A stretch of 47,619 bases of DNA from assembly GCA_018816525.1 (NCBI GenBank), contig JAHIVV010000019.1:1-47619 (forward strand), in the 5' to 3' direction. The stretch is from Elusimicrobiota bacterium (lineage in GTDB: Bacteria; Elusimicrobiota; Endomicrobiia; CG1-02-37-114; XYA2-FULL-39-19). The notes beneath the pieces are model-generated. The model was given only the letters and a program-made list of their open reading frames with translations, did not search any database and was not told the DNA's origin. A program made the translations under genes and the position numbers. Each line of letters starts with the position of its first letter. Position 1 is the first letter of the stretch. Shown here piece after piece: positions 1-47,619 of the stretch.

Positions 1-224
1 GCGACAGCTACCCTGTCAAGAGCGACTAAATCAGCCTGCTCCCCGGCTTCCCATGCAGTCAGGGAAGTATAGTCGCCGCCGCTGGATTTTATTGTTTTTG
101 TGCTGAAAGTTACAGCATAAGAAAAATCTACTGCAAAAAATAAAATCAGGAGGATGAATTTAACCCTGGCGGCGAGATAGGACAAGCAATTGTTGTTTGA
201 AAAATTGAAATAATTACGTTCCAT
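1..224 (-). CDS. Secreted surface-type protein, 5' end only
   Basis: The gene runs off the left edge of the window; about 74 codons are visible. The ATG at 224 has a good SD (AAGGAG on the minus strand, about 9 bases upstream) and a strong promoter further up. The product starts with a polar stretch, then a basic residue and a hydrophobic segment (KFILLILFFAVDFSYA, about residues 23-38), which reads as a signal peptide with cleavage near SYA. The mature start contains a GGDYTSLTAWEA-like stretch, of the kind seen in large secreted or outer-surface proteins. The fold and function cannot be told from this fragment. It is divergent from the diguanylate cyclase gene next door. Confidence 0.75.
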   Translation of the reverse strand, partial: MERNYFNFSNNNCLSYLAARVKFILLILFFAVDFSYAVTFSTKTIKSSGGDYTSLTAWEAGEQADLVALDRVAV

Positions 225-299
225 AGAAATGACTCTCCTTTTTTTTGGTCTTCAAAATCTATAAGGCAAACAGGGAAAATTAACCACACATACCTTATG

Positions 300-328
300 T
301 ATATAGCCTGTTTTATTAGATTTGTCAA
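300..328 (-). promoter_or_regulatory. Consensus sigma70-type promoter for the secreted protein
   Basis: On the minus strand a perfect -35 TTGACA (323-328) is followed by a 17-base spacer and a -10 TATATA (300-305). Transcription would start near 293 and give a leader of roughly 70 bases before the ATG at 224. This is one of the closest matches to consensus in the window, so the secreted protein may be abundant. Confidence 0.75.
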
Positions 329-398
329 GAGAAATTTAGAAATGGTGTGCCGGGCTTTATTTTACTTCCTAAAAATGATATATTGTTCTGTGTAAACC

Positions 399-1283
399 AT
401 GTATAAAATTTCCAAAGTACCCTATTTGAACAAAAAATCACTCATAAAACCAAGAAAGAAAGTAGGCATAATCCCAAAAGCCCTAATTACAATTGGCAGC
501 ATCTCCCTCGTTGCAATAATCGGTTTAATCGATTACAAAACCGGCGAAGAAATAAACATCTCTGTATTCTATATTCTACCGATATTTCTGGTTTCCTGGT
601 ATGTCCACCGTTGGGCCAGTATTGCGGTTGCGATCCTGGGAGCGTCCGCGTTTTTTATGGCTGACTATATACTCTACCATCCTTATTCAATGCCTTATAT
701 TCCTTTTTTTAACAGTTCCGGAATCCTGGTTTTCTTTTTAATTACATCATACGCGCTGTCTGCCTTAAGAAAAGCATATTTTTTAGAACATGAATTAGCA
801 AGAACCGACCATCTTACGGATATCGCAAACGGCAGGTATTTTGTGGAAATAATTTCCAAGGAAATAGAACGCATGGAGCGCTACAAACATTCTTTAAGCC
901 TGGCTTACATGGACATAGACAATTTTAAAAACATAAATGACAACTATGGGCATAATATGGGAGACATAGTACTCAGTTCAATCGCGCTGGCCATGAAAGA
1001 ATCAATCCGGCCGGTAGACCTGGTTGCCAGGATGGGCGGCGATGAGTTTGCAATTCTTTTCCCGGAGACAGACCAAAGCGTGGTAAAAAGTATAATGTCC
1101 CGGGTTCAGATTAAAATAAATAAAACAATTTCTGAAAACAGCTGGCCTATATCGTTCAGTATCGGCGTGGTTACATGCTCCAGCACTAAATGCACGGCAG
1201 ATTTGCTTTTTGAAAAGGCTGATGCAGTAATGTATTCAATTAAAAAAACCGGTAAAAATCTGGTAAAATATGAAATGCTGTAA
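399..1283 (+). CDS. Membrane-anchored diguanylate cyclase (GGDEF)
   Basis: The 294-residue protein would make cyclic di-GMP from two GTP. Residues about 25-125 hold four or so hydrophobic segments in the inner membrane. The GGDEF domain covers about 133-290, with the active-site GGDEF at 213-217. An RxxD (RPVD, 204-207) lies exactly five residues before it, which is the product-inhibition I-site, so feedback control is expected. DHLTDIANGRYF and the D-x-D/NFKNINDNYGH block are also typical. No SD is visible before the ATG. A TATATT at 379-384 would give only a very short leader. The same window encodes an HD-GYP protein at 24504, so both synthesis and breakdown of c-di-GMP are represented. 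Confidence 0.9.
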   Translation: MYKISKVPYLNKKSLIKPRKKVGIIPKALITIGSISLVAIIGLIDYKTGEEINISVFYILPIFLVSWYVHRWASIAVAILGASAFFMADYILYHPYSMPYIPFFNSSGILVFFLITSYALSALRKAYFLEHELARTDHLTDIANGRYFVEIISKEIERMERYKHSLSLAYMDIDNFKNINDNYGHNMGDIVLSSIALAMKESIRPVDLVARMGGDEFAILFPETDQSVVKSIMSRVQIKINKTISENSWPISFSIGVVTCSSTKCTADLLFEKADAVMYSIKKTGKNLVKYEML

Positions 1284-1291
1284 AAAATGAA

Positions 1292-1423
1292 ATGACAAAA
1301 AATAGTAAAATTAAACTGCGTAAAAGAGTGAATAACGGTGAAGAAAAATACAAAGCTCTTGTAGAAAAAGCCAGAGATGTTATATATAACCTTCAACTCA
1401 AAGGAAAAAATGACGGAAAATAA
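1292..1423 (+). pseudogene. PAS-domain sensor remnant (43 codons)
   Basis: A short reading frame begins nine bases after the cyclase stop and ends inside the start of the DUF362 gene. Its residues 16-38 (GEEKYKALVEKARDVIYNLQ and the following LKG) read like the opening helix and first strand of a PAS sensor domain. After that the frame stops. The likeliest reading is the 5' stump of a PAS sensor kinase or cyclase gene removed by deletion. A translated 43-residue peptide cannot be excluded, because its frame overlaps the next gene as a coupled gene would. Confidence 0.5.
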
Positions 1424-2531
1424 ATCAGTTGTATATTTTGCTGATGCTCAATTAGAGAAAATGGAACAAGCGAAGTCTCTTCCAGCGAAATTGAAACGCC
1501 TGGTAAGAAAAATGAATTTTGCCGGGAAAATTAAAGGCAAAAAAGTTGGAATAAAAATGCATTTTGGCTGGGGATTGAATTTTACAACAATACACCCGGT
1601 TTTCATTAAAGCTTTGGTAGAAGAAATAATGGCTGAGGGCGCAAAAGAAGTAAAAATTATCGACGATAATGCTAAAAACGGTATTGGAAGAGGCTATTTA
1701 AGGGAAATTGTAGGCTGTCCGGCGGTTTCTACTTTCGGAGAAACCTGGAAATACGGATATTGGGAAAAAATAGGATTCAAATCCATTGATAAGATTTTCT
1801 TTTCGGGCGAAGCCCTGGACAGCGAATTCCTGATAAATCTGTCACATTTAAAGGGGCACGGAGATTGCGGTTTCGGCGGCGCAATAAAAAATATCGGCAT
1901 GGGCATGGTAGATAACCCGTCCAGGAGAAAATTACACCACCTGGAAGGCGCGATAGTTTATGATAAAAATAAGTGTAATTATTGTTTAAAATGCGCCAAG
2001 GTTTGCCAAAGGGATGCAATCGGCCTGCAGAGCGCGGAAAATAAAAAGAAGGGAAAGAAGGAGATAGAAATTTTCACGCATAACTGTACTTACTGCCAGC
2101 ATTGTATCATAGAATGCCCGAGAGGCGCGTTGAAGATGAACAACCGCAACTTTAATAACTTTGCCAAAGGTATGGCGGTTGTGACCAGCAAGTTTTTGAA
2201 AAAGTTAAACCCGGAGAATATGACGTATATAAATTTCCTGACTAATATAACGATTTATTGCGATTGCTGGGGTTTTAGCTCGCCACCCATTGTGCCGGAC
2301 ATCGGGATTTTAGGTTCCAGCAACATTTGTGCCATTGAGACTGCCTCATTGGATATGATAAAAACAGAGAATTTGCTTGAAAAGGGCCTGCCGAAAGACC
2401 AGCGGGAACTTCTCGACAATAAGGGCCATTTATTTGAAAAAATCCACGCAAAAAATCCTTACCTTATGATCAATTACTTGTCTAAATATTCCGGGTTCAC
2501 AACCGGCTATAAATTGGACGAAGTAAATTAA
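1410..2531 (+). CDS. DUF362 family 4Fe-4S protein
   Basis: I place the start at the ATG at 1410, giving 373 residues, because AAGGA lies just upstream (1401-1405). An ATG at 1377 would add 11 residues with no SD. The first half is the DUF362 domain, with the family block HLKGHGDCGFGGAIKNIGMG. Two ferredoxin-type clusters follow (CNYCLKCAKVC and CTYCQHCIIECPRGAL, about residues 188-245), enough for two [4Fe-4S]. Such proteins are common in anaerobes and are presumed cytoplasmic electron carriers or redox enzymes. The substrate is unknown. Nothing in the neighbourhood fixes its partner. Confidence 0.85.
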   Translation: MTENKSVVYFADAQLEKMEQAKSLPAKLKRLVRKMNFAGKIKGKKVGIKMHFGWGLNFTTIHPVFIKALVEEIMAEGAKEVKIIDDNAKNGIGRGYLREIVGCPAVSTFGETWKYGYWEKIGFKSIDKIFFSGEALDSEFLINLSHLKGHGDCGFGGAIKNIGMGMVDNPSRRKLHHLEGAIVYDKNKCNYCLKCAKVCQRDAIGLQSAENKKKGKKEIEIFTHNCTYCQHCIIECPRGALKMNNRNFNNFAKGMAVVTSKFLKKLNPENMTYINFLTNITIYCDCWGFSSPPIVPDIGILGSSNICAIETASLDMIKTENLLEKGLPKDQRELLDNKGHLFEKIHAKNPYLMINYLSKYSGFTTGYKLDEVN

Positions 2532-2547
2532 CCGCCGTAAAAAAAAT

Positions 2548-3954
2548 ATGGGCAAAATTATAAAAAATTCTTCATTTTTAATGGGTTCGGAAGCTATCAG
2601 CAGGGCCGGCGCTTTTGTTATCAACGTCTGGATAACAAGAATCCTGGGAGTTGCAGAGTACGGGAAACTTGCTTTTGCAATTTCCTTCGGAGTTTTATTT
2701 GCTAACCTGATTGACCTTGGTTTTAACGTATATACAATCAGAGAAGTGTCCAAAAATAAGGAACTTGCGGGCAAATACACCAGCAATCTGGGGCTTCTCA
2801 GGCTGATTATTTCAGTGATTGCGTGGTTCCTGATAGTTATAGTTATAAACGCCCTGGGTTATCCTCCGGAAACTAAAATGATAGTGTATCTGATAGGCGC
2901 CTCGACTGTTATAACAATGTTTTCTGATACTTTTACGATAGTTTTCTATGCTTTTGAAAAGATGCAGTATTCAGCAGGTTTGATTATATTTACCCGAGTA
3001 GCCCCGTTAGTTGCAGGTTTGTATGCGTTATTGGCCGGTAAAGGTTTAATAGGGCTTGCTATAGCGTATTTTGCATTTTCAGTTATAAGTATTTTGCTTA
3101 ATTTTGCGGTTCTGAGCATAAATTTCTTTGTACCCAAACTGGAGTTTGACCTGAAATTTTGCTGGTCAGTAATGAAAGAACTTTTTCTTTTTAACCTAGC
3201 GGCTATTTTTGCCATAATTTATTTCAGGGTTGGAGTTGTAATGTTATCAAAAATGCAGGGAGATATGGTTGTCGGCTGGTTCAGCGCCTCATTTAAATTG
3301 ATAGAATCTTTGAGGTTTATACCTATAAGTATTATGGGCGCTTTATTGCCGGGGTTTTCCCGGCTTTTTGTAACTGATCCGAAAAAACTTTTGGAAAACA
3401 GCCACAGGGCTCTTGAAGTTCTGCTGATAATAATCATCCCTGTTTCGATCGGTGTTTTGATTCTTGCAGATAAAATAATTTTGTTTCTATATGGCCTGCA
3501 ATTCAGTAATTCTATACCTGTTTTCCGGATTTTAATAGTGGCGGAAATATTTATGTTTATGAACTACATCCTTACCTATCTTCTGATAGTCTGCGACAAA
3601 CAGAAATATAATGCTTTTATTAATTTCATTTGCTGCGTTGTTTGTATCGTTTTAAATTATCTCTTAATACCCAAATTCAGCTATATTGCGGTAAGCGCGG
3701 TCCATTTGACTGTCGAACTAGTGGTTTTTGCGCTGTGTATGTACTTTTTGGCGGGAAGCCTGGGGAAAATAAATATTTTTAAAATAAGCCGTAAGCCAGT
3801 ACTGGCCGCTTTGGCGATGGGAGCTTTGGTTTTTCTTATTAGAAACCAGAGTTTACTTATTTCTATCCCTGCCGCTGTTTCGATATATTTTATTTTTTTA
3901 GTTTTACTCGGCAGTTTTGATTTTAAAAGTAAATTCCCCTGGATTCAGTCCTGA
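2548..3954 (+). CDS. Polysaccharide-type flippase (MOP superfamily)
   Basis: The protein has 468 residues with about 12-14 hydrophobic segments spread over its length. It opens with the family's N-terminal pattern: a helix with GSEAISRAGAFVINVWITR, then LGVAEYGKLAFA. This is the Wzx/RfbX branch, which moves lipid-linked oligosaccharides across the inner membrane. It starts 16 bases after the DUF362 stop without a clear SD. No glycosyltransferase lies next to it, so the cargo is unknown. Its 3' end overlaps a radical-SAM gene remnant on the other strand. Confidence 0.85.
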   Translation: MGKIIKNSSFLMGSEAISRAGAFVINVWITRILGVAEYGKLAFAISFGVLFANLIDLGFNVYTIREVSKNKELAGKYTSNLGLLRLIISVIAWFLIVIVINALGYPPETKMIVYLIGASTVITMFSDTFTIVFYAFEKMQYSAGLIIFTRVAPLVAGLYALLAGKGLIGLAIAYFAFSVISILLNFAVLSINFFVPKLEFDLKFCWSVMKELFLFNLAAIFAIIYFRVGVVMLSKMQGDMVVGWFSASFKLIESLRFIPISIMGALLPGFSRLFVTDPKKLLENSHRALEVLLIIIIPVSIGVLILADKIILFLYGLQFSNSIPVFRILIVAEIFMFMNYILTYLLIVCDKQKYNAFINFICCVVCIVLNYLLIPKFSYIAVSAVHLTVELVVFALCMYFLAGSLGKINIFKISRKPVLAALAMGALVFLIRNQSLLISIPAAVSIYFIFLVLLGSFDFKSKFPWIQS

Positions 3955-4080
3955 TCCCATTTTTTTCATACTCAGAATCTTTCTTGTCCTCCATCGCCTC
4001 CTCCGGCAAACCAAAAATAAAATCCACGTTTGCTTTAATGCCTGCGCTTAAGGTTAACTCAACCGCATCATAAATATTTT
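3923..4080 (-). pseudogene. Radical SAM gene fragment next to tRNA-Lys
   Basis: Read on the minus strand from about 4080 to a stop at 3923-3925, an open frame without a start contains AVELTLSAGIKANVDFIFGL followed by PEE. This is the conserved internal block of (often B12-binding) radical SAM enzymes (…AG.K.NVDFIFGLPGE). The N-terminal part with the CxxxCxxC motif is absent. The frame begins only where the tRNA gene ends, and its last 32 bases overlap the flippase. I read it as the stump of a gene cut at the tRNA. Confidence 0.6.
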
Positions 4081-4081
4081 T

Positions 4082-4153
4082 TGGGTCGCACAGGAGTTGA
4101 ACCTGTAACCGACGGATTAAGAGTCCGTTGCTCTACCATTGAGCCAGCGACCC
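4082..4153 (-). tRNA. tRNA-Lys (anticodon CTT)
   Basis: The minus strand folds as a full cloverleaf of 72 bases: a 7-bp acceptor stem (GGGTCGC with GCGACCC), D stem GCTC/GAGC, anticodon stem ACGGA/TCCGT with loop CTCTTAA, and T stem ACAGG/CCTGT around TTCAACT. The discriminator base is A. CCA is not encoded. Anticodon CTT reads the lysine codon AAG. Confidence 0.96.
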
Positions 4154-4182
4154 AAGAAATCTTCAAAACCTAACGATGGGTT

Positions 4183-4212
4183 ATTATACAATATTTTAAA
4201 ATGCTTTTGCAA
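4183..4212 (-). promoter_or_regulatory. Promoter of tRNA-Lys
   Basis: On the minus strand TTGCAA (4207-4212), an 18-base spacer and TATAAT (4183-4188) would start transcription about 23 bases before the tRNA 5' end. TTGCAA is its own reverse complement, so the same six bases also serve as -35 for the divergent gene at 4242. Confidence 0.7.
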
Positions 4213-4235
4213 TTTCGGTCAAAAATAGTTAAAAT
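4207..4235 (+). promoter_or_regulatory. Promoter of the HtrA-like gene pair, apparently leaderless
   Basis: TTGCAA (4207-4212), a 17-base spacer and TAAAAT (4230-4235) are followed by only six bases before the ATG at 4242. The expected start point is therefore at or next to the A of the ATG. No SD is possible, which points to a leaderless mRNA. Confidence 0.6.
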
Positions 4236-4241
4236 TATGTC

Positions 4242-5621
4242 ATGTTTAAAAAGCATTTATTGGCTTTGTTTGTAACCTTATCCGTATTGCCAAGTACTAT
4301 TAAAGCTTCTGATGAACAAAAAATTACGGTTTTATTTGAAACTATTAAGCCGTATATAGTTTCAATAGAAGCGGATGTAAGCGCTAATATCGCGGATAAG
4401 CCTGCCAGGGATTCCTTTAAAAAAACAGGCCTTATTATCAATAGCGGCGGTTATGTGCTCACTTCTTACTTATCCTCAGAAATAACAACGAATATAAGGG
4501 TTTATGTCGGCCTGGAGGAATACCCGGCGAAATTGGTTGGTAGTGATAAAGTTGCGCGAATAACCTTGCTAAAAATAGATAGCAAGCTTGTACCGCCTAA
4601 AGTTACAACAGATATCAGGTTTGCGAAAGTTCCCTTGAAAACCGGCCAGTCAATAATTACTATCGGTTCACTGGGCAAGGATTACCAGTTTGAAAAAGCA
4701 ATAAATACAGGGATGGTTGCCGCTATCCTGCCGTTTGGTTTATCAAATCAGATAATGAGCGTGCCTAATATAAATATTGACGGTGCAGTGCTTTTGAATA
4801 TGTCAGGCGAAATAGCCGGTATTGTTGCTCCTGCTTATTGGTTTAACCTTTCCTTGACTGACATTAAAAAAGATAAATTGAGAGATGAACTGGATATGAT
4901 GCGCGCCGAAAAACAATGCCTGGAAATTGAGTCTTTAACTGAAATTATAGGCCGAATAATTAAAAAACAGGGTGACTCTGAAATTTCATGGGCCGGAATT
5001 GAGTTTGATAATCTTTCAAAAACCCAATCGGAGGGCCTGGGTATTCCTTTCAAGGGTATCCTTATTACCAAAACTTATAAGGACAGTCCGGCCCTAAAAG
5101 GCGGGTTACTGCCCAAAGATGTAATCATAGAAATAAATGGAAGGACTATCCCTGCCGAAGCCAAGGGCGCAAGGCTGTTCTCGGATCTTATAAGGTCGAA
5201 CATGCCCGGCGGTAAGATGAATTTTAGGGTAATCAGAAATAAAGAAGAAAAAACTTTTCAGGTTGAACCTGTGAAATATCCTGAATTAAAACAGCCCAGA
5301 AGTTCCTGGCTGGGCATAACCGTTGAAGAAGTCAATGACGCGCTTTATAATTCCCTGAACCTTTTCACAGATAAAGGGTTATTGATAGTCGACGTAGAAC
5401 AGGGTACGCCGGCTTCTTATGCAAAACTCGAAAGGTCAGATGTAATTACGCATATACAGTTAGCCGAAGTATCCGCTGTCAGTTCCTGGCAGAATATTCT
5501 CGGTAAACTTAAAGATAAAAACACAAAGTACATCATTGTGCAGGTATACCGCGGCAATAAGACAATGACAAGGATAATAAAACCTGAGTTAGGCGCGAAG
5601 AGGCAGGATGATAGCAAATGA
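4242..5621 (+). CDS. Catalytically dead HtrA/DegP-like protein with two PDZ domains
   Basis: The 459-residue protein has a signal peptide (about 1-22), a trypsin-like fold and two PDZ-like regions (about 250-345 and 360-450). It aligns block by block with the active HtrA encoded next. The GYILTNAHVV block has become GYVLTSYLSS (His to Leu77). The DVAVLKI block has become ARITLLKI (Asp to Arg106). The GNSGGP loop has become NIDGAV (Ser to Asp180). All three catalytic residues are therefore lost while the fold-defining residues remain, and the frame is intact over its length. It is probably a periplasmic regulatory or scaffold subunit. It overlaps the active gene by ATGA, so the two are likely made together. 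Confidence 0.85.
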   Translation: MFKKHLLALFVTLSVLPSTIKASDEQKITVLFETIKPYIVSIEADVSANIADKPARDSFKKTGLIINSGGYVLTSYLSSEITTNIRVYVGLEEYPAKLVGSDKVARITLLKIDSKLVPPKVTTDIRFAKVPLKTGQSIITIGSLGKDYQFEKAINTGMVAAILPFGLSNQIMSVPNINIDGAVLLNMSGEIAGIVAPAYWFNLSLTDIKKDKLRDELDMMRAEKQCLEIESLTEIIGRIIKKQGDSEISWAGIEFDNLSKTQSEGLGIPFKGILITKTYKDSPALKGGLLPKDVIIEINGRTIPAEAKGARLFSDLIRSNMPGGKMNFRVIRNKEEKTFQVEPVKYPELKQPRSSWLGITVEEVNDALYNSLNLFTDKGLLIVDVEQGTPASYAKLERSDVITHIQLAEVSAVSSWQNILGKLKDKNTKYIIVQVYRGNKTMTRIIKPELGAKRQDDSK

Positions 5622-7492
5622 ATAAAGTAATAAATTCAATAATATTAATTATATTGTTTTACAGTGCGGCTATTGCTGACGAAATTGTAACATTTTCAAA
5701 AAAACTTATGCCCGGCGTAGTAACCGTTTATACGGAAACAGGCATAGGAAGCGGATTTATTATTGATAAAGACGGTTACATTTTAACCAATGCCCACGTA
5801 GTATCAAAACTTTGGGATGATAGGGAAGATATTGACGACCCGTTTACTGCAGTCAAGGAAAGAGTAGCAGTTTTGGTTGAGAATAATTATCAGTATCCCG
5901 CACAGGTGATAGGTTATGACGCGCGGGTTGACGTAGCGGTGTTAAAGATTATCCCGGATAGGAAACTGACAGTATTAAAACTGGGCGATTCGGATAAAAT
6001 CAAGCTTGGGGAGAAAATAGTTGTACTGGGTTCTCCGTTCGGGCTTGAAGAAACAGCTACAGCGGGCGTTATCAGCCATGTAGGCAGGCCGTTTTCAGCA
6101 GGCCCCGGGTGGGAATTTCCGGTAAATGTTATACAAACTGACGCCGCAATCAACCCGGGAAACAGCGGCGGCCCCATGATAAATATGAAAGGGGAAGTAA
6201 TAGGAATCAATTACGCTTCAACATCCAAGAATATTTCCGAAGGTATCGGGTTTGCCATACCTATAAATATTGCAAAGTACATCAATAACAGGATTAATAC
6301 TGAAAAAGCCGTAAAATACAGTTACCTGGGGATGGATTTTTACCCTATTACAAATGAGTTTTCACAGGCGTTTAATATTAAGAAAGGCCTTCTGGTTGAA
6401 ACAGTCTATAAAAAGGCACCGGCTGAAAAAGCCGGTATTAAAACAGGCGATGTAATTATTTCTATGAATAACAAGGAAGTATCGGCAACGGAAGAGAGGC
6501 AGGCCAATGATTATCAGTGGGAGATTGCAACCTTTCCGATAAACGAAAAAGTAACCTTGGAATTGCTGACCCAGACAACAAGTTTGCTGAGTTTTAATAA
6601 AACTTCCATTACCCTTCAAACTGTTGAAAGCCCTCTTACGGAAATTGAATTAAAGCAAAATGTATATGAAGATTTTGGTTTCGCTTTTAAGGACATTACA
6701 GTGCCGATTTATCTTAAATACAGCCTGCCAGTTTACGACGGAATCTGGGTTTCAAAAATAATGGGCCCCCTGGCAATAGAATCTGAACTTCAGGCAGGCG
6801 ATGTCATTAACAAGGTTGATGAAAAGCCGGTAAAAACCTCGGCAGATTTTAAGGAAAATATTCTGGCAGCTTTGAAAAATAAAGAAAAATATATTTCTTT
6901 GGAAGTTCTCCGGGGTAAAAGCACGGTTCCTCTGTTTTTTTCTATGAGATATACTTTAACAGGCAAAAAAGTAATTGCGATAGTTCTTTCTGATACATTG
7001 CCAAACGAGTTGTATGAAACTGTAAAGATGGCATCCCTGTTTTATGGTGTAAGCGTATCCTACTGCGGGATGAACGGTAAAACTATAGATTTAATTGAAA
7101 ATGATAAAGAAAAAGGCAAGCTGGAGGCCAATGTTTCAGTAGATGATTTGACCGATGATTCTTACGATGCTGTTATAGTTTTGGGTGATAAATTATCAGA
7201 AAAATATGCTTCTAACAAGAATAAAATCACAGCTGTTATAAGCTCTGCTATGGGCAAGGATAAAGTGGTAGCTGTTGAAGGCAGCGGTATGATTGCTTTA
7301 GCAGGTACAGAGATGAAACTTGGCGACAAAAGAATAACTTTTGCTCAAAAGTATGTATCAGAATTGCAGAAATATAAGATTAACCCTACCGGGACAGAAC
7401 TGGAAATAGACGAAAAACTTATAACTGCAACCGGCAGCAAAGAAAGCTACAAACCATTCACCTACCAGATAATAAAACTTCTAAAGAATTAG
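5618..7492 (+). CDS. HtrA/DegP serine protease with C-terminal DJ-1-like domain
   Basis: This is a periplasmic serine protease of 624 residues, longer than the usual 350-500. A signal peptide covers about 1-20. The triad is intact: His60 (TNAH), Asp105 (DVAVLK) and Ser183 (GNSGGP). PDZ domains lie at about 235-320 and 345-440. Residues about 451-623 look like a DJ-1/PfpI fold: a strand KVIAIVLSDT, an acidic SYDAVIVLGD strand, KDKVVAVEGSGMIALAG in place of the nucleophile elbow, and LITATGS near the end. The elbow cysteine is replaced by Glu554, so the domain probably binds rather than catalyses. It overlaps the dead paralogue upstream, and the two may form mixed oligomers. Confidence 0.85.
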   Translation: MNKVINSIILIILFYSAAIADEIVTFSKKLMPGVVTVYTETGIGSGFIIDKDGYILTNAHVVSKLWDDREDIDDPFTAVKERVAVLVENNYQYPAQVIGYDARVDVAVLKIIPDRKLTVLKLGDSDKIKLGEKIVVLGSPFGLEETATAGVISHVGRPFSAGPGWEFPVNVIQTDAAINPGNSGGPMINMKGEVIGINYASTSKNISEGIGFAIPINIAKYINNRINTEKAVKYSYLGMDFYPITNEFSQAFNIKKGLLVETVYKKAPAEKAGIKTGDVIISMNNKEVSATEERQANDYQWEIATFPINEKVTLELLTQTTSLLSFNKTSITLQTVESPLTEIELKQNVYEDFGFAFKDITVPIYLKYSLPVYDGIWVSKIMGPLAIESELQAGDVINKVDEKPVKTSADFKENILAALKNKEKYISLEVLRGKSTVPLFFSMRYTLTGKKVIAIVLSDTLPNELYETVKMASLFYGVSVSYCGMNGKTIDLIENDKEKGKLEANVSVDDLTDDSYDAVIVLGDKLSEKYASNKNKITAVISSAMGKDKVVAVEGSGMIALAGTEMKLGDKRITFAQKYVSELQKYKINPTGTELEIDEKLITATGSKESYKPFTYQIIKLLKN

Positions 7493-7554
7493 ATCAAATG
7501 AAGTCATTGGTATATTTATAATAAAAACTTTATAAAAAATCAAATTACACGTCC

Positions 7555-7576
7555 AGCGGACAAGATGTCGCTTTTT
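7555..7576 (+). terminator. Possible intrinsic terminator after the HtrA pair
   Basis: AGCG-G-ACA (7555-7562) can pair with TGTCGCT (7566-7572) around an AGA loop, with one bulged G, followed by a T run (7572-7576). The stem is short, so this is a modest candidate. It overlaps the likely -35 region of mnmG. Confidence 0.4.
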
Positions 7577-7590
7577 GGGCAAAAATCTTA

Positions 7591-7596
7591 TATAAT
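7591..7596 (+). promoter_or_regulatory. -10 box of mnmG, apparently leaderless
   Basis: A perfect TATAAT lies six bases before the ATG at 7603. The -35 is poor (TCGCTT at 7568-7573 with 17-base spacing). No SD is present between the box and the start codon, so a leaderless transcript is likely. Confidence 0.5.
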
Positions 7597-7602
7597 TTTC
7601 GT

Positions 7603-9456
7603 ATGTTCAGCTATCCTGACAAATTCGATATTATTGTTATCGGCGCGGGGCACGCAGGTGTTGAAGCGGCGCTGTCCAGCGCGCGAATGGGCTGTTCAAC
7701 CCTGTTGCTGACAATGAACCTTGATTCAATAGCGCAGATGTCCTGTAACCCGGCTATCGGCGGGCTTGCAAAGGGCCAGATGGTGCGCGAGATTGACGCT
7801 CTTGGCGGGGAAATGGCAAAAATGACCGACAAGACTGCTTTGCAGTTCCGCATGCTCAACATGTCAAAAGGCCCTGCGGTCCAATCACCCAGGGCGCAAT
7901 GCGACCGGGCATTATATAGTAGCGAAGCAAAGAAAGTGCTTGAAAACCAAAAAAACCTTATCTTAATGCAAGGCGAGGCGGTAAAAATTCTCACGGACAA
8001 AAATCAAATCATCGGAGTTCAGGAAAAATCAGGGGAAAAATATTTTTCAAAGGCTGTTATTTTAACGACAGGCACTTTCCTGAAGGGTGTTATACATGTC
8101 GGTCTGAAACATTTTTCCTCAGGCAGGATAAATGAACCTTCGGCGGAGCATCTCTCCGAATCGTTGAGAGAACTTGGTTTTGAAGTAGGCAGGCTTAAAA
8201 CAGGTACACCGCCCAGAATAAATTCGGGCACCATTGATTATTCAAAAACAGGAAGACAGGATGGGGATAACCCGCCGGTTCCTTTTTCTCATTTCACTAC
8301 AACAATTCCACAGGAACAGCTTCCCTGCTGGATAACTTACACAAACGAGAATACACATAAAGCCATAAGAGCCAACCTGGACCGGTCTCCGCTTTACTCC
8401 GGAGTTATTAAAAGCGTCGGCCCGCGCTATTGCCCGTCGATTGAAGACAAGGTTGTTAGGTTTTCTGATAAAGACAGGCATCAGGTTTTCCTGGAGCCGG
8501 AAGGTTACGGCACAAATTGGGTTTATTGCAACGGAATATCAACCAGTCTTCCTGAAGATGTCCAGGATCAAATTGTACATTCATTAGATGGCTGTGAAAA
8601 TGCACAGATTATGCGTTACGGCTATGCGATAGAATATGATTTCTGCCAGCCTCTCCAATTAAATCCGACATTAGAAACTAAATTAGTTCCCGGGCTTTAT
8701 TTTGCCGGCCAGATTAACGGGACTACGGGCTATGAAGAGGCCGCAGGACAGGGTTTAATGGCAGGCATAAATGCTGTTTTAAAAATACGTAATGAAGAGC
8801 CGTTTATTTTACGCAGGGATGAAGCATATCTGGGTGTTCTCATTGACGACCTGGTTACAAAAGGAGTTTTGGACCCATACAGAATGTTTACTTCCAGGGC
8901 GGAATTCCGCCTTATATTGCGAAGCGACAATGCTGATTTGCGTTTGATGGATTACGGCAAAAAATTCGGGCTGATTTCAAACGAAAACTATAGTAAATTC
9001 TGCAAGTACCGCGATCAGGTCAAAAATAGAGTGGAATCATTCGAAAAAATAAAAGTTCCGGGCGCGGATGTTTCCAGAGCGCAATTATTAAGAAGGGGAA
9101 AAACATACGAAGAAGCTGTCCCTGCAGTAGAGCGGGGAAACCCGGAAGAATTGCTTCCCTGGACTGAAGCAAAAATAAGAAACCAGGTGGAAATAGAAAT
9201 AAAATACGCCGGCTATATCCGGAGGCAGTTACAGGAAGTTGAGAAATTTAAGAAACTTGAAAATAAAAAGATACCGGCAGATTTTGATTATGAAAGTATC
9301 CGCGGCCTGCTCAGGGAAGCTCAGACAAAATTCAAACAGATAAAACCGCAGTCCATCGGGCAGGCGGCAAGGATTTCCGGCGTAACTTCTTCGGATATTG
9401 CCATACTATTGGTTAATTTACAAAAATATAAAGCAACAGCCGGGGAAAAATGTTAA
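7603..9456 (+). CDS. mnmG: tRNA uridine 5-carboxymethylaminomethyl modification enzyme MnmG (GidA)
   Basis: With MnmE this FAD enzyme installs the carboxymethylaminomethyl group on the wobble uridine of several tRNAs. The 617 residues match the family length. The FAD-binding start is IIVIGAGHAGVEAALSSARMG. The family blocks SCNPAIGGLAKGQMVREIDALGG, FLEPEGYGTNWVYCNGISTS and GQINGTTGYEEAAGQGLMAGINA are all present, as is the C-terminal helical domain (IRGLLREAQTKFKQIKPQSIGQAARISGV). It overlaps the next gene by seven bases. mnmE is not in the window. Confidence 0.97.
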   Translation: MFSYPDKFDIIVIGAGHAGVEAALSSARMGCSTLLLTMNLDSIAQMSCNPAIGGLAKGQMVREIDALGGEMAKMTDKTALQFRMLNMSKGPAVQSPRAQCDRALYSSEAKKVLENQKNLILMQGEAVKILTDKNQIIGVQEKSGEKYFSKAVILTTGTFLKGVIHVGLKHFSSGRINEPSAEHLSESLRELGFEVGRLKTGTPPRINSGTIDYSKTGRQDGDNPPVPFSHFTTTIPQEQLPCWITYTNENTHKAIRANLDRSPLYSGVIKSVGPRYCPSIEDKVVRFSDKDRHQVFLEPEGYGTNWVYCNGISTSLPEDVQDQIVHSLDGCENAQIMRYGYAIEYDFCQPLQLNPTLETKLVPGLYFAGQINGTTGYEEAAGQGLMAGINAVLKIRNEEPFILRRDEAYLGVLIDDLVTKGVLDPYRMFTSRAEFRLILRSDNADLRLMDYGKKFGLISNENYSKFCKYRDQVKNRVESFEKIKVPGADVSRAQLLRRGKTYEEAVPAVERGNPEELLPWTEAKIRNQVEIEIKYAGYIRRQLQEVEKFKKLENKKIPADFDYESIRGLLREAQTKFKQIKPQSIGQAARISGVTSSDIAILLVNLQKYKATAGEKC

Positions 9457-10112
9457 CAAAAGAAGCGCTTAAAGAATTTGTATTAAATGAAGGTATTTCG
9501 TTATTTGGCGTCGCCGACGCTGCGGGCATAAAAAGCCGCTTTATTCTTTCTCAGGATATTGTAAAGGATTTAGACCGGGCATTAGTGCTTGGGTACAGAT
9601 TGAGCCAAAAAGTTCTTGATTCGCTTATTGATAAACCCAGCCCGTTATATTATTTCCATTATCAAAGAGCAAATGTTTTGCTTGATGGTACTATTCTAAA
9701 AGTTGCAGAATTAATTCAAAGAGAAGGATTCCAGGCTCTGCCGGTTCCTTCTTCGCAGGTGATAGACTGGGAAAAGATGAAGGGTACCGTTTCTCACAGG
9801 GAAATCGCCGAGCTGGCGGGTTTGGGCTGGCGGGGAAAAAATAATCTGACCGTGTCGCCGTTGTATGGTTCACAAGTTAGATACATAACCCTGCTCACCG
9901 ATATGCCCCTTGAAGCTGATAAACCGCTGCAAGAAGATTGCGGGACTTGTAAATTATGCGCGGAAGTTTGTCCCGCAGGAGCAATAGGCGACAGTCCAAA
10001 AACATTTGATTCGGATAAATGCCGTATCCAATTAAGAAAATTCGAAAAAATACAATTCATCGGCACCATGATTTGCGGCCTGTGCCTAAAGGCGTGTAAA
10101 GGAATAAAATAG
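9450..10112 (+). CDS. QueG-like (DUF1730) 4Fe-4S protein with an altered C-terminus
   Basis: The 220-residue protein resembles epoxyqueuosine reductase in its DUF1730 region and its ferredoxin domain (CGTCKLCAEVCPAGAI, about residues 168-183, with later cysteines in MICGLCLKAC). It is much shorter than true QueG and lacks the C-terminal HEAT part, so queuosine reduction is not secure. It could be another Fe-S redox enzyme of this superfamily. The last residues (KACKGIK, then stop) look like a re-made end. A second copy of the terminal coding bases lies at 11544, where the same frame would read on as KAWRGNRRVPREELII. Confidence 0.75.
   Translation: MLTKEALKEFVLNEGISLFGVADAAGIKSRFILSQDIVKDLDRALVLGYRLSQKVLDSLIDKPSPLYYFHYQRANVLLDGTILKVAELIQREGFQALPVPSSQVIDWEKMKGTVSHREIAELAGLGWRGKNNLTVSPLYGSQVRYITLLTDMPLEADKPLQEDCGTCKLCAEVCPAGAIGDSPKTFDSDKCRIQLRKFEKIQFIGTMICGLCLKACKGIK
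10068..10087 (+). repeat. Direct repeat, left copy (end of the queG-like gene)
   Basis: Twenty bases beginning ATGATTTGCGG are identical to 11544-11563. A looser match continues for about ten bases more. The two copies bracket the ATPase gene, so the block between them looks inserted. Confidence 0.85.
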
Positions 10113-10119
10113 TACATCC

Positions 10120-10148
10120 TTGTATTTTGACCAAAAAATGTATATAAT
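10120..10148 (+). promoter_or_regulatory. Promoter of the AAA_14 ATPase gene
   Basis: TTGTAT (10120-10125), a 17-base spacer and TATAAT (10143-10148) would give a leader of about 35 bases, which holds an AGGGG SD ahead of the ATG at 10190. The inserted gene thus seems to bring its own promoter. Confidence 0.55.
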
Positions 10149-10189
10149 ACCCTTGTATTAAGACCATTGTGGTTATTTAGGGGATAAAA

Positions 10190-11527
10190 ATGATTAGAGA
10201 TATTGAAAAAGAGCTATATCAATGGAAAGAACAAAAAGAAAAGCTTCCTTTGTTAATGAGAGGCGCCCGACAGGTTGGGAAAAGTTATACCGTTGAAGCA
10301 TTTGGAAAAAAAGCATTTAAAAACACGGTAGTTATTAATTTTGACCTCCATCCTGAACTCAAAGATTGTTTTAATACCCTTGAACCTGATGACATCATAA
10401 ATAAACTTAAAATAGTGTTAGGTGTAGTTATAGATGAAAATACCTTGCTTTTTTTTGATGAAATACAGGAATGCCCGAATGCGATAATGTCTTTGAGATA
10501 TTTCAAAGAGAATAAAAACTATATTTCCGTTATAGGCGCCGGGTCGCTTGTGGAATTTGCATTGGAAACGGAAGATATTAGAATCCCTGTAGGAAGAGTC
10601 CAGTTTATATATCTCGAACCGTTATCATTTGCAGAATTTTTAACTGCATCGGGCAACGATCAGCTTAGATCCTACTTAAAAGACTTGCATATCAGTAGTG
10701 AAATAGAAAATAGCATTCACCAAGCGTTGATGAAGCTGATACGCGAATATTTTATTGTCGGAGGGATGCCGGCGGCTGTTAAGGCTTATTTTGACACTAA
10801 AGATTTTACGCAGGCAAGCAGAATCCAGAATGCGCTTATTCAGACCTATAGAAGCGATTTCGGCAAATACGCGAAATTTTCCGAACAAAAATACTTACAG
10901 AAGGTGTTTGATAAAGCTCCCAGGCTGGTTGGTGAAAGAATTAAATTTTCAAAGATTGATATTGAAAGCAAATCAAGAGATATAAAAAACGCTGTAAATC
11001 TTCTGTCTTTGGCCGGAGTAATAAAACAAGTAGCCGCTTCCGCCGCGTCCGGAGTTCCCCTGGGAGCGCAGGCGAATGATAAAAAATTCAAACTAAATTA
11101 CCTGGATATTGGCCTTATGCAGAATGCCTGCGGATTACAGGCAAAACTTTTGCTTGATGCTGATATTATGCAAATAAATTCAGGTTCAGCAGCCGAACAG
11201 TTTGTAGGCCAGGAACTGCGCGCCTACGAAGACCGCTATTTGAATAGGCAGCTTTTTTTCTGGGCAAGAGATAAAAGGAACAGTTCAGCTGAAGTTGATT
11301 ATGTTTATGAAGTAGATACACATATAATTCCTATTGAAGTAAAGGCAGGCAAGTCCGGATCGTTAAAATCGTTGAGATTGTTTCTAGAAGAAAAGAAAGT
11401 TCCGTTCGGAATTCGATTTGCGATGGATAAACTTTCACTGTATGATAAGGTTCTTACTATTCCCCTGTACATGATAGAGCATATGCGTCGTTTAGCGCGG
11501 GAAACAATGGAAACTGCTTCCAGGTAA
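10190..11527 (+). CDS. AAA_14 / DUF4143 ATPase
   Basis: The protein has 445 residues. An N-terminal AAA domain carries Walker A GARQVGKS (25-32) and Walker B LLFFDE (86-91). The C-terminal DUF4143 part contains FFWARDKRNSSAEVDYVYE and IPIEVKAG (about 375-400), which resembles a PD-(D/E)xK nuclease core. Members are very common, patchily distributed and often in accessory regions. The target and biological role are not established. An SD (AGGGG) supports the start. The gene sits between the two copies of a 20-base repeat, in line with late arrival. Confidence 0.9.
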   Translation: MIRDIEKELYQWKEQKEKLPLLMRGARQVGKSYTVEAFGKKAFKNTVVINFDLHPELKDCFNTLEPDDIINKLKIVLGVVIDENTLLFFDEIQECPNAIMSLRYFKENKNYISVIGAGSLVEFALETEDIRIPVGRVQFIYLEPLSFAEFLTASGNDQLRSYLKDLHISSEIENSIHQALMKLIREYFIVGGMPAAVKAYFDTKDFTQASRIQNALIQTYRSDFGKYAKFSEQKYLQKVFDKAPRLVGERIKFSKIDIESKSRDIKNAVNLLSLAGVIKQVAASAASGVPLGAQANDKKFKLNYLDIGLMQNACGLQAKLLLDADIMQINSGSAAEQFVGQELRAYEDRYLNRQLFFWARDKRNSSAEVDYVYEVDTHIIPIEVKAGKSGSLKSLRLFLEEKKVPFGIRFAMDKLSLYDKVLTIPLYMIEHMRRLARETMETASR

Positions 11528-11543
11528 TCAGTTTATATAAACA

Positions 11544-11563
11544 ATGATTTGCGGCCTGTGCCT
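11544..11563 (+). repeat. Direct repeat, right copy (stranded queG-like 3' end)
   Basis: Identical to 10068-10087. In the frame of the upstream Fe-S gene this copy reads MICGLCLKAWRGNRRVPREE and on to a stop at about 11629, just inside the following gene. That is a more natural end for a QueG-like protein than the one now in use. It is probably the original 3' end, displaced by the insertion. Confidence 0.7.
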
Positions 11564-11614
11564 TAAGGCCTGGAGGGGAAATAGGAGAGTTCCTAGAGAG
11601 GAGTTAATAATTTT

Positions 11615-11959
11615 ATGGATAAACCAATAAGCAATGAAAAAAGAGGCAGGTTCAGGTATGCGAGGGAATTAACCCTTGCTGAAAAAACATTGTGGGAATA
11701 TTTACAAAGATACGACGATAACGGGGCCAAGTTTTTAAAGCTTGAAAGAATAGGCGATTATACGGCAACTTTTGCTAACATAAAAGAAAAAATGATTATT
11801 GAACTTAATGGCGCCCAGACTCCTTTAGACAAGGCAGAAAAGGAAAGAAAGGACGCCTGGTTTAAAAGCCAGGGATATAAAGTGTTAAGATTCTGGGATA
11901 ATGATGTTTTGAAAAATATAAACAGTGTTTTAGAGTATATTACAAAAAGGCTTCTTTAA
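11615..11959 (+). CDS. DUF559 family endonuclease-like protein
   Basis: This 114-residue protein has the DUF559 signature: RYARELTLAEKTLWEYLQ near the start, then IGDYTATFANIKEKMIIELN and SQGYKVLRFWDNDVL near the end. The family has a Vsr/PD-(D/E)xK-like fold and is presumed to bind or cut DNA, though activity is rarely shown. In this copy the usual D-G-x-x-H after IIELD has become N-G-A-Q-T, so the histidine is missing and activity is doubtful. SD GAGGAG lies about 11 bases upstream. Its stop overlaps the next start (TAATG), implying translational coupling. Confidence 0.8.
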   Translation: MDKPISNEKRGRFRYARELTLAEKTLWEYLQRYDDNGAKFLKLERIGDYTATFANIKEKMIIELNGAQTPLDKAEKERKDAWFKSQGYKVLRFWDNDVLKNINSVLEYITKRLL

Positions 11960-12294
11960 TGCATCTTACTTTCTCAAACAAAATAAAAGTTGAAAAGTAT
12001 CTAAGTGAAATCTCAAGGCGCGATGCCCTCAGCGTTGAACAAATATTAAACCTGCCTGAAATAATGGAAATCAATTCTAACCAGAAACTGAATAATTCCC
12101 AAAAAGGAGAAAAACTTGTAGATTTTCTTTACAGTTTACGCTATCCCGAGATTACCAAATGCGAGCAGAAATATAAAAAAGCAGTTAAAGCAGGGAATAT
12201 AAAGCATAGTACCAATTTCGAAGGTGTTGATGTTTCATTTCAATTCAACAGTGAAGGTGATTATGAACTTCGAATCAACGCTCCGGAAAAATAA
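11959..12294 (+). CDS. Uncharacterised 111-residue protein
   Basis: I do not recognise this protein. It is soluble and lysine-rich, with a predicted helical first half (LSEISRRDALSVEQILNL) and a strand-rich end (VDVSFQFNSEGDYELRI). It starts at the TAATG overlap with the DUF559 gene, and its last 32 bases overlap the start of the radical SAM gene. The three were therefore probably one transcript and perhaps one function. It is in the same frame as the main part of the radical SAM gene, separated by a TAA at 12292, so a once-fused form is possible. Confidence 0.6.
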   Translation: MHLTFSNKIKVEKYLSEISRRDALSVEQILNLPEIMEINSNQKLNNSQKGEKLVDFLYSLRYPEITKCEQKYKKAVKAGNIKHSTNFEGVDVSFQFNSEGDYELRINAPEK

Positions 12295-13143
12295 GTTTAT
12301 CCAGAAGTACGATTACGGCAAAGATATCATTGGATTCCCGAATATGTACTGCGAATTGCCAGTTCCTGCCCCTTAAACTGCAGTTATTGTTACCTGCAGG
12401 ACATAAATAAGAAAGCCCAGCCAAAAGTATATACCAATTTCACGGAACTCCAAAAAGAAATCACAGAATTAAGAAAAAACGTTGAAGGGAAAATCTATTT
12501 AAATGCGGGGGAAAACGCAGACAGCCTTGTTTTTGAGCCGGAATCAGGGTTAATAAAATATTTGGATGAAATTATTTCTGACATTCCGGATATACAAATT
12601 GAACTAAGAACAAAAACAGATAATGTGGATTTCTTGGGAACCTTAAAAAATAAAGAAAAATTCAGCGTTGTATTTACGCTTAGCCCGGAAAATGTGGTTG
12701 AAAGACTGGAAAATAAGACCGCATCGCTGGCGAGAAGGATAGAGGCTGCAAGAAAGTGTCAGGAGTTTGGGATTAATGTCGGGTTGAGGTTTGAACCGAT
12801 AATAAACACCAAAACCTTGCTTGAAGACTACAGGAAAACAGTAGAATTAATAGCTGATATGCTGAATACCGGTAAAATTCAATCTATTGGGGTGTCCTGC
12901 CTGCGTTTTACCAAAGGATTAATGAAAAAGCTGGAGAAAACTGCGCCGGAGCTTCTGCTTGATGAGTTTGTTGTGTGTCCGGATGGGAAATACAGGTATT
13001 TCCGTCCTATAAGAACCAGGATTTACATACAATTAATTGCCCTATTAAAGGAAAAATTACCAAATGTAAAATTATTCCTATCAACCGAACCCGCGTATAT
13101 ATGGAAAGACTGTGGCTTATCTGTAATCAATTTTATAAAATAA
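12263..13143 (+). pseudogene. SPL-like radical SAM protein, frameshifted
   Basis: The catalytic part (about 12337-13143) reads PEYVLRIASSCPLNCSYCYL, a CxxxCxxC radical SAM motif in the setting typical of spore photoproduct lyase-like proteins. It continues to LFLSTEPAYIWKDCGL near the end. The likely start (ATG 12263, MNFESTLRKNKFIQKYDYGK) lies in another frame, which runs into a TAA at about 12378. The two halves join only if the frame shifts between about 12320 and 12345. The frame upstream of the motif is blocked by TAA 12292. This is either a dead gene or a sequencing slip. True SPL activity (thymine-dimer repair) is unproven for this branch. Confidence 0.7.
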
Positions 13144-13167
13144 ATGAAGTAGCATCAGGAGGATTAA

Positions 13168-13456
13168 ATGGAAACAAAAATAGCTTTATTTAAAGGGCGC
13201 AGGATTAGGAAAACGCTTCATAATAACGAGTGGTGGTTTTCGATAGTTGATGTATGTGATATTTTAACTGGTAGTACAGATTCCGGCGCATATTGGAGGA
13301 AACTCAAGCAAAGGTTGATAGAGGAAGGGAGTGAAGTCGTGACATTTTGTCACGGGTTGAAATTGGAAGCACCAGATGGAAAAATGCGTGAAACACCCAA
13401 TTGTTTCCGGACATAATTACCTGAAAGCCAAAGAATCTCAGAAAAAGATTAAATAA
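13168..13456 (+). pseudogene. BRO-N domain protein with internal deletion
   Basis: After a strong SD (AGGAGG), 82 codons encode a BRO-N domain (IRKTLHNNEWWFSIVDVCDI, then YWRKLKQRL and LKLEAPDGKMRET) and stop at 13416. In another frame the following bases (about 13390-13456) read PIVSGHNYLKAKESQKKIK, which looks like the C-terminal tail of DinD/BRO-type proteins. The middle is missing and the ends are joined out of frame. Full-length relatives are phage antirepressor-like or SOS-linked DNA-binding proteins. Confidence 0.65.
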
Positions 13457-13602
13457 CGTTCCAAATCTTGCCAAAAATATGAATTATTTGAAATGAAGGT
13501 TCGTAAAGAAAATCAGCACCCTCACCTTAATCCTCTCCCGTCAATGGAGATGATAATTGAAAGTATTGACTTGTTGCAAAAATCTTTGTTATATTGCTAC
13601 GT

Positions 13603-13899
13603 TTATTTAAAAGGAAGCAAGCGTCTGCCGTGAATAATAGTCATGATAATTATTTTATGTTTTTCTTTTGTTATTTGGTAAATAATCCGGTAATTATCAG
13701 CTATTATTTCACGATAAGGCAAGTGTGGGAATTCCGGTATTTTTCGGCCTATTAACGGATATTTGGCAAGCTTTAATGTAGATTGAATAATGTTTTCGAT
13801 TTGTACTTGAGCATATCTAATTGAATCCAGGGCTATAAAATCATAGATATTTCTTAAATCTTTATAAGATTGCCGCGTCCACTTTATTTCTTGAACCAC
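13603..13899 (-). CDS. ParE/RelE-family toxin
   Basis: The 98-residue product has the ParE/RelE hallmarks: IKWTRQSYKDLRNIYDFIA at the start and PYREIIADNYRIIYQI then IIHGRRLL at the end. Targets in the family are either gyrase (ParE branch) or ribosome-bound mRNA (RelE branch). The sequence is closer to the ParE-like branch, but I cannot decide the target. The start is GTG at 13899, with AAGGGGA upstream on the minus strand. It overlaps the antitoxin gene by 16 bases, the usual arrangement. Confidence 0.85.
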   Translation of the reverse strand: MVQEIKWTRQSYKDLRNIYDFIALDSIRYAQVQIENIIQSTLKLAKYPLIGRKIPEFPHLPYREIIADNYRIIYQITKEKHKIIIMTIIHGRRLLPFK

Positions 13900-14072
13900 T
13901 TAGTAGTCCCCTTAATGATATTTTCATGCGAAATCATCCGGTTTTTGCGCACATCTTCTTCTGCTGATTCTATTTTTTTTCTCAAATAAAGACGATAAAT
14001 TAATTCGTCAATATCCACTTTTGCAGGCAATTCTCCTACTAAGTCCAAAACATTCTGTTTTGTGATAGTCAC
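13884..14072 (-). CDS. RelB-like antitoxin
   Basis: A 62-residue partner of the toxin. I choose the GTG at 14072 because a GGAGG lies five bases upstream (14078-14082). A TTG at 14084 would put the SD inside the coding region. The middle (DIDELIYRLYLRKKIESAEEDV) and the end (ISHENIIKG…WFKK) match short RelB-type antitoxins, in which the C-terminus wraps the toxin. It comes before the toxin, as is usual, and probably represses its own promoter. Confidence 0.8.
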   Translation of the reverse strand: MTITKQNVLDLVGELPAKVDIDELIYRLYLRKKIESAEEDVRKNRMISHENIIKGTTKWFKK

Positions 14073-14100
14073 TAGTACCTCCAAAAAACCAAAATATGCC

Positions 14101-14116
14101 TATAAATTATTTTATA
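14101..14116 (-). promoter_or_regulatory. Palindromic operator candidate upstream of the toxin-antitoxin pair
   Basis: TATAAA-TTAT-TTTATA is a perfect 6-4-6 inverted repeat placed about 30 bases before the antitoxin start. A minus-strand TTGAAA near 14125 with a -10-like TATAGG overlaps it. Autorepression by the antitoxin would use such a site. The region is AT-rich, so chance palindromes are possible. Confidence 0.4.
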
Positions 14117-14148
14117 ATATTTTCAAATAAAAAGCCAAATCAATCCGT

Positions 14149-14904
14149 TTATCTCTTTTCGGTGAAGGCTTTTAATAGATCTATCGGTATTGGCAGTACC
14201 AGGGTTGTGCTTTTTTCTGAAGCCAATTCAGTAACTGTCTGTAAAAATCTTAACTGAATTGCAGCGGGGTTTTTGCTGATAATTTCTGCAGCCATAGCAA
14301 GTTTTTCTGATGCCTGAAATTCGCCTTCAGCATTAATAACCTTTGCGCGTCTTTCTCTTTCAGCTTCTGCCTGCCTGGCAATAGCTCTCTGCATCTGTTC
14401 GGGAATCTGAACATCTTTCACTTCAACTACACTTACCTTTATGCCCCACGGTTCGGTCTGTTGGTCAATAATCTGCTGCAACTTAAGGTTAATCTGTTCC
14501 CTTTCGCCTAAAAGAGTATCCAGGTCCACCTGGCCGAGCACGCTTCTAAGTGTGGTCTGTGAAATTTGGTTAGTACCGTAAATATAATTCTCTATGCTCA
14601 CAACAGCTTTATTCGGGTCAACAACCCTGAAATAACAAACGGCATTTACCTTAGCCGGAACGTTATCTTTTGTAATAACTTCCTGGGTGGGGATATCCAT
14701 AGTGGTTGTTCTAAGGCTGATTTTTACCAGCCTGTCTACAATGGGAATAAGGAAAAATAAACCAGGGCCTTTTGCGCCGATCAATCTGCCTAATCTGAAA
14801 ATTACGCCTCTTTCATACTCGTTTACTACGCGTACCGCATTCATTAAAAAAATCACCGCTAAAATTACTATAGTTATGATAGTTATGCCCGTTACTGAAA
14901 ACAT
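14149..14904 (-). CDS. SPFH/stomatin-like membrane protein (slipin)
   Basis: The 251-residue protein has one N-terminal membrane helix (about 5-24), then the SPFH/band 7 domain ([55 protein letters not shown]). A coiled-coil-prone Ala/Glu-rich stretch (about 180-215) and a hydrophobic C-terminal tail follow. It forms large membrane assemblies. In archaea and bacteria slipin and NfeD genes pair, and the NfeD-type protease cuts stomatin near its C-terminus. Here it lies 12 bases downstream of nfeD with a strong SD (AGGAGG), supporting that partnership. Confidence 0.92.
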
Positions 14905-14916
14905 TTCTTCCTCCTT

Positions 14917-16227
14917 TTACCCTTTTTTTATTTTTAATAGATTACCTACTACATCCACAACTTCAATACTATCGCCCTCTTTCACCTCCGAATTTTCAAC
15001 TAATTGCGCGCTCCATAATTCACCTTGAATAAATACCATTCCTTTTGAATCCGGCCCGGAAAAATTGTTTTTTGCCGTGCCCTTATCTCCGATAAGCCCT
15101 TCTTTTCCGGTAGTTATTTTTCTTTTGCGGACTTTTACTACTGCTCTTACAACAAAAATGAAAAACAATAGTGATGCCAGTGCGACAGTCAGTACTAAAC
15201 TTACAGAAATGGAAATAAATTTTCCCTGAAAATCAAAAAGCATCAAACCGCCCATAACAAATGATATTAATCCGCCTATAGTTAAAATAACTGTCGGGTT
15301 AAACACATCTACAGCCATCAGAATTAATCCTAAGATAAGCATCAACAGTCCTGCTGTATTTACCGGCAGTAATTGCATGGAGAAAAATGCAAGAATAAGG
15401 CAAATGCCTCCAACAATTGCGCCCAGGCCGATTCCGGGAGAAGAAAATTCATAAATCAGGCCATAAACGCCTAAAGTAAGGAATATAAATGCAATATTCG
15501 GGTGAGCAATCATATTAAGGAATTTCTTAAAGGGTTTCATGGCGATAGTTTTTATATCACCCTTTGTATGAACAGTGAATTCTTTGTTGAGCTTTTTTAT
15601 TTTTTTACTATCAAGTTTTTCACGCAATTCATCCAAGTTTGGGAAAATATATTCGATTACTTTTTTATCCAGTGCTTCCCTTGATGTTATTGAAAGGCTC
15701 TTTGTTACGGATTCTTCTGCCCACTTCCAGTTTCTTTTCTTTTCGCCCGCAATTGAGCGCATGTAGGCCGCGGCGTCATTTGTGATTTTACCTTCCATTA
15801 CTTTATCCTGTTTGGAATCTTTTTCACCGGATCCAGGCATAGCGCCGCCTCCCATCTGTACAGGATGAGCTGCTCCGATATTTGTTTCAGGTGCCATACA
15901 GGCAATATCGCTGGCCATAGTAATAAATACTCCTGCCGATGCCGCCCTGGTGCCCGGAGGGCCTATCCAGACGATAACCGGATTGGGGGAATTGAGCATT
16001 GATTTGATTATCTGCTGCATAGAATCCATCAATCCGCCCGGGGTATTCATTCTGATTATTACTGTATCCTTTTCTTTTATTGTTTTAAAGCCGTCTGAAA
16101 TATAGTCAGCCACAACCGGGTTGATTATTCCGTCGATTTCCATTAAATAAGTTTCCGAATAACATTTATCGGCCGCCAGCGTAAAATTAAGCAGGTTGAA
16201 AATGAATAAATATTTGATAAATTTCAT
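14917..16227 (-). CDS. NfeD-family membrane serine protease (stomatin-operon protease)
   Basis: The long NfeD form has 436 residues. A signal peptide (about 1-23) leads into a ClpP/crotonase-like protease domain whose Ser97 (TRAASAGV) and Lys147 (EGKITNDAAAY) match the Ser-Lys dyad of archaeal stomatin-specific proteases. Four to five membrane segments lie at about 235-355. A C-terminal OB-fold NfeD domain (about 370-436) contains LIGDKGTAKNNFSGPDSKG. It probably controls stomatin assembly at the inner membrane. An SD (AGGAGA) sits seven bases before the ATG. Confidence 0.92.
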   Translation of the reverse strand: MKFIKYLFIFNLLNFTLAADKCYSETYLMEIDGIINPVVADYISDGFKTIKEKDTVIIRMNTPGGLMDSMQQIIKSMLNSPNPVIVWIGPPGTRAASAGVFITMASDIACMAPETNIGAAHPVQMGGGAMPGSGEKDSKQDKVMEGKITNDAAAYMRSIAGEKKRNWKWAEESVTKSLSITSREALDKKVIEYIFPNLDELREKLDSKKIKKLNKEFTVHTKGDIKTIAMKPFKKFLNMIAHPNIAFIFLTLGVYGLIYEFSSPGIGLGAIVGGICLILAFFSMQLLPVNTAGLLMLILGLILMAVDVFNPTVILTIGGLISFVMGGLMLFDFQGKFISISVSLVLTVALASLLFFIFVVRAVVKVRKRKITTGKEGLIGDKGTAKNNFSGPDSKGMVFIQGELWSAQLVENSEVKEGDSIEVVDVVGNLLKIKKG

Positions 16228-16254
16228 GCGAGTTCTCCTAAATAAGCTTTCCTG

Positions 16255-16264
16255 ATTATAGCAT
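16255..16264 (-). promoter_or_regulatory. Extended -10 promoter of the nfeD-stomatin operon
   Basis: The minus strand reads TGCTATAAT (TATAAT at 16255-16260 with the TGn extension at 16262-16263). This extended -10 form can work with a weak -35; no good -35 is visible. The start point would be about 20 bases upstream of the nfeD ATG, leaving room for its SD. Confidence 0.5.
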
Positions 16265-16364
16265 TTTCTAATAGCTTATGCGCATCAAATTCTTGAGTCG
16301 GAAACTATCTGGTTTGCAATATTTACCGCTTAAAACAGTTGTTGTATTAGCTTCCCACAATCCC

Positions 16365-17969
16365 CTATCTCGCCTGCTCCAGCGCCGCTTTTACAAAATC
16401 TCTGAAAAGCGGGTGCGCATTTGTCGGCCGGGATTTAAATTCCGGGTGGAATTGCACTGCAACAAACCACGGATGGTCTTTAAGCTCTATTATTTCAACG
16501 AGATTTTTTTTCTGGTACTGCCCTGCAATTGAAAGGCCTTTCTTTGTTAATTCCGTCCTGTATTTATTATTGAACTCATAACGGTGCCTGTGCCTTTCAA
16601 AAACAAGTTCTTTTTTATATGCTTTATACGCTAAAGGCGATTTTTTGTCAATTTTGCACGGATAGGCGCCCAGCCTCATAGTTCCGCCCTTATGAGAAAC
16701 ATCTTTTTGTTCGGCCAGTAAATGAATCACCGGATGGCGCGTTTTAGGATTGAATTCGGTGCTGTTTGCATCCTTCATATGGCATACATTTCTGGCATAT
16801 TCAATTACGGCGCATTGCATGCCCAGGCAGAGGCCGAAAAACGGCACTTTATTTTCCCTGGCATATTTTACTACGTTTATTTTGCCTTCAATGCCCCGGT
16901 CCCCGAATCCTCCGGGAATAAGTATGCCATTGACTCCGTTAAGTTCTTCTTCGATATTTTTACATTCTACATTGACATATTTTATTTTAACTTTGGTATT
17001 GTTGGCAATTCCGGCATGGGCCAAAGATTCACAGATGCTTTTATAGGCGTCTTTAAGGTTCGTGTATTTTCCCGCTATCGCAATAGTGACCTGGTCCTGC
17101 GCATTTTTTATCGTGTCGAGTATTTTTTCCCAGGCGCTGAGGTCGCAGGTCTTCATTTCAAGGCCAAGTATATAGGAAATAATTCTTTCCAGGTTCGCTG
17201 CTTTGAATGTGAGAGGGACTTCATAAATGCTTGTTTCCACGTCCATTTCTTCTATGACGCAGTCTTTTCTAACATTGCAAAATAGGGCAATCTTCGCTTT
17301 TAGTTCGTCGTTTAAAGGTTTTTCAGTCCTGCAAATGAGAATATGAGGCTCGATTCCTATTTCTCTCAATTTTGCAACGCTTTGCTGGGTCGGTTTGGTT
17401 TTTAATTCTTCTGCGGCGCGTATGTAAGGTATCAGAGTGACGTGTATGAAACAAACATGCTGTCGGCCTACCTGGAGGGCAAACTGCCTTGCTGCTTCAA
17501 GAAATGGCAGGCCTTCAATGTCTCCGGTGGTACCTCCTATTTCAATAATAACCACATCACATTTATTATTTTCGGAAAGTTTCCATATTCTGTCGATGAT
17601 TTCATTCGTTACATGAGGAATAACCTGGACAGTGGCTCCCAAAAAATCTCCTCGGCGTTCTTTTGTAATTATAGTATCATATATGGCTCCGCTGGTTATA
17701 TTGTTTTCCTGGCTGAAATTAACATCCAGGTATCTTTCATAATTGCCTAAATCCAGGTCTGTTTCCGCGCCGTCTTCGGTTACAAATACTTCGCCGTGCT
17801 GAAAGGGGCTCATCGTCCCCGGGTCAACATTCAAATAAGGGTCGATTTTAAGCATGTTGACTTTAAGCCCGCAGTTTTTCAGTACAGTTCCTAAAGATGA
17901 AGCTGTTATACCTTTACCTAAAGATGACACAACCCCGCCGGTTACAAAAATGAATTTGGTTTGTTTCAT
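16365..17969 (-). CDS. pyrG: CTP synthase
   Basis: The enzyme makes CTP from UTP, ATP and glutamine. The 534 residues are the normal length. The N-terminal synthase domain shows [40 protein letters not shown] and the [12 protein letters not shown] block. The C-terminal class I glutaminase has [10 protein letters not shown], the nucleophile loop [18 protein letters not shown], and the FHPEF His/Glu. SD GAGGA lies eight bases upstream. It is the last gene of the glmS-carA-carB-purF-pyrG group, four bases after purF. The 137 bases downstream (16228-16364) show no clear terminator hairpin and hold only the nfeD promoter. Confidence 0.98.
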
Positions 17970-17973
17970 GATT

Positions 17974-19356
17974 TTATTCCTCTAAAGCCAATTTGGATAT
18001 TTCGTCTTTTACCTTTATGCAATATTTGCCGTTAAAGCAGGCAGTGCAGAATTCTTCTTTAGGCAGGGGCATGGATTTTAGCATGCCCTCCAGGCTTAAG
18101 TAATGTATACTGTCGAGGCCGATAAATTTTGCAATTTCTTCCATCGAATAATTATTCGCAATAAGTTCTTTTTTGGTCGGGAAATCAATTCCGTAAAAGC
18201 AGGGGAATTTGTGAGGGGGGCAGCTAACGCACATATGTATCTCTTTTGCCCCGGCTTCGCGCAAAGTTTTTACCCTTACCCGGCTGGTAGTGCCACGCAC
18301 CACTGAATCTTCAACTATTATAATTTTTTTGCCTTTAATGACTTCTTTAACCGGATTCAGTTTTATTTTTACGCCGACATCCCTGATAAACTGGGACGGC
18401 TGGATAAAGGTCCTTCCCACATAATGATTTCTTACAATCGCAATATCAAGCGGTATCCCGGACTCTTCCGCATAACCCAGCCCGGCGCAGATTCCAGAAT
18501 CCGGCACGGGTATAACCAGGTCAGCTTTTATTTTTGCTTCTCTGGCCAGCGCCCGGCCCAGGTTTTTACGGGTGACGTGAACATTTTTTCCGAATATGTA
18601 ACTATCGGGCCTGGAAAAATATATATATTCAAAAATACAGAATGCATGTTTTTCCTTTTTAAAAGGTTTTAATGATTTAAGCCCGTTTTCGTTGATAAAA
18701 AGGATTTCACCCGGTTCTATGTCTCTTACATATTCTGCCTCAATAAGATCCAGAGCGCAGGTTTCAGAAGCGACTACATAAGCGTCATCTTTTTTCCCGA
18801 GGCAAAGAGGTTTAAAACCAAAAGGGTCCCTGGCCGCAATGAGCGTATCGCGGGTAAGCAGGACCAGCGAATAAGCGCCTTTAATAGCCCTGAGCGCATC
18901 ACAGAGTTTGTCTTCCCATTTTTCTTTTTTTGATTTTGCAATAAGATGGACGATAACTTCTGTGTCCATAGTAGACTGAAAAATAGAACCGCTTTTTTCT
19001 AATTTGGACCTTAGTTCAACGGTGTTTACCAGGTTCCCGTTATGCGCTATGGCAAGAGGGTCTGCAAAATGTTCTACTACGAAGGGCTGGGCGTTTTTAA
19101 GCGATGAGGATCCTGCGGTTGAATAGCGTACATGGCCGATGGCCAGGTGCCCTTCCAGGTTTTCCAGGTCTTCTTGTTTGAAGACATCGGTGACCAGGCC
19201 CATCTTTTTATGATATTTGAATTGTTTGCCGTCGGAGACAACTATGCCGGCGCTTTCCTGCCCTCTATGCTGCAGCGCATAGAGCCCCAGGTAAGTCAGT
19301 TGGGCTGCGTCTTTGTGGTTGTAAATACCAAAAATACCGCAGTAATCTTTAATCAT
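17974..19356 (-). CDS. purF: Amidophosphoribosyltransferase (Fe-S type)
   Basis: This is the first step of purine synthesis, turning PRPP and glutamine into phosphoribosylamine. The protein has 460 residues. A five-residue propeptide (MIKDY) precedes Cys6 of CGIFGIYNH, which must be exposed by processing. The PRPP loop is [15 protein letters not shown]. Cysteines in [29 protein letters not shown] and [13 protein letters not shown] match the four [4Fe-4S] ligands of the Bacillus-type enzyme, which is oxygen-sensitive; this suits an anaerobe. It overlaps carB by four bases. Confidence 0.97.
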
Positions 19357-21011
19357 TCGTCTTCGCTTTCGTATGTGGAATAATAATAAGGCGTATAAGC
19401 TTCAAATTCGGCGCCGCAGGTATCTACTACTTTATAGGTGGGCAGTATGCCGAATTTTTTCCTGAGTTTATAAATTGAAAGCTCATCCTTACCAAGCAGT
19501 TTTGCAAGCTGTTTGTCTGAAAATCCGTATTCTTTTGCGCTGCGCAGAAGCTGTGAAGTTATCTTTTTTTTGTTGTATTTTTTTATATTATTTTCCATTT
19601 CAACAATTTCCTTGATATTGAAAAGAAACCACCTGTCAATTTTAGTAAGTTCAAAAATTTTATCAACGCTCATATTCCTTTGTAAAGCAAGTTTTATGTA
19701 AAATATCCTGTCAGGGTTCGGGACTCTTAATTTATTTTCAATTTCTTCCTGGCTGAAAGTGCTGACACCTTTTATAACTAAATCAACCAACCCGGATTTT
19801 CCGGTTTCAAGGGCGCGCAGGCCTTTCTGCAGGGCTTCTTTAAAAGTCCTGCCTATGGCCATAACTTCACCTACCGACTTCATTGATGTGGTTAAAGTAG
19901 TATCAGCGCGAGGGAACTTTTCAAAAGTAAATCTTGGTATTTTAACTACGCAGTAATCAATGCTCGGTTCAAAGCAGGCAGGAGTTTCTCTGGTAATATC
20001 GTTGGGGATTTCATCCAGGGTATAACCGACTGCGAGTTTTGCAGCGATTTTTGCTATCGGGAACCCTGTTGCTTTTGAGGCCAGAGCGGAACTTCTTGAT
20101 ACTCTCGGGTTCATTTCAATTATTACCATCTTGCCGTTGTCGGGATTTACCGCAAACTGTATATTGGAGCCGCCGGTCTCAACACCGATTTCCCTGATGA
20201 TTTTTATTGAGGCATCGCGCATTAACTGGTATTCCTTGTCGCTTAGCGTTTGCGCCGGCGCTACGGTAATACTGTCGCCCGTATGAACGCCCATAGGGTC
20301 GAGGTTTTCTATGGAACATATAATAACAACGTTATCTTTAAGGTCTCTCATCACTTCAAATTCGAATTCTTTCCAGCCGATTACGGATTCTTCAATAAGT
20401 ATCTCGCTGATCATACTGCTTTCAAGTGCCCTGGGCGCCAGTTCATTGAATTCTTCAATATTGTAAGCGACGCCGCTGCCTGTTCCGCCTAACGTGAAGC
20501 TGGGCCTTATAATAATAGGAAAGCCGATTTCTTTTACTGTTTCAGTAGCTTCAAGCATATTATGAGCATTGCCGCTTTTTGGAAGTTCCAGGCCGATACG
20601 TGTCATTGCTTCCTTGAATAATCCCCTGTCTTCAGCCATTTTGATAGCTTTGCTTTTTGCTCCGATTAATTCAACATTATATTTCTCTAAAACTCCTGAT
20701 TCAACAAGTTTTATAGTTACGTTGAGCGCTGTTTGCCCGCCAAGCGTGGGAAGAAGCGCGTCGGGCCTTTCTTTTTCAATGATTTTTTCTACTACTTCCG
20801 CTGTTACAGGTTCCACATAAGTGCTGTCGGCGATTTCGGGATCTGTCATGATGGTTGCAGGATTACTGTTAACCAGGACTATTTTAAACCCTTCTGCTTT
20901 AAGAGCCCTGCAGGCTTGCGTGCCTGAATAATCGAATTCGCAGGCCTGCCCTATAACTATCGGGCCCGAACCAATAATAAGTATTTTTTCTATATCCGTT
21001 CTTTTAGGCAT
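19353..21011 (-). CDS. carB: Carbamoyl-phosphate synthase large subunit, N-terminal half (split carB)
   Basis: This 552-residue protein equals only the first half of a normal large subunit of about 1070. It has the N-terminal start ([22 protein letters not shown]), the first ATP-grasp carboxyphosphate domain ([34 protein letters not shown]) and the oligomerisation domain, ending at [10 protein letters not shown] exactly at the inter-domain boundary. The carbamate-phosphorylating half and the allosteric MGS-like domain are absent from the window. The end is clean and overlaps purF by four bases, so this looks like a true split gene, as known in Aquifex and some methanogens. A separate second half must be encoded elsewhere. 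Confidence 0.93.
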
Positions 21012-22101
21012 TGTTTTCCTTCATTAGTTTAACAAAATTTCCGAACAGGTAACTTGCGTCATGCGGGCCCGGAGAAGCTTCAGGATGAAACTGCACCGAG
21101 AATATAGGAAGTTTTTTGTGTTTTATTCCTTCGTTGGTCTGGTCATTTAAATTCAAATGAGTTATTTCAATATCGTTTTTGTTCAGCGAATTAATATCAA
21201 CGCAGAATCCATGGTTCTGGACTGTTATATGTACTTTATTTGTTTTGAGGTCTTTTACAGGATGATTTCCGCCGTGGTGCCCGAATTTAAGTTTGAAAGT
21301 TTTACCGCCAAGCGCCTGGCCCAGCATCTGGTGCCCAAGACAAATCCCGAATATGGGCAATTTTCCTATCAATTCTTTAACGGTTTGAACGACATAGGTT
21401 ACTGCTGAGGGGTCTCCGGGCCCGTTGGATAACATAAGGCCGTCGGGCTTTTGTTCAAGTATTTGTTTTGCAGATGTTTTTGCGGGTACTACGGTAACCT
21501 GGCAGTCATTTTTTGATAATTCATTAAGAATATTATATTTTACGCCGCAGTCTATAACAATAACTTTATGTTTGCCGGATTTATTCCATTGGTAAGGTTT
21601 ACGGCAGGTTACTTCTTTTACAAGATCTATATTTTCAAGGCCGGGGGAATCTTTGGCTTTCTGAATAAGTTGTTTAGCGGTGCGTTTTTCGGTTGATATG
21701 CAGGCTCTCATGGCTCCCTGATTTCTTAAATGTTTCGTCAGGGCTCTGGTATCAACGCTTTCTATGGCGACTATGCCGTGCTGTTTAAGGAAATCGCCCA
21801 GGCTTTGCCGGCTTCTCCAATTGCTTACTATTTTGCTGTATTCTTTAACTATGAAACCTTCAACCCAGGGTTTTGCTGATTCGAAGTCTTCCTTATTGAT
21901 GCCATAATTGCCTATAAGCGGGTAAGTCATTGTGACCATCTGGCCTTTATAGGAAGGGTCGGTCAATATTTCCTGGTAACCGGTCATGCTGGTATTGAAT
22001 ACGATTTCACCGGTTTTTTCACCGGAGGCTCCAAAAGACCTGCCTTCAAAAAAGGTTCCGTCTTCTAAAGCTATAAAACATGTCTGGATGTTTTTTGCCA
22101 T
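21004..22101 (-). CDS. carA: Carbamoyl-phosphate synthase small subunit
   Basis: This is the glutaminase subunit that supplies ammonia to the large subunit for pyrimidine and arginine synthesis. The 365 residues fit the family. The N-terminal domain has [20 protein letters not shown]. The class I amidotransferase domain has [12 protein letters not shown], the nucleophile loop [18 protein letters not shown], and [15 protein letters not shown]. It overlaps carB by eight bases. The 127 bases upstream (22102-22228) hold no SD close to the ATG and no gene. A short hairpin is conceivable near 22160-22185 but I cannot assign a known attenuator. Confidence 0.97.
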
Positions 22102-22228
22102 AAAATGATTGTTTAGTTTGGAAAGTTAATGTTTAAATTTTGCCCTAAAAAGAAAGGCCGGATAGAAACTACCTTGTCCTGGAAGTAAAGTTTAGCATTT
22201 TATTGTTTGTAAATCAAATAATTTTTGC

Positions 22229-22483
22229 TTATTTATTGGCCAATATTTTCAGTATATCATCCTTTTTTTCCAGGATAATATTTATATCCTCGGCATTAAG
22301 CCCGACTATTTTGCTCATTTTCATTTCGTCTTCGCCTTCCTTTTTCCAGAAAGCTCTCTTTTCAAGTTTGGGTTTTTGTTTGTTCCAGCTGACCACTCTT
22401 AAAACATACATGCTCTTGCCTGTTTCTTCCTTGTTTAAAATAAGCATTACGTCCTGCGTCATCTCTCTTCTTGCATTAGGCAT
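22229..22483 (-). CDS. Small uncharacterised protein between glmS and carA
   Basis: The 84-residue, charged, soluble protein is unrecognised. A strand-rich centre (MYVLRVVSWNKQKPKLEKRAFW) is followed by a helix (AEDINIILEKKDDILKILANK). The pattern (short beta-meander then helix) recalls small PC4-like or regulatory proteins, but no signature residue confirms it. AAGGAGGG lies just before its ATG on the minus strand, a very good SD, so it is likely a real gene. It sits 32 bases after glmS in the same direction. Confidence 0.65.
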   Translation of the reverse strand: MPNARREMTQDVMLILNKEETGKSMYVLRVVSWNKQKPKLEKRAFWKKEGEDEMKMSKIVGLNAEDINIILEKKDDILKILANK

Positions 22484-22515
22484 TTGCCCTCCTTAATACC
22501 CCAGGTTATGCACCC

Positions 22516-24342
22516 CTACTCCACTGTTACGCTTTTAGCCAGATTTCTCGGTTTGTCAACGTCATAGCCGAGCTTGGCCGCGATATGATAAGCAAGTAAT
22601 TGCAGGGGCAGCACGGTGACAATGGGGGAAATATCCTGCTGGCATTCAGGAACAAAAATAACGTGTTTGGAAATACCTGCGATTTTTGTATCTCCCTGCG
22701 TCGCAATGGAAATTATGCTTCCTTTCCTTGCGTTTACTTCTTCTATGTTGCTTGCCATTTTTGAGTATAATTCATCTTTCGGCGTCAGGCATACAACCGG
22801 AGTAGTTTCATTTATTAAAGCAATCGGCCCGTGCTTAAACTCTCCGGCAGGGTGCCCGGTTGAATGTATGTAAGAGATTTCTTTTAATTTAAGGGCGCCT
22901 TCCAGCGCATTTGGAAAATTAATGCCTCTTCCAAGGAAGATGAAATTTTTTCTTGTATAATATTCATCCGCGCATTTTAATATCGTATCTTGGTTTTTTA
23001 GGACTGAGTTCAAAATTTCCGGTATTTTTTTCAAACCGTCAAGTTTTGAAATTATTTCTTCTTCAGGTATAGAATAATTGAGTTTACCCAGATAAAGCGC
23101 AAAAAGGTACAACGCTACAAGCTGGGTTGTGTAAGCTTTTGTTGAAGCCACTCCTATTTCCGGGCCCGCCATAATGGGTATTATCCCGTCGGATTCGCGA
23201 GCTATCGTGCTTTTTGTCACGTTTACGATTGATAATACTTTAATGAATTTGCTTTTGCCTTCCCGGATGCCGGCAAGCGTATCGGCTGTCTCTCCTGACT
23301 GGGAAATTGCAAGCATCAATGTATCGCCTTCAGCTATAGGGTTTCTGTACCTGAACTCGCTGGAAACATCAACTTCGGTATGAATATGGGCATATTTTTC
23401 CAGCCAGTACTTTGCCACAAGAGCCGCATGCCAGGATGTTCCGCACGCCTGGATAATTATTCTTTTAACTTTTGCGAGATAATTATTGCTGAGGTTCATA
23501 TCCTCAAAAATAATTGAATTTCCGTTTTTTATCCTTTGGTTCAGTATGGTTTTTATTAATTTGGGCTGCTCATAAATTTCTTTAAGCATGAAAAACTTAT
23601 AATCGCCTTTGTCCAGGGATTCCGCTTTCATGCTGATGTTTTCAATTTCTTTTTTTAAGATTACTCCTTTTTGGTTGGTTACAGTTACATCGTTTTGGGT
23701 TACAACGGCAAGCTCGCCGTCGTTGAGAATGATTACATTTTTTGTATGCGGCAGCACTGCGGTAACGTCAGATGCAATGAAATTTTCTTTTTCCCCCAGG
23801 CCTACTATGATGGGGCTGCCGGCTTTTGCGACAATAATTTTATCAGGTTCTTTTTCGCTGATTACGCAGATAGCATAAGACCCTTTTAATTCAAGTATTG
23901 TTTTCCTGACTGCGTCCTCAAGCCCTTCTCCGAGGTATTCTTCTATAAGGTGGGGTATTACTTCTGTGTCGGTTTCGGATTCAAAAATATGCCCCTTGGC
24001 AATAAGTCTTTCTTTCAAAGCCTGATAGTTTTCTATTATACCGTTATGAACAACAGCTATTTCTTTTTTGCAGTCGGTGTGCGGGTGCGCATTATTTTCG
24101 GAGGGTTCACCGTGCGTGGCCCAGCGGGTATGGCCGATACCAACATTGCCCCCAAGCCCCGCTTCCTTCAGGCAATCGTTCAGTATTTTCAATTTGCCCT
24201 TTCTTTTGCATACAGCAAGTTCGCCGTCATTTATTGTGGCAATGCCGGCTGAATCGTAACCTCTATACTCCAGTCTTTCCAGCCCAACCAGCAGGACTGA
24301 ATCAACAGATTTATTTCCTATATAGCCGACTATTCCGCACAT
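22516..24342 (-). CDS. glmS: Glutamine-fructose-6-phosphate aminotransferase (isomerizing)
   Basis: It makes glucosamine-6-phosphate, the entry to peptidoglycan and LPS amino sugars. The 608 residues match the family. Cys2 of MCGIVGYIG is the glutaminase nucleophile, and LEYRGYDSAGIA, GHTRWATHG and HPH follow. Two SIS domains come after (QACGTSWHAALVAKYW; AISQSGETADT; FLGRGINFPNALEGALKLKEISY). The end NLAKSVTVE is canonical. An AAAGGA SD lies upstream. The leader is about 50 bases, so there is no room for a glmS ribozyme. Confidence 0.98.
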   Translation of the reverse strand: MCGIVGYIGNKSVDSVLLVGLERLEYRGYDSAGIATINDGELAVCKRKGKLKILNDCLKEAGLGGNVGIGHTRWATHGEPSENNAHPHTDCKKEIAVVHNGIIENYQALKERLIAKGHIFESETDTEVIPHLIEEYLGEGLEDAVRKTILELKGSYAICVISEKEPDKIIVAKAGSPIIVGLGEKENFIASDVTAVLPHTKNVIILNDGELAVVTQNDVTVTNQKGVILKKEIENISMKAESLDKGDYKFFMLKEIYEQPKLIKTILNQRIKNGNSIIFEDMNLSNNYLAKVKRIIIQACGTSWHAALVAKYWLEKYAHIHTEVDVSSEFRYRNPIAEGDTLMLAISQSGETADTLAGIREGKSKFIKVLSIVNVTKSTIARESDGIIPIMAGPEIGVASTKAYTTQLVALYLFALYLGKLNYSIPEEEIISKLDGLKKIPEILNSVLKNQDTILKCADEYYTRKNFIFLGRGINFPNALEGALKLKEISYIHSTGHPAGEFKHGPIALINETTPVVCLTPKDELYSKMASNIEEVNARKGSIISIATQGDTKIAGISKHVIFVPECQQDISPIVTVLPLQLLAYHIAAKLGYDVDKPRNLAKSVTVE

Positions 24343-24399
24343 TTTTTTTGTTTCCTTTTAATTTGGACAAGGATTTGCCTAATTATAAATATTTAAATC

Positions 24400-24428
24400 A
24401 TTGTACATTAATTCTTAAACTAAATCAA
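24400..24428 (-). promoter_or_regulatory. Promoter of the glmS operon
   Basis: On the minus strand TTGATT (24423-24428), a 17-base spacer and TACAAT (24400-24405) point toward glmS. Start is expected near 24393, giving about 50 bases of leader with an SD. A second possible -10 (TATAAT, 24382-24387) lies closer to the gene but lacks a good -35. Confidence 0.5.
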
Positions 24429-24469
24429 ATTTTATTATGGCCTGCCAAATTACAAAACCGTAAATAAGT

Positions 24470-24498
24470 TTGACATAACCTGGGGAATTTTATATATT
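24470..24498 (+). promoter_or_regulatory. Strong promoter of the HD-GYP gene, apparently leaderless
   Basis: A perfect TTGACA (24470-24475), a 17-base spacer and TATATT (24493-24498) end only five bases before the ATG at 24504. The start point should fall on or beside the start codon, and there is no SD. It lies 41 bases from the divergent glmS promoter. Confidence 0.7.
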
Positions 24499-24503
24499 TA
24501 AGT

Positions 24504-25598
24504 ATGCGTTTATCAGACATATTAAAGAAGAAGCCAGGCATGCCGCAGCAACAGCCCGAAGGGCTCCCGGAGTACCCGCCCACGTTTTCCGAAGAGATTC
24601 ACGAAGACGCAGAAGCGCCAAAAGATTTAATTAAAGAAATTCATCAGCTTGCTTCCGCAGAAAAAGCCTATGATGAAGCGATTGATACTGTAAAAAAACT
24701 CTTCGCTAATATTGAAAAAACCAAACAGGACATCAATCTGTTATTGAATATCGCCCGCAAAACAACGGCCCTGTTAATTGCAAACAACGAAGAGCTTATT
24801 ATTTTGTGCACTCGCACAACACCCAACCTCTACCTATATAGCCATAGCGTAAATACCTGTATTTTGTCTACAGCTCTTGCAATTGCGCTTGGCTATTCAT
24901 CGGATGATCTTGAAAAAATAGCTTTAAGCGCACTGCTGCATGATACAGGCATGATAAAAATTGTGAGTGTTGTTTCAAAATCCTCAAAAGTTTCTCAGCA
25001 TGATTTTAACGAAATTAAAAAACATCCCAATTATTCCAGGGAATTGCTGGAAAATGTCGATATGTCGCCCCAAACAAAAACTTTTCTGGATGCCGTAATT
25101 ACGCAGGTGCACGAACGAAAAGACGGTTCAGGGTACCCGAAAGGCTTGTCGGGCGAGCAGACAAATGTTATTGCAAAAATAGTCAGCATTTGCGACGTGT
25201 ACGAAGCCTTGACTCATCCGAGAAGCTGGCGTGAAGCAATACTTCCGCACGAAGCGCTGAAAAAAATGATTGATATGGCTGACGCTGACTTTGATATGAA
25301 TATGGTGAAATTATTTATTGAAAAAATCTCTCTTTATCCTATAGGCAGTTATGTGCGTTTAAATGATGAACAGGTTGCGAGAGTTATAAGCTCAAATCCC
25401 GGACTGCCGACACGCCCCAATCTTAAGATTATTGTTGATTGCGAAAATAAAAAAGTATCTGACCAGAAATTCGTCGATCTGCGTAAAAGCAGTGTCTTAT
25501 ATATTACCAAATGCGTGGACGAAACCATGCTTAAACTTGAAGACAAGAAACTTGTGTTGGAATTGAAAGCAAGGCGCTGGTGGGTTAAGAACATTTGA
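24504..25598 (+). CDS. HD-GYP domain protein (probable c-di-GMP phosphodiesterase)
   Basis: The protein has 364 residues and no membrane segment. A Pro-rich N-terminus (10-30) is followed by a helical linker. The HD-GYP domain covers about 100-275: HD pair His146-Asp147 in ALLHDTGMIKI, HPNYSRELL, VHERKDGSGYPKGL with GYP at 210-212, and DVYEALTHPR. This family hydrolyses c-di-GMP or acts as its receptor. The C-terminal 80 residues (YPIGSYVRLNDEQVARVI…) form the small beta domain often found after HD-GYP. No receiver domain is present. It precedes the hydrogenase operon but has its own promoter. Confidence 0.9.
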   Translation: MRLSDILKKKPGMPQQQPEGLPEYPPTFSEEIHEDAEAPKDLIKEIHQLASAEKAYDEAIDTVKKLFANIEKTKQDINLLLNIARKTTALLIANNEELIILCTRTTPNLYLYSHSVNTCILSTALAIALGYSSDDLEKIALSALLHDTGMIKIVSVVSKSSKVSQHDFNEIKKHPNYSRELLENVDMSPQTKTFLDAVITQVHERKDGSGYPKGLSGEQTNVIAKIVSICDVYEALTHPRSWREAILPHEALKKMIDMADADFDMNMVKLFIEKISLYPIGSYVRLNDEQVARVISSNPGLPTRPNLKIIVDCENKKVSDQKFVDLRKSSVLYITKCVDETMLKLEDKKLVLELKARRWWVKNI

Positions 25599-25610
25599 AG
25601 GGTTCCTGTT

Positions 25611-25856
25611 TTGCGAAATTCAGAATATGCTTGGGAAAAGAAAATTTGTATAGTTTTAAACATATCCGCGGACAATAAAACAATCATTTCGGAAATTAGT
25701 GAACGATATAAAGATTTCTTAAGCCCTAAAATTAAACTTGCCGCAAAAGTAATTCATGCCTCTAAGAATATGATGCGTCTATTTGACTTTTTTGTTGAAA
25801 TTTTGTTAAATAGTTACCAATTTGCGGGATATCTCACAATTAAAAAATCCAGATAA
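25611..25856 (+). CDS. Hypothetical 81-residue protein before the hydrogenase operon
   Basis: An open frame with a TTG start ends two bases before the hydrogenase operon's first gene. I do not recognise it. The end is hydrophobic and aromatic (MMRLFDFFVEILLNSYQF), possibly amphipathic and membrane-associating. There is no strong SD. A promoter candidate for the next gene lies inside its 3' part. It may be a degenerate remnant or a non-coding stretch. Confidence 0.35.
   Translation: MRNSEYAWEKKICIVLNISADNKTIISEISERYKDFLSPKIKLAAKVIHASKNMMRLFDFFVEILLNSYQFAGYLTIKKSR
25783..25811 (+). promoter_or_regulatory. Candidate promoter of the hydrogenase operon
   Basis: TTGACT (25783-25788), a 17-base spacer and TTAAAT (25806-25811) would start transcription about 40 bases before the ATG at 25859. 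The -35 is good and the -10 weak (4 of 6), which may mean activator control. Confidence 0.35.
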
Positions 25857-25858
25857 AA

Positions 25859-26893
25859 ATGAAACTCCAATTCATATTAAAAAGCGACATTAACGGTTTT
25901 CTTGACACCCTATCGGTAGACAACAATATTTTCTATCTTACCAAAGACCTGGCCTATAAAATATTTTCGAAAAATGAAACTCCGGAAACCCTAAACATAG
26001 ATGTAATCAGATCCAGCTCGCCTATAAAGATGTTTCTTTTTACCCACAATGAGGAAGCTTCCGCATCAGAGCTGGATGCTGCTTCGCAAAAACCCAATAT
26101 AATTTTTGGCGTAAAATCCTGTGATTTAAACGCTATAAAAGTGCTTGATAACGTATTTTTAAGCGGGGTAGTAGTTGACCCATTCTACGAGAGAAACAGA
26201 CAAAACACTCTTTTGTTCGGAAGCGACTGCCCTGATCCCCAGCATATGTGTTTCTGTTCTTTTATAGGCGACGGCAAGCCATACCCGGACAAAGATCAAA
26301 AACAAACCTATGACTTGAATTTTTCAACTATCGAAGAAGGTTATATTGTAGAAACTGGTTCTGAAGCAGGTGAAAAAATAATGGAGCAGGCCCTGGCTTT
26401 TTTTAAAGATCCTTCCGATGAACAGCTGGGTCAAAGAACAGCTATGCGCGAGCAGTCGTTCAAAAAGCTTGATGAAGTAAATAAAAATTATGCAAAAATT
26501 AAGAACGCCGATTTCCATAACCTGACAAAAACAAAGTTTCTTTCGGAATCCTGGAAAGATTACTGCAAAACCTGCGTGCAATGCACCGGCTGTAACAATA
26601 TCTGCCCGAGCTGTTATTGTTTTTACCTAAACGAACAATCAAAAGAAGGCCATGAATTATTCGAGAAACTGCGTTTATGGGACGCCTGTCATTATACCAC
26701 GCACGGCCGCACTGCCGGCGGAGGAAACTCGAGGCCTAAAGTTTATGAACGTTTCAGAAACAGATACCAGTGCAAATTAAATTACCGCAAAGAAAATTTT
26801 GATTTATACGGCTGTACAGGCTGCGGCAGGTGTTTTGTCGTAAGCCCCTGCAAAATAGATATCAGAAACGTAATCAACGAATTAATGAAATGA
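25859..26893 (+). CDS. Sulfhydrogenase beta / AsrA-like Fe-S subunit
   Basis: The 344-residue protein belongs to the 4Fe-4S dicluster family of sulfhydrogenase HydB and anaerobic sulfite reductase AsrA. NIIFGVKSCDLNAIKVLD and PFYERNRQNTLLFGSDC are the family's N-terminal blocks. Two cluster-binding regions follow: CKTCVQCTGCNNICPSCYCF (about 237-256) and CTGCGRCFVVSPCKID (about 320-336). Family members pass electrons between the flavin subunit and the enzyme core. It overlaps the flavin subunit gene (ATGA) and opens an operon for a membrane hydrogenase, so it probably docks a soluble NAD(P)H module onto the complex. Confidence 0.88.
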   Translation: MKLQFILKSDINGFLDTLSVDNNIFYLTKDLAYKIFSKNETPETLNIDVIRSSSPIKMFLFTHNEEASASELDAASQKPNIIFGVKSCDLNAIKVLDNVFLSGVVVDPFYERNRQNTLLFGSDCPDPQHMCFCSFIGDGKPYPDKDQKQTYDLNFSTIEEGYIVETGSEAGEKIMEQALAFFKDPSDEQLGQRTAMREQSFKKLDEVNKNYAKIKNADFHNLTKTKFLSESWKDYCKTCVQCTGCNNICPSCYCFYLNEQSKEGHELFEKLRLWDACHYTTHGRTAGGGNSRPKVYERFRNRYQCKLNYRKENFDLYGCTGCGRCFVVSPCKIDIRNVINELMK

Positions 26894-27708
26894 ACCCTTA
26901 TCTACCGATAGAAGCCACAGTAGAAAAAGTAATTGACGAAACGTCGTTAATTAAAACTTTTGTATTAAGGCCCAAACAGCCTCTGGCTTTTTCAACAGGC
27001 CAGTTTATTATTTTAAATATTCCTGGTTCCGGGGAATCCGCATTTACGCCATCATCTTCTCCTTTTGTTAAAGACACAATGGAAGTCACAATAATGAAGG
27101 TAGGTACAAATACCGAAAAAATACACAAACTTCAGCCCGGGGATGTTGTAGGTCTGCGGGGCCCCTATGGAAAAGGTTACCCGGTAGAGAAGTTCTATAG
27201 TAAGGAAGTATTGATAATGGGCGGCGGCGTAGGGCTGGCTCCGCTTAGGTCGCTTTTGCTCACTTTAGTTGCCCAGATAAATAAGTTCAAAAAAATAACT
27301 CTCTGCTATGGCACAAAAACGCCGGATGATGTTGTTTATAAATACCTTTTCCCGGCCTGGAAAAAAATAAAAGGCCTTAAAATACAAAGAAGCGTTGACA
27401 AATGCCCGGATAATGCCAGTTGGAATGAAACCGTAGGGCTCGTTACTTGCCTGCTTGATAAAACTTCGGTAGATAAGCAAAATAGCGCGTTAATAGTTTG
27501 CGGGCCGCCGATAATGATGAAATTCACGACTTTAAAACTTTTTCAGCAGGGGTACAAACCTGAAAACATTTATCTGTCGATGGAAAGAAATATGAGCTGC
27601 GGGCTTGGTAAATGCGGGCATTGCGGGGTAGGCCCCCATTATTGTTGTAAAGACGGCCCGGTATTTACTTACGAGCAGTTAAAAGACGAACCGGAAATTT
27701 GGGCATAA
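26890..27708 (+). CDS. Sulfhydrogenase gamma / AsrB-like FAD, NAD(P)H and 2Fe-2S subunit
   Basis: I start the gene at ATG 26890, overlapping the previous stop, giving 272 residues. A longer frame from 26830 would only repeat Fe-S coding bases out of frame. Order: a ferredoxin-reductase FAD domain (about 10-100; FSTGQFIILNIPG), the NAD(P)H domain starting VLIMGGGVGLAPLRSL, and a C-terminal [2Fe-2S] site in SCGLGKCGHCGVGPHYCC followed by KDGPVF. This is the HydG-gamma/AsrB/PyrK-type diaphorase, not the HydG maturase. It should oxidise or reduce NAD(P)H and exchange electrons with the Fe-S subunit upstream. Confidence 0.9.
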   Translation: MNPYLPIEATVEKVIDETSLIKTFVLRPKQPLAFSTGQFIILNIPGSGESAFTPSSSPFVKDTMEVTIMKVGTNTEKIHKLQPGDVVGLRGPYGKGYPVEKFYSKEVLIMGGGVGLAPLRSLLLTLVAQINKFKKITLCYGTKTPDDVVYKYLFPAWKKIKGLKIQRSVDKCPDNASWNETVGLVTCLLDKTSVDKQNSALIVCGPPIMMKFTTLKLFQQGYKPENIYLSMERNMSCGLGKCGHCGVGPHYCCKDGPVFTYEQLKDEPEIWA

Positions 27709-28242
27709 ATGATGAAAAGAATATTGTTAGATATAGAAATTTGCTACAAGTGCAGGACTGATGGAAAAGAATGTTCCGCCTTATGCAGTTATTTCTATCA
27801 TCATACTGAAGGCCTGTTGAAAGAAGAAATAATAAATAACGGAGTAGAAAAACTTTTTGCCAAAGCTGCGCAGTATCTGGTTTGTCGCAGATGCGAAGAA
27901 AAGTTCTGTGTGAACTCATGCCCGCAGGAAGCGCTTGATAAGGACGAGAAAGGTATTTTACAGCGTTATATGATGAAATGCACTTCCTGCAAGACTTGCA
28001 GTATTGCGTGCCCATTCGGAACGATTTATCCCGAAATATTGCCGTACAAATCATCAGGATGTGATTATTGTGCCGGCAGAGCCAACGGCGAGCCGCCGCT
28101 TTGCGTTGAAACCTGCCCTTCAAAGGCGCTTCAATATATAGAAGTAGAAGAATCCAGGGAAAAGAATATATTTGTCATAAATGATTATTTTGCTGTAAAA
28201 GGATTGTCCTGGAATAAGGACGCAAAAGCAGGTGTGCCGTGA
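27709..28242 (+). CDS. Polyferredoxin electron-transfer subunit (HycB/CooF-like)
   Basis: The 177-residue protein has four cysteine groups: CYKCRTDGKECSALC near the start, CRRCEEKFCVNSCP (about 63-76), CTSCKTCSIACPFG (about 91-104) and CDYC…CVETCPSKAL (about 118-140). This is the four-cluster plan of HycB/HydN/CooF proteins that wire redox partners to group 4 hydrogenases. It starts directly after the flavin subunit stop and overlaps the NuoH-like gene (GTGA). It is therefore placed to link the NAD(P)H module with the membrane arm. Confidence 0.88.
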   Translation: MMKRILLDIEICYKCRTDGKECSALCSYFYHHTEGLLKEEIINNGVEKLFAKAAQYLVCRRCEEKFCVNSCPQEALDKDEKGILQRYMMKCTSCKTCSIACPFGTIYPEILPYKSSGCDYCAGRANGEPPLCVETCPSKALQYIEVEESREKNIFVINDYFAVKGLSWNKDAKAGVP

Positions 28243-29147
28243 GAGCATTATATAACATTTTAATTTTCCCGGGTTTTTTATTTGCAGGCATAATGGGGAT
28301 GTTTGCAAGTTATGTAGACAGAAAAGTAAGCGCCAGGGTACAATGGAGAAAAGGCCCGCCGCTTTTCCAGCCGGTTTACGATTTTGTTAAATTGCTCGGG
28401 AAAGAAATAAATGTGCCTGCGGAAACTTCTGCTCTTACATTTTTATCGGCGCCCTTTTTCGGGCTGGCTGCCATTACGCTGGTTTCTACGATTGTCTGGA
28501 ATAATATTATGTCGCCGCAAAGCACTTTTGTGGGGGATTTGATAGCGGTGGTTTATCTGCTTTCTATACCCTCAATTGCCGTGATCATAGGCGGGTTTGC
28601 TTCAAATAATCCCATGGCTTCAATCGGCGCGAGCCGCGAAATGAAATTGATTCTATCTTATGAAATGCCATTTATATTATCAATTCTAGTGCCTGTAATA
28701 AAAGCAGGTAGTATAAGAATTGGCGATATTGTAGCCTATCAGCTCGCAAACGGGGTGTTTTTAGGCTCTGCCGCAGGTATTGTAGCTTTTATATCCGGAA
28801 TTTTATGTGTCCAGGCAAAGCTTTGCGCGGCGCCGTTTGATATTCCTGATGCAGAACAGGAAATAATTGCCGGGCCGGCCATAGAGTATTCGGGGCTGCC
28901 TCTGGGAATTTTCAAGCTTACGAAATGGATGATGCTTTTTGTGATCCCAAGTTTTCTTGTAGCCTTATTCATGCCCGCTGCCACATTTTTTGGCAATGTT
29001 TTAAGGTATATAGCGGTTCTTGTAATAATTATTCTTATTAAAAATACTAACCCCAGGATAAAAATCAACCAGGCTGTGAAGTTTTTCTGGACCTGGGTTA
29101 CCGGCATAGCATTGCTTGCAATAGTCTTGGTTTTATTGGGGTTATAG
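28239..29147 (+). CDS. NuoH/EchB-like membrane subunit of group 4 hydrogenase
   Basis: A 302-residue protein with eight or so membrane helices. The N-terminal block IMGMFASYVDRKVSARVQWR and the KGPPLFQPVYDFVKLLGKE loop are those of NuoH/HycD/MbhM, the subunit that joins the peripheral arm to the pump. IPDAEQEIIAGPAIEYSG is the acidic loop of the family. The GTG start overlaps the previous stop. Confidence 0.93.
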   Translation: MRALYNILIFPGFLFAGIMGMFASYVDRKVSARVQWRKGPPLFQPVYDFVKLLGKEINVPAETSALTFLSAPFFGLAAITLVSTIVWNNIMSPQSTFVGDLIAVVYLLSIPSIAVIIGGFASNNPMASIGASREMKLILSYEMPFILSILVPVIKAGSIRIGDIVAYQLANGVFLGSAAGIVAFISGILCVQAKLCAAPFDIPDAEQEIIAGPAIEYSGLPLGIFKLTKWMMLFVIPSFLVALFMPAATFFGNVLRYIAVLVIIILIKNTNPRIKINQAVKFFWTWVTGIALLAIVLVLLGL

Positions 29148-29153
29148 GATAAA

Positions 29154-29579
29154 ATGAGCAAATTAACTTTAAATGCGCTTACGAAATCTATAAACGTGTT
29201 TCACGCGGCCTGCAGCCCGTGCAATAATTGCGACATAGAAATCCTGGATTGCCTTACACCTAGGTTTGATATTGAAAGATTCGGAATGACTCTTGTAGGA
29301 AGCATCAGGCACGCGGATGCCATGCTGGTTACCGGCGTGCCCAACGTGAAGACGGCAAAAAAAATAAAATACGTCTATGAACAGATGCCCAAGCCGGGTG
29401 TTGTTATTGCCATAGGTTCCTGCGCCTGCGGAGGGAATATGTTCAGGCATTCATATAATTTTGTTAAACCGCTTGATGAAATAATTCCTGTTGATGCGTA
29501 TGTGACGGGTTGCCCGCCCAAACCGGAAGCCATGATAGCGGGGATAGTAAAACTAATAAAGGCGCTGAAAAGCAAATAA
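29154..29579 (+). CDS. NuoB-like small subunit of group 4 [NiFe] hydrogenase
   Basis: The 141 residues match the short small subunits of Ech/Mbh (EchC, MbhJ). They carry one proximal [4Fe-4S] cluster, with ligands in ACSPCNNCDIEIL (Cys20-26), IGSCACGG and VTGCPPKPE. The protein passes electrons between the ferredoxin subunit and the NiFe site. An AGGA SD precedes the ATG. Confidence 0.95.
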   Translation: MSKLTLNALTKSINVFHAACSPCNNCDIEILDCLTPRFDIERFGMTLVGSIRHADAMLVTGVPNVKTAKKIKYVYEQMPKPGVVIAIGSCACGGNMFRHSYNFVKPLDEIIPVDAYVTGCPPKPEAMIAGIVKLIKALKSK

Positions 29580-29580
29580 T

Positions 29581-30012
29581 ATGGAAAGTATTGCGGAAAA
29601 AGTTAAAGAAAAATTTGGCAGTGAAACTGTAAAATACTTCGAAAAAAATGCAAAAAGGCATTATTTTGACGTAGATGCAGGAAGTATTGTAAAACTGACA
29701 AAAATATTATTTCATGGGATGGGTTTTCGTTTTATTACTGCTACGGGTATTCATATTCGCAGCGGTTTTGAAATTCTTTATCATTTCTCTTATGACAAAA
29801 CCGGCGAAGTGGTTACTTTACGGGTATTCTTAAATGAAAAAGAGAAACCGGAAATAGATTCTATCACGCCTCTTTTCGTAGGAGCTGAATGGATTGAAAG
29901 AGAAATGTGCGAAATGCTGGGTATTAATTTCAGAAATCACCCAAACTTAAAAAAATTACTGTTGGATTCATCCTGGCCGGACGGCAAATATCCGCTCAGG
30001 CAGACGGAATAA
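29581..30012 (+). CDS. NuoC-like subunit of group 4 hydrogenase
   Basis: A 143-residue EchD/MbhK/NuoC-type protein. The ending LFVGAEWIEREMCEMLGINF then HPNLKKLLLDSSWPDGKYPL is the family's signature. It has no cofactor and braces the large subunit. It starts one base after the small-subunit stop, with no SD, so translation is probably coupled. Confidence 0.92.
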   Translation: MESIAEKVKEKFGSETVKYFEKNAKRHYFDVDAGSIVKLTKILFHGMGFRFITATGIHIRSGFEILYHFSYDKTGEVVTLRVFLNEKEKPEIDSITPLFVGAEWIEREMCEMLGINFRNHPNLKKLLLDSSWPDGKYPLRQTE

Positions 30013-30019
30013 GGATTTT

Positions 30020-31234
30020 ATGACGGAAGAAAAAAAGAAACAGACTGTTATACCGATAGGGCCCTATCACCCTCTCCAGGAAGAGCCGGAGTTATTCAAG
30101 CTTTATGTTGAAGGGGAAAACGTAACAAAACTTGATATTGAACTGGGGTATAACCATCGCGGTATAGAAAAGCTAGCCGAGAGCAAACATTTTGACCAGG
30201 TCGCTTTTGCGGTAGAAAGAATCTGTGGAATATGCTCGACATCGCATCCGTTTGCTTATGTAAATGCTGTTGAAGACCTTGCAGATATAAAAGTAAACGA
30301 CAGAATAAAATATATCAGGTCAATCATAGGAGAAATGGAACGGTTGCACTCCCATCTACTGTGGCTGGGGCTTGCGGGCCATTTTATCGGCTACAATACT
30401 GTCTGGATGTGGGTTTGGAAGTACAGGGAACCACTGCTTGATTTATTTGAATTTATAACGGGAAACAGGCAGCATTACGCAATGTTTAAAATTGGCGGAG
30501 TGAGGCTTGATATAATTAATGCAGACATTCCAAGAATTATGAAAATGTGCGACGATTTGATTCCTGCCATAGACCTTTTCAAGGGCGCTGTTATGGACGA
30601 CCCTGTAATTCAAGCCCGCGCGAAAGGCGTCGGCACGCTTACAAAACAGGAAGCGATAAATTATTGCGCAGTGGGGCCTATAGCCAGAGCCAGCGGTATA
30701 GATATTGATATTCGTCGGGACAGCCCTTATGCCGCTTATGGCATGGTTAACTGGAAAGTTATCACCAGGCAGAATGGAGATGTTTTTGATAAAATGGTTG
30801 TAAGGATTTTAGAAATGTATGAATCGATCAAGATTATTAAAGGCTGTCTTGAAGGTTTGAAAAAAGAACCTGAAGGTAATTTTGACATGAAAATACAAAC
30901 AATTCCTGCCGGCGAGGGAATAGGCCGCCATGAAGCGCCCCGCGGGGAAGTTTTTCACTATGTGCGCGGCGACGGTTCAAACCGGCCTGTCAGGCATAAA
31001 ATAAGGGCTCCTTCATATATGAATGTAGCTACAAACCAGATAGCCGCAACGCGCGGAACTATCTCAGATGCTGCAATAACGCTCGGCGCTGTTGATCCCT
31101 GTTATTGTTGTACGGAGAGATGTGTTGTTATTGATAAAAAAACAGATAAAAGAATTCTTTCGGGAAAAGATTTGATAAGATTAAGCCAGGAAAAAACCCA
31201 GCAATTAAAGAAGGAATATGGAATTAATAGCTAA
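30020..31234 (+). CDS. Group 4 [NiFe] hydrogenase large subunit
   Basis: A 404-residue NuoD-like catalytic subunit (EchE/MbhL type). Both nickel-binding CxxC pairs are present: RICGICSTSH (Cys69, Cys72) and DPCYCCTER (Cys361, Cys364). This is therefore a true hydrogenase and not a Nuo or Mbx/Mbs relative that has lost them. About 37 residues follow TER, comparable to the tail removed from HycE by its maturation peptidase, so proteolytic maturation is possible. No peptidase gene is in the window. The Mrp genes downstream suggest the Mrp-linked Mbh-type group (4d-like), but the subgroup needs a tree. Confidence 0.96.
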   Translation: MTEEKKKQTVIPIGPYHPLQEEPELFKLYVEGENVTKLDIELGYNHRGIEKLAESKHFDQVAFAVERICGICSTSHPFAYVNAVEDLADIKVNDRIKYIRSIIGEMERLHSHLLWLGLAGHFIGYNTVWMWVWKYREPLLDLFEFITGNRQHYAMFKIGGVRLDIINADIPRIMKMCDDLIPAIDLFKGAVMDDPVIQARAKGVGTLTKQEAINYCAVGPIARASGIDIDIRRDSPYAAYGMVNWKVITRQNGDVFDKMVVRILEMYESIKIIKGCLEGLKKEPEGNFDMKIQTIPAGEGIGRHEAPRGEVFHYVRGDGSNRPVRHKIRAPSYMNVATNQIAATRGTISDAAITLGAVDPCYCCTERCVVIDKKTDKRILSGKDLIRLSQEKTQQLKKEYGINS

Positions 31235-33059
31235 CTTACTGCTTATATCATTTTTATCCGGCGCCCTTTGCCTGCTTTTGCCCAGGAAAAATGATTTTTT
31301 TGTTAAAACAATAGCTGTAACAGCATCGGCAGTATGCCTGCTTTTGGCTTATATGGTTTTCTTGATGCCTATAGCCAATTACCAGTTTTTGAGTTATGAG
31401 CTTTTCAAAATAGACAACTTAAATAAATTCATTGTTTTGGCAATCGGGGTTTTTGGATTTTTAGTTGTTCTTTATTCATTGAAGTATTTCAAAGCAGGTT
31501 CCAGGATGAATATCTATTATGCCTGCATCCTGGGGTCTTTAAGCGCATCCTTCGGCGCTATTCTTTCAAATAATTTTATTCTTTTACTTGTTTTTTGGGG
31601 ATTTTTAGGATTTACGTTATATATGCTCATACAGACCTATCCTTCAGGGAATGCTGCTGCTAAAAAAACTTTTATAATCATCGGCGGTACCGATTGTTTT
31701 ATGATTCTTGGCATAGCAATAATATTTTTCCTTTCCGGCACGATGCAGATAGATAAAATACATCTCTCAACTTTAAACTCTAAACTATCAATTATAGCTT
31801 TCTTGTGCCTTGCATTTGCCGCTTTTGCTAAAGCGGGGGCGATGCCGTTTCATACCTGGATTCCTGATATGGCTGAAGTTTCGCCATCGCCGGTTATAGC
31901 ATTTTTACCTGCGTCTTTGGATAAATTGCTGGGCATTTATTTACTGGCAAGGATTTCATTAAATGTTTTTACCTTAACCCCGGGGCTTTCTATGTTGTTG
32001 ATGCTCATCGGGGTATTTACGATTATCGCCGCAGTTTTTATGGCTATGATTCAGCATGACCTGAAAAGACTTCTTTCCTACCACGCGGTCTCGCAGGTTG
32101 GTTATATGGTATTGGGAATAGGAACAGGGAATCCCATAGGAATAGCAGGCGGAATATTTCATATGTTGAACCATGCAATTTACAAATCCTGCTTATTTTT
32201 GTGCGGCGGTTCGGTTGAACAGAAAACAGGCACCACCGATTTGGATAAACTTGGCGGGCTTGCCTCGCGCGGAAGCATGCCGATAACATTTATAACTTTT
32301 GTTATTGCGTCCCTGTCAATTTCCGGTGTTCCTCCGTTTAACGGATTTGTTTCCAAATGGATGATTTACCAGGGGCTTATAGAAAAACTTATGATTTCAG
32401 GCGGGCGTTTAGCTGTTGTGCTGATTCTCGTAGCGGCCATGTTTGGTTCAGCGCTTACACTAGCCAGTTTTATGAAACTTATTCATGCAATATTTTTCGC
32501 TCAAAAACCCCAAACTGCTCAGACAGGCACGGGAGACGTTTCCTGGCAAATGTGGATACCGCAGGCAGTTTTAGCGCTGCTTTGCGCAGTGTTCGGCGTC
32601 TTCGCTTTTGGTTTTCCGTTAAAGTATTTCATTTTTCCTGCCCTGGCAGCGTTAAATATCCCCGGAGTAACGGCCGGACTGCCGGGACTCTGGCAGCCGG
32701 GGCTTGCGAGCCTGCTAATCATTAGCTGCCTGATTGCCGGCGGATTAATTTACTTATTAAGCAATGCGCTTGGTTCAAAAATAAGGCGGGAGAAAGCTTT
32801 TATCGGGGGTGAAAGCCTGCCGGAAGAAGTAAGAGTTACCGGAGTGGATTTCTACCAGACAATACAAGATATTACTATTTTAAAGAAAATATATGCTTTG
32901 GCCCAAAAGAAGGTTTTTGACATATATGATGTAGGTAAAAGTGTCGTGATAGCAATTGCCCGGGTTTTTTCTGAAATTCATACGGGCAATATGCATATAT
33001 ACCTTGCCTGGAGTGTTTTAGGAATAATAGTTTTATTTTTTATAATAACCGGGCATTAG
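31218..33059 (+). CDS. NuoL/EchA-like ion-pump subunit of the hydrogenase
   Basis: The 613-residue protein has about 14-16 membrane helices. The antiporter core shows KAGAMPFHTWIPDMAEVSPSPV (the key helix), HDLKRLLSYHAVSQVGYMVLG, FHMLNHAIYKSCLFL and ISGVPPFNGFVSKW. The C-terminal extension (FIGGESLPEEVRVTGVDFYQ; EIHTGNMHIYLAWSVLG) is typical of EchA/HyfB-type subunits and not of MrpA. It begins 17 bases inside the large-subunit gene behind an AAGGA SD. It provides one proton or sodium channel in addition to the MrpD-like one downstream. Confidence 0.93.
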   Translation: MELIANLLLISFLSGALCLLLPRKNDFFVKTIAVTASAVCLLLAYMVFLMPIANYQFLSYELFKIDNLNKFIVLAIGVFGFLVVLYSLKYFKAGSRMNIYYACILGSLSASFGAILSNNFILLLVFWGFLGFTLYMLIQTYPSGNAAAKKTFIIIGGTDCFMILGIAIIFFLSGTMQIDKIHLSTLNSKLSIIAFLCLAFAAFAKAGAMPFHTWIPDMAEVSPSPVIAFLPASLDKLLGIYLLARISLNVFTLTPGLSMLLMLIGVFTIIAAVFMAMIQHDLKRLLSYHAVSQVGYMVLGIGTGNPIGIAGGIFHMLNHAIYKSCLFLCGGSVEQKTGTTDLDKLGGLASRGSMPITFITFVIASLSISGVPPFNGFVSKWMIYQGLIEKLMISGGRLAVVLILVAAMFGSALTLASFMKLIHAIFFAQKPQTAQTGTGDVSWQMWIPQAVLALLCAVFGVFAFGFPLKYFIFPALAALNIPGVTAGLPGLWQPGLASLLIISCLIAGGLIYLLSNALGSKIRREKAFIGGESLPEEVRVTGVDFYQTIQDITILKKIYALAQKKVFDIYDVGKSVVIAIARVFSEIHTGNMHIYLAWSVLGIIVLFFIITGH

Positions 33060-33068
33060 GAATCACTT

Positions 33069-33596
33069 ATGATACAGATTCAGGTTTTACTTGTATTTAT
33101 GATTATCGCAGCAGCTATTGCCATAGGCACATCGGATTTGCTGGGCGCTGTTGTTTCAATCGGCGCTGTTGGGCTCGGGCTTGCTATTGTATTTCTCCTT
33201 CTTCAATCGCCTGACCTTGCAATACTGCAGCTTGTCGTTGAAATTTTATCGCTGGTTATTCTTATACGCGCTGTCGGTATAAAAGATACGGTAAATGTAA
33301 GAGAAAGAAGATTCATTGCCACTTCTATAAGCGTTATACTTATGGGGCTTTTTCTTGTTTTTGCCAGCCTGGCTATTTTGGAAATTCCAAAATTCGGGAA
33401 CCCGGCCATGAAACTCAGCTTTTTGTATTTAAAAGACGGGTTCAGGCAGACAGGAGTTCCTAACATCGTATCTGCAATAATGCTCGATTACCGGTCGTTT
33501 GATATGCTTGCGCAAATTGTAATTGCTTTTACCGCAGCTATAGGCGTTGTTGTTATTGCCAGGAAGAAAATATACGTAAATAAGGATAAAAAATGA
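33069..33596 (+). CDS. MbhD-MbhE-like protein (MrpA C-terminal region)
   Basis: A 175-residue membrane protein equivalent to the C-terminal part of MrpA. Residues 1-75 match the MbhD/DUF4040 type (LLGAVVSIGAVGLGLAIVFL then LQSPDLAILQLVVE). Residues about 80-170 match MbhE (NIVSAIMLDYRSFDMLAQIVI). In Pyrococcus Mbh these are two separate proteins; here they are one. The SD is AGGA. Confidence 0.85.
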   Translation: MIQIQVLLVFMIIAAAIAIGTSDLLGAVVSIGAVGLGLAIVFLLLQSPDLAILQLVVEILSLVILIRAVGIKDTVNVRERRFIATSISVILMGLFLVFASLAILEIPKFGNPAMKLSFLYLKDGFRQTGVPNIVSAIMLDYRSFDMLAQIVIAFTAAIGVVVIARKKIYVNKDKK

Positions 33597-34078
33597 TAAA
33601 GAAACCCGCCCAGGGAATGACCCTTATTGTAAAAACCATAACCCGGTACACCGTAGTGCTAATATTGATGTTCGGCATGTATTTCATTATGAACGGACAC
33701 CTGGTACACGGCGGATGTTTTGCCGGCGGTATAATAGTTGCGCTCTCAATTATCCATATAATGCTTGCTTTTGGTAAAGATGTCGCTTTCAAAAGAATAA
33801 CTGAAAGAGCCATAAAGCTTTGTATCGGGCTGGGGGCGTTTTCATTTTTATTGCTGGGGATAATTGGTTTCACTAAGGGAGCCTTCTTATATAATTTTTT
33901 CCGGAAACCCGGAGTTGATTACATAGGGCAGCCTTTTTCGCTTTTTAGTTCCGGCATAATGCCTTTGATGAACCTGGCAATATCTCTTACTGTTGCGTCA
34001 GGATTTTGCGCGATATTTTTAGCCTTAATAGTTTATAAACCGGGCGGCGGAGATAAGAACACTGGGAGGAAACTGTGA
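33593..34078 (+). CDS. MrpB/MnhB-like antiporter subunit
   Basis: A 161-residue membrane protein with the MnhB block GMYFIMNGHLVHGGCFAGGI and four helices; it corresponds to MbhF. It overlaps the previous gene by four bases and has an AAGGA SD. Confidence 0.9.
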   Translation: MIKKPAQGMTLIVKTITRYTVVLILMFGMYFIMNGHLVHGGCFAGGIIVALSIIHIMLAFGKDVAFKRITERAIKLCIGLGAFSFLLLGIIGFTKGAFLYNFFRKPGVDYIGQPFSLFSSGIMPLMNLAISLTVASGFCAIFLALIVYKPGGGDKNTGRKL

Positions 34079-34419
34079 CGGAATATTTTTTATGTTTGGT
34101 ATTATTTTGCCTCGGGCTTTATGCGATACTGATAAAAAGGAACCTGATTAAAATAATAATAGGGCTTGCGATAATGGAATATGCAGTGAACCTTTTTTTC
34201 ATTCTTATAGGTTATAAAAATAGCGGGACTGTGCCGATATTTTCTTCGCTGAAAGAGCCCCGCCCGGAGATTATGGTTGACCCGGTTGTGCAGACAATAA
34301 TTCTTACAAATGTCGTTATAGGGCTTGCTATAACATTTGTACTTGTGTTAATTGCAATGCGCATTTACGAAAAATACGGTACTTATGATATAAGAAAAGT
34401 GAACCGTTTAAAAGGATAA
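34075..34419 (+). CDS. MrpC/MnhC-like (NuoK-like) antiporter subunit
   Basis: The 114-residue protein has three helices; IGLAIMEYAVNLFFILIGY and DPVVQTIILTNVVIGLAITF are typical of MrpC/MbhG, the NuoK relative. GTG start overlapping the previous stop, SD GGAGG. Confidence 0.93.
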   Translation: MTEYFLCLVLFCLGLYAILIKRNLIKIIIGLAIMEYAVNLFFILIGYKNSGTVPIFSSLKEPRPEIMVDPVVQTIILTNVVIGLAITFVLVLIAMRIYEKYGTYDIRKVNRLKG

Positions 34420-34429
34420 CGTCAACAAA

Positions 34430-35881
34430 ATGTTAACGCTTTTTATTATTTTGCCTCTTTGCGGCGCATTTATAATATTTCTTGCTGGGAAATATTCAAA
34501 ACATATCAGCTATTTTATGGGATGGTTTATTCCCGCAATTCTTAGTATATTGTCAATTAAATTATTGTTGGCAAAAGAAGTTTTTACTTATAATATCGGC
34601 GGCTGGGCGCCGCCATTGGGCATAACTCTTGTCGGTGACGGTTTGAGCCTTCTTTTCCTTGCCGTTGTTAACGTGGTTGTTCTCATGGCTGCGATTTATT
34701 CCATCCCTTATATAGAAAAATATACTTCAAAATGGATTTATTTTGCGTTATTTCTGGTTATGCACGCAAGTATGAACGCTGCGCTGCTTACCGGGGATAT
34801 TTTTAATCTTTTTGTCTGGATAGAAATAGGCGGAATAGCATCTTATATACTTGTGTCATATGTAGTTGAGCCGGAACAGCTTGAAGCGTCGTTTAAATAT
34901 GCGGTTTTGAGCAGTGTCGGTTTGCTCATGGTTCTATTAGGAATAGGCCTGCTTTACGCATACGCCTCAACTCTAAATATGGCTGATATTGCCCGGGTGC
35001 TTTCTGCAAAGCCGAATCCTAAACTTATTAATTTTATTGTGGTTCTTTTTATTGTCGGGTTTGGGACTAAAGCGGCTATTGTGCCTTTTCACGCCTGGCT
35101 GCCGGACGCCCATTCTTCGGCGCCATCGCCGATTTCAGCGCTTCTTTCTGGAGTGCTGATTAAATCATTGGGAGTATATGCCCTTATCAGGGTTCTGTTT
35201 AACGTAATAGGAATGAATGCTCAATTAAAAGAAGTTATAATTGTTCTTGGATGTATTTCAATGGTTGTAGGGGTACTGCTCGCTTTTTACCAGTGGGATT
35301 TCAAACGGCTGCTGGCATATCATTCCATAAGCCAGATAGGCTATATATTATTAGGTATAGGGTTAGGGACACCGCTTGGTATTCTGGGCGGTTTGTTTCA
35401 CCTGGTAAATCATAGTGTTTTTAAAAGCCTGCTGTTTTTAAATGCAGGCGCAGTAGAATATTCAACAGGCACGCGTGATTTGAAACAATTGGGCGGGCTT
35501 TCCGGCAAGATGCCTATAACGGGCAGTACGAGTTTAATAGCCTCTATGTCAATCGCGGGGATTCCTCCCTTCAACGGATTTTGGTCAAAATTTATAATAA
35601 TTTTCGCCTGTATTCAGGCGGGAAAATTCTGGCTGGGGTTCATTGCGGTTGTTGTAAGCCTGCTGACCTTGTCAAGTTTTTTAAAAGTGCAAAAATACGC
35701 TTTTTTTGGCGAGCTAAAAGAACAGTGGAAAGAATTGAAAGAAGTTCCCTGGTTAATGTGCTTGTCAATGATCATACTGTCTTTAATGTGTATTGGTTTT
35801 GGTTTATTGCTCGTGCCTGCTATAAGGTCATTTGTGTTTGACCCGGCGGTTAGTGTCTTGCTTAACGGGATAAAAATATGA
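34430..35881 (+). CDS. MrpD/MnhD-like antiporter subunit
   Basis: A 483-residue protein with about 14 helices. Core motifs are KAAIVPFHAWLPDAHSSAPS, WDFKRLLAYHSISQIGYILL, FHLVNHSVFKSLLFL and IAGIPPFNGFWSKF. It is the MbhH/MrpD pump subunit, second of the two large antiporter-like subunits in this operon. It has a distant AAAGGA SD and an ATGA overlap with mrpE. Confidence 0.94.
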   Translation: MLTLFIILPLCGAFIIFLAGKYSKHISYFMGWFIPAILSILSIKLLLAKEVFTYNIGGWAPPLGITLVGDGLSLLFLAVVNVVVLMAAIYSIPYIEKYTSKWIYFALFLVMHASMNAALLTGDIFNLFVWIEIGGIASYILVSYVVEPEQLEASFKYAVLSSVGLLMVLLGIGLLYAYASTLNMADIARVLSAKPNPKLINFIVVLFIVGFGTKAAIVPFHAWLPDAHSSAPSPISALLSGVLIKSLGVYALIRVLFNVIGMNAQLKEVIIVLGCISMVVGVLLAFYQWDFKRLLAYHSISQIGYILLGIGLGTPLGILGGLFHLVNHSVFKSLLFLNAGAVEYSTGTRDLKQLGGLSGKMPITGSTSLIASMSIAGIPPFNGFWSKFIIIFACIQAGKFWLGFIAVVVSLLTLSSFLKVQKYAFFGELKEQWKELKEVPWLMCLSMIILSLMCIGFGLLLVPAIRSFVFDPAVSVLLNGIKI

Positions 35882-36372
35882 AAAGCAGAATACTTTCATT
35901 CATTCTTGCATTTGCGTGGTGGCTGGCGCTAACCTGGTCGCTTAATTGGCAATTTGTTCTTGTAGGTTTGTTGGTTAGTTTATTCATTGCCTGGGCTGTG
36001 GGCGATTTGTTTATTCGCAATCCCTGGAAATTGAAACAACCCAGAAGGTATATTTGGGCAGTTTACTACCTTTTAATTTTTTTCTGGGAGATGATAAAAG
36101 GCAATATCGACGGCGCATACAGGATTCTTCATCCGAATTTACCGATAAATCCCGGGATAGTAAAAATTAGAACCAAACTCAAAAGCGATGCGGCGCTTAC
36201 ATACCTGGCAAACACAATAACACTAACACCAGGAACGTTCACAATTGATGTGGACAGCGAAAATGGATTTCTTTATGTGCATTGGATGAACGTGGTTACT
36301 CAGGATATAGAAGAAGCTACTAAAATTATAATAGGAAAGTACGAACCAATATTAGAAAAAATATTCGAATAG
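35878..36372 (+). CDS. MrpE/MnhE-like antiporter subunit
   Basis: A 164-residue protein with two N-terminal helices (FAWWLALTWSLNWQFVLVGL) and a cytoplasmic domain whose core (LTYLANTITLTPGTFTIDVD) is the MnhE signature. It corresponds to MbhA. In Pyrococcus mbhA leads the operon; here it follows mrpD as in true Mrp operons. Confidence 0.93.
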   Translation: MKSRILSFILAFAWWLALTWSLNWQFVLVGLLVSLFIAWAVGDLFIRNPWKLKQPRRYIWAVYYLLIFFWEMIKGNIDGAYRILHPNLPINPGIVKIRTKLKSDAALTYLANTITLTPGTFTIDVDSENGFLYVHWMNVVTQDIEEATKIIIGKYEPILEKIFE

Positions 36373-36395
36373 CATTGGGTGTAAAGAAGGAAGTA

Positions 36396-36731
36396 ATGAG
36401 ATTTTTTAAATGGTTTATAGGTTTACTAGTTTTGGGTGCTTATATATATTTTAATTTCACCATGGAATTATCAGGGTTCTTGCGGGCTATCAATCTGTTG
36501 TTGCCTTCATGTTTTATGTGTCTCTGGAGAATTTATAAAGGCCCTACTCCGGCGGACCGTGTTGTTGCAATAGATATTTTGGGTGTTCTGGTGATCGGTT
36601 TTTGCGGAATTATGACCGTATTCACAAAAAGGACATTTTTTATTGAAATAGCTATCGCCTGGGCTCTTCAGTCTTTCATTGCCACTATAGCTTTAGCAAA
36701 ATTCTTAGAGGGGAAAAGCTTCGATGATTGA
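36396..36731 (+). CDS. MrpF/MnhF-like antiporter subunit
   Basis: A 111-residue protein with three helices and the family loop RIYKGPTPADRVVAIDILGV (MbhB). I take ATG 36396 as the start because AAGGA sits five bases before it. The TTG at 36375 would add seven polar residues and has no SD. Confidence 0.9.
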   Translation: MRFFKWFIGLLVLGAYIYFNFTMELSGFLRAINLLLPSCFMCLWRIYKGPTPADRVVAIDILGVLVIGFCGIMTVFTKRTFFIEIAIAWALQSFIATIALAKFLEGKSFDD

Positions 36732-37053
36732 AATAATAGGTTATGTGTTTATAGGAATAGGAATATTGTTTGATTTTATCGGCTGCCTGGGGCTGGTGCG
36801 ACTGCCGGACCTTTATAACAGGCTTCATGCATCAATAAAATGCGTGACGTTCGGCACTTGCGGCATTATGGTTGGTGTTTTTGTAATACACGGATTCAAC
36901 GATGTAGGAATAAAAGCGTTATTTTGCGCTGTGTTTTTACTTTTAACTGCACCGGTTTCAGCTCATGCAATTTCCCGCGCAGCACATCTTTCCGGGGTAA
37001 AACAATGGGAAAAAACTGTTTGCGATAAATACGAAGAAGATAAAACAAAATGA
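36724..37053 (+). CDS. MrpG/MnhG-like antiporter subunit
   Basis: A 109-residue protein with three helices; GCLGLVRLPDLYNRLHASIK and LLTAPVSAHAISRAAH are MrpG hallmarks (MbhC). It overlaps mrpF by eight bases with SD GAGGGG, and overlaps the ferredoxin gene by ATGA. Confidence 0.94.
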   Translation: MIEIIGYVFIGIGILFDFIGCLGLVRLPDLYNRLHASIKCVTFGTCGIMVGVFVIHGFNDVGIKALFCAVFLLLTAPVSAHAISRAAHLSGVKQWEKTVCDKYEEDKTK

Positions 37054-37661
37054 AATACCCAAAATTAAGAGAATTAGGGGAAGCAATTAAGGCGGTTTTT
37101 AAGGGTCCCTATACCAATCGGTTTCCTTACGAACCCCATACTCCCGAAAAACGCTTCAGGGGAAAACCTATCCCAAACGAAAAAGGCTGTATCGGTTGCG
37201 GCGCCTGCGCGGAAGTGTGCCCGGCAAACGCTATTGAAGTGCTAAATGAAAACAATAAACGCAAAGTTATCTGGCATTATGACCTCTGTATTTTTTGCGC
37301 GCAATGCGAAAGGCTTTGCACTACCCAGGAAGGGGTGAAACTTTCAAATACGGAATATGACCTTTCGGTTTTTGACAGGAAAACGCTCTTTTCAGAAGTT
37401 GAAAAAGAACTGCTTATATGCCAGAAATGCGGTGAAATAATCGCTCCGGTTGACCAGCTGCTTTGGACTGCCAAAAAACTCGGGCCTATGGCTTATGGCA
37501 ACTATGTTTTATTAACAAACCTTCAGCAGCAATTAGGCGTCAGCCAAAACAATATCCCAAACCCGGATATTAAGGGCACTTCCCGTGCCGATTTATTCAA
37601 GTTATCCTGCCCCAAATGCCGCCGTGCCGTTCATCTTTTCGATGAATACGGCATAAAGTAA
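37050..37661 (+). CDS. NuoI-like ferredoxin subunit with C-terminal zinc-ribbon-like motif
   Basis: The 203-residue protein holds two [4Fe-4S] sites, CIGCGACAEVCPANAI (about 47-62) and CIFCAQCERLC (about 80-90), as in MbhN/EchF/HycF, which take electrons from ferredoxin. The second half adds two CxxC pairs, ICQKCGE (about 123-129) and SCPKCRR (about 186-192), able to hold a zinc or another metal. HycF-type proteins can carry such a tail. It closes the hydrogenase operon. Confidence 0.92.
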   Translation: MKYPKLRELGEAIKAVFKGPYTNRFPYEPHTPEKRFRGKPIPNEKGCIGCGACAEVCPANAIEVLNENNKRKVIWHYDLCIFCAQCERLCTTQEGVKLSNTEYDLSVFDRKTLFSEVEKELLICQKCGEIIAPVDQLLWTAKKLGPMAYGNYVLLTNLQQQLGVSQNNIPNPDIKGTSRADLFKLSCPKCRRAVHLFDEYGIK

Positions 37662-37821
37662 CCCTTCAGAAAATAACCAGGAATTTGCCCATGGTAACAA
37701 TTTTGTAATACGTTTCATTGAAAACCCGCTTTATATTTTGTAAAATATTACTCAATTCACCTGTAGCTACGGGATGTTTCGTGCCTCTAGTACTAATTAT
37801 TTCTTTACGGATGCAGTAAAC

Positions 37822-38031
37822 ATGAAAATAAAAACAATCAATAAAAATGGGCAGAAAATGTTTTTTGGGACAGGCACGCACGAAGAAGTTGAATCTTTAA
37901 ATATAGCGAAAGATTTTGAAACTGCTCTAGTTATATTAGCAAAGATAAGAAAGAGGAGAAAGAATTTTTTTGAATCTAAGGATTCTGAAGAGATAAACAG
38001 GTCTTCGTATGGTACAAGAAAAGCAGGTTGA
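37822..38031 (+). CDS. Small partner protein of the nucleotidyltransferase
   Basis: The likely start is ATG 37822, giving 69 mostly charged residues (MKIKTINKNGQKMFFGTGTH at the start). Upstream codons from 37774 look non-coding. I do not recognise the family. It overlaps the following nucleotidyltransferase gene by 23 bases, the layout of small two-gene modules, so it may be a cognate regulator. The 160 bases before it (37662-37821) hold no convincing gene. Confidence 0.5.
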   Translation: MKIKTINKNGQKMFFGTGTHEEVESLNIAKDFETALVILAKIRKRRKNFFESKDSEEINRSSYGTRKAG

Positions 38032-38473
38032 GAACGATTATAGAGAATTTATAGAGCTTCTTAATAAAAACAAGGTTGATTACCTTGTTATCGGTGCCTA
38101 TTCCACTATATTTCACACAAAAATACCCAGAGAAACCCAGGATATTGATTTTTGGATTAGGAAAACAGAAGCTAACGCTGAAAAATGCGTAAAAGCAATA
38201 AAGGAATTCTGCGGGATTGAAATTGGCAGGGAAACATTATTAGGAGATAAAGAGATATTTTTTATCGGTCAGGAGCCGAATAGGATAGATATTTTTAATA
38301 CTCAAAAAGGGCTGTCTTTTGAAGAGGCCTATTCTCATAAAGAAATCGGAACTTTTAAGGGGACACAGGTATGTTTTGTTTCGAAAAAGGATTTGATCAG
38401 ATTGAAGGAATATTTTGGACGAAATAAAGATATTAAAGATTTAAAAAGGTTGAAAAAGTCAAAGAAAAAGTAG
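38009..38473 (+). CDS. Nucleotidyltransferase-fold protein
   Basis: A 154-residue protein. YLVIGAYSTIFHTKIPRETQ followed by DIDFWI is the core of a minimal nucleotidyltransferase of the DUF6036/AbiEii-like type: GG-like turn, then D-I-D metal ligands. The usual GG is GA here. Such proteins occur in toxin-antitoxin and accessory modules, often modifying tRNA or a partner protein. With its small upstream partner it interrupts the run from hydrogenase structural genes to maturation genes, so it may be a late insertion. Confidence 0.7.
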   Translation: MVQEKQVENDYREFIELLNKNKVDYLVIGAYSTIFHTKIPRETQDIDFWIRKTEANAEKCVKAIKEFCGIEIGRETLLGDKEIFFIGQEPNRIDIFNTQKGLSFEEAYSHKEIGTFKGTQVCFVSKKDLIRLKEYFGRNKDIKDLKRLKKSKKK

Positions 38474-38522
38474 CCGAGTAAGTCGTCCAAACCATCCTAT
38501 AGAAAGTCAGAGTAAAAATCCA

Positions 38523-38873
38523 ATGCATGAAACCGGTATAGCAAGAGATCTTTTTGAAAAAATAAAAGCTGAAGCCGCCAGGAACTCGCTTAAAAAAATA
38601 ACGAAAATTGTTATTAAAAACGGCGAAGCCAGCGGTATCCTGGAAGATTTATTAAGGCACAGCTTTATTGACCATATTTTCCCGGGAACGATAGCCGAAA
38701 ACGCTGAATTAGAGATTATCGTTGAAAACTTATCCGCAAAATGCAGCCGGTGCGGCGGGGAAATAACAACCCATAACATCGGGTTGCAAGGGTGCCCTCA
38801 ATGCAAGAGCAAAAATATAGATATTTTATTCGGTAAAGATGTTTACATAGACAGCATTTCAGGTGAAAAATGA
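38523..38873 (+). CDS. hypA: HypA, [NiFe]-hydrogenase nickel chaperone
   Basis: The 116-residue protein begins MHE (His2 and Glu3 bind nickel) and carries the zinc site Cys74, Cys77, Cys91 and Cys94 (CSRCGG…CPQCKS). HypA with HypB delivers nickel to the large subunit. It is the right partner for the group 4 hydrogenase upstream. It overlaps hydG by ATGA, which ties a [NiFe] factor to an [FeFe] maturase in one transcript. Confidence 0.92.
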   Translation: MHETGIARDLFEKIKAEAARNSLKKITKIVIKNGEASGILEDLLRHSFIDHIFPGTIAENAELEIIVENLSAKCSRCGGEITTHNIGLQGCPQCKSKNIDILFGKDVYIDSISGEK

Positions 38874-40246
38874 GTCAAAAGATAATCGATGAATCGTTGA
38901 TTAATGGGATATTAAATAAAACCCAAAAACCATCTTCGAGCAAGATACGCAAAATCCTCAAAAAAGCTTCTCAGAAAAACGGATTAACGCTTGATGATGC
39001 CGGCTATCTTGTTAATCTTAAAGACCGAAGGCTAATTAAAGAGTTATTCAAAGTTGCTTCCAATATTAAAAATGAAATTTACGGGGAAAGGCTGGTTTTC
39101 TTTGCGCCTCTTTATATTTCAGATTATTGCGTTAATGACTGCCAATACTGCAATTTCCATAAAGAAAATAAGGAATTTAAGCGTAAAAGATTATCATTCG
39201 ATGAAATTGGCGAGCAGGTAAAACACTTAATAAATACCGGGCATAAAAGGGTTCTGCTTGAGCTGGGCGAAGATCCGGATAACAACACGATTGATTACGT
39301 AGTTAAAGCCATTGAAAAAATATATTCAGTAAAAACGCCCAAAGGAAATATCCGCCGGATAAATGTGAACATTGCGGCAACAACCGTAGAAAATTACCGC
39401 AGATTAAAGGAAGCAAAAATAGGCACCTATCAGCTTTTTCAGGAAACCTACCGCCGCGAAACATTTAATAAGCTTCACCAGGGCCCGAAAGCTGATTATG
39501 ACAGGCAGGTAACCGCGCATACAAGAGCGTTCAAGGCCGGAATTGACGACGTAGGGCTGGGTGTTCTATTTGGTTTATATGACTGGCGTTTTGAAGTTTT
39601 AGGATTAATTTCTCACTCAAAGTACCTTGATAAACAATATGGAGTAGGCCCGCACACAATTTCTGTGCCCAGGTTCAGGCCGGCGCCGGGTGTAACCTAT
39701 AAGCCGGAATATAAAGTATCTGATAATGATTTCTTGAAACTAATTGCAATCCTAAGATTAGCTGTCCCTTATACAGGAATGATAATCAGCACCCGGGAAA
39801 GCGCGCAAATCAGGAAGAAAGCTTTCCAGATAGGCATTTCTCAGGCTTCCGCCGCGTCAGTTACTGTTGTAGGCGGTTATGGGAAAGGAAAACTTAACGG
39901 CCAGTTTGAGATTTCTGATGAACGCCCTTTAAAAGAAGTTATAAAAAATATTTTGAAAGATAAATTATTGCCCAGTTTTTGCACGGCCTGTTACCGCCTG
40001 GGCAGGACCGGCGAACATTTTATGGAGTTATCCAAACCGGGCGAAATACATAAATTCTGCCGCCCCAACGGTTTGCTTACATTCGCCGAGTATCTTGAAG
40101 ACTTCGCCAAAACTAACGGGACTTATAAATTAGGCAATAAGGTTATAAAACATTACTTGGAAAAAATAGAAAATAGAGGTATGCGTGATGAAGTAAAAGA
40201 GAAGCTGGAAAAAATACTAAAAGGCGAGCGCGACCTTTATTTTTAA
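38870..40246 (+). CDS. hydG: HydG radical SAM tyrosine lyase
   Basis: The 458-residue protein has the radical SAM cluster CVNDCQYC (Cys87, Cys91, Cys94) and the C-terminal auxiliary cluster in the HydG spacing CX2CX22C (Cys371, Cys374, Cys397). Other HydG blocks are LFQETYRRETFNKLHQGPKA, YGVGPHTISVPRFRPAPGV and SRESAQ-like STRESAQIRK. HydG splits tyrosine and releases CO and CN- bound to an iron synthon. The second Cys triplet marks it as HydG and not ThiH, which lacks the auxiliary cluster. No [FeFe] hydrogenase or HydF is in the window. Confidence 0.92.
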   Translation: MSQKIIDESLINGILNKTQKPSSSKIRKILKKASQKNGLTLDDAGYLVNLKDRRLIKELFKVASNIKNEIYGERLVFFAPLYISDYCVNDCQYCNFHKENKEFKRKRLSFDEIGEQVKHLINTGHKRVLLELGEDPDNNTIDYVVKAIEKIYSVKTPKGNIRRINVNIAATTVENYRRLKEAKIGTYQLFQETYRRETFNKLHQGPKADYDRQVTAHTRAFKAGIDDVGLGVLFGLYDWRFEVLGLISHSKYLDKQYGVGPHTISVPRFRPAPGVTYKPEYKVSDNDFLKLIAILRLAVPYTGMIISTRESAQIRKKAFQIGISQASAASVTVVGGYGKGKLNGQFEISDERPLKEVIKNILKDKLLPSFCTACYRLGRTGEHFMELSKPGEIHKFCRPNGLLTFAEYLEDFAKTNGTYKLGNKVIKHYLEKIENRGMRDEVKEKLEKILKGERDLYF

Positions 40247-40260
40247 ACAGGTGTGAAACA

Positions 40261-41439
40261 ATGTGTTATGCAATTCCCGGAAAAGTAGTAGAAATAAACG
40301 ATAAAACAGTCACTGTGGAATATTTCGGCGAAAAAAGAAAAGCCAGAAATGAGTTCTATGACCTCAAACTGGGCGAATATATCTATGCCCAGGGCGGTTT
40401 TGTAATACAGCGCATGTCCGAAAGGGAAGCCCTGCCGGTATTGGAATCCTGGAAGGAACTTTTCTTTGAATTACAGGAAATAGATGCAAAACTGGCAAAA
40501 AATACAAAAAGCTTGTTTGATAAAGCCAATGCAGTGCGCCATAAACACCTGGGCAACGCATGCTGTGTTCACGGAATAATAGAATTCTCAAATTACTGCA
40601 AAAATAACTGCGCTTACTGCGGGTTGAGAAAAGACAATGCAAAAATTGAACGTTACAGGATGAGCGTTGATGAAATAGTAGAAACTGCTGAAAATGCAAT
40701 CAATAAACTTGGTTTTAAAGCGCTTGTTTTACAGTCAGGCGAGGATGATTTATATACGGACGAAAAACTTGTTGAAATCGTAAAACGGATAATGTCAAAA
40801 TCGCCCATTCTTTTAATTTTAAGCCTTGGTGAACGAATCCGGGAAACCTATCAAAAGCTTTACAAAGAAGGCGCCAGGGGAGTTCTTTTAAGGTTTGAAA
40901 CAAGTAATCCGGAGTTATTCAAAAAACTAAAACCTGAAAGTGATTATGATAAAAGAATTGAGTTGATAAAGAACTTGAGGGATATGGGATACCTGATTTT
41001 TACGGGTTTTCTTGTCGGCCTTCCGGGACAGGAAGAAGCAGATTTGATAAATGATATAGAACTTACTAACTCTCCTGGTACTGATATGTTTTCGTTCGGA
41101 CCATTTATACCGCATCCCCAGACGCCGCTTGCAGATGCTAAATTGCCTACAATGGATATTGTCTTAACAGCAATTGCCCGCGCAAGAATACTGAATCCTG
41201 AAGCAAAAATACTGGTTACCACGGCAATGGAAACGCTGGATAAAGAAAATGGAGCAAAATTGGGATTGATGTCCGGCGGAAATTCATTGATGATAAACCT
41301 GACTCCGCAAAAATACAGAAAATATTATGAAATTTACCCGGATCGTGCCGGCACAAACAAGGAGGCAGCAAAACAGGTTGAAGAAACTCTTGAATTGCTG
41401 CGCTTGATCGGAAGGGCGCCGACCGATTTGGGAATATGA
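40261..41439 (+). CDS. HypC-HydE fusion protein
   Basis: The protein has 392 residues. Residues 1 to about 75 are a HypC/HupF chaperone: MCYAIPGKVVEI with the essential Cys2, then YFGEKRKARNEFYDLKLGEY. The conserved His of the HVGFA block is Gln44 here (AQGGFV). Residues about 85-392 are HydE: GIIEFSNYCKNNCAYCGLRK (radical SAM Cys113, Cys117, Cys120), ERYRMSVDEIVE, VLQSGEDD, FLVGLPGQ, and GPFIPHPQTPLA. HypC carries the Fe(CN)2CO unit for [NiFe] sites; HydE processes the HydG-made iron synthon for [FeFe] sites. One polypeptide joins both roles. The frame is continuous and the SD (AGGTG) precedes HypC's ATG, so the fusion is real in this sequence. Confidence 0.9.
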   Translation: MCYAIPGKVVEINDKTVTVEYFGEKRKARNEFYDLKLGEYIYAQGGFVIQRMSEREALPVLESWKELFFELQEIDAKLAKNTKSLFDKANAVRHKHLGNACCVHGIIEFSNYCKNNCAYCGLRKDNAKIERYRMSVDEIVETAENAINKLGFKALVLQSGEDDLYTDEKLVEIVKRIMSKSPILLILSLGERIRETYQKLYKEGARGVLLRFETSNPELFKKLKPESDYDKRIELIKNLRDMGYLIFTGFLVGLPGQEEADLINDIELTNSPGTDMFSFGPFIPHPQTPLADAKLPTMDIVLTAIARARILNPEAKILVTTAMETLDKENGAKLGLMSGGNSLMINLTPQKYRKYYEIYPDRAGTNKEAAKQVEETLELLRLIGRAPTDLGI

Positions 41440-41446
41440 GGGGAGT

Positions 41447-42427
41447 ATGGTTATAATACTGACTTTTATTGGTTTGCTTTTGCTGATTACCGCTGCAGCA
41501 GCGCTTTTAAGCTATGGCGCCGAGATGTTTGCTGAGAAATTCGGTGTAAATTTCACCGGAAGCATAGTTCTCGCTCTGATTACTACTTTGCCGGAATACC
41601 TCTTTGTTATTTGGGCTTCGTTAAAAGGCCAATATGCAATGGCTATTGGCTCAGCTGTCGGAGCCTGCTCTCTGCTTGTTACATTGGGTTATGGCATGGT
41701 AATTCTCCTTGCTACATCAAAGCTTAGCAAAAAGCCGGTCAAAATAATTCATCTTTCCGAAAATACCAAAGTTGACGCTCTATACCTTTTAATTACAGCC
41801 GTTATTGCTTTTGCTCTTGCGATTGAAGGGGGCAATAGCTATGATTTAAAAGACAGTATCATACTCGTAGGTTTATTTTTTATCTATATGTATCACATTG
41901 CCACTATCGCCATAAAATTTTATAAAGAAGCACAGAAAAAAGCCGAAGGCGAGTATGAAAATGTTAATCTTTTGAAGAGTATTATATTCTTGCTTGTCGG
42001 GGGTATAATTATTTTCCTTTGTTCCGAGCCATTTGTAGATTCCATGATTGAGTTTGCGCATGTTGTGGGGATAAGCCCGGTTATTATCGCAATTTTGCTC
42101 GGGCCAATTGCCTCTGAAATGCCGGAAAAAATAACGGCATACATAACGGTGCTTAGAAACGGAGAGCTCGCTGAAATATCAATAAGCAATTTTATTGGTT
42201 CTAAGGTTAATCATAACAGCTTGCTTTTGGGGACAATAGGATTGGTGGCATTATATAAAGGTTCAGGAATTGTTCATGGGATAATTACTCCTTCATTTAT
42301 TTATATGACTATCTTGACAGTTTTTGCTACTATCAGCCTCGCAAGAGGGAAACTTGCCAGGTGGCAGGGTTGGGTTTTTGTAGGGTTTTATTTTGGCACA
42401 GTAATACTGGCATTTCTGAATCATTAA
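41447..42427 (+). CDS. CaCA-type cation exchanger (Na+/Ca2+ exchanger-like)
   Basis: A 326-residue membrane protein with about 10 helices in two repeats. The alpha-repeat signatures are present: VLALITTLPEYLFVIWASLK with AIGSAVGACSLLVTLG, and LLGPIASEMPEKITAYITVL with SNFIGSKVNHNSLLLG. Members exchange Na+ (or H+) for Ca2+ or other cations. The asparagines of the G-N-S motif are replaced (GSAVGA), so ion selectivity is open. It starts eight bases after the HypC-HydE gene with an SD (GAGGGG), so it is cotranscribed. It may use the Na+ gradient set up by the Mrp-type hydrogenase. Confidence 0.8.
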   Translation: MVIILTFIGLLLLITAAAALLSYGAEMFAEKFGVNFTGSIVLALITTLPEYLFVIWASLKGQYAMAIGSAVGACSLLVTLGYGMVILLATSKLSKKPVKIIHLSENTKVDALYLLITAVIAFALAIEGGNSYDLKDSIILVGLFFIYMYHIATIAIKFYKEAQKKAEGEYENVNLLKSIIFLLVGGIIIFLCSEPFVDSMIEFAHVVGISPVIIAILLGPIASEMPEKITAYITVLRNGELAEISISNFIGSKVNHNSLLLGTIGLVALYKGSGIVHGIITPSFIYMTILTVFATISLARGKLARWQGWVFVGFYFGTVILAFLNH

Positions 42428-42451
42428 AAAATAGACGGCCCCCGAGGTTCA

Positions 42452-45400
42452 ATGTCTCACGCGGAATTTGTACATCTTCACAATCATACTGAATATTCGC
42501 TTCTCGACGGCGCCTGCCGCATAGTTGATGACAAGGGCGGCCCTTCCGAAATGATAAAGTTTATTGCCAATTATAAAATGCCTGCATTGGCTATCACTGA
42601 CCATGGCACCATGTCCGGAGCTATCGAATTCTATTCTACTTGTATAAATGCAGGAATTAAGCCTATAATCGGGTGTGAAGTTTACGTAACTGACAAATCA
42701 AGGTTTATTAAGCAGGTTGATAAACCAAACCAGGCAGGCAGCGGGAGAACTTATCATCTTGTATTGCTGGCTAAAGACCTGAAAGGTTATGAAAACCTTA
42801 TGCATATAGTAACCCTGGGTTATCTGGAAGGTTTTTATTACAAACCCCGGGTTGACAGGGAAGTTCTAACTAAATACAGCCAGGGGCTTATTGCGTTGTC
42901 TGCCTGCATGCAGGGAGAATTGGGGCAAGCTCTGCAAATAAATAAAAATGAACAGGCGCTAAAAGTGGTTGGCGATTATCAAAATATTTTTGGTGCAGAT
43001 AATTTTTACATAGAGCTTATGGATAATGGAATGCCTGAGCAGCAGGCGCTTATTCCAAAATTGCTTGAAATAGCAAAGAGAACAAATACACCGGTCGTTG
43101 CCACTAACGACTGCCATTACCTGCGCAAGGAAGACGCTTTCGCTCACGAAGTCCTTTTATGCATAGATACAGGCAAGAAAATTGACGACCCCAACCGCCT
43201 GCGTTTTTCTACCGACCAATTTTATTATAAAACACCGGAAGAAATGATAAAGTTGTTCAGCCATATTCCCGACGCAACTAAAAATACGCTCAGAGTTGCC
43301 GAAAAATGCAGCCTTACGTTAAATTTTAACCAGACCTATCTTCCTCATTTTGAGGTTCCGGGAGGGGAAACTCCTGAATCTTATTTAAAAAAACTTTGTG
43401 AAGCAGGCCTGAAGAAACGTTATGAAAAAATCACTCCGGAGATACAGGGCCGCCTGGATTTTGAACTTTCCGTAATAAATAAAATGGGTTTTGCCCAATA
43501 CTTTCTGATTGTAAATGATTTCGTTCAATACGCCAAAGATTGCAAAATACCCGTTGGCCCGGGAAGAGGTTCCGGCGCCGGTTCAATTGTATCTTATTCA
43601 CTTGAAATTACCGATATCTGCCCGCTTAAATACGGCCTGCTTTTTGAGAGATTTCTTAACCCGGACAGAAAAACCATGCCGGATCTGGATATCGATTTTG
43701 CAGACCAGGGCCGGGACAGGGTCATCGAATATGTAAGAAATAAGTACGGCGAAAGAAACGTTGCGCAGATTATTACTTTCGGTACCATGCAGGCGCGGCT
43801 TGTTGTGCGCGATGTTGCCCGAGTTATGGGTTTTGCGCCCACTGACGGCGACAGAATTGCAAAACTTATCCCGCCGGGCACCACTCTTTATCAGGCAATA
43901 AACAATGTAAAAGAAATAAAAGATATTTATAAAACTGACGAAAGAATAAAGCGCGTTATAGATATCTCTATGAAACTTGAAGGCGTTAAACGCCATAAGG
44001 GCGTGCACGCCGCAGGTATAGTGATAGCCAAAGATGAAATAACAAAATTTGCCCCGCTCACCAAAGCAACGCGTAAATTAATTGGCGAGCAGGAAGTAAT
44101 AACCACCCAATATAACGATGATGCCTTAATAAAACTAGGCCTGCTGAAAATGGACTTTTTGGGCCTGCGCACCCTGACTGTGCTGGATGAAGCGGAAAAA
44201 CTGATTCATGAATATAAAAACAAGAACTTTGACAGAAAAACTATTAAGCTTGACGACGAAAAAACTTTTAAACTACTTCAGGCCGCCGATACTTCCGGCG
44301 TATTTCAGCTGGAATCTCCCGGCATGAAAGACCTTTTAAGAAAACTCAAACCTACTACTTTTGAAGATATTATTGCGCTTGTTGCCTTATACCGCCCGGG
44401 CCCCATGGGTTCCGGAATGATAGATGATTTTGTTTCCAGAAAACATCAAAAAACAAAAATTAAGTATGACCATCCCATTCTGGAATCCATATTAAAAGAC
44501 ACTTATGGTGTTATTGTTTACCAGGAACAGGTTATGCAAATTGCCCAGAAACTTGCGGGTTTCAGCGCAGGCCAGGCGGATGTGTTGCGCAAAGCCATGG
44601 GTAAGAAAATCCAGGATGAGATGGACAAACAGGAACATGAATTTTTAGAAGGAGCAAAGAAGAACAATGTAGATAAAAAAATAGCAAAAAAGATTTTTGA
44701 TTTGATAGTCCACTTCGGGGGTTATGGGTTCAATAAATCTCACGCGGCTGCTTACGGTATGCTTGCCTATAGGACCGCTTATTTAAAAGCAAATTATACT
44801 ATCGAATATACCTGCGCACTGCTTACAAGCGAAATCGGCAGGGGATCTCTTGCAAAAGAGGAAGGAACCCGCCTGGTGATGTACGTGCAGGAAGCGAAGG
44901 CGTCAGGTATCGAGGTTCTTACACCGGACGTGCAGAAATCCGGCACTATATTTGGAATTGAGGGCAATAAAATCCGTTTTGGACTGCTGGCAATAAAAAA
45001 TGTCGGAGAAGCGGCGGCAAAAGAAATTATTGAAGATAGGCGCAAGAACGGGCCCTTCAAGTCGTTGCAGGATTTTTGTTTGAGAATGGGCACGCGCCAG
45101 GTGAGCAAAAAGGTTATTGAATCTCTCATAAAAGCGGGCGCTTTTGATTTTACAGGCTTAAAAGAAAAGGTTTCTCTGCCTTCTTATGTGCGTTCAAAAG
45201 CAATGGACCAGCTGGAGCTTTTAACAAATGAAAAAAACAAATTAGCTCAAGGCCAGGAAGTGCTTTTTGAGATTAAACAAGACAGCAATAAGGAGCTTTC
45301 TCCCTGGGCAGACCATGTAGTCTTGGGTTTTGAAAGGGAAGTTCTTGGTTTCTATTTCTCCGGGCACCCGCTCGGGCAGTATAAACATCTCATTGAGACA

Positions 45401-45946
45401 GCATCAACACATAAAATTAACGCCCTGCCCCAGGATAATAATGTGCCTATTAGGCTTGCAGGGATGATAACGAGCATTAAGCGCCTAGCTGTCAAGAAGA
45501 CAGGCGAACAGATGGCGCGTTTCAGCCTGGAAAATTTCGATGGAGAAGTGGAAGTGCTGGTATTCCCAAAAAGTCATGTTTCGCTAAACAAATATATTTT
45601 AAATCAAGCGCTGGTGGTAGTTAAAGGAAAAATAAGCACCCGCGATGAAAAGCCTACCCTGCTTGCTGATGATATAGTTTCATTGGAAAAATACGAAGTA
45701 AAAGTGACTGAAGAGATAAAGGAAATTTACCTTAAATTTACCGCCGCCGGAGTAGATGATGCATTTGTCGGCCAGCTAAAATCATTCCTGGAAAAATCCA
45801 AAGGCCACACTAAGGTATTTTTTAAAATAATTTCACACGCTCACAAAGAAGTAATAATAGAAACCCCTCTTTGTGTAAATCTTACCGATAAACTATTTGC
45901 CGAACTTAAATCTGTGCTTGGTGAAAATTCCTGGGAAACCCGCTAA
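42452..45946 (+). CDS. dnaE: DNA polymerase III alpha subunit
   Basis: The replicative polymerase, at 1164 residues the usual DnaE1 length. Domain order: PHP (HLHNHTEYSLLDGACR), polymerase palm with PVGPGRGSGAGSIVSYSL and the catalytic PDLDIDFADQGRD aspartates, finger domain (VALYRPGPMGSG; GYGFNKSHAAAYGMLAYRTAYLKANY), tandem helix-hairpin-helix (about 830-900), and OB domain (VRLAGMITSIKRLAVKKTGEQMA…). SD GAGG lies upstream. It is placed 24 bases after the exchanger gene. Confidence 0.98.
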   Translation: MSHAEFVHLHNHTEYSLLDGACRIVDDKGGPSEMIKFIANYKMPALAITDHGTMSGAIEFYSTCINAGIKPIIGCEVYVTDKSRFIKQVDKPNQAGSGRTYHLVLLAKDLKGYENLMHIVTLGYLEGFYYKPRVDREVLTKYSQGLIALSACMQGELGQALQINKNEQALKVVGDYQNIFGADNFYIELMDNGMPEQQALIPKLLEIAKRTNTPVVATNDCHYLRKEDAFAHEVLLCIDTGKKIDDPNRLRFSTDQFYYKTPEEMIKLFSHIPDATKNTLRVAEKCSLTLNFNQTYLPHFEVPGGETPESYLKKLCEAGLKKRYEKITPEIQGRLDFELSVINKMGFAQYFLIVNDFVQYAKDCKIPVGPGRGSGAGSIVSYSLEITDICPLKYGLLFERFLNPDRKTMPDLDIDFADQGRDRVIEYVRNKYGERNVAQIITFGTMQARLVVRDVARVMGFAPTDGDRIAKLIPPGTTLYQAINNVKEIKDIYKTDERIKRVIDISMKLEGVKRHKGVHAAGIVIAKDEITKFAPLTKATRKLIGEQEVITTQYNDDALIKLGLLKMDFLGLRTLTVLDEAEKLIHEYKNKNFDRKTIKLDDEKTFKLLQAADTSGVFQLESPGMKDLLRKLKPTTFEDIIALVALYRPGPMGSGMIDDFVSRKHQKTKIKYDHPILESILKDTYGVIVYQEQVMQIAQKLAGFSAGQADVLRKAMGKKIQDEMDKQEHEFLEGAKKNNVDKKIAKKIFDLIVHFGGYGFNKSHAAAYGMLAYRTAYLKANYTIEYTCALLTSEIGRGSLAKEEGTRLVMYVQEAKASGIEVLTPDVQKSGTIFGIEGNKIRFGLLAIKNVGEAAAKEIIEDRRKNGPFKSLQDFCLRMGTRQVSKKVIESLIKAGAFDFTGLKEKVSLPSYVRSKAMDQLELLTNEKNKLAQGQEVLFEIKQDSNKELSPWADHVVLGFEREVLGFYFSGHPLGQYKHLIETASTHKINALPQDNNVPIRLAGMITSIKRLAVKKTGEQMARFSLENFDGEVEVLVFPKSHVSLNKYILNQALVVVKGKISTRDEKPTLLADDIVSLEKYEVKVTEEIKEIYLKFTAAGVDDAFVGQLKSFLEKSKGHTKVFFKIISHAHKEVIIETPLCVNLTDKLFAELKSVLGENSWETR

Positions 45947-45953
45947 AAGATAA

Positions 45954-47619
45954 TGCATAAAATTGGCAGAAGATTTTATAATGAAGGATTTATATGGCTT
46001 GTGCTGGCCTATATAGTTGCCCTTATTGTGCTTGACCAGCGCGGGTATTTTTTAAGCAAGGTTAATAGCATTTCGCAGCGCATTAACCAGGAAGCTGAAC
46101 TCGTTGTTAAAGTGGAAGCCCCTCTGGAAGTAAAAACAAACAGAATCGAATTTCCTGTCAGTACTCTGATTTCAGGCCGAAAGACAATTTTACTCGCCAG
46201 GTGTTACAATACAAAAAATAGTGTTTCACAGTTTGATGTTTTAAAAATTACAGGCAAAATACTGCCTTTACCGCAACCAAGAAACCCGGGCCAGTTTGAC
46301 TATGGCAATTACTTGATGAGAAAAGGATATTCCGGGATAATCTCTGTCAATAAATACGAAATAATTAAAAAGGGAAAAACACCGTTATTCTACAGGATGA
46401 TTGACTCTATCCGCGCAAAGATGATTGATTCTATAAGAAAAAATCTGCCGGCAGAGACTCCCGAAGGGGGCGTGCTGGAAGCAATGTTTGTGGGAGAAAA
46501 GAGTGAAATTCCTCCTGAAGTAAGCGCCGAGTTTATTGATTCCGGCCTTATGCATGTCCTGGTTGTTTCAGGGATGAATGTTGTTTATGTAGTGGCTGTT
46601 TTCTTTTTTGCTTTCAAGTTACTGCCTATTTCAAACAAACTGAGAAATGTATTTTTGATTGTCCCGATTGTTGTTTATTGTTTTGCTACGGGGGCAAATC
46701 CGCCGGTAGTCAGGGCTACGGTTCTCGCGCTTGCAATTATTTTGTGCTACCTATTGTCGCGCGAAAGGGCTCTGTATCACGCATTTGCATTATCTGCGCT
46801 GATTATTCTTATTTTTGACCCTCAGGCGCTTTTTGGAGCCAGTATGCAATTATCGTTTGCGGCCTGCCTGGGGTTGGTGTATATCGCGCCTAAACTTGCA
46901 GATAGCTTTAAATTCTCTCTACCGAAGATACTAAGATATATTTTACTTCTGTTTTTTGTAACGCTTTCCGCACAACTTGCAACTGCTCCCCTTTTAGCCA
47001 AATATTTTTATAAAGTTTCTGGGATCGGGCTGTTATCTAATTTAGTAGTAGTGCCGTACGTTGGTATAATCCTTTGGTTGTGTTTTATCCAGTTTTTTGC
47101 GTATATGTTTTTTCCTTTTGCGCTTCCAGTAACAACTTGGGCCTGCCATTTGTCCGCAAATGTTCTTTTAAGTATGACTGCATTTTTTGCAAAATGCCCT
47201 TTTGCGAATGTATATACAGGCGCCCCTTCATTAGTATTCATAATTAGCTACTACATTATTTTAATAGCAGTCTTCAAGTTTAAAAGAAACCTATATAAAT
47301 TATTTGGTTTAGCCTTTTTGCTGATTTTTGTGTTTTTTTCCTACAAGATATTGCAGTCAAACGGTAAACTTACAGTTACTTTCCTTGACGTGGGCCTTGG
47401 TGATTCGGTTTTTGTTAAAACACCTGACAATAAAAAGATATTTGTTGATTGCGGAGGCGCTGACGCGGGTGTGGGAAAGTGGGTTTACCAGCCCTTCTTG
47501 TTATCACAGGGAATCACAAAGATAGACAAAATACTGATTACAACTGATAAGTGGACTCATTATGCAGGGTTGAAAGGGTTGATTGAGTTTTTTAAAATTG
47601 GGGAAATCTACCTGCCTAA
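45954..47619 (+). CDS. comEC: ComEC/Rec2-family DNA uptake channel, 3' end beyond window
   Basis: The open frame starts at ATG 45954, eight bases after dnaE, and is still open at the last base (555 codons seen). It has an N-terminal membrane and DUF4131-like soluble region (LPLPQPRNPGQFDYGNYLMR), then the competence domain with GLMHVLVVSGMNVVYVVAVF, VVRATVLALA and ASMQLSFAACLGLVYI, and then the start of a metallo-beta-lactamase domain (VTFLDVGLGDSVFVKTPDNK). The expected HxHxDH motif is degraded to ITTDKWTHYAGL (about 47533-47568). The family brings single-stranded DNA across the inner membrane. Loss of the metal ligands may mean no nuclease activity. Confidence 0.88.

Follow-up and report, generated by a model that had tools for sequence, protein, structure and literature searches.

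A HypC-HydE fusion protein and HydG point to an alternative assembly line for the [NiFe] hydrogenase iron site

Introduction

The closest described systems are HypABCDEF, for [NiFe] hydrogenases, and HydEFG, for [FeFe] hydrogenases. In the former, HypC, whose residue Cys2 is essential, delivers the iron unit to the large subunit (PMC9002611; PMC12134894), and in E. coli the contact between HypC and HypD is supported by a conserved HypC histidine (PMC9002611). In the latter, HydG splits tyrosine into CO and CN and assembles Fe(CO)2(CN)Cys; this complex is transferred straight to HydE, where a SAM radical reaction reduces it (PMC12752695). According to a 2025 review, the source of CO under anoxic conditions is still open (PMC12134894).

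Here we describe a locus in an Elusimicrobiota genome (contig JAHIVV010000019.1; the analysed stretch of 47,619 nucleotides is hereafter the window) that can be set beside both systems. It resembles HypABCDEF in its HypC domain with Cys2, HypA, a HycI-type protease and a [NiFe] large subunit as the target, but HypD, HypE and HypF are missing, HypC is joined to HydE and the histidine that contacts HypD is lost. It shares with HydEFG the presence of HydG and of a radical SAM domain from the HydE family, whereas HydF and HydA are absent from most genomes that carry it and its HydE bears an attached HypC domain as well as a new Cys-Cys-x-His motif. The aerobic HypX uses formyl-THF as substrate and provides only CO, alongside HypCDEF; the system described here would resemble it in having a CO source dedicated to the assembly of [NiFe] enzymes, but the source that we propose is HydG with tyrosine.

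Results

One protein joins a HypC domain to a HydE domain

The fusion is encoded on the forward strand by a single uninterrupted open reading frame with an ATG start (40261-41439, 392 amino acids), which begins 14 nt after the stop codon of hydG. Residues 1-63 (40261-40449) match the Pfam family HupF_HypC (PF01455) with an E value of 1e-13 and 51.7 bits, above the cut-off of 28.5, and fall slightly below that of the NCBIfam HypC subfamily TIGR00074 (45.1 against 48). Residues 75-384 (40483-41412) exceed the cut-off of the NCBIfam HydE equivalog TIGR03956 (E value 4e-82, 276.1 bits against 254.6). These matches confirm the initial annotation, which had placed HypC and HydE in one protein. Both Pfam domains were matched in all 64 aligned fusion members, and an AlphaFold2 model of the fusion, with 64 relatives as input, reached a mean pLDDT of 94.3 and a pTM of 0.92; a Foldseek search with this model returned HydE of T. 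maritima (PDB 7o1o, 3ciw) as top matches.

The family counts at least 80 relatives: scanning one genome per species gave 123, of which 80 were kept. In all 80, the match begins where the HypC domain begins; it reaches residue 390-392 in nearly all, and two end at contig ends. Because these database relatives share the join, a frameshift, an assembly join or a chance origin of the fusion is ruled out. The fusions fall into two length classes (loci L011-L090), one of about 392 amino acids, to which that of the window belongs, and one of about 430, in which about 40 added residues between HypC and HydE resemble the usual N-terminal helices of HydE.

Both halves carry invariant residue changes

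The residues singled out in the initial annotation, namely Cys2, a glutamine (Gln44) in place of the HypC histidine and a CX3CX2C motif at C113, C117 and C120, are all found in the sequence. The Met-Cys-Tyr start that includes Cys2 (40264-40266), Gln44 (40390-40392) and the CX3CX2C radical SAM cluster motif (40597-40620) are invariant in 81/81 fusion sequences. The conserved HypC histidine near residue 50, which contacts HypD, is thus missing from every fusion; in stand-alone HypC proteins of the window's phylum, a histidine occupies the Gln44 position in 29 of 29 readable sequences. This change at the HypD contact site fits the absence of HypD described below.

The HydE half shares with T. 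maritima HydE its fold, the CX3CX2C motif and most pocket residues, the equivalents of R159, E161, R180, T268, Y303 and Y306 being nearly or fully invariant in the fusions. It differs from that enzyme in its N-terminal HypC domain, in the auxiliary cluster cysteines (CX7CX2C), all of which the window protein lacks, and in a fusion-specific C101-C102-x-H104 (40561-40572), which replaces V51-H52-x-R54, with C101, C102 and H104 standing for V51, H52 and R54. C101 is present in 80 of the 81 fusion sequences, and C102 and H104 in all 81; the canonical HydE sequences compared (n = 5) have arginine at the R54 position and no cysteine pair. In the AlphaFold2 model, the Cys-Cys-x-His motif lies on the first barrel strand, beta-1 (residues 100-110), and C102, H104, I106, E108 and S110 share one face, which we infer from the alternation of residues along a strand to be the one towards the lumen.

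The fusion lies downstream of HydG, HypA and a group 4 [NiFe] hydrogenase

Upstream of the fusion, all on its strand, the window holds a group 4 hydrogenase/Mrp operon followed by HypA and HydG. The membrane-bound hydrogenase/Mrp-antiporter operon (25859-37661) has electron-input, NuoH-like, antiporter and ferredoxin subunits, with a [NiFe] small subunit at 29154-29579 (PF01058) and a group 4 large subunit at 30020-31234, which has two CxxC motifs (ERICGIC and DPCYCC) and is extended at its C-terminus by about 40 amino acids. Then come a HypA-like nickel chaperone (38523-38873; PF01155, 9.8e-25) and HydG, the tyrosine lyase making CO and CN (38870-40246; TIGR03955, 542 bits), which is close to HydG of T. 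italicus (4wcx) and has both its CX3CX2C and its C-terminal CX2CX22C cluster motifs. An 85-amino-acid open reading frame and a DUF2204-type nucleotidyltransferase (37774-38470) separate hypA from the ferredoxin gene of the hydrogenase; though inside the operon, these look unrelated to hydrogenase.

The host genome (1.6 Mb, 98.6% complete) has no HypC other than the fusion, and a family-model search gave no HypD, HypE, HypF, HydA or HydF above the family cut-offs. Another contig (L173:4495-5721) encodes a second [NiFe] large subunit, likewise of group 4 type and with both CxxC motifs (ERICGIC and DPCVCC), and the genome's only match to a HycI-type protease is near it.

HydG lies within 400 bp of the fusion, co-oriented and on either side, in 46 of the 80 loci, and many loci without a nearby HydG stop at a contig end. 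The HydG reading frames found carry CX3CX2C in 52/52 cases and CX2CX22C in 45/52. Hydrogenase structural genes, recognised by the window proteins, occur in 48 of the 80 loci, and in 36 loci there is a large subunit in which both CxxC motifs are present. Such neighbouring large subunits are of two types: one with DPCYCC-TER, like the group 4 enzyme of the window, and one with DPCISC-H beside NAD-binding and ferredoxin subunits, which by gene arrangement is group 3-like. With two types near it, the fusion seems to act for [NiFe] enzymes of more than one class. No further gene accompanying the fusion was seen when looked for with the window genes only.

HydG is constant and HypD, HypE and HypF are absent where the fusion occurs

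Co-occurrence was assessed in 51 fusion genomes, that of the window and 50 others. Most are metagenome-assembled genomes (MAGs), so a single gene absence is weak evidence, but an absence from all 51 is not. HydG is present in every one. With the known family models, HypD, HypE and HypF each reach the cut-off in 0/51: matches to the HypE model (85-112 bits) stay below half of its cut-off, and those to the HypF model are short and partial, each covering just its N-terminal, its middle or its C-terminal portion, and far under the cut-off. HydA occurs in five of the genomes and HydF in four, leaving 46 without HydA and 47 without HydF; in the remaining genomes, the HydF model yields only GTPase-domain matches far under its cut-off. 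A [NiFe] large subunit is present in 49/51, with 48 found by the window query and one, Mvh-like and missed by that query, in G035; in the other two (G046 and G055), none was found in the search or on the contigs examined. The HycI protease is present in 47/51. The case that would have refuted the initial annotation, with HydA and HydF always alongside the fusion and never [NiFe] alone, did not materialise.

The same relationship is visible within the window's phylum. Among 295 genomes surveyed, 98 have HypD above the cut-off and all 98 have a stand-alone HypC, and HypC without HypD occurs in seven, six being fusions and the seventh a HypC truncated at a contig end and adjoining hydG. The family f5 holds both states, with a fusion and no HypD in G006, and HypC and HypD in G009, G012, G014 and G016. 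Fusion and HypD are mutually exclusive in this phylum. In four HypD-bearing genomes (G278, G312, G264 and G325), HypC matches lie within open frames of 284-641 amino acids, which could be other HypC fusions or merely long open frames.

All four genomes with both HydA and HydF (G048, G052, G062 and G067) possess, in addition, an ordinary HydE that lacks HypC, located near HydG or HydF in each; in G048 and G067, it was located by tblastn with HydE of other genomes as queries. A separate ordinary HydE in all four means that the fusion is an additional protein even beside [FeFe] maturation, and in G062 and G067 a [NiFe] large subunit adjoins it. In these genomes (L174, L175, L177 and L179), ordinary HydE and fusion are accompanied by one HydG above the cut-off, which would then serve two maturation lines.

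The fusion is spread across phyla as one group

Relatives come from bins labelled Omnitrophota, Elusimicrobiota, Margulisiibacteriota/Saganbacteria/WOR-1, WOR-3, Planctomycetota, Lentisphaerae, Desantisbacteria, Spirochaetota, Nitrospirae, Micrarchaeota and Woesearchaeota, thus including DPANN-labelled bins. A tree places the HydE domains of the fusions in a single group on a long branch, separate from three ordinary HydE (support 100/100), and phyla are intermixed inside it. In a bin labelled Nitrospirae, a single open reading frame of 943 amino acids (L071:10001-12829) reads HypC-HydE-HydG, with a full HydG.

Discussion

The genomic replacement of HypD, HypE and HypF by HydG and the fusion is well supported. 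We consider it likely, with no biochemistry to draw on, that HydG and the fusion form an alternative assembly line for the [NiFe] iron site in place of HypC, HypD, HypE and HypF. In its full form, this would be a second natural route in which HydG and HypC-HydE replace HypCDEF, CO and both cyanides come from tyrosine, and the iron unit travels within one protein, out of the HydE barrel and on to HypC; we favour this version too, with less assurance. The chemistry of the route, the second cyanide above all, is inferred.

In such a line, HydG would cleave tyrosine and form an Fe-CO/CN-cysteine synthon, which would enter the HydE barrel, where radical SAM chemistry would release the iron unit from cysteine. 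This substrate and the order of steps are inferred, as is the role of the invariant Cys-Cys-x-His on strand beta-1 (perhaps Cys102 and His104), which probably holds the iron. Cys2 of the tethered HypC domain could accept the unit and insert it into the apo large subunit, after which HypA may aid the addition of nickel and a HycI-type protease may then trim the C-terminus of the large subunit; since HypA and proteases of the HycI type are retained, these two last steps look conventional. The HydG synthon has two CO and one CN, whereas the [NiFe] iron has one CO but two CN; a ligand exchange or a second cyanide step must therefore be assumed. The second CN might come from a second HydG turnover or from ligand exchange between two synthons, and the final set of one CO and two CN is likewise inferred; otherwise, the iron site of these [NiFe] enzymes differs from Fe(CN)2CO.

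The initial annotation had proposed that the fusion hands an iron-CO/CN unit derived from HydG and HydE to [NiFe] maturation. Its link to [NiFe] enzymes stands (large subunit in 49/51, HydG in 51/51, HypD, HypE and HypF in 0/51), and the chemical hand-over remains an inference. The implied binding of the HypC domain to HypD drops out: with HypD absent it is not required, and the change from histidine to glutamine fits this.

Other readings of the same data have to be weighed. The CO:CN ratio of the HydG synthon is wrong for the [NiFe] site (PMC12752695), which leaves room for HydG and the fusion giving only CO, or an Fe-CO unit, while both cyanides come from an unrecognised enzyme replacing HypE and HypF; the absences of HypD, HypE and HypF do rest on known family models. 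We nevertheless think this improbable, as HydG itself already produces cyanide, all three proteins are absent in 51/51 and no companion gene was seen with window genes as the sole probes. Ligand exchange would be unnecessary if the mature enzymes carried other diatomics, for example Fe(CO)2(CN) taken directly from the synthon, which is exactly what HydG and HydE handle (PMC12752695). The large subunits, however, retain the standard four-cysteine motifs, and the 2025 review describes [NiFe] hydrogenases with Fe(CN)2CO throughout (PMC12134894); we give this possibility little credence.

The HydE domain might instead have been repurposed, for example for iron loading or a redox role, with HydG alone making the unit that HypC carries. 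Such a change of function would suit the new Cys-Cys-x-His motif, the window protein's lack of an auxiliary CX7CX2C cluster and the long branch from ordinary HydE, but the radical SAM motif and the equivalents of R159, E161, R180, T268, Y303 and Y306 are nearly or fully invariant, and we rate it a shade lower still. Hardly tenable is a role of the HydE half in assembling the [FeFe] H-cluster, with the HypC half a passenger or a linker of two ordinary pathways. Although the domain fits the [FeFe] maturation family model, HydA and HydF are too scarce (missing from 46 and 47 of the 51 genomes), the four genomes with both own a separate ordinary HydE, and the ordinary [NiFe] branch, HypD, HypE and HypF, is absent; a function of the fusion in [FeFe] maturation is thereby contradicted.

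We return to HydG and the fusion as a [NiFe] assembly line. Searches of 5.4 million open-access papers, with preprints and most subscription journals outside their scope, turned up neither a HypC-HydE protein, in agreement with the initial annotation, which knew of no described fusion, nor [NiFe] maturation without HypD, HypE and HypF. Within that scope, the assembly line as a whole is undescribed, and every part comes from a known family. The fusion, the constant HydG and the missing standard genes in many uncultured anaerobes point to a second, undescribed route to the [NiFe] active site. If this is true, the CO question would be answered for these lineages, two worlds of hydrogenase maturation would be joined and a smaller gene set would be at hand for producing [NiFe] enzymes; widespread lineages would retain [NiFe] hydrogenases with HydG and HydE-HypC instead of HypD, HypE and HypF.
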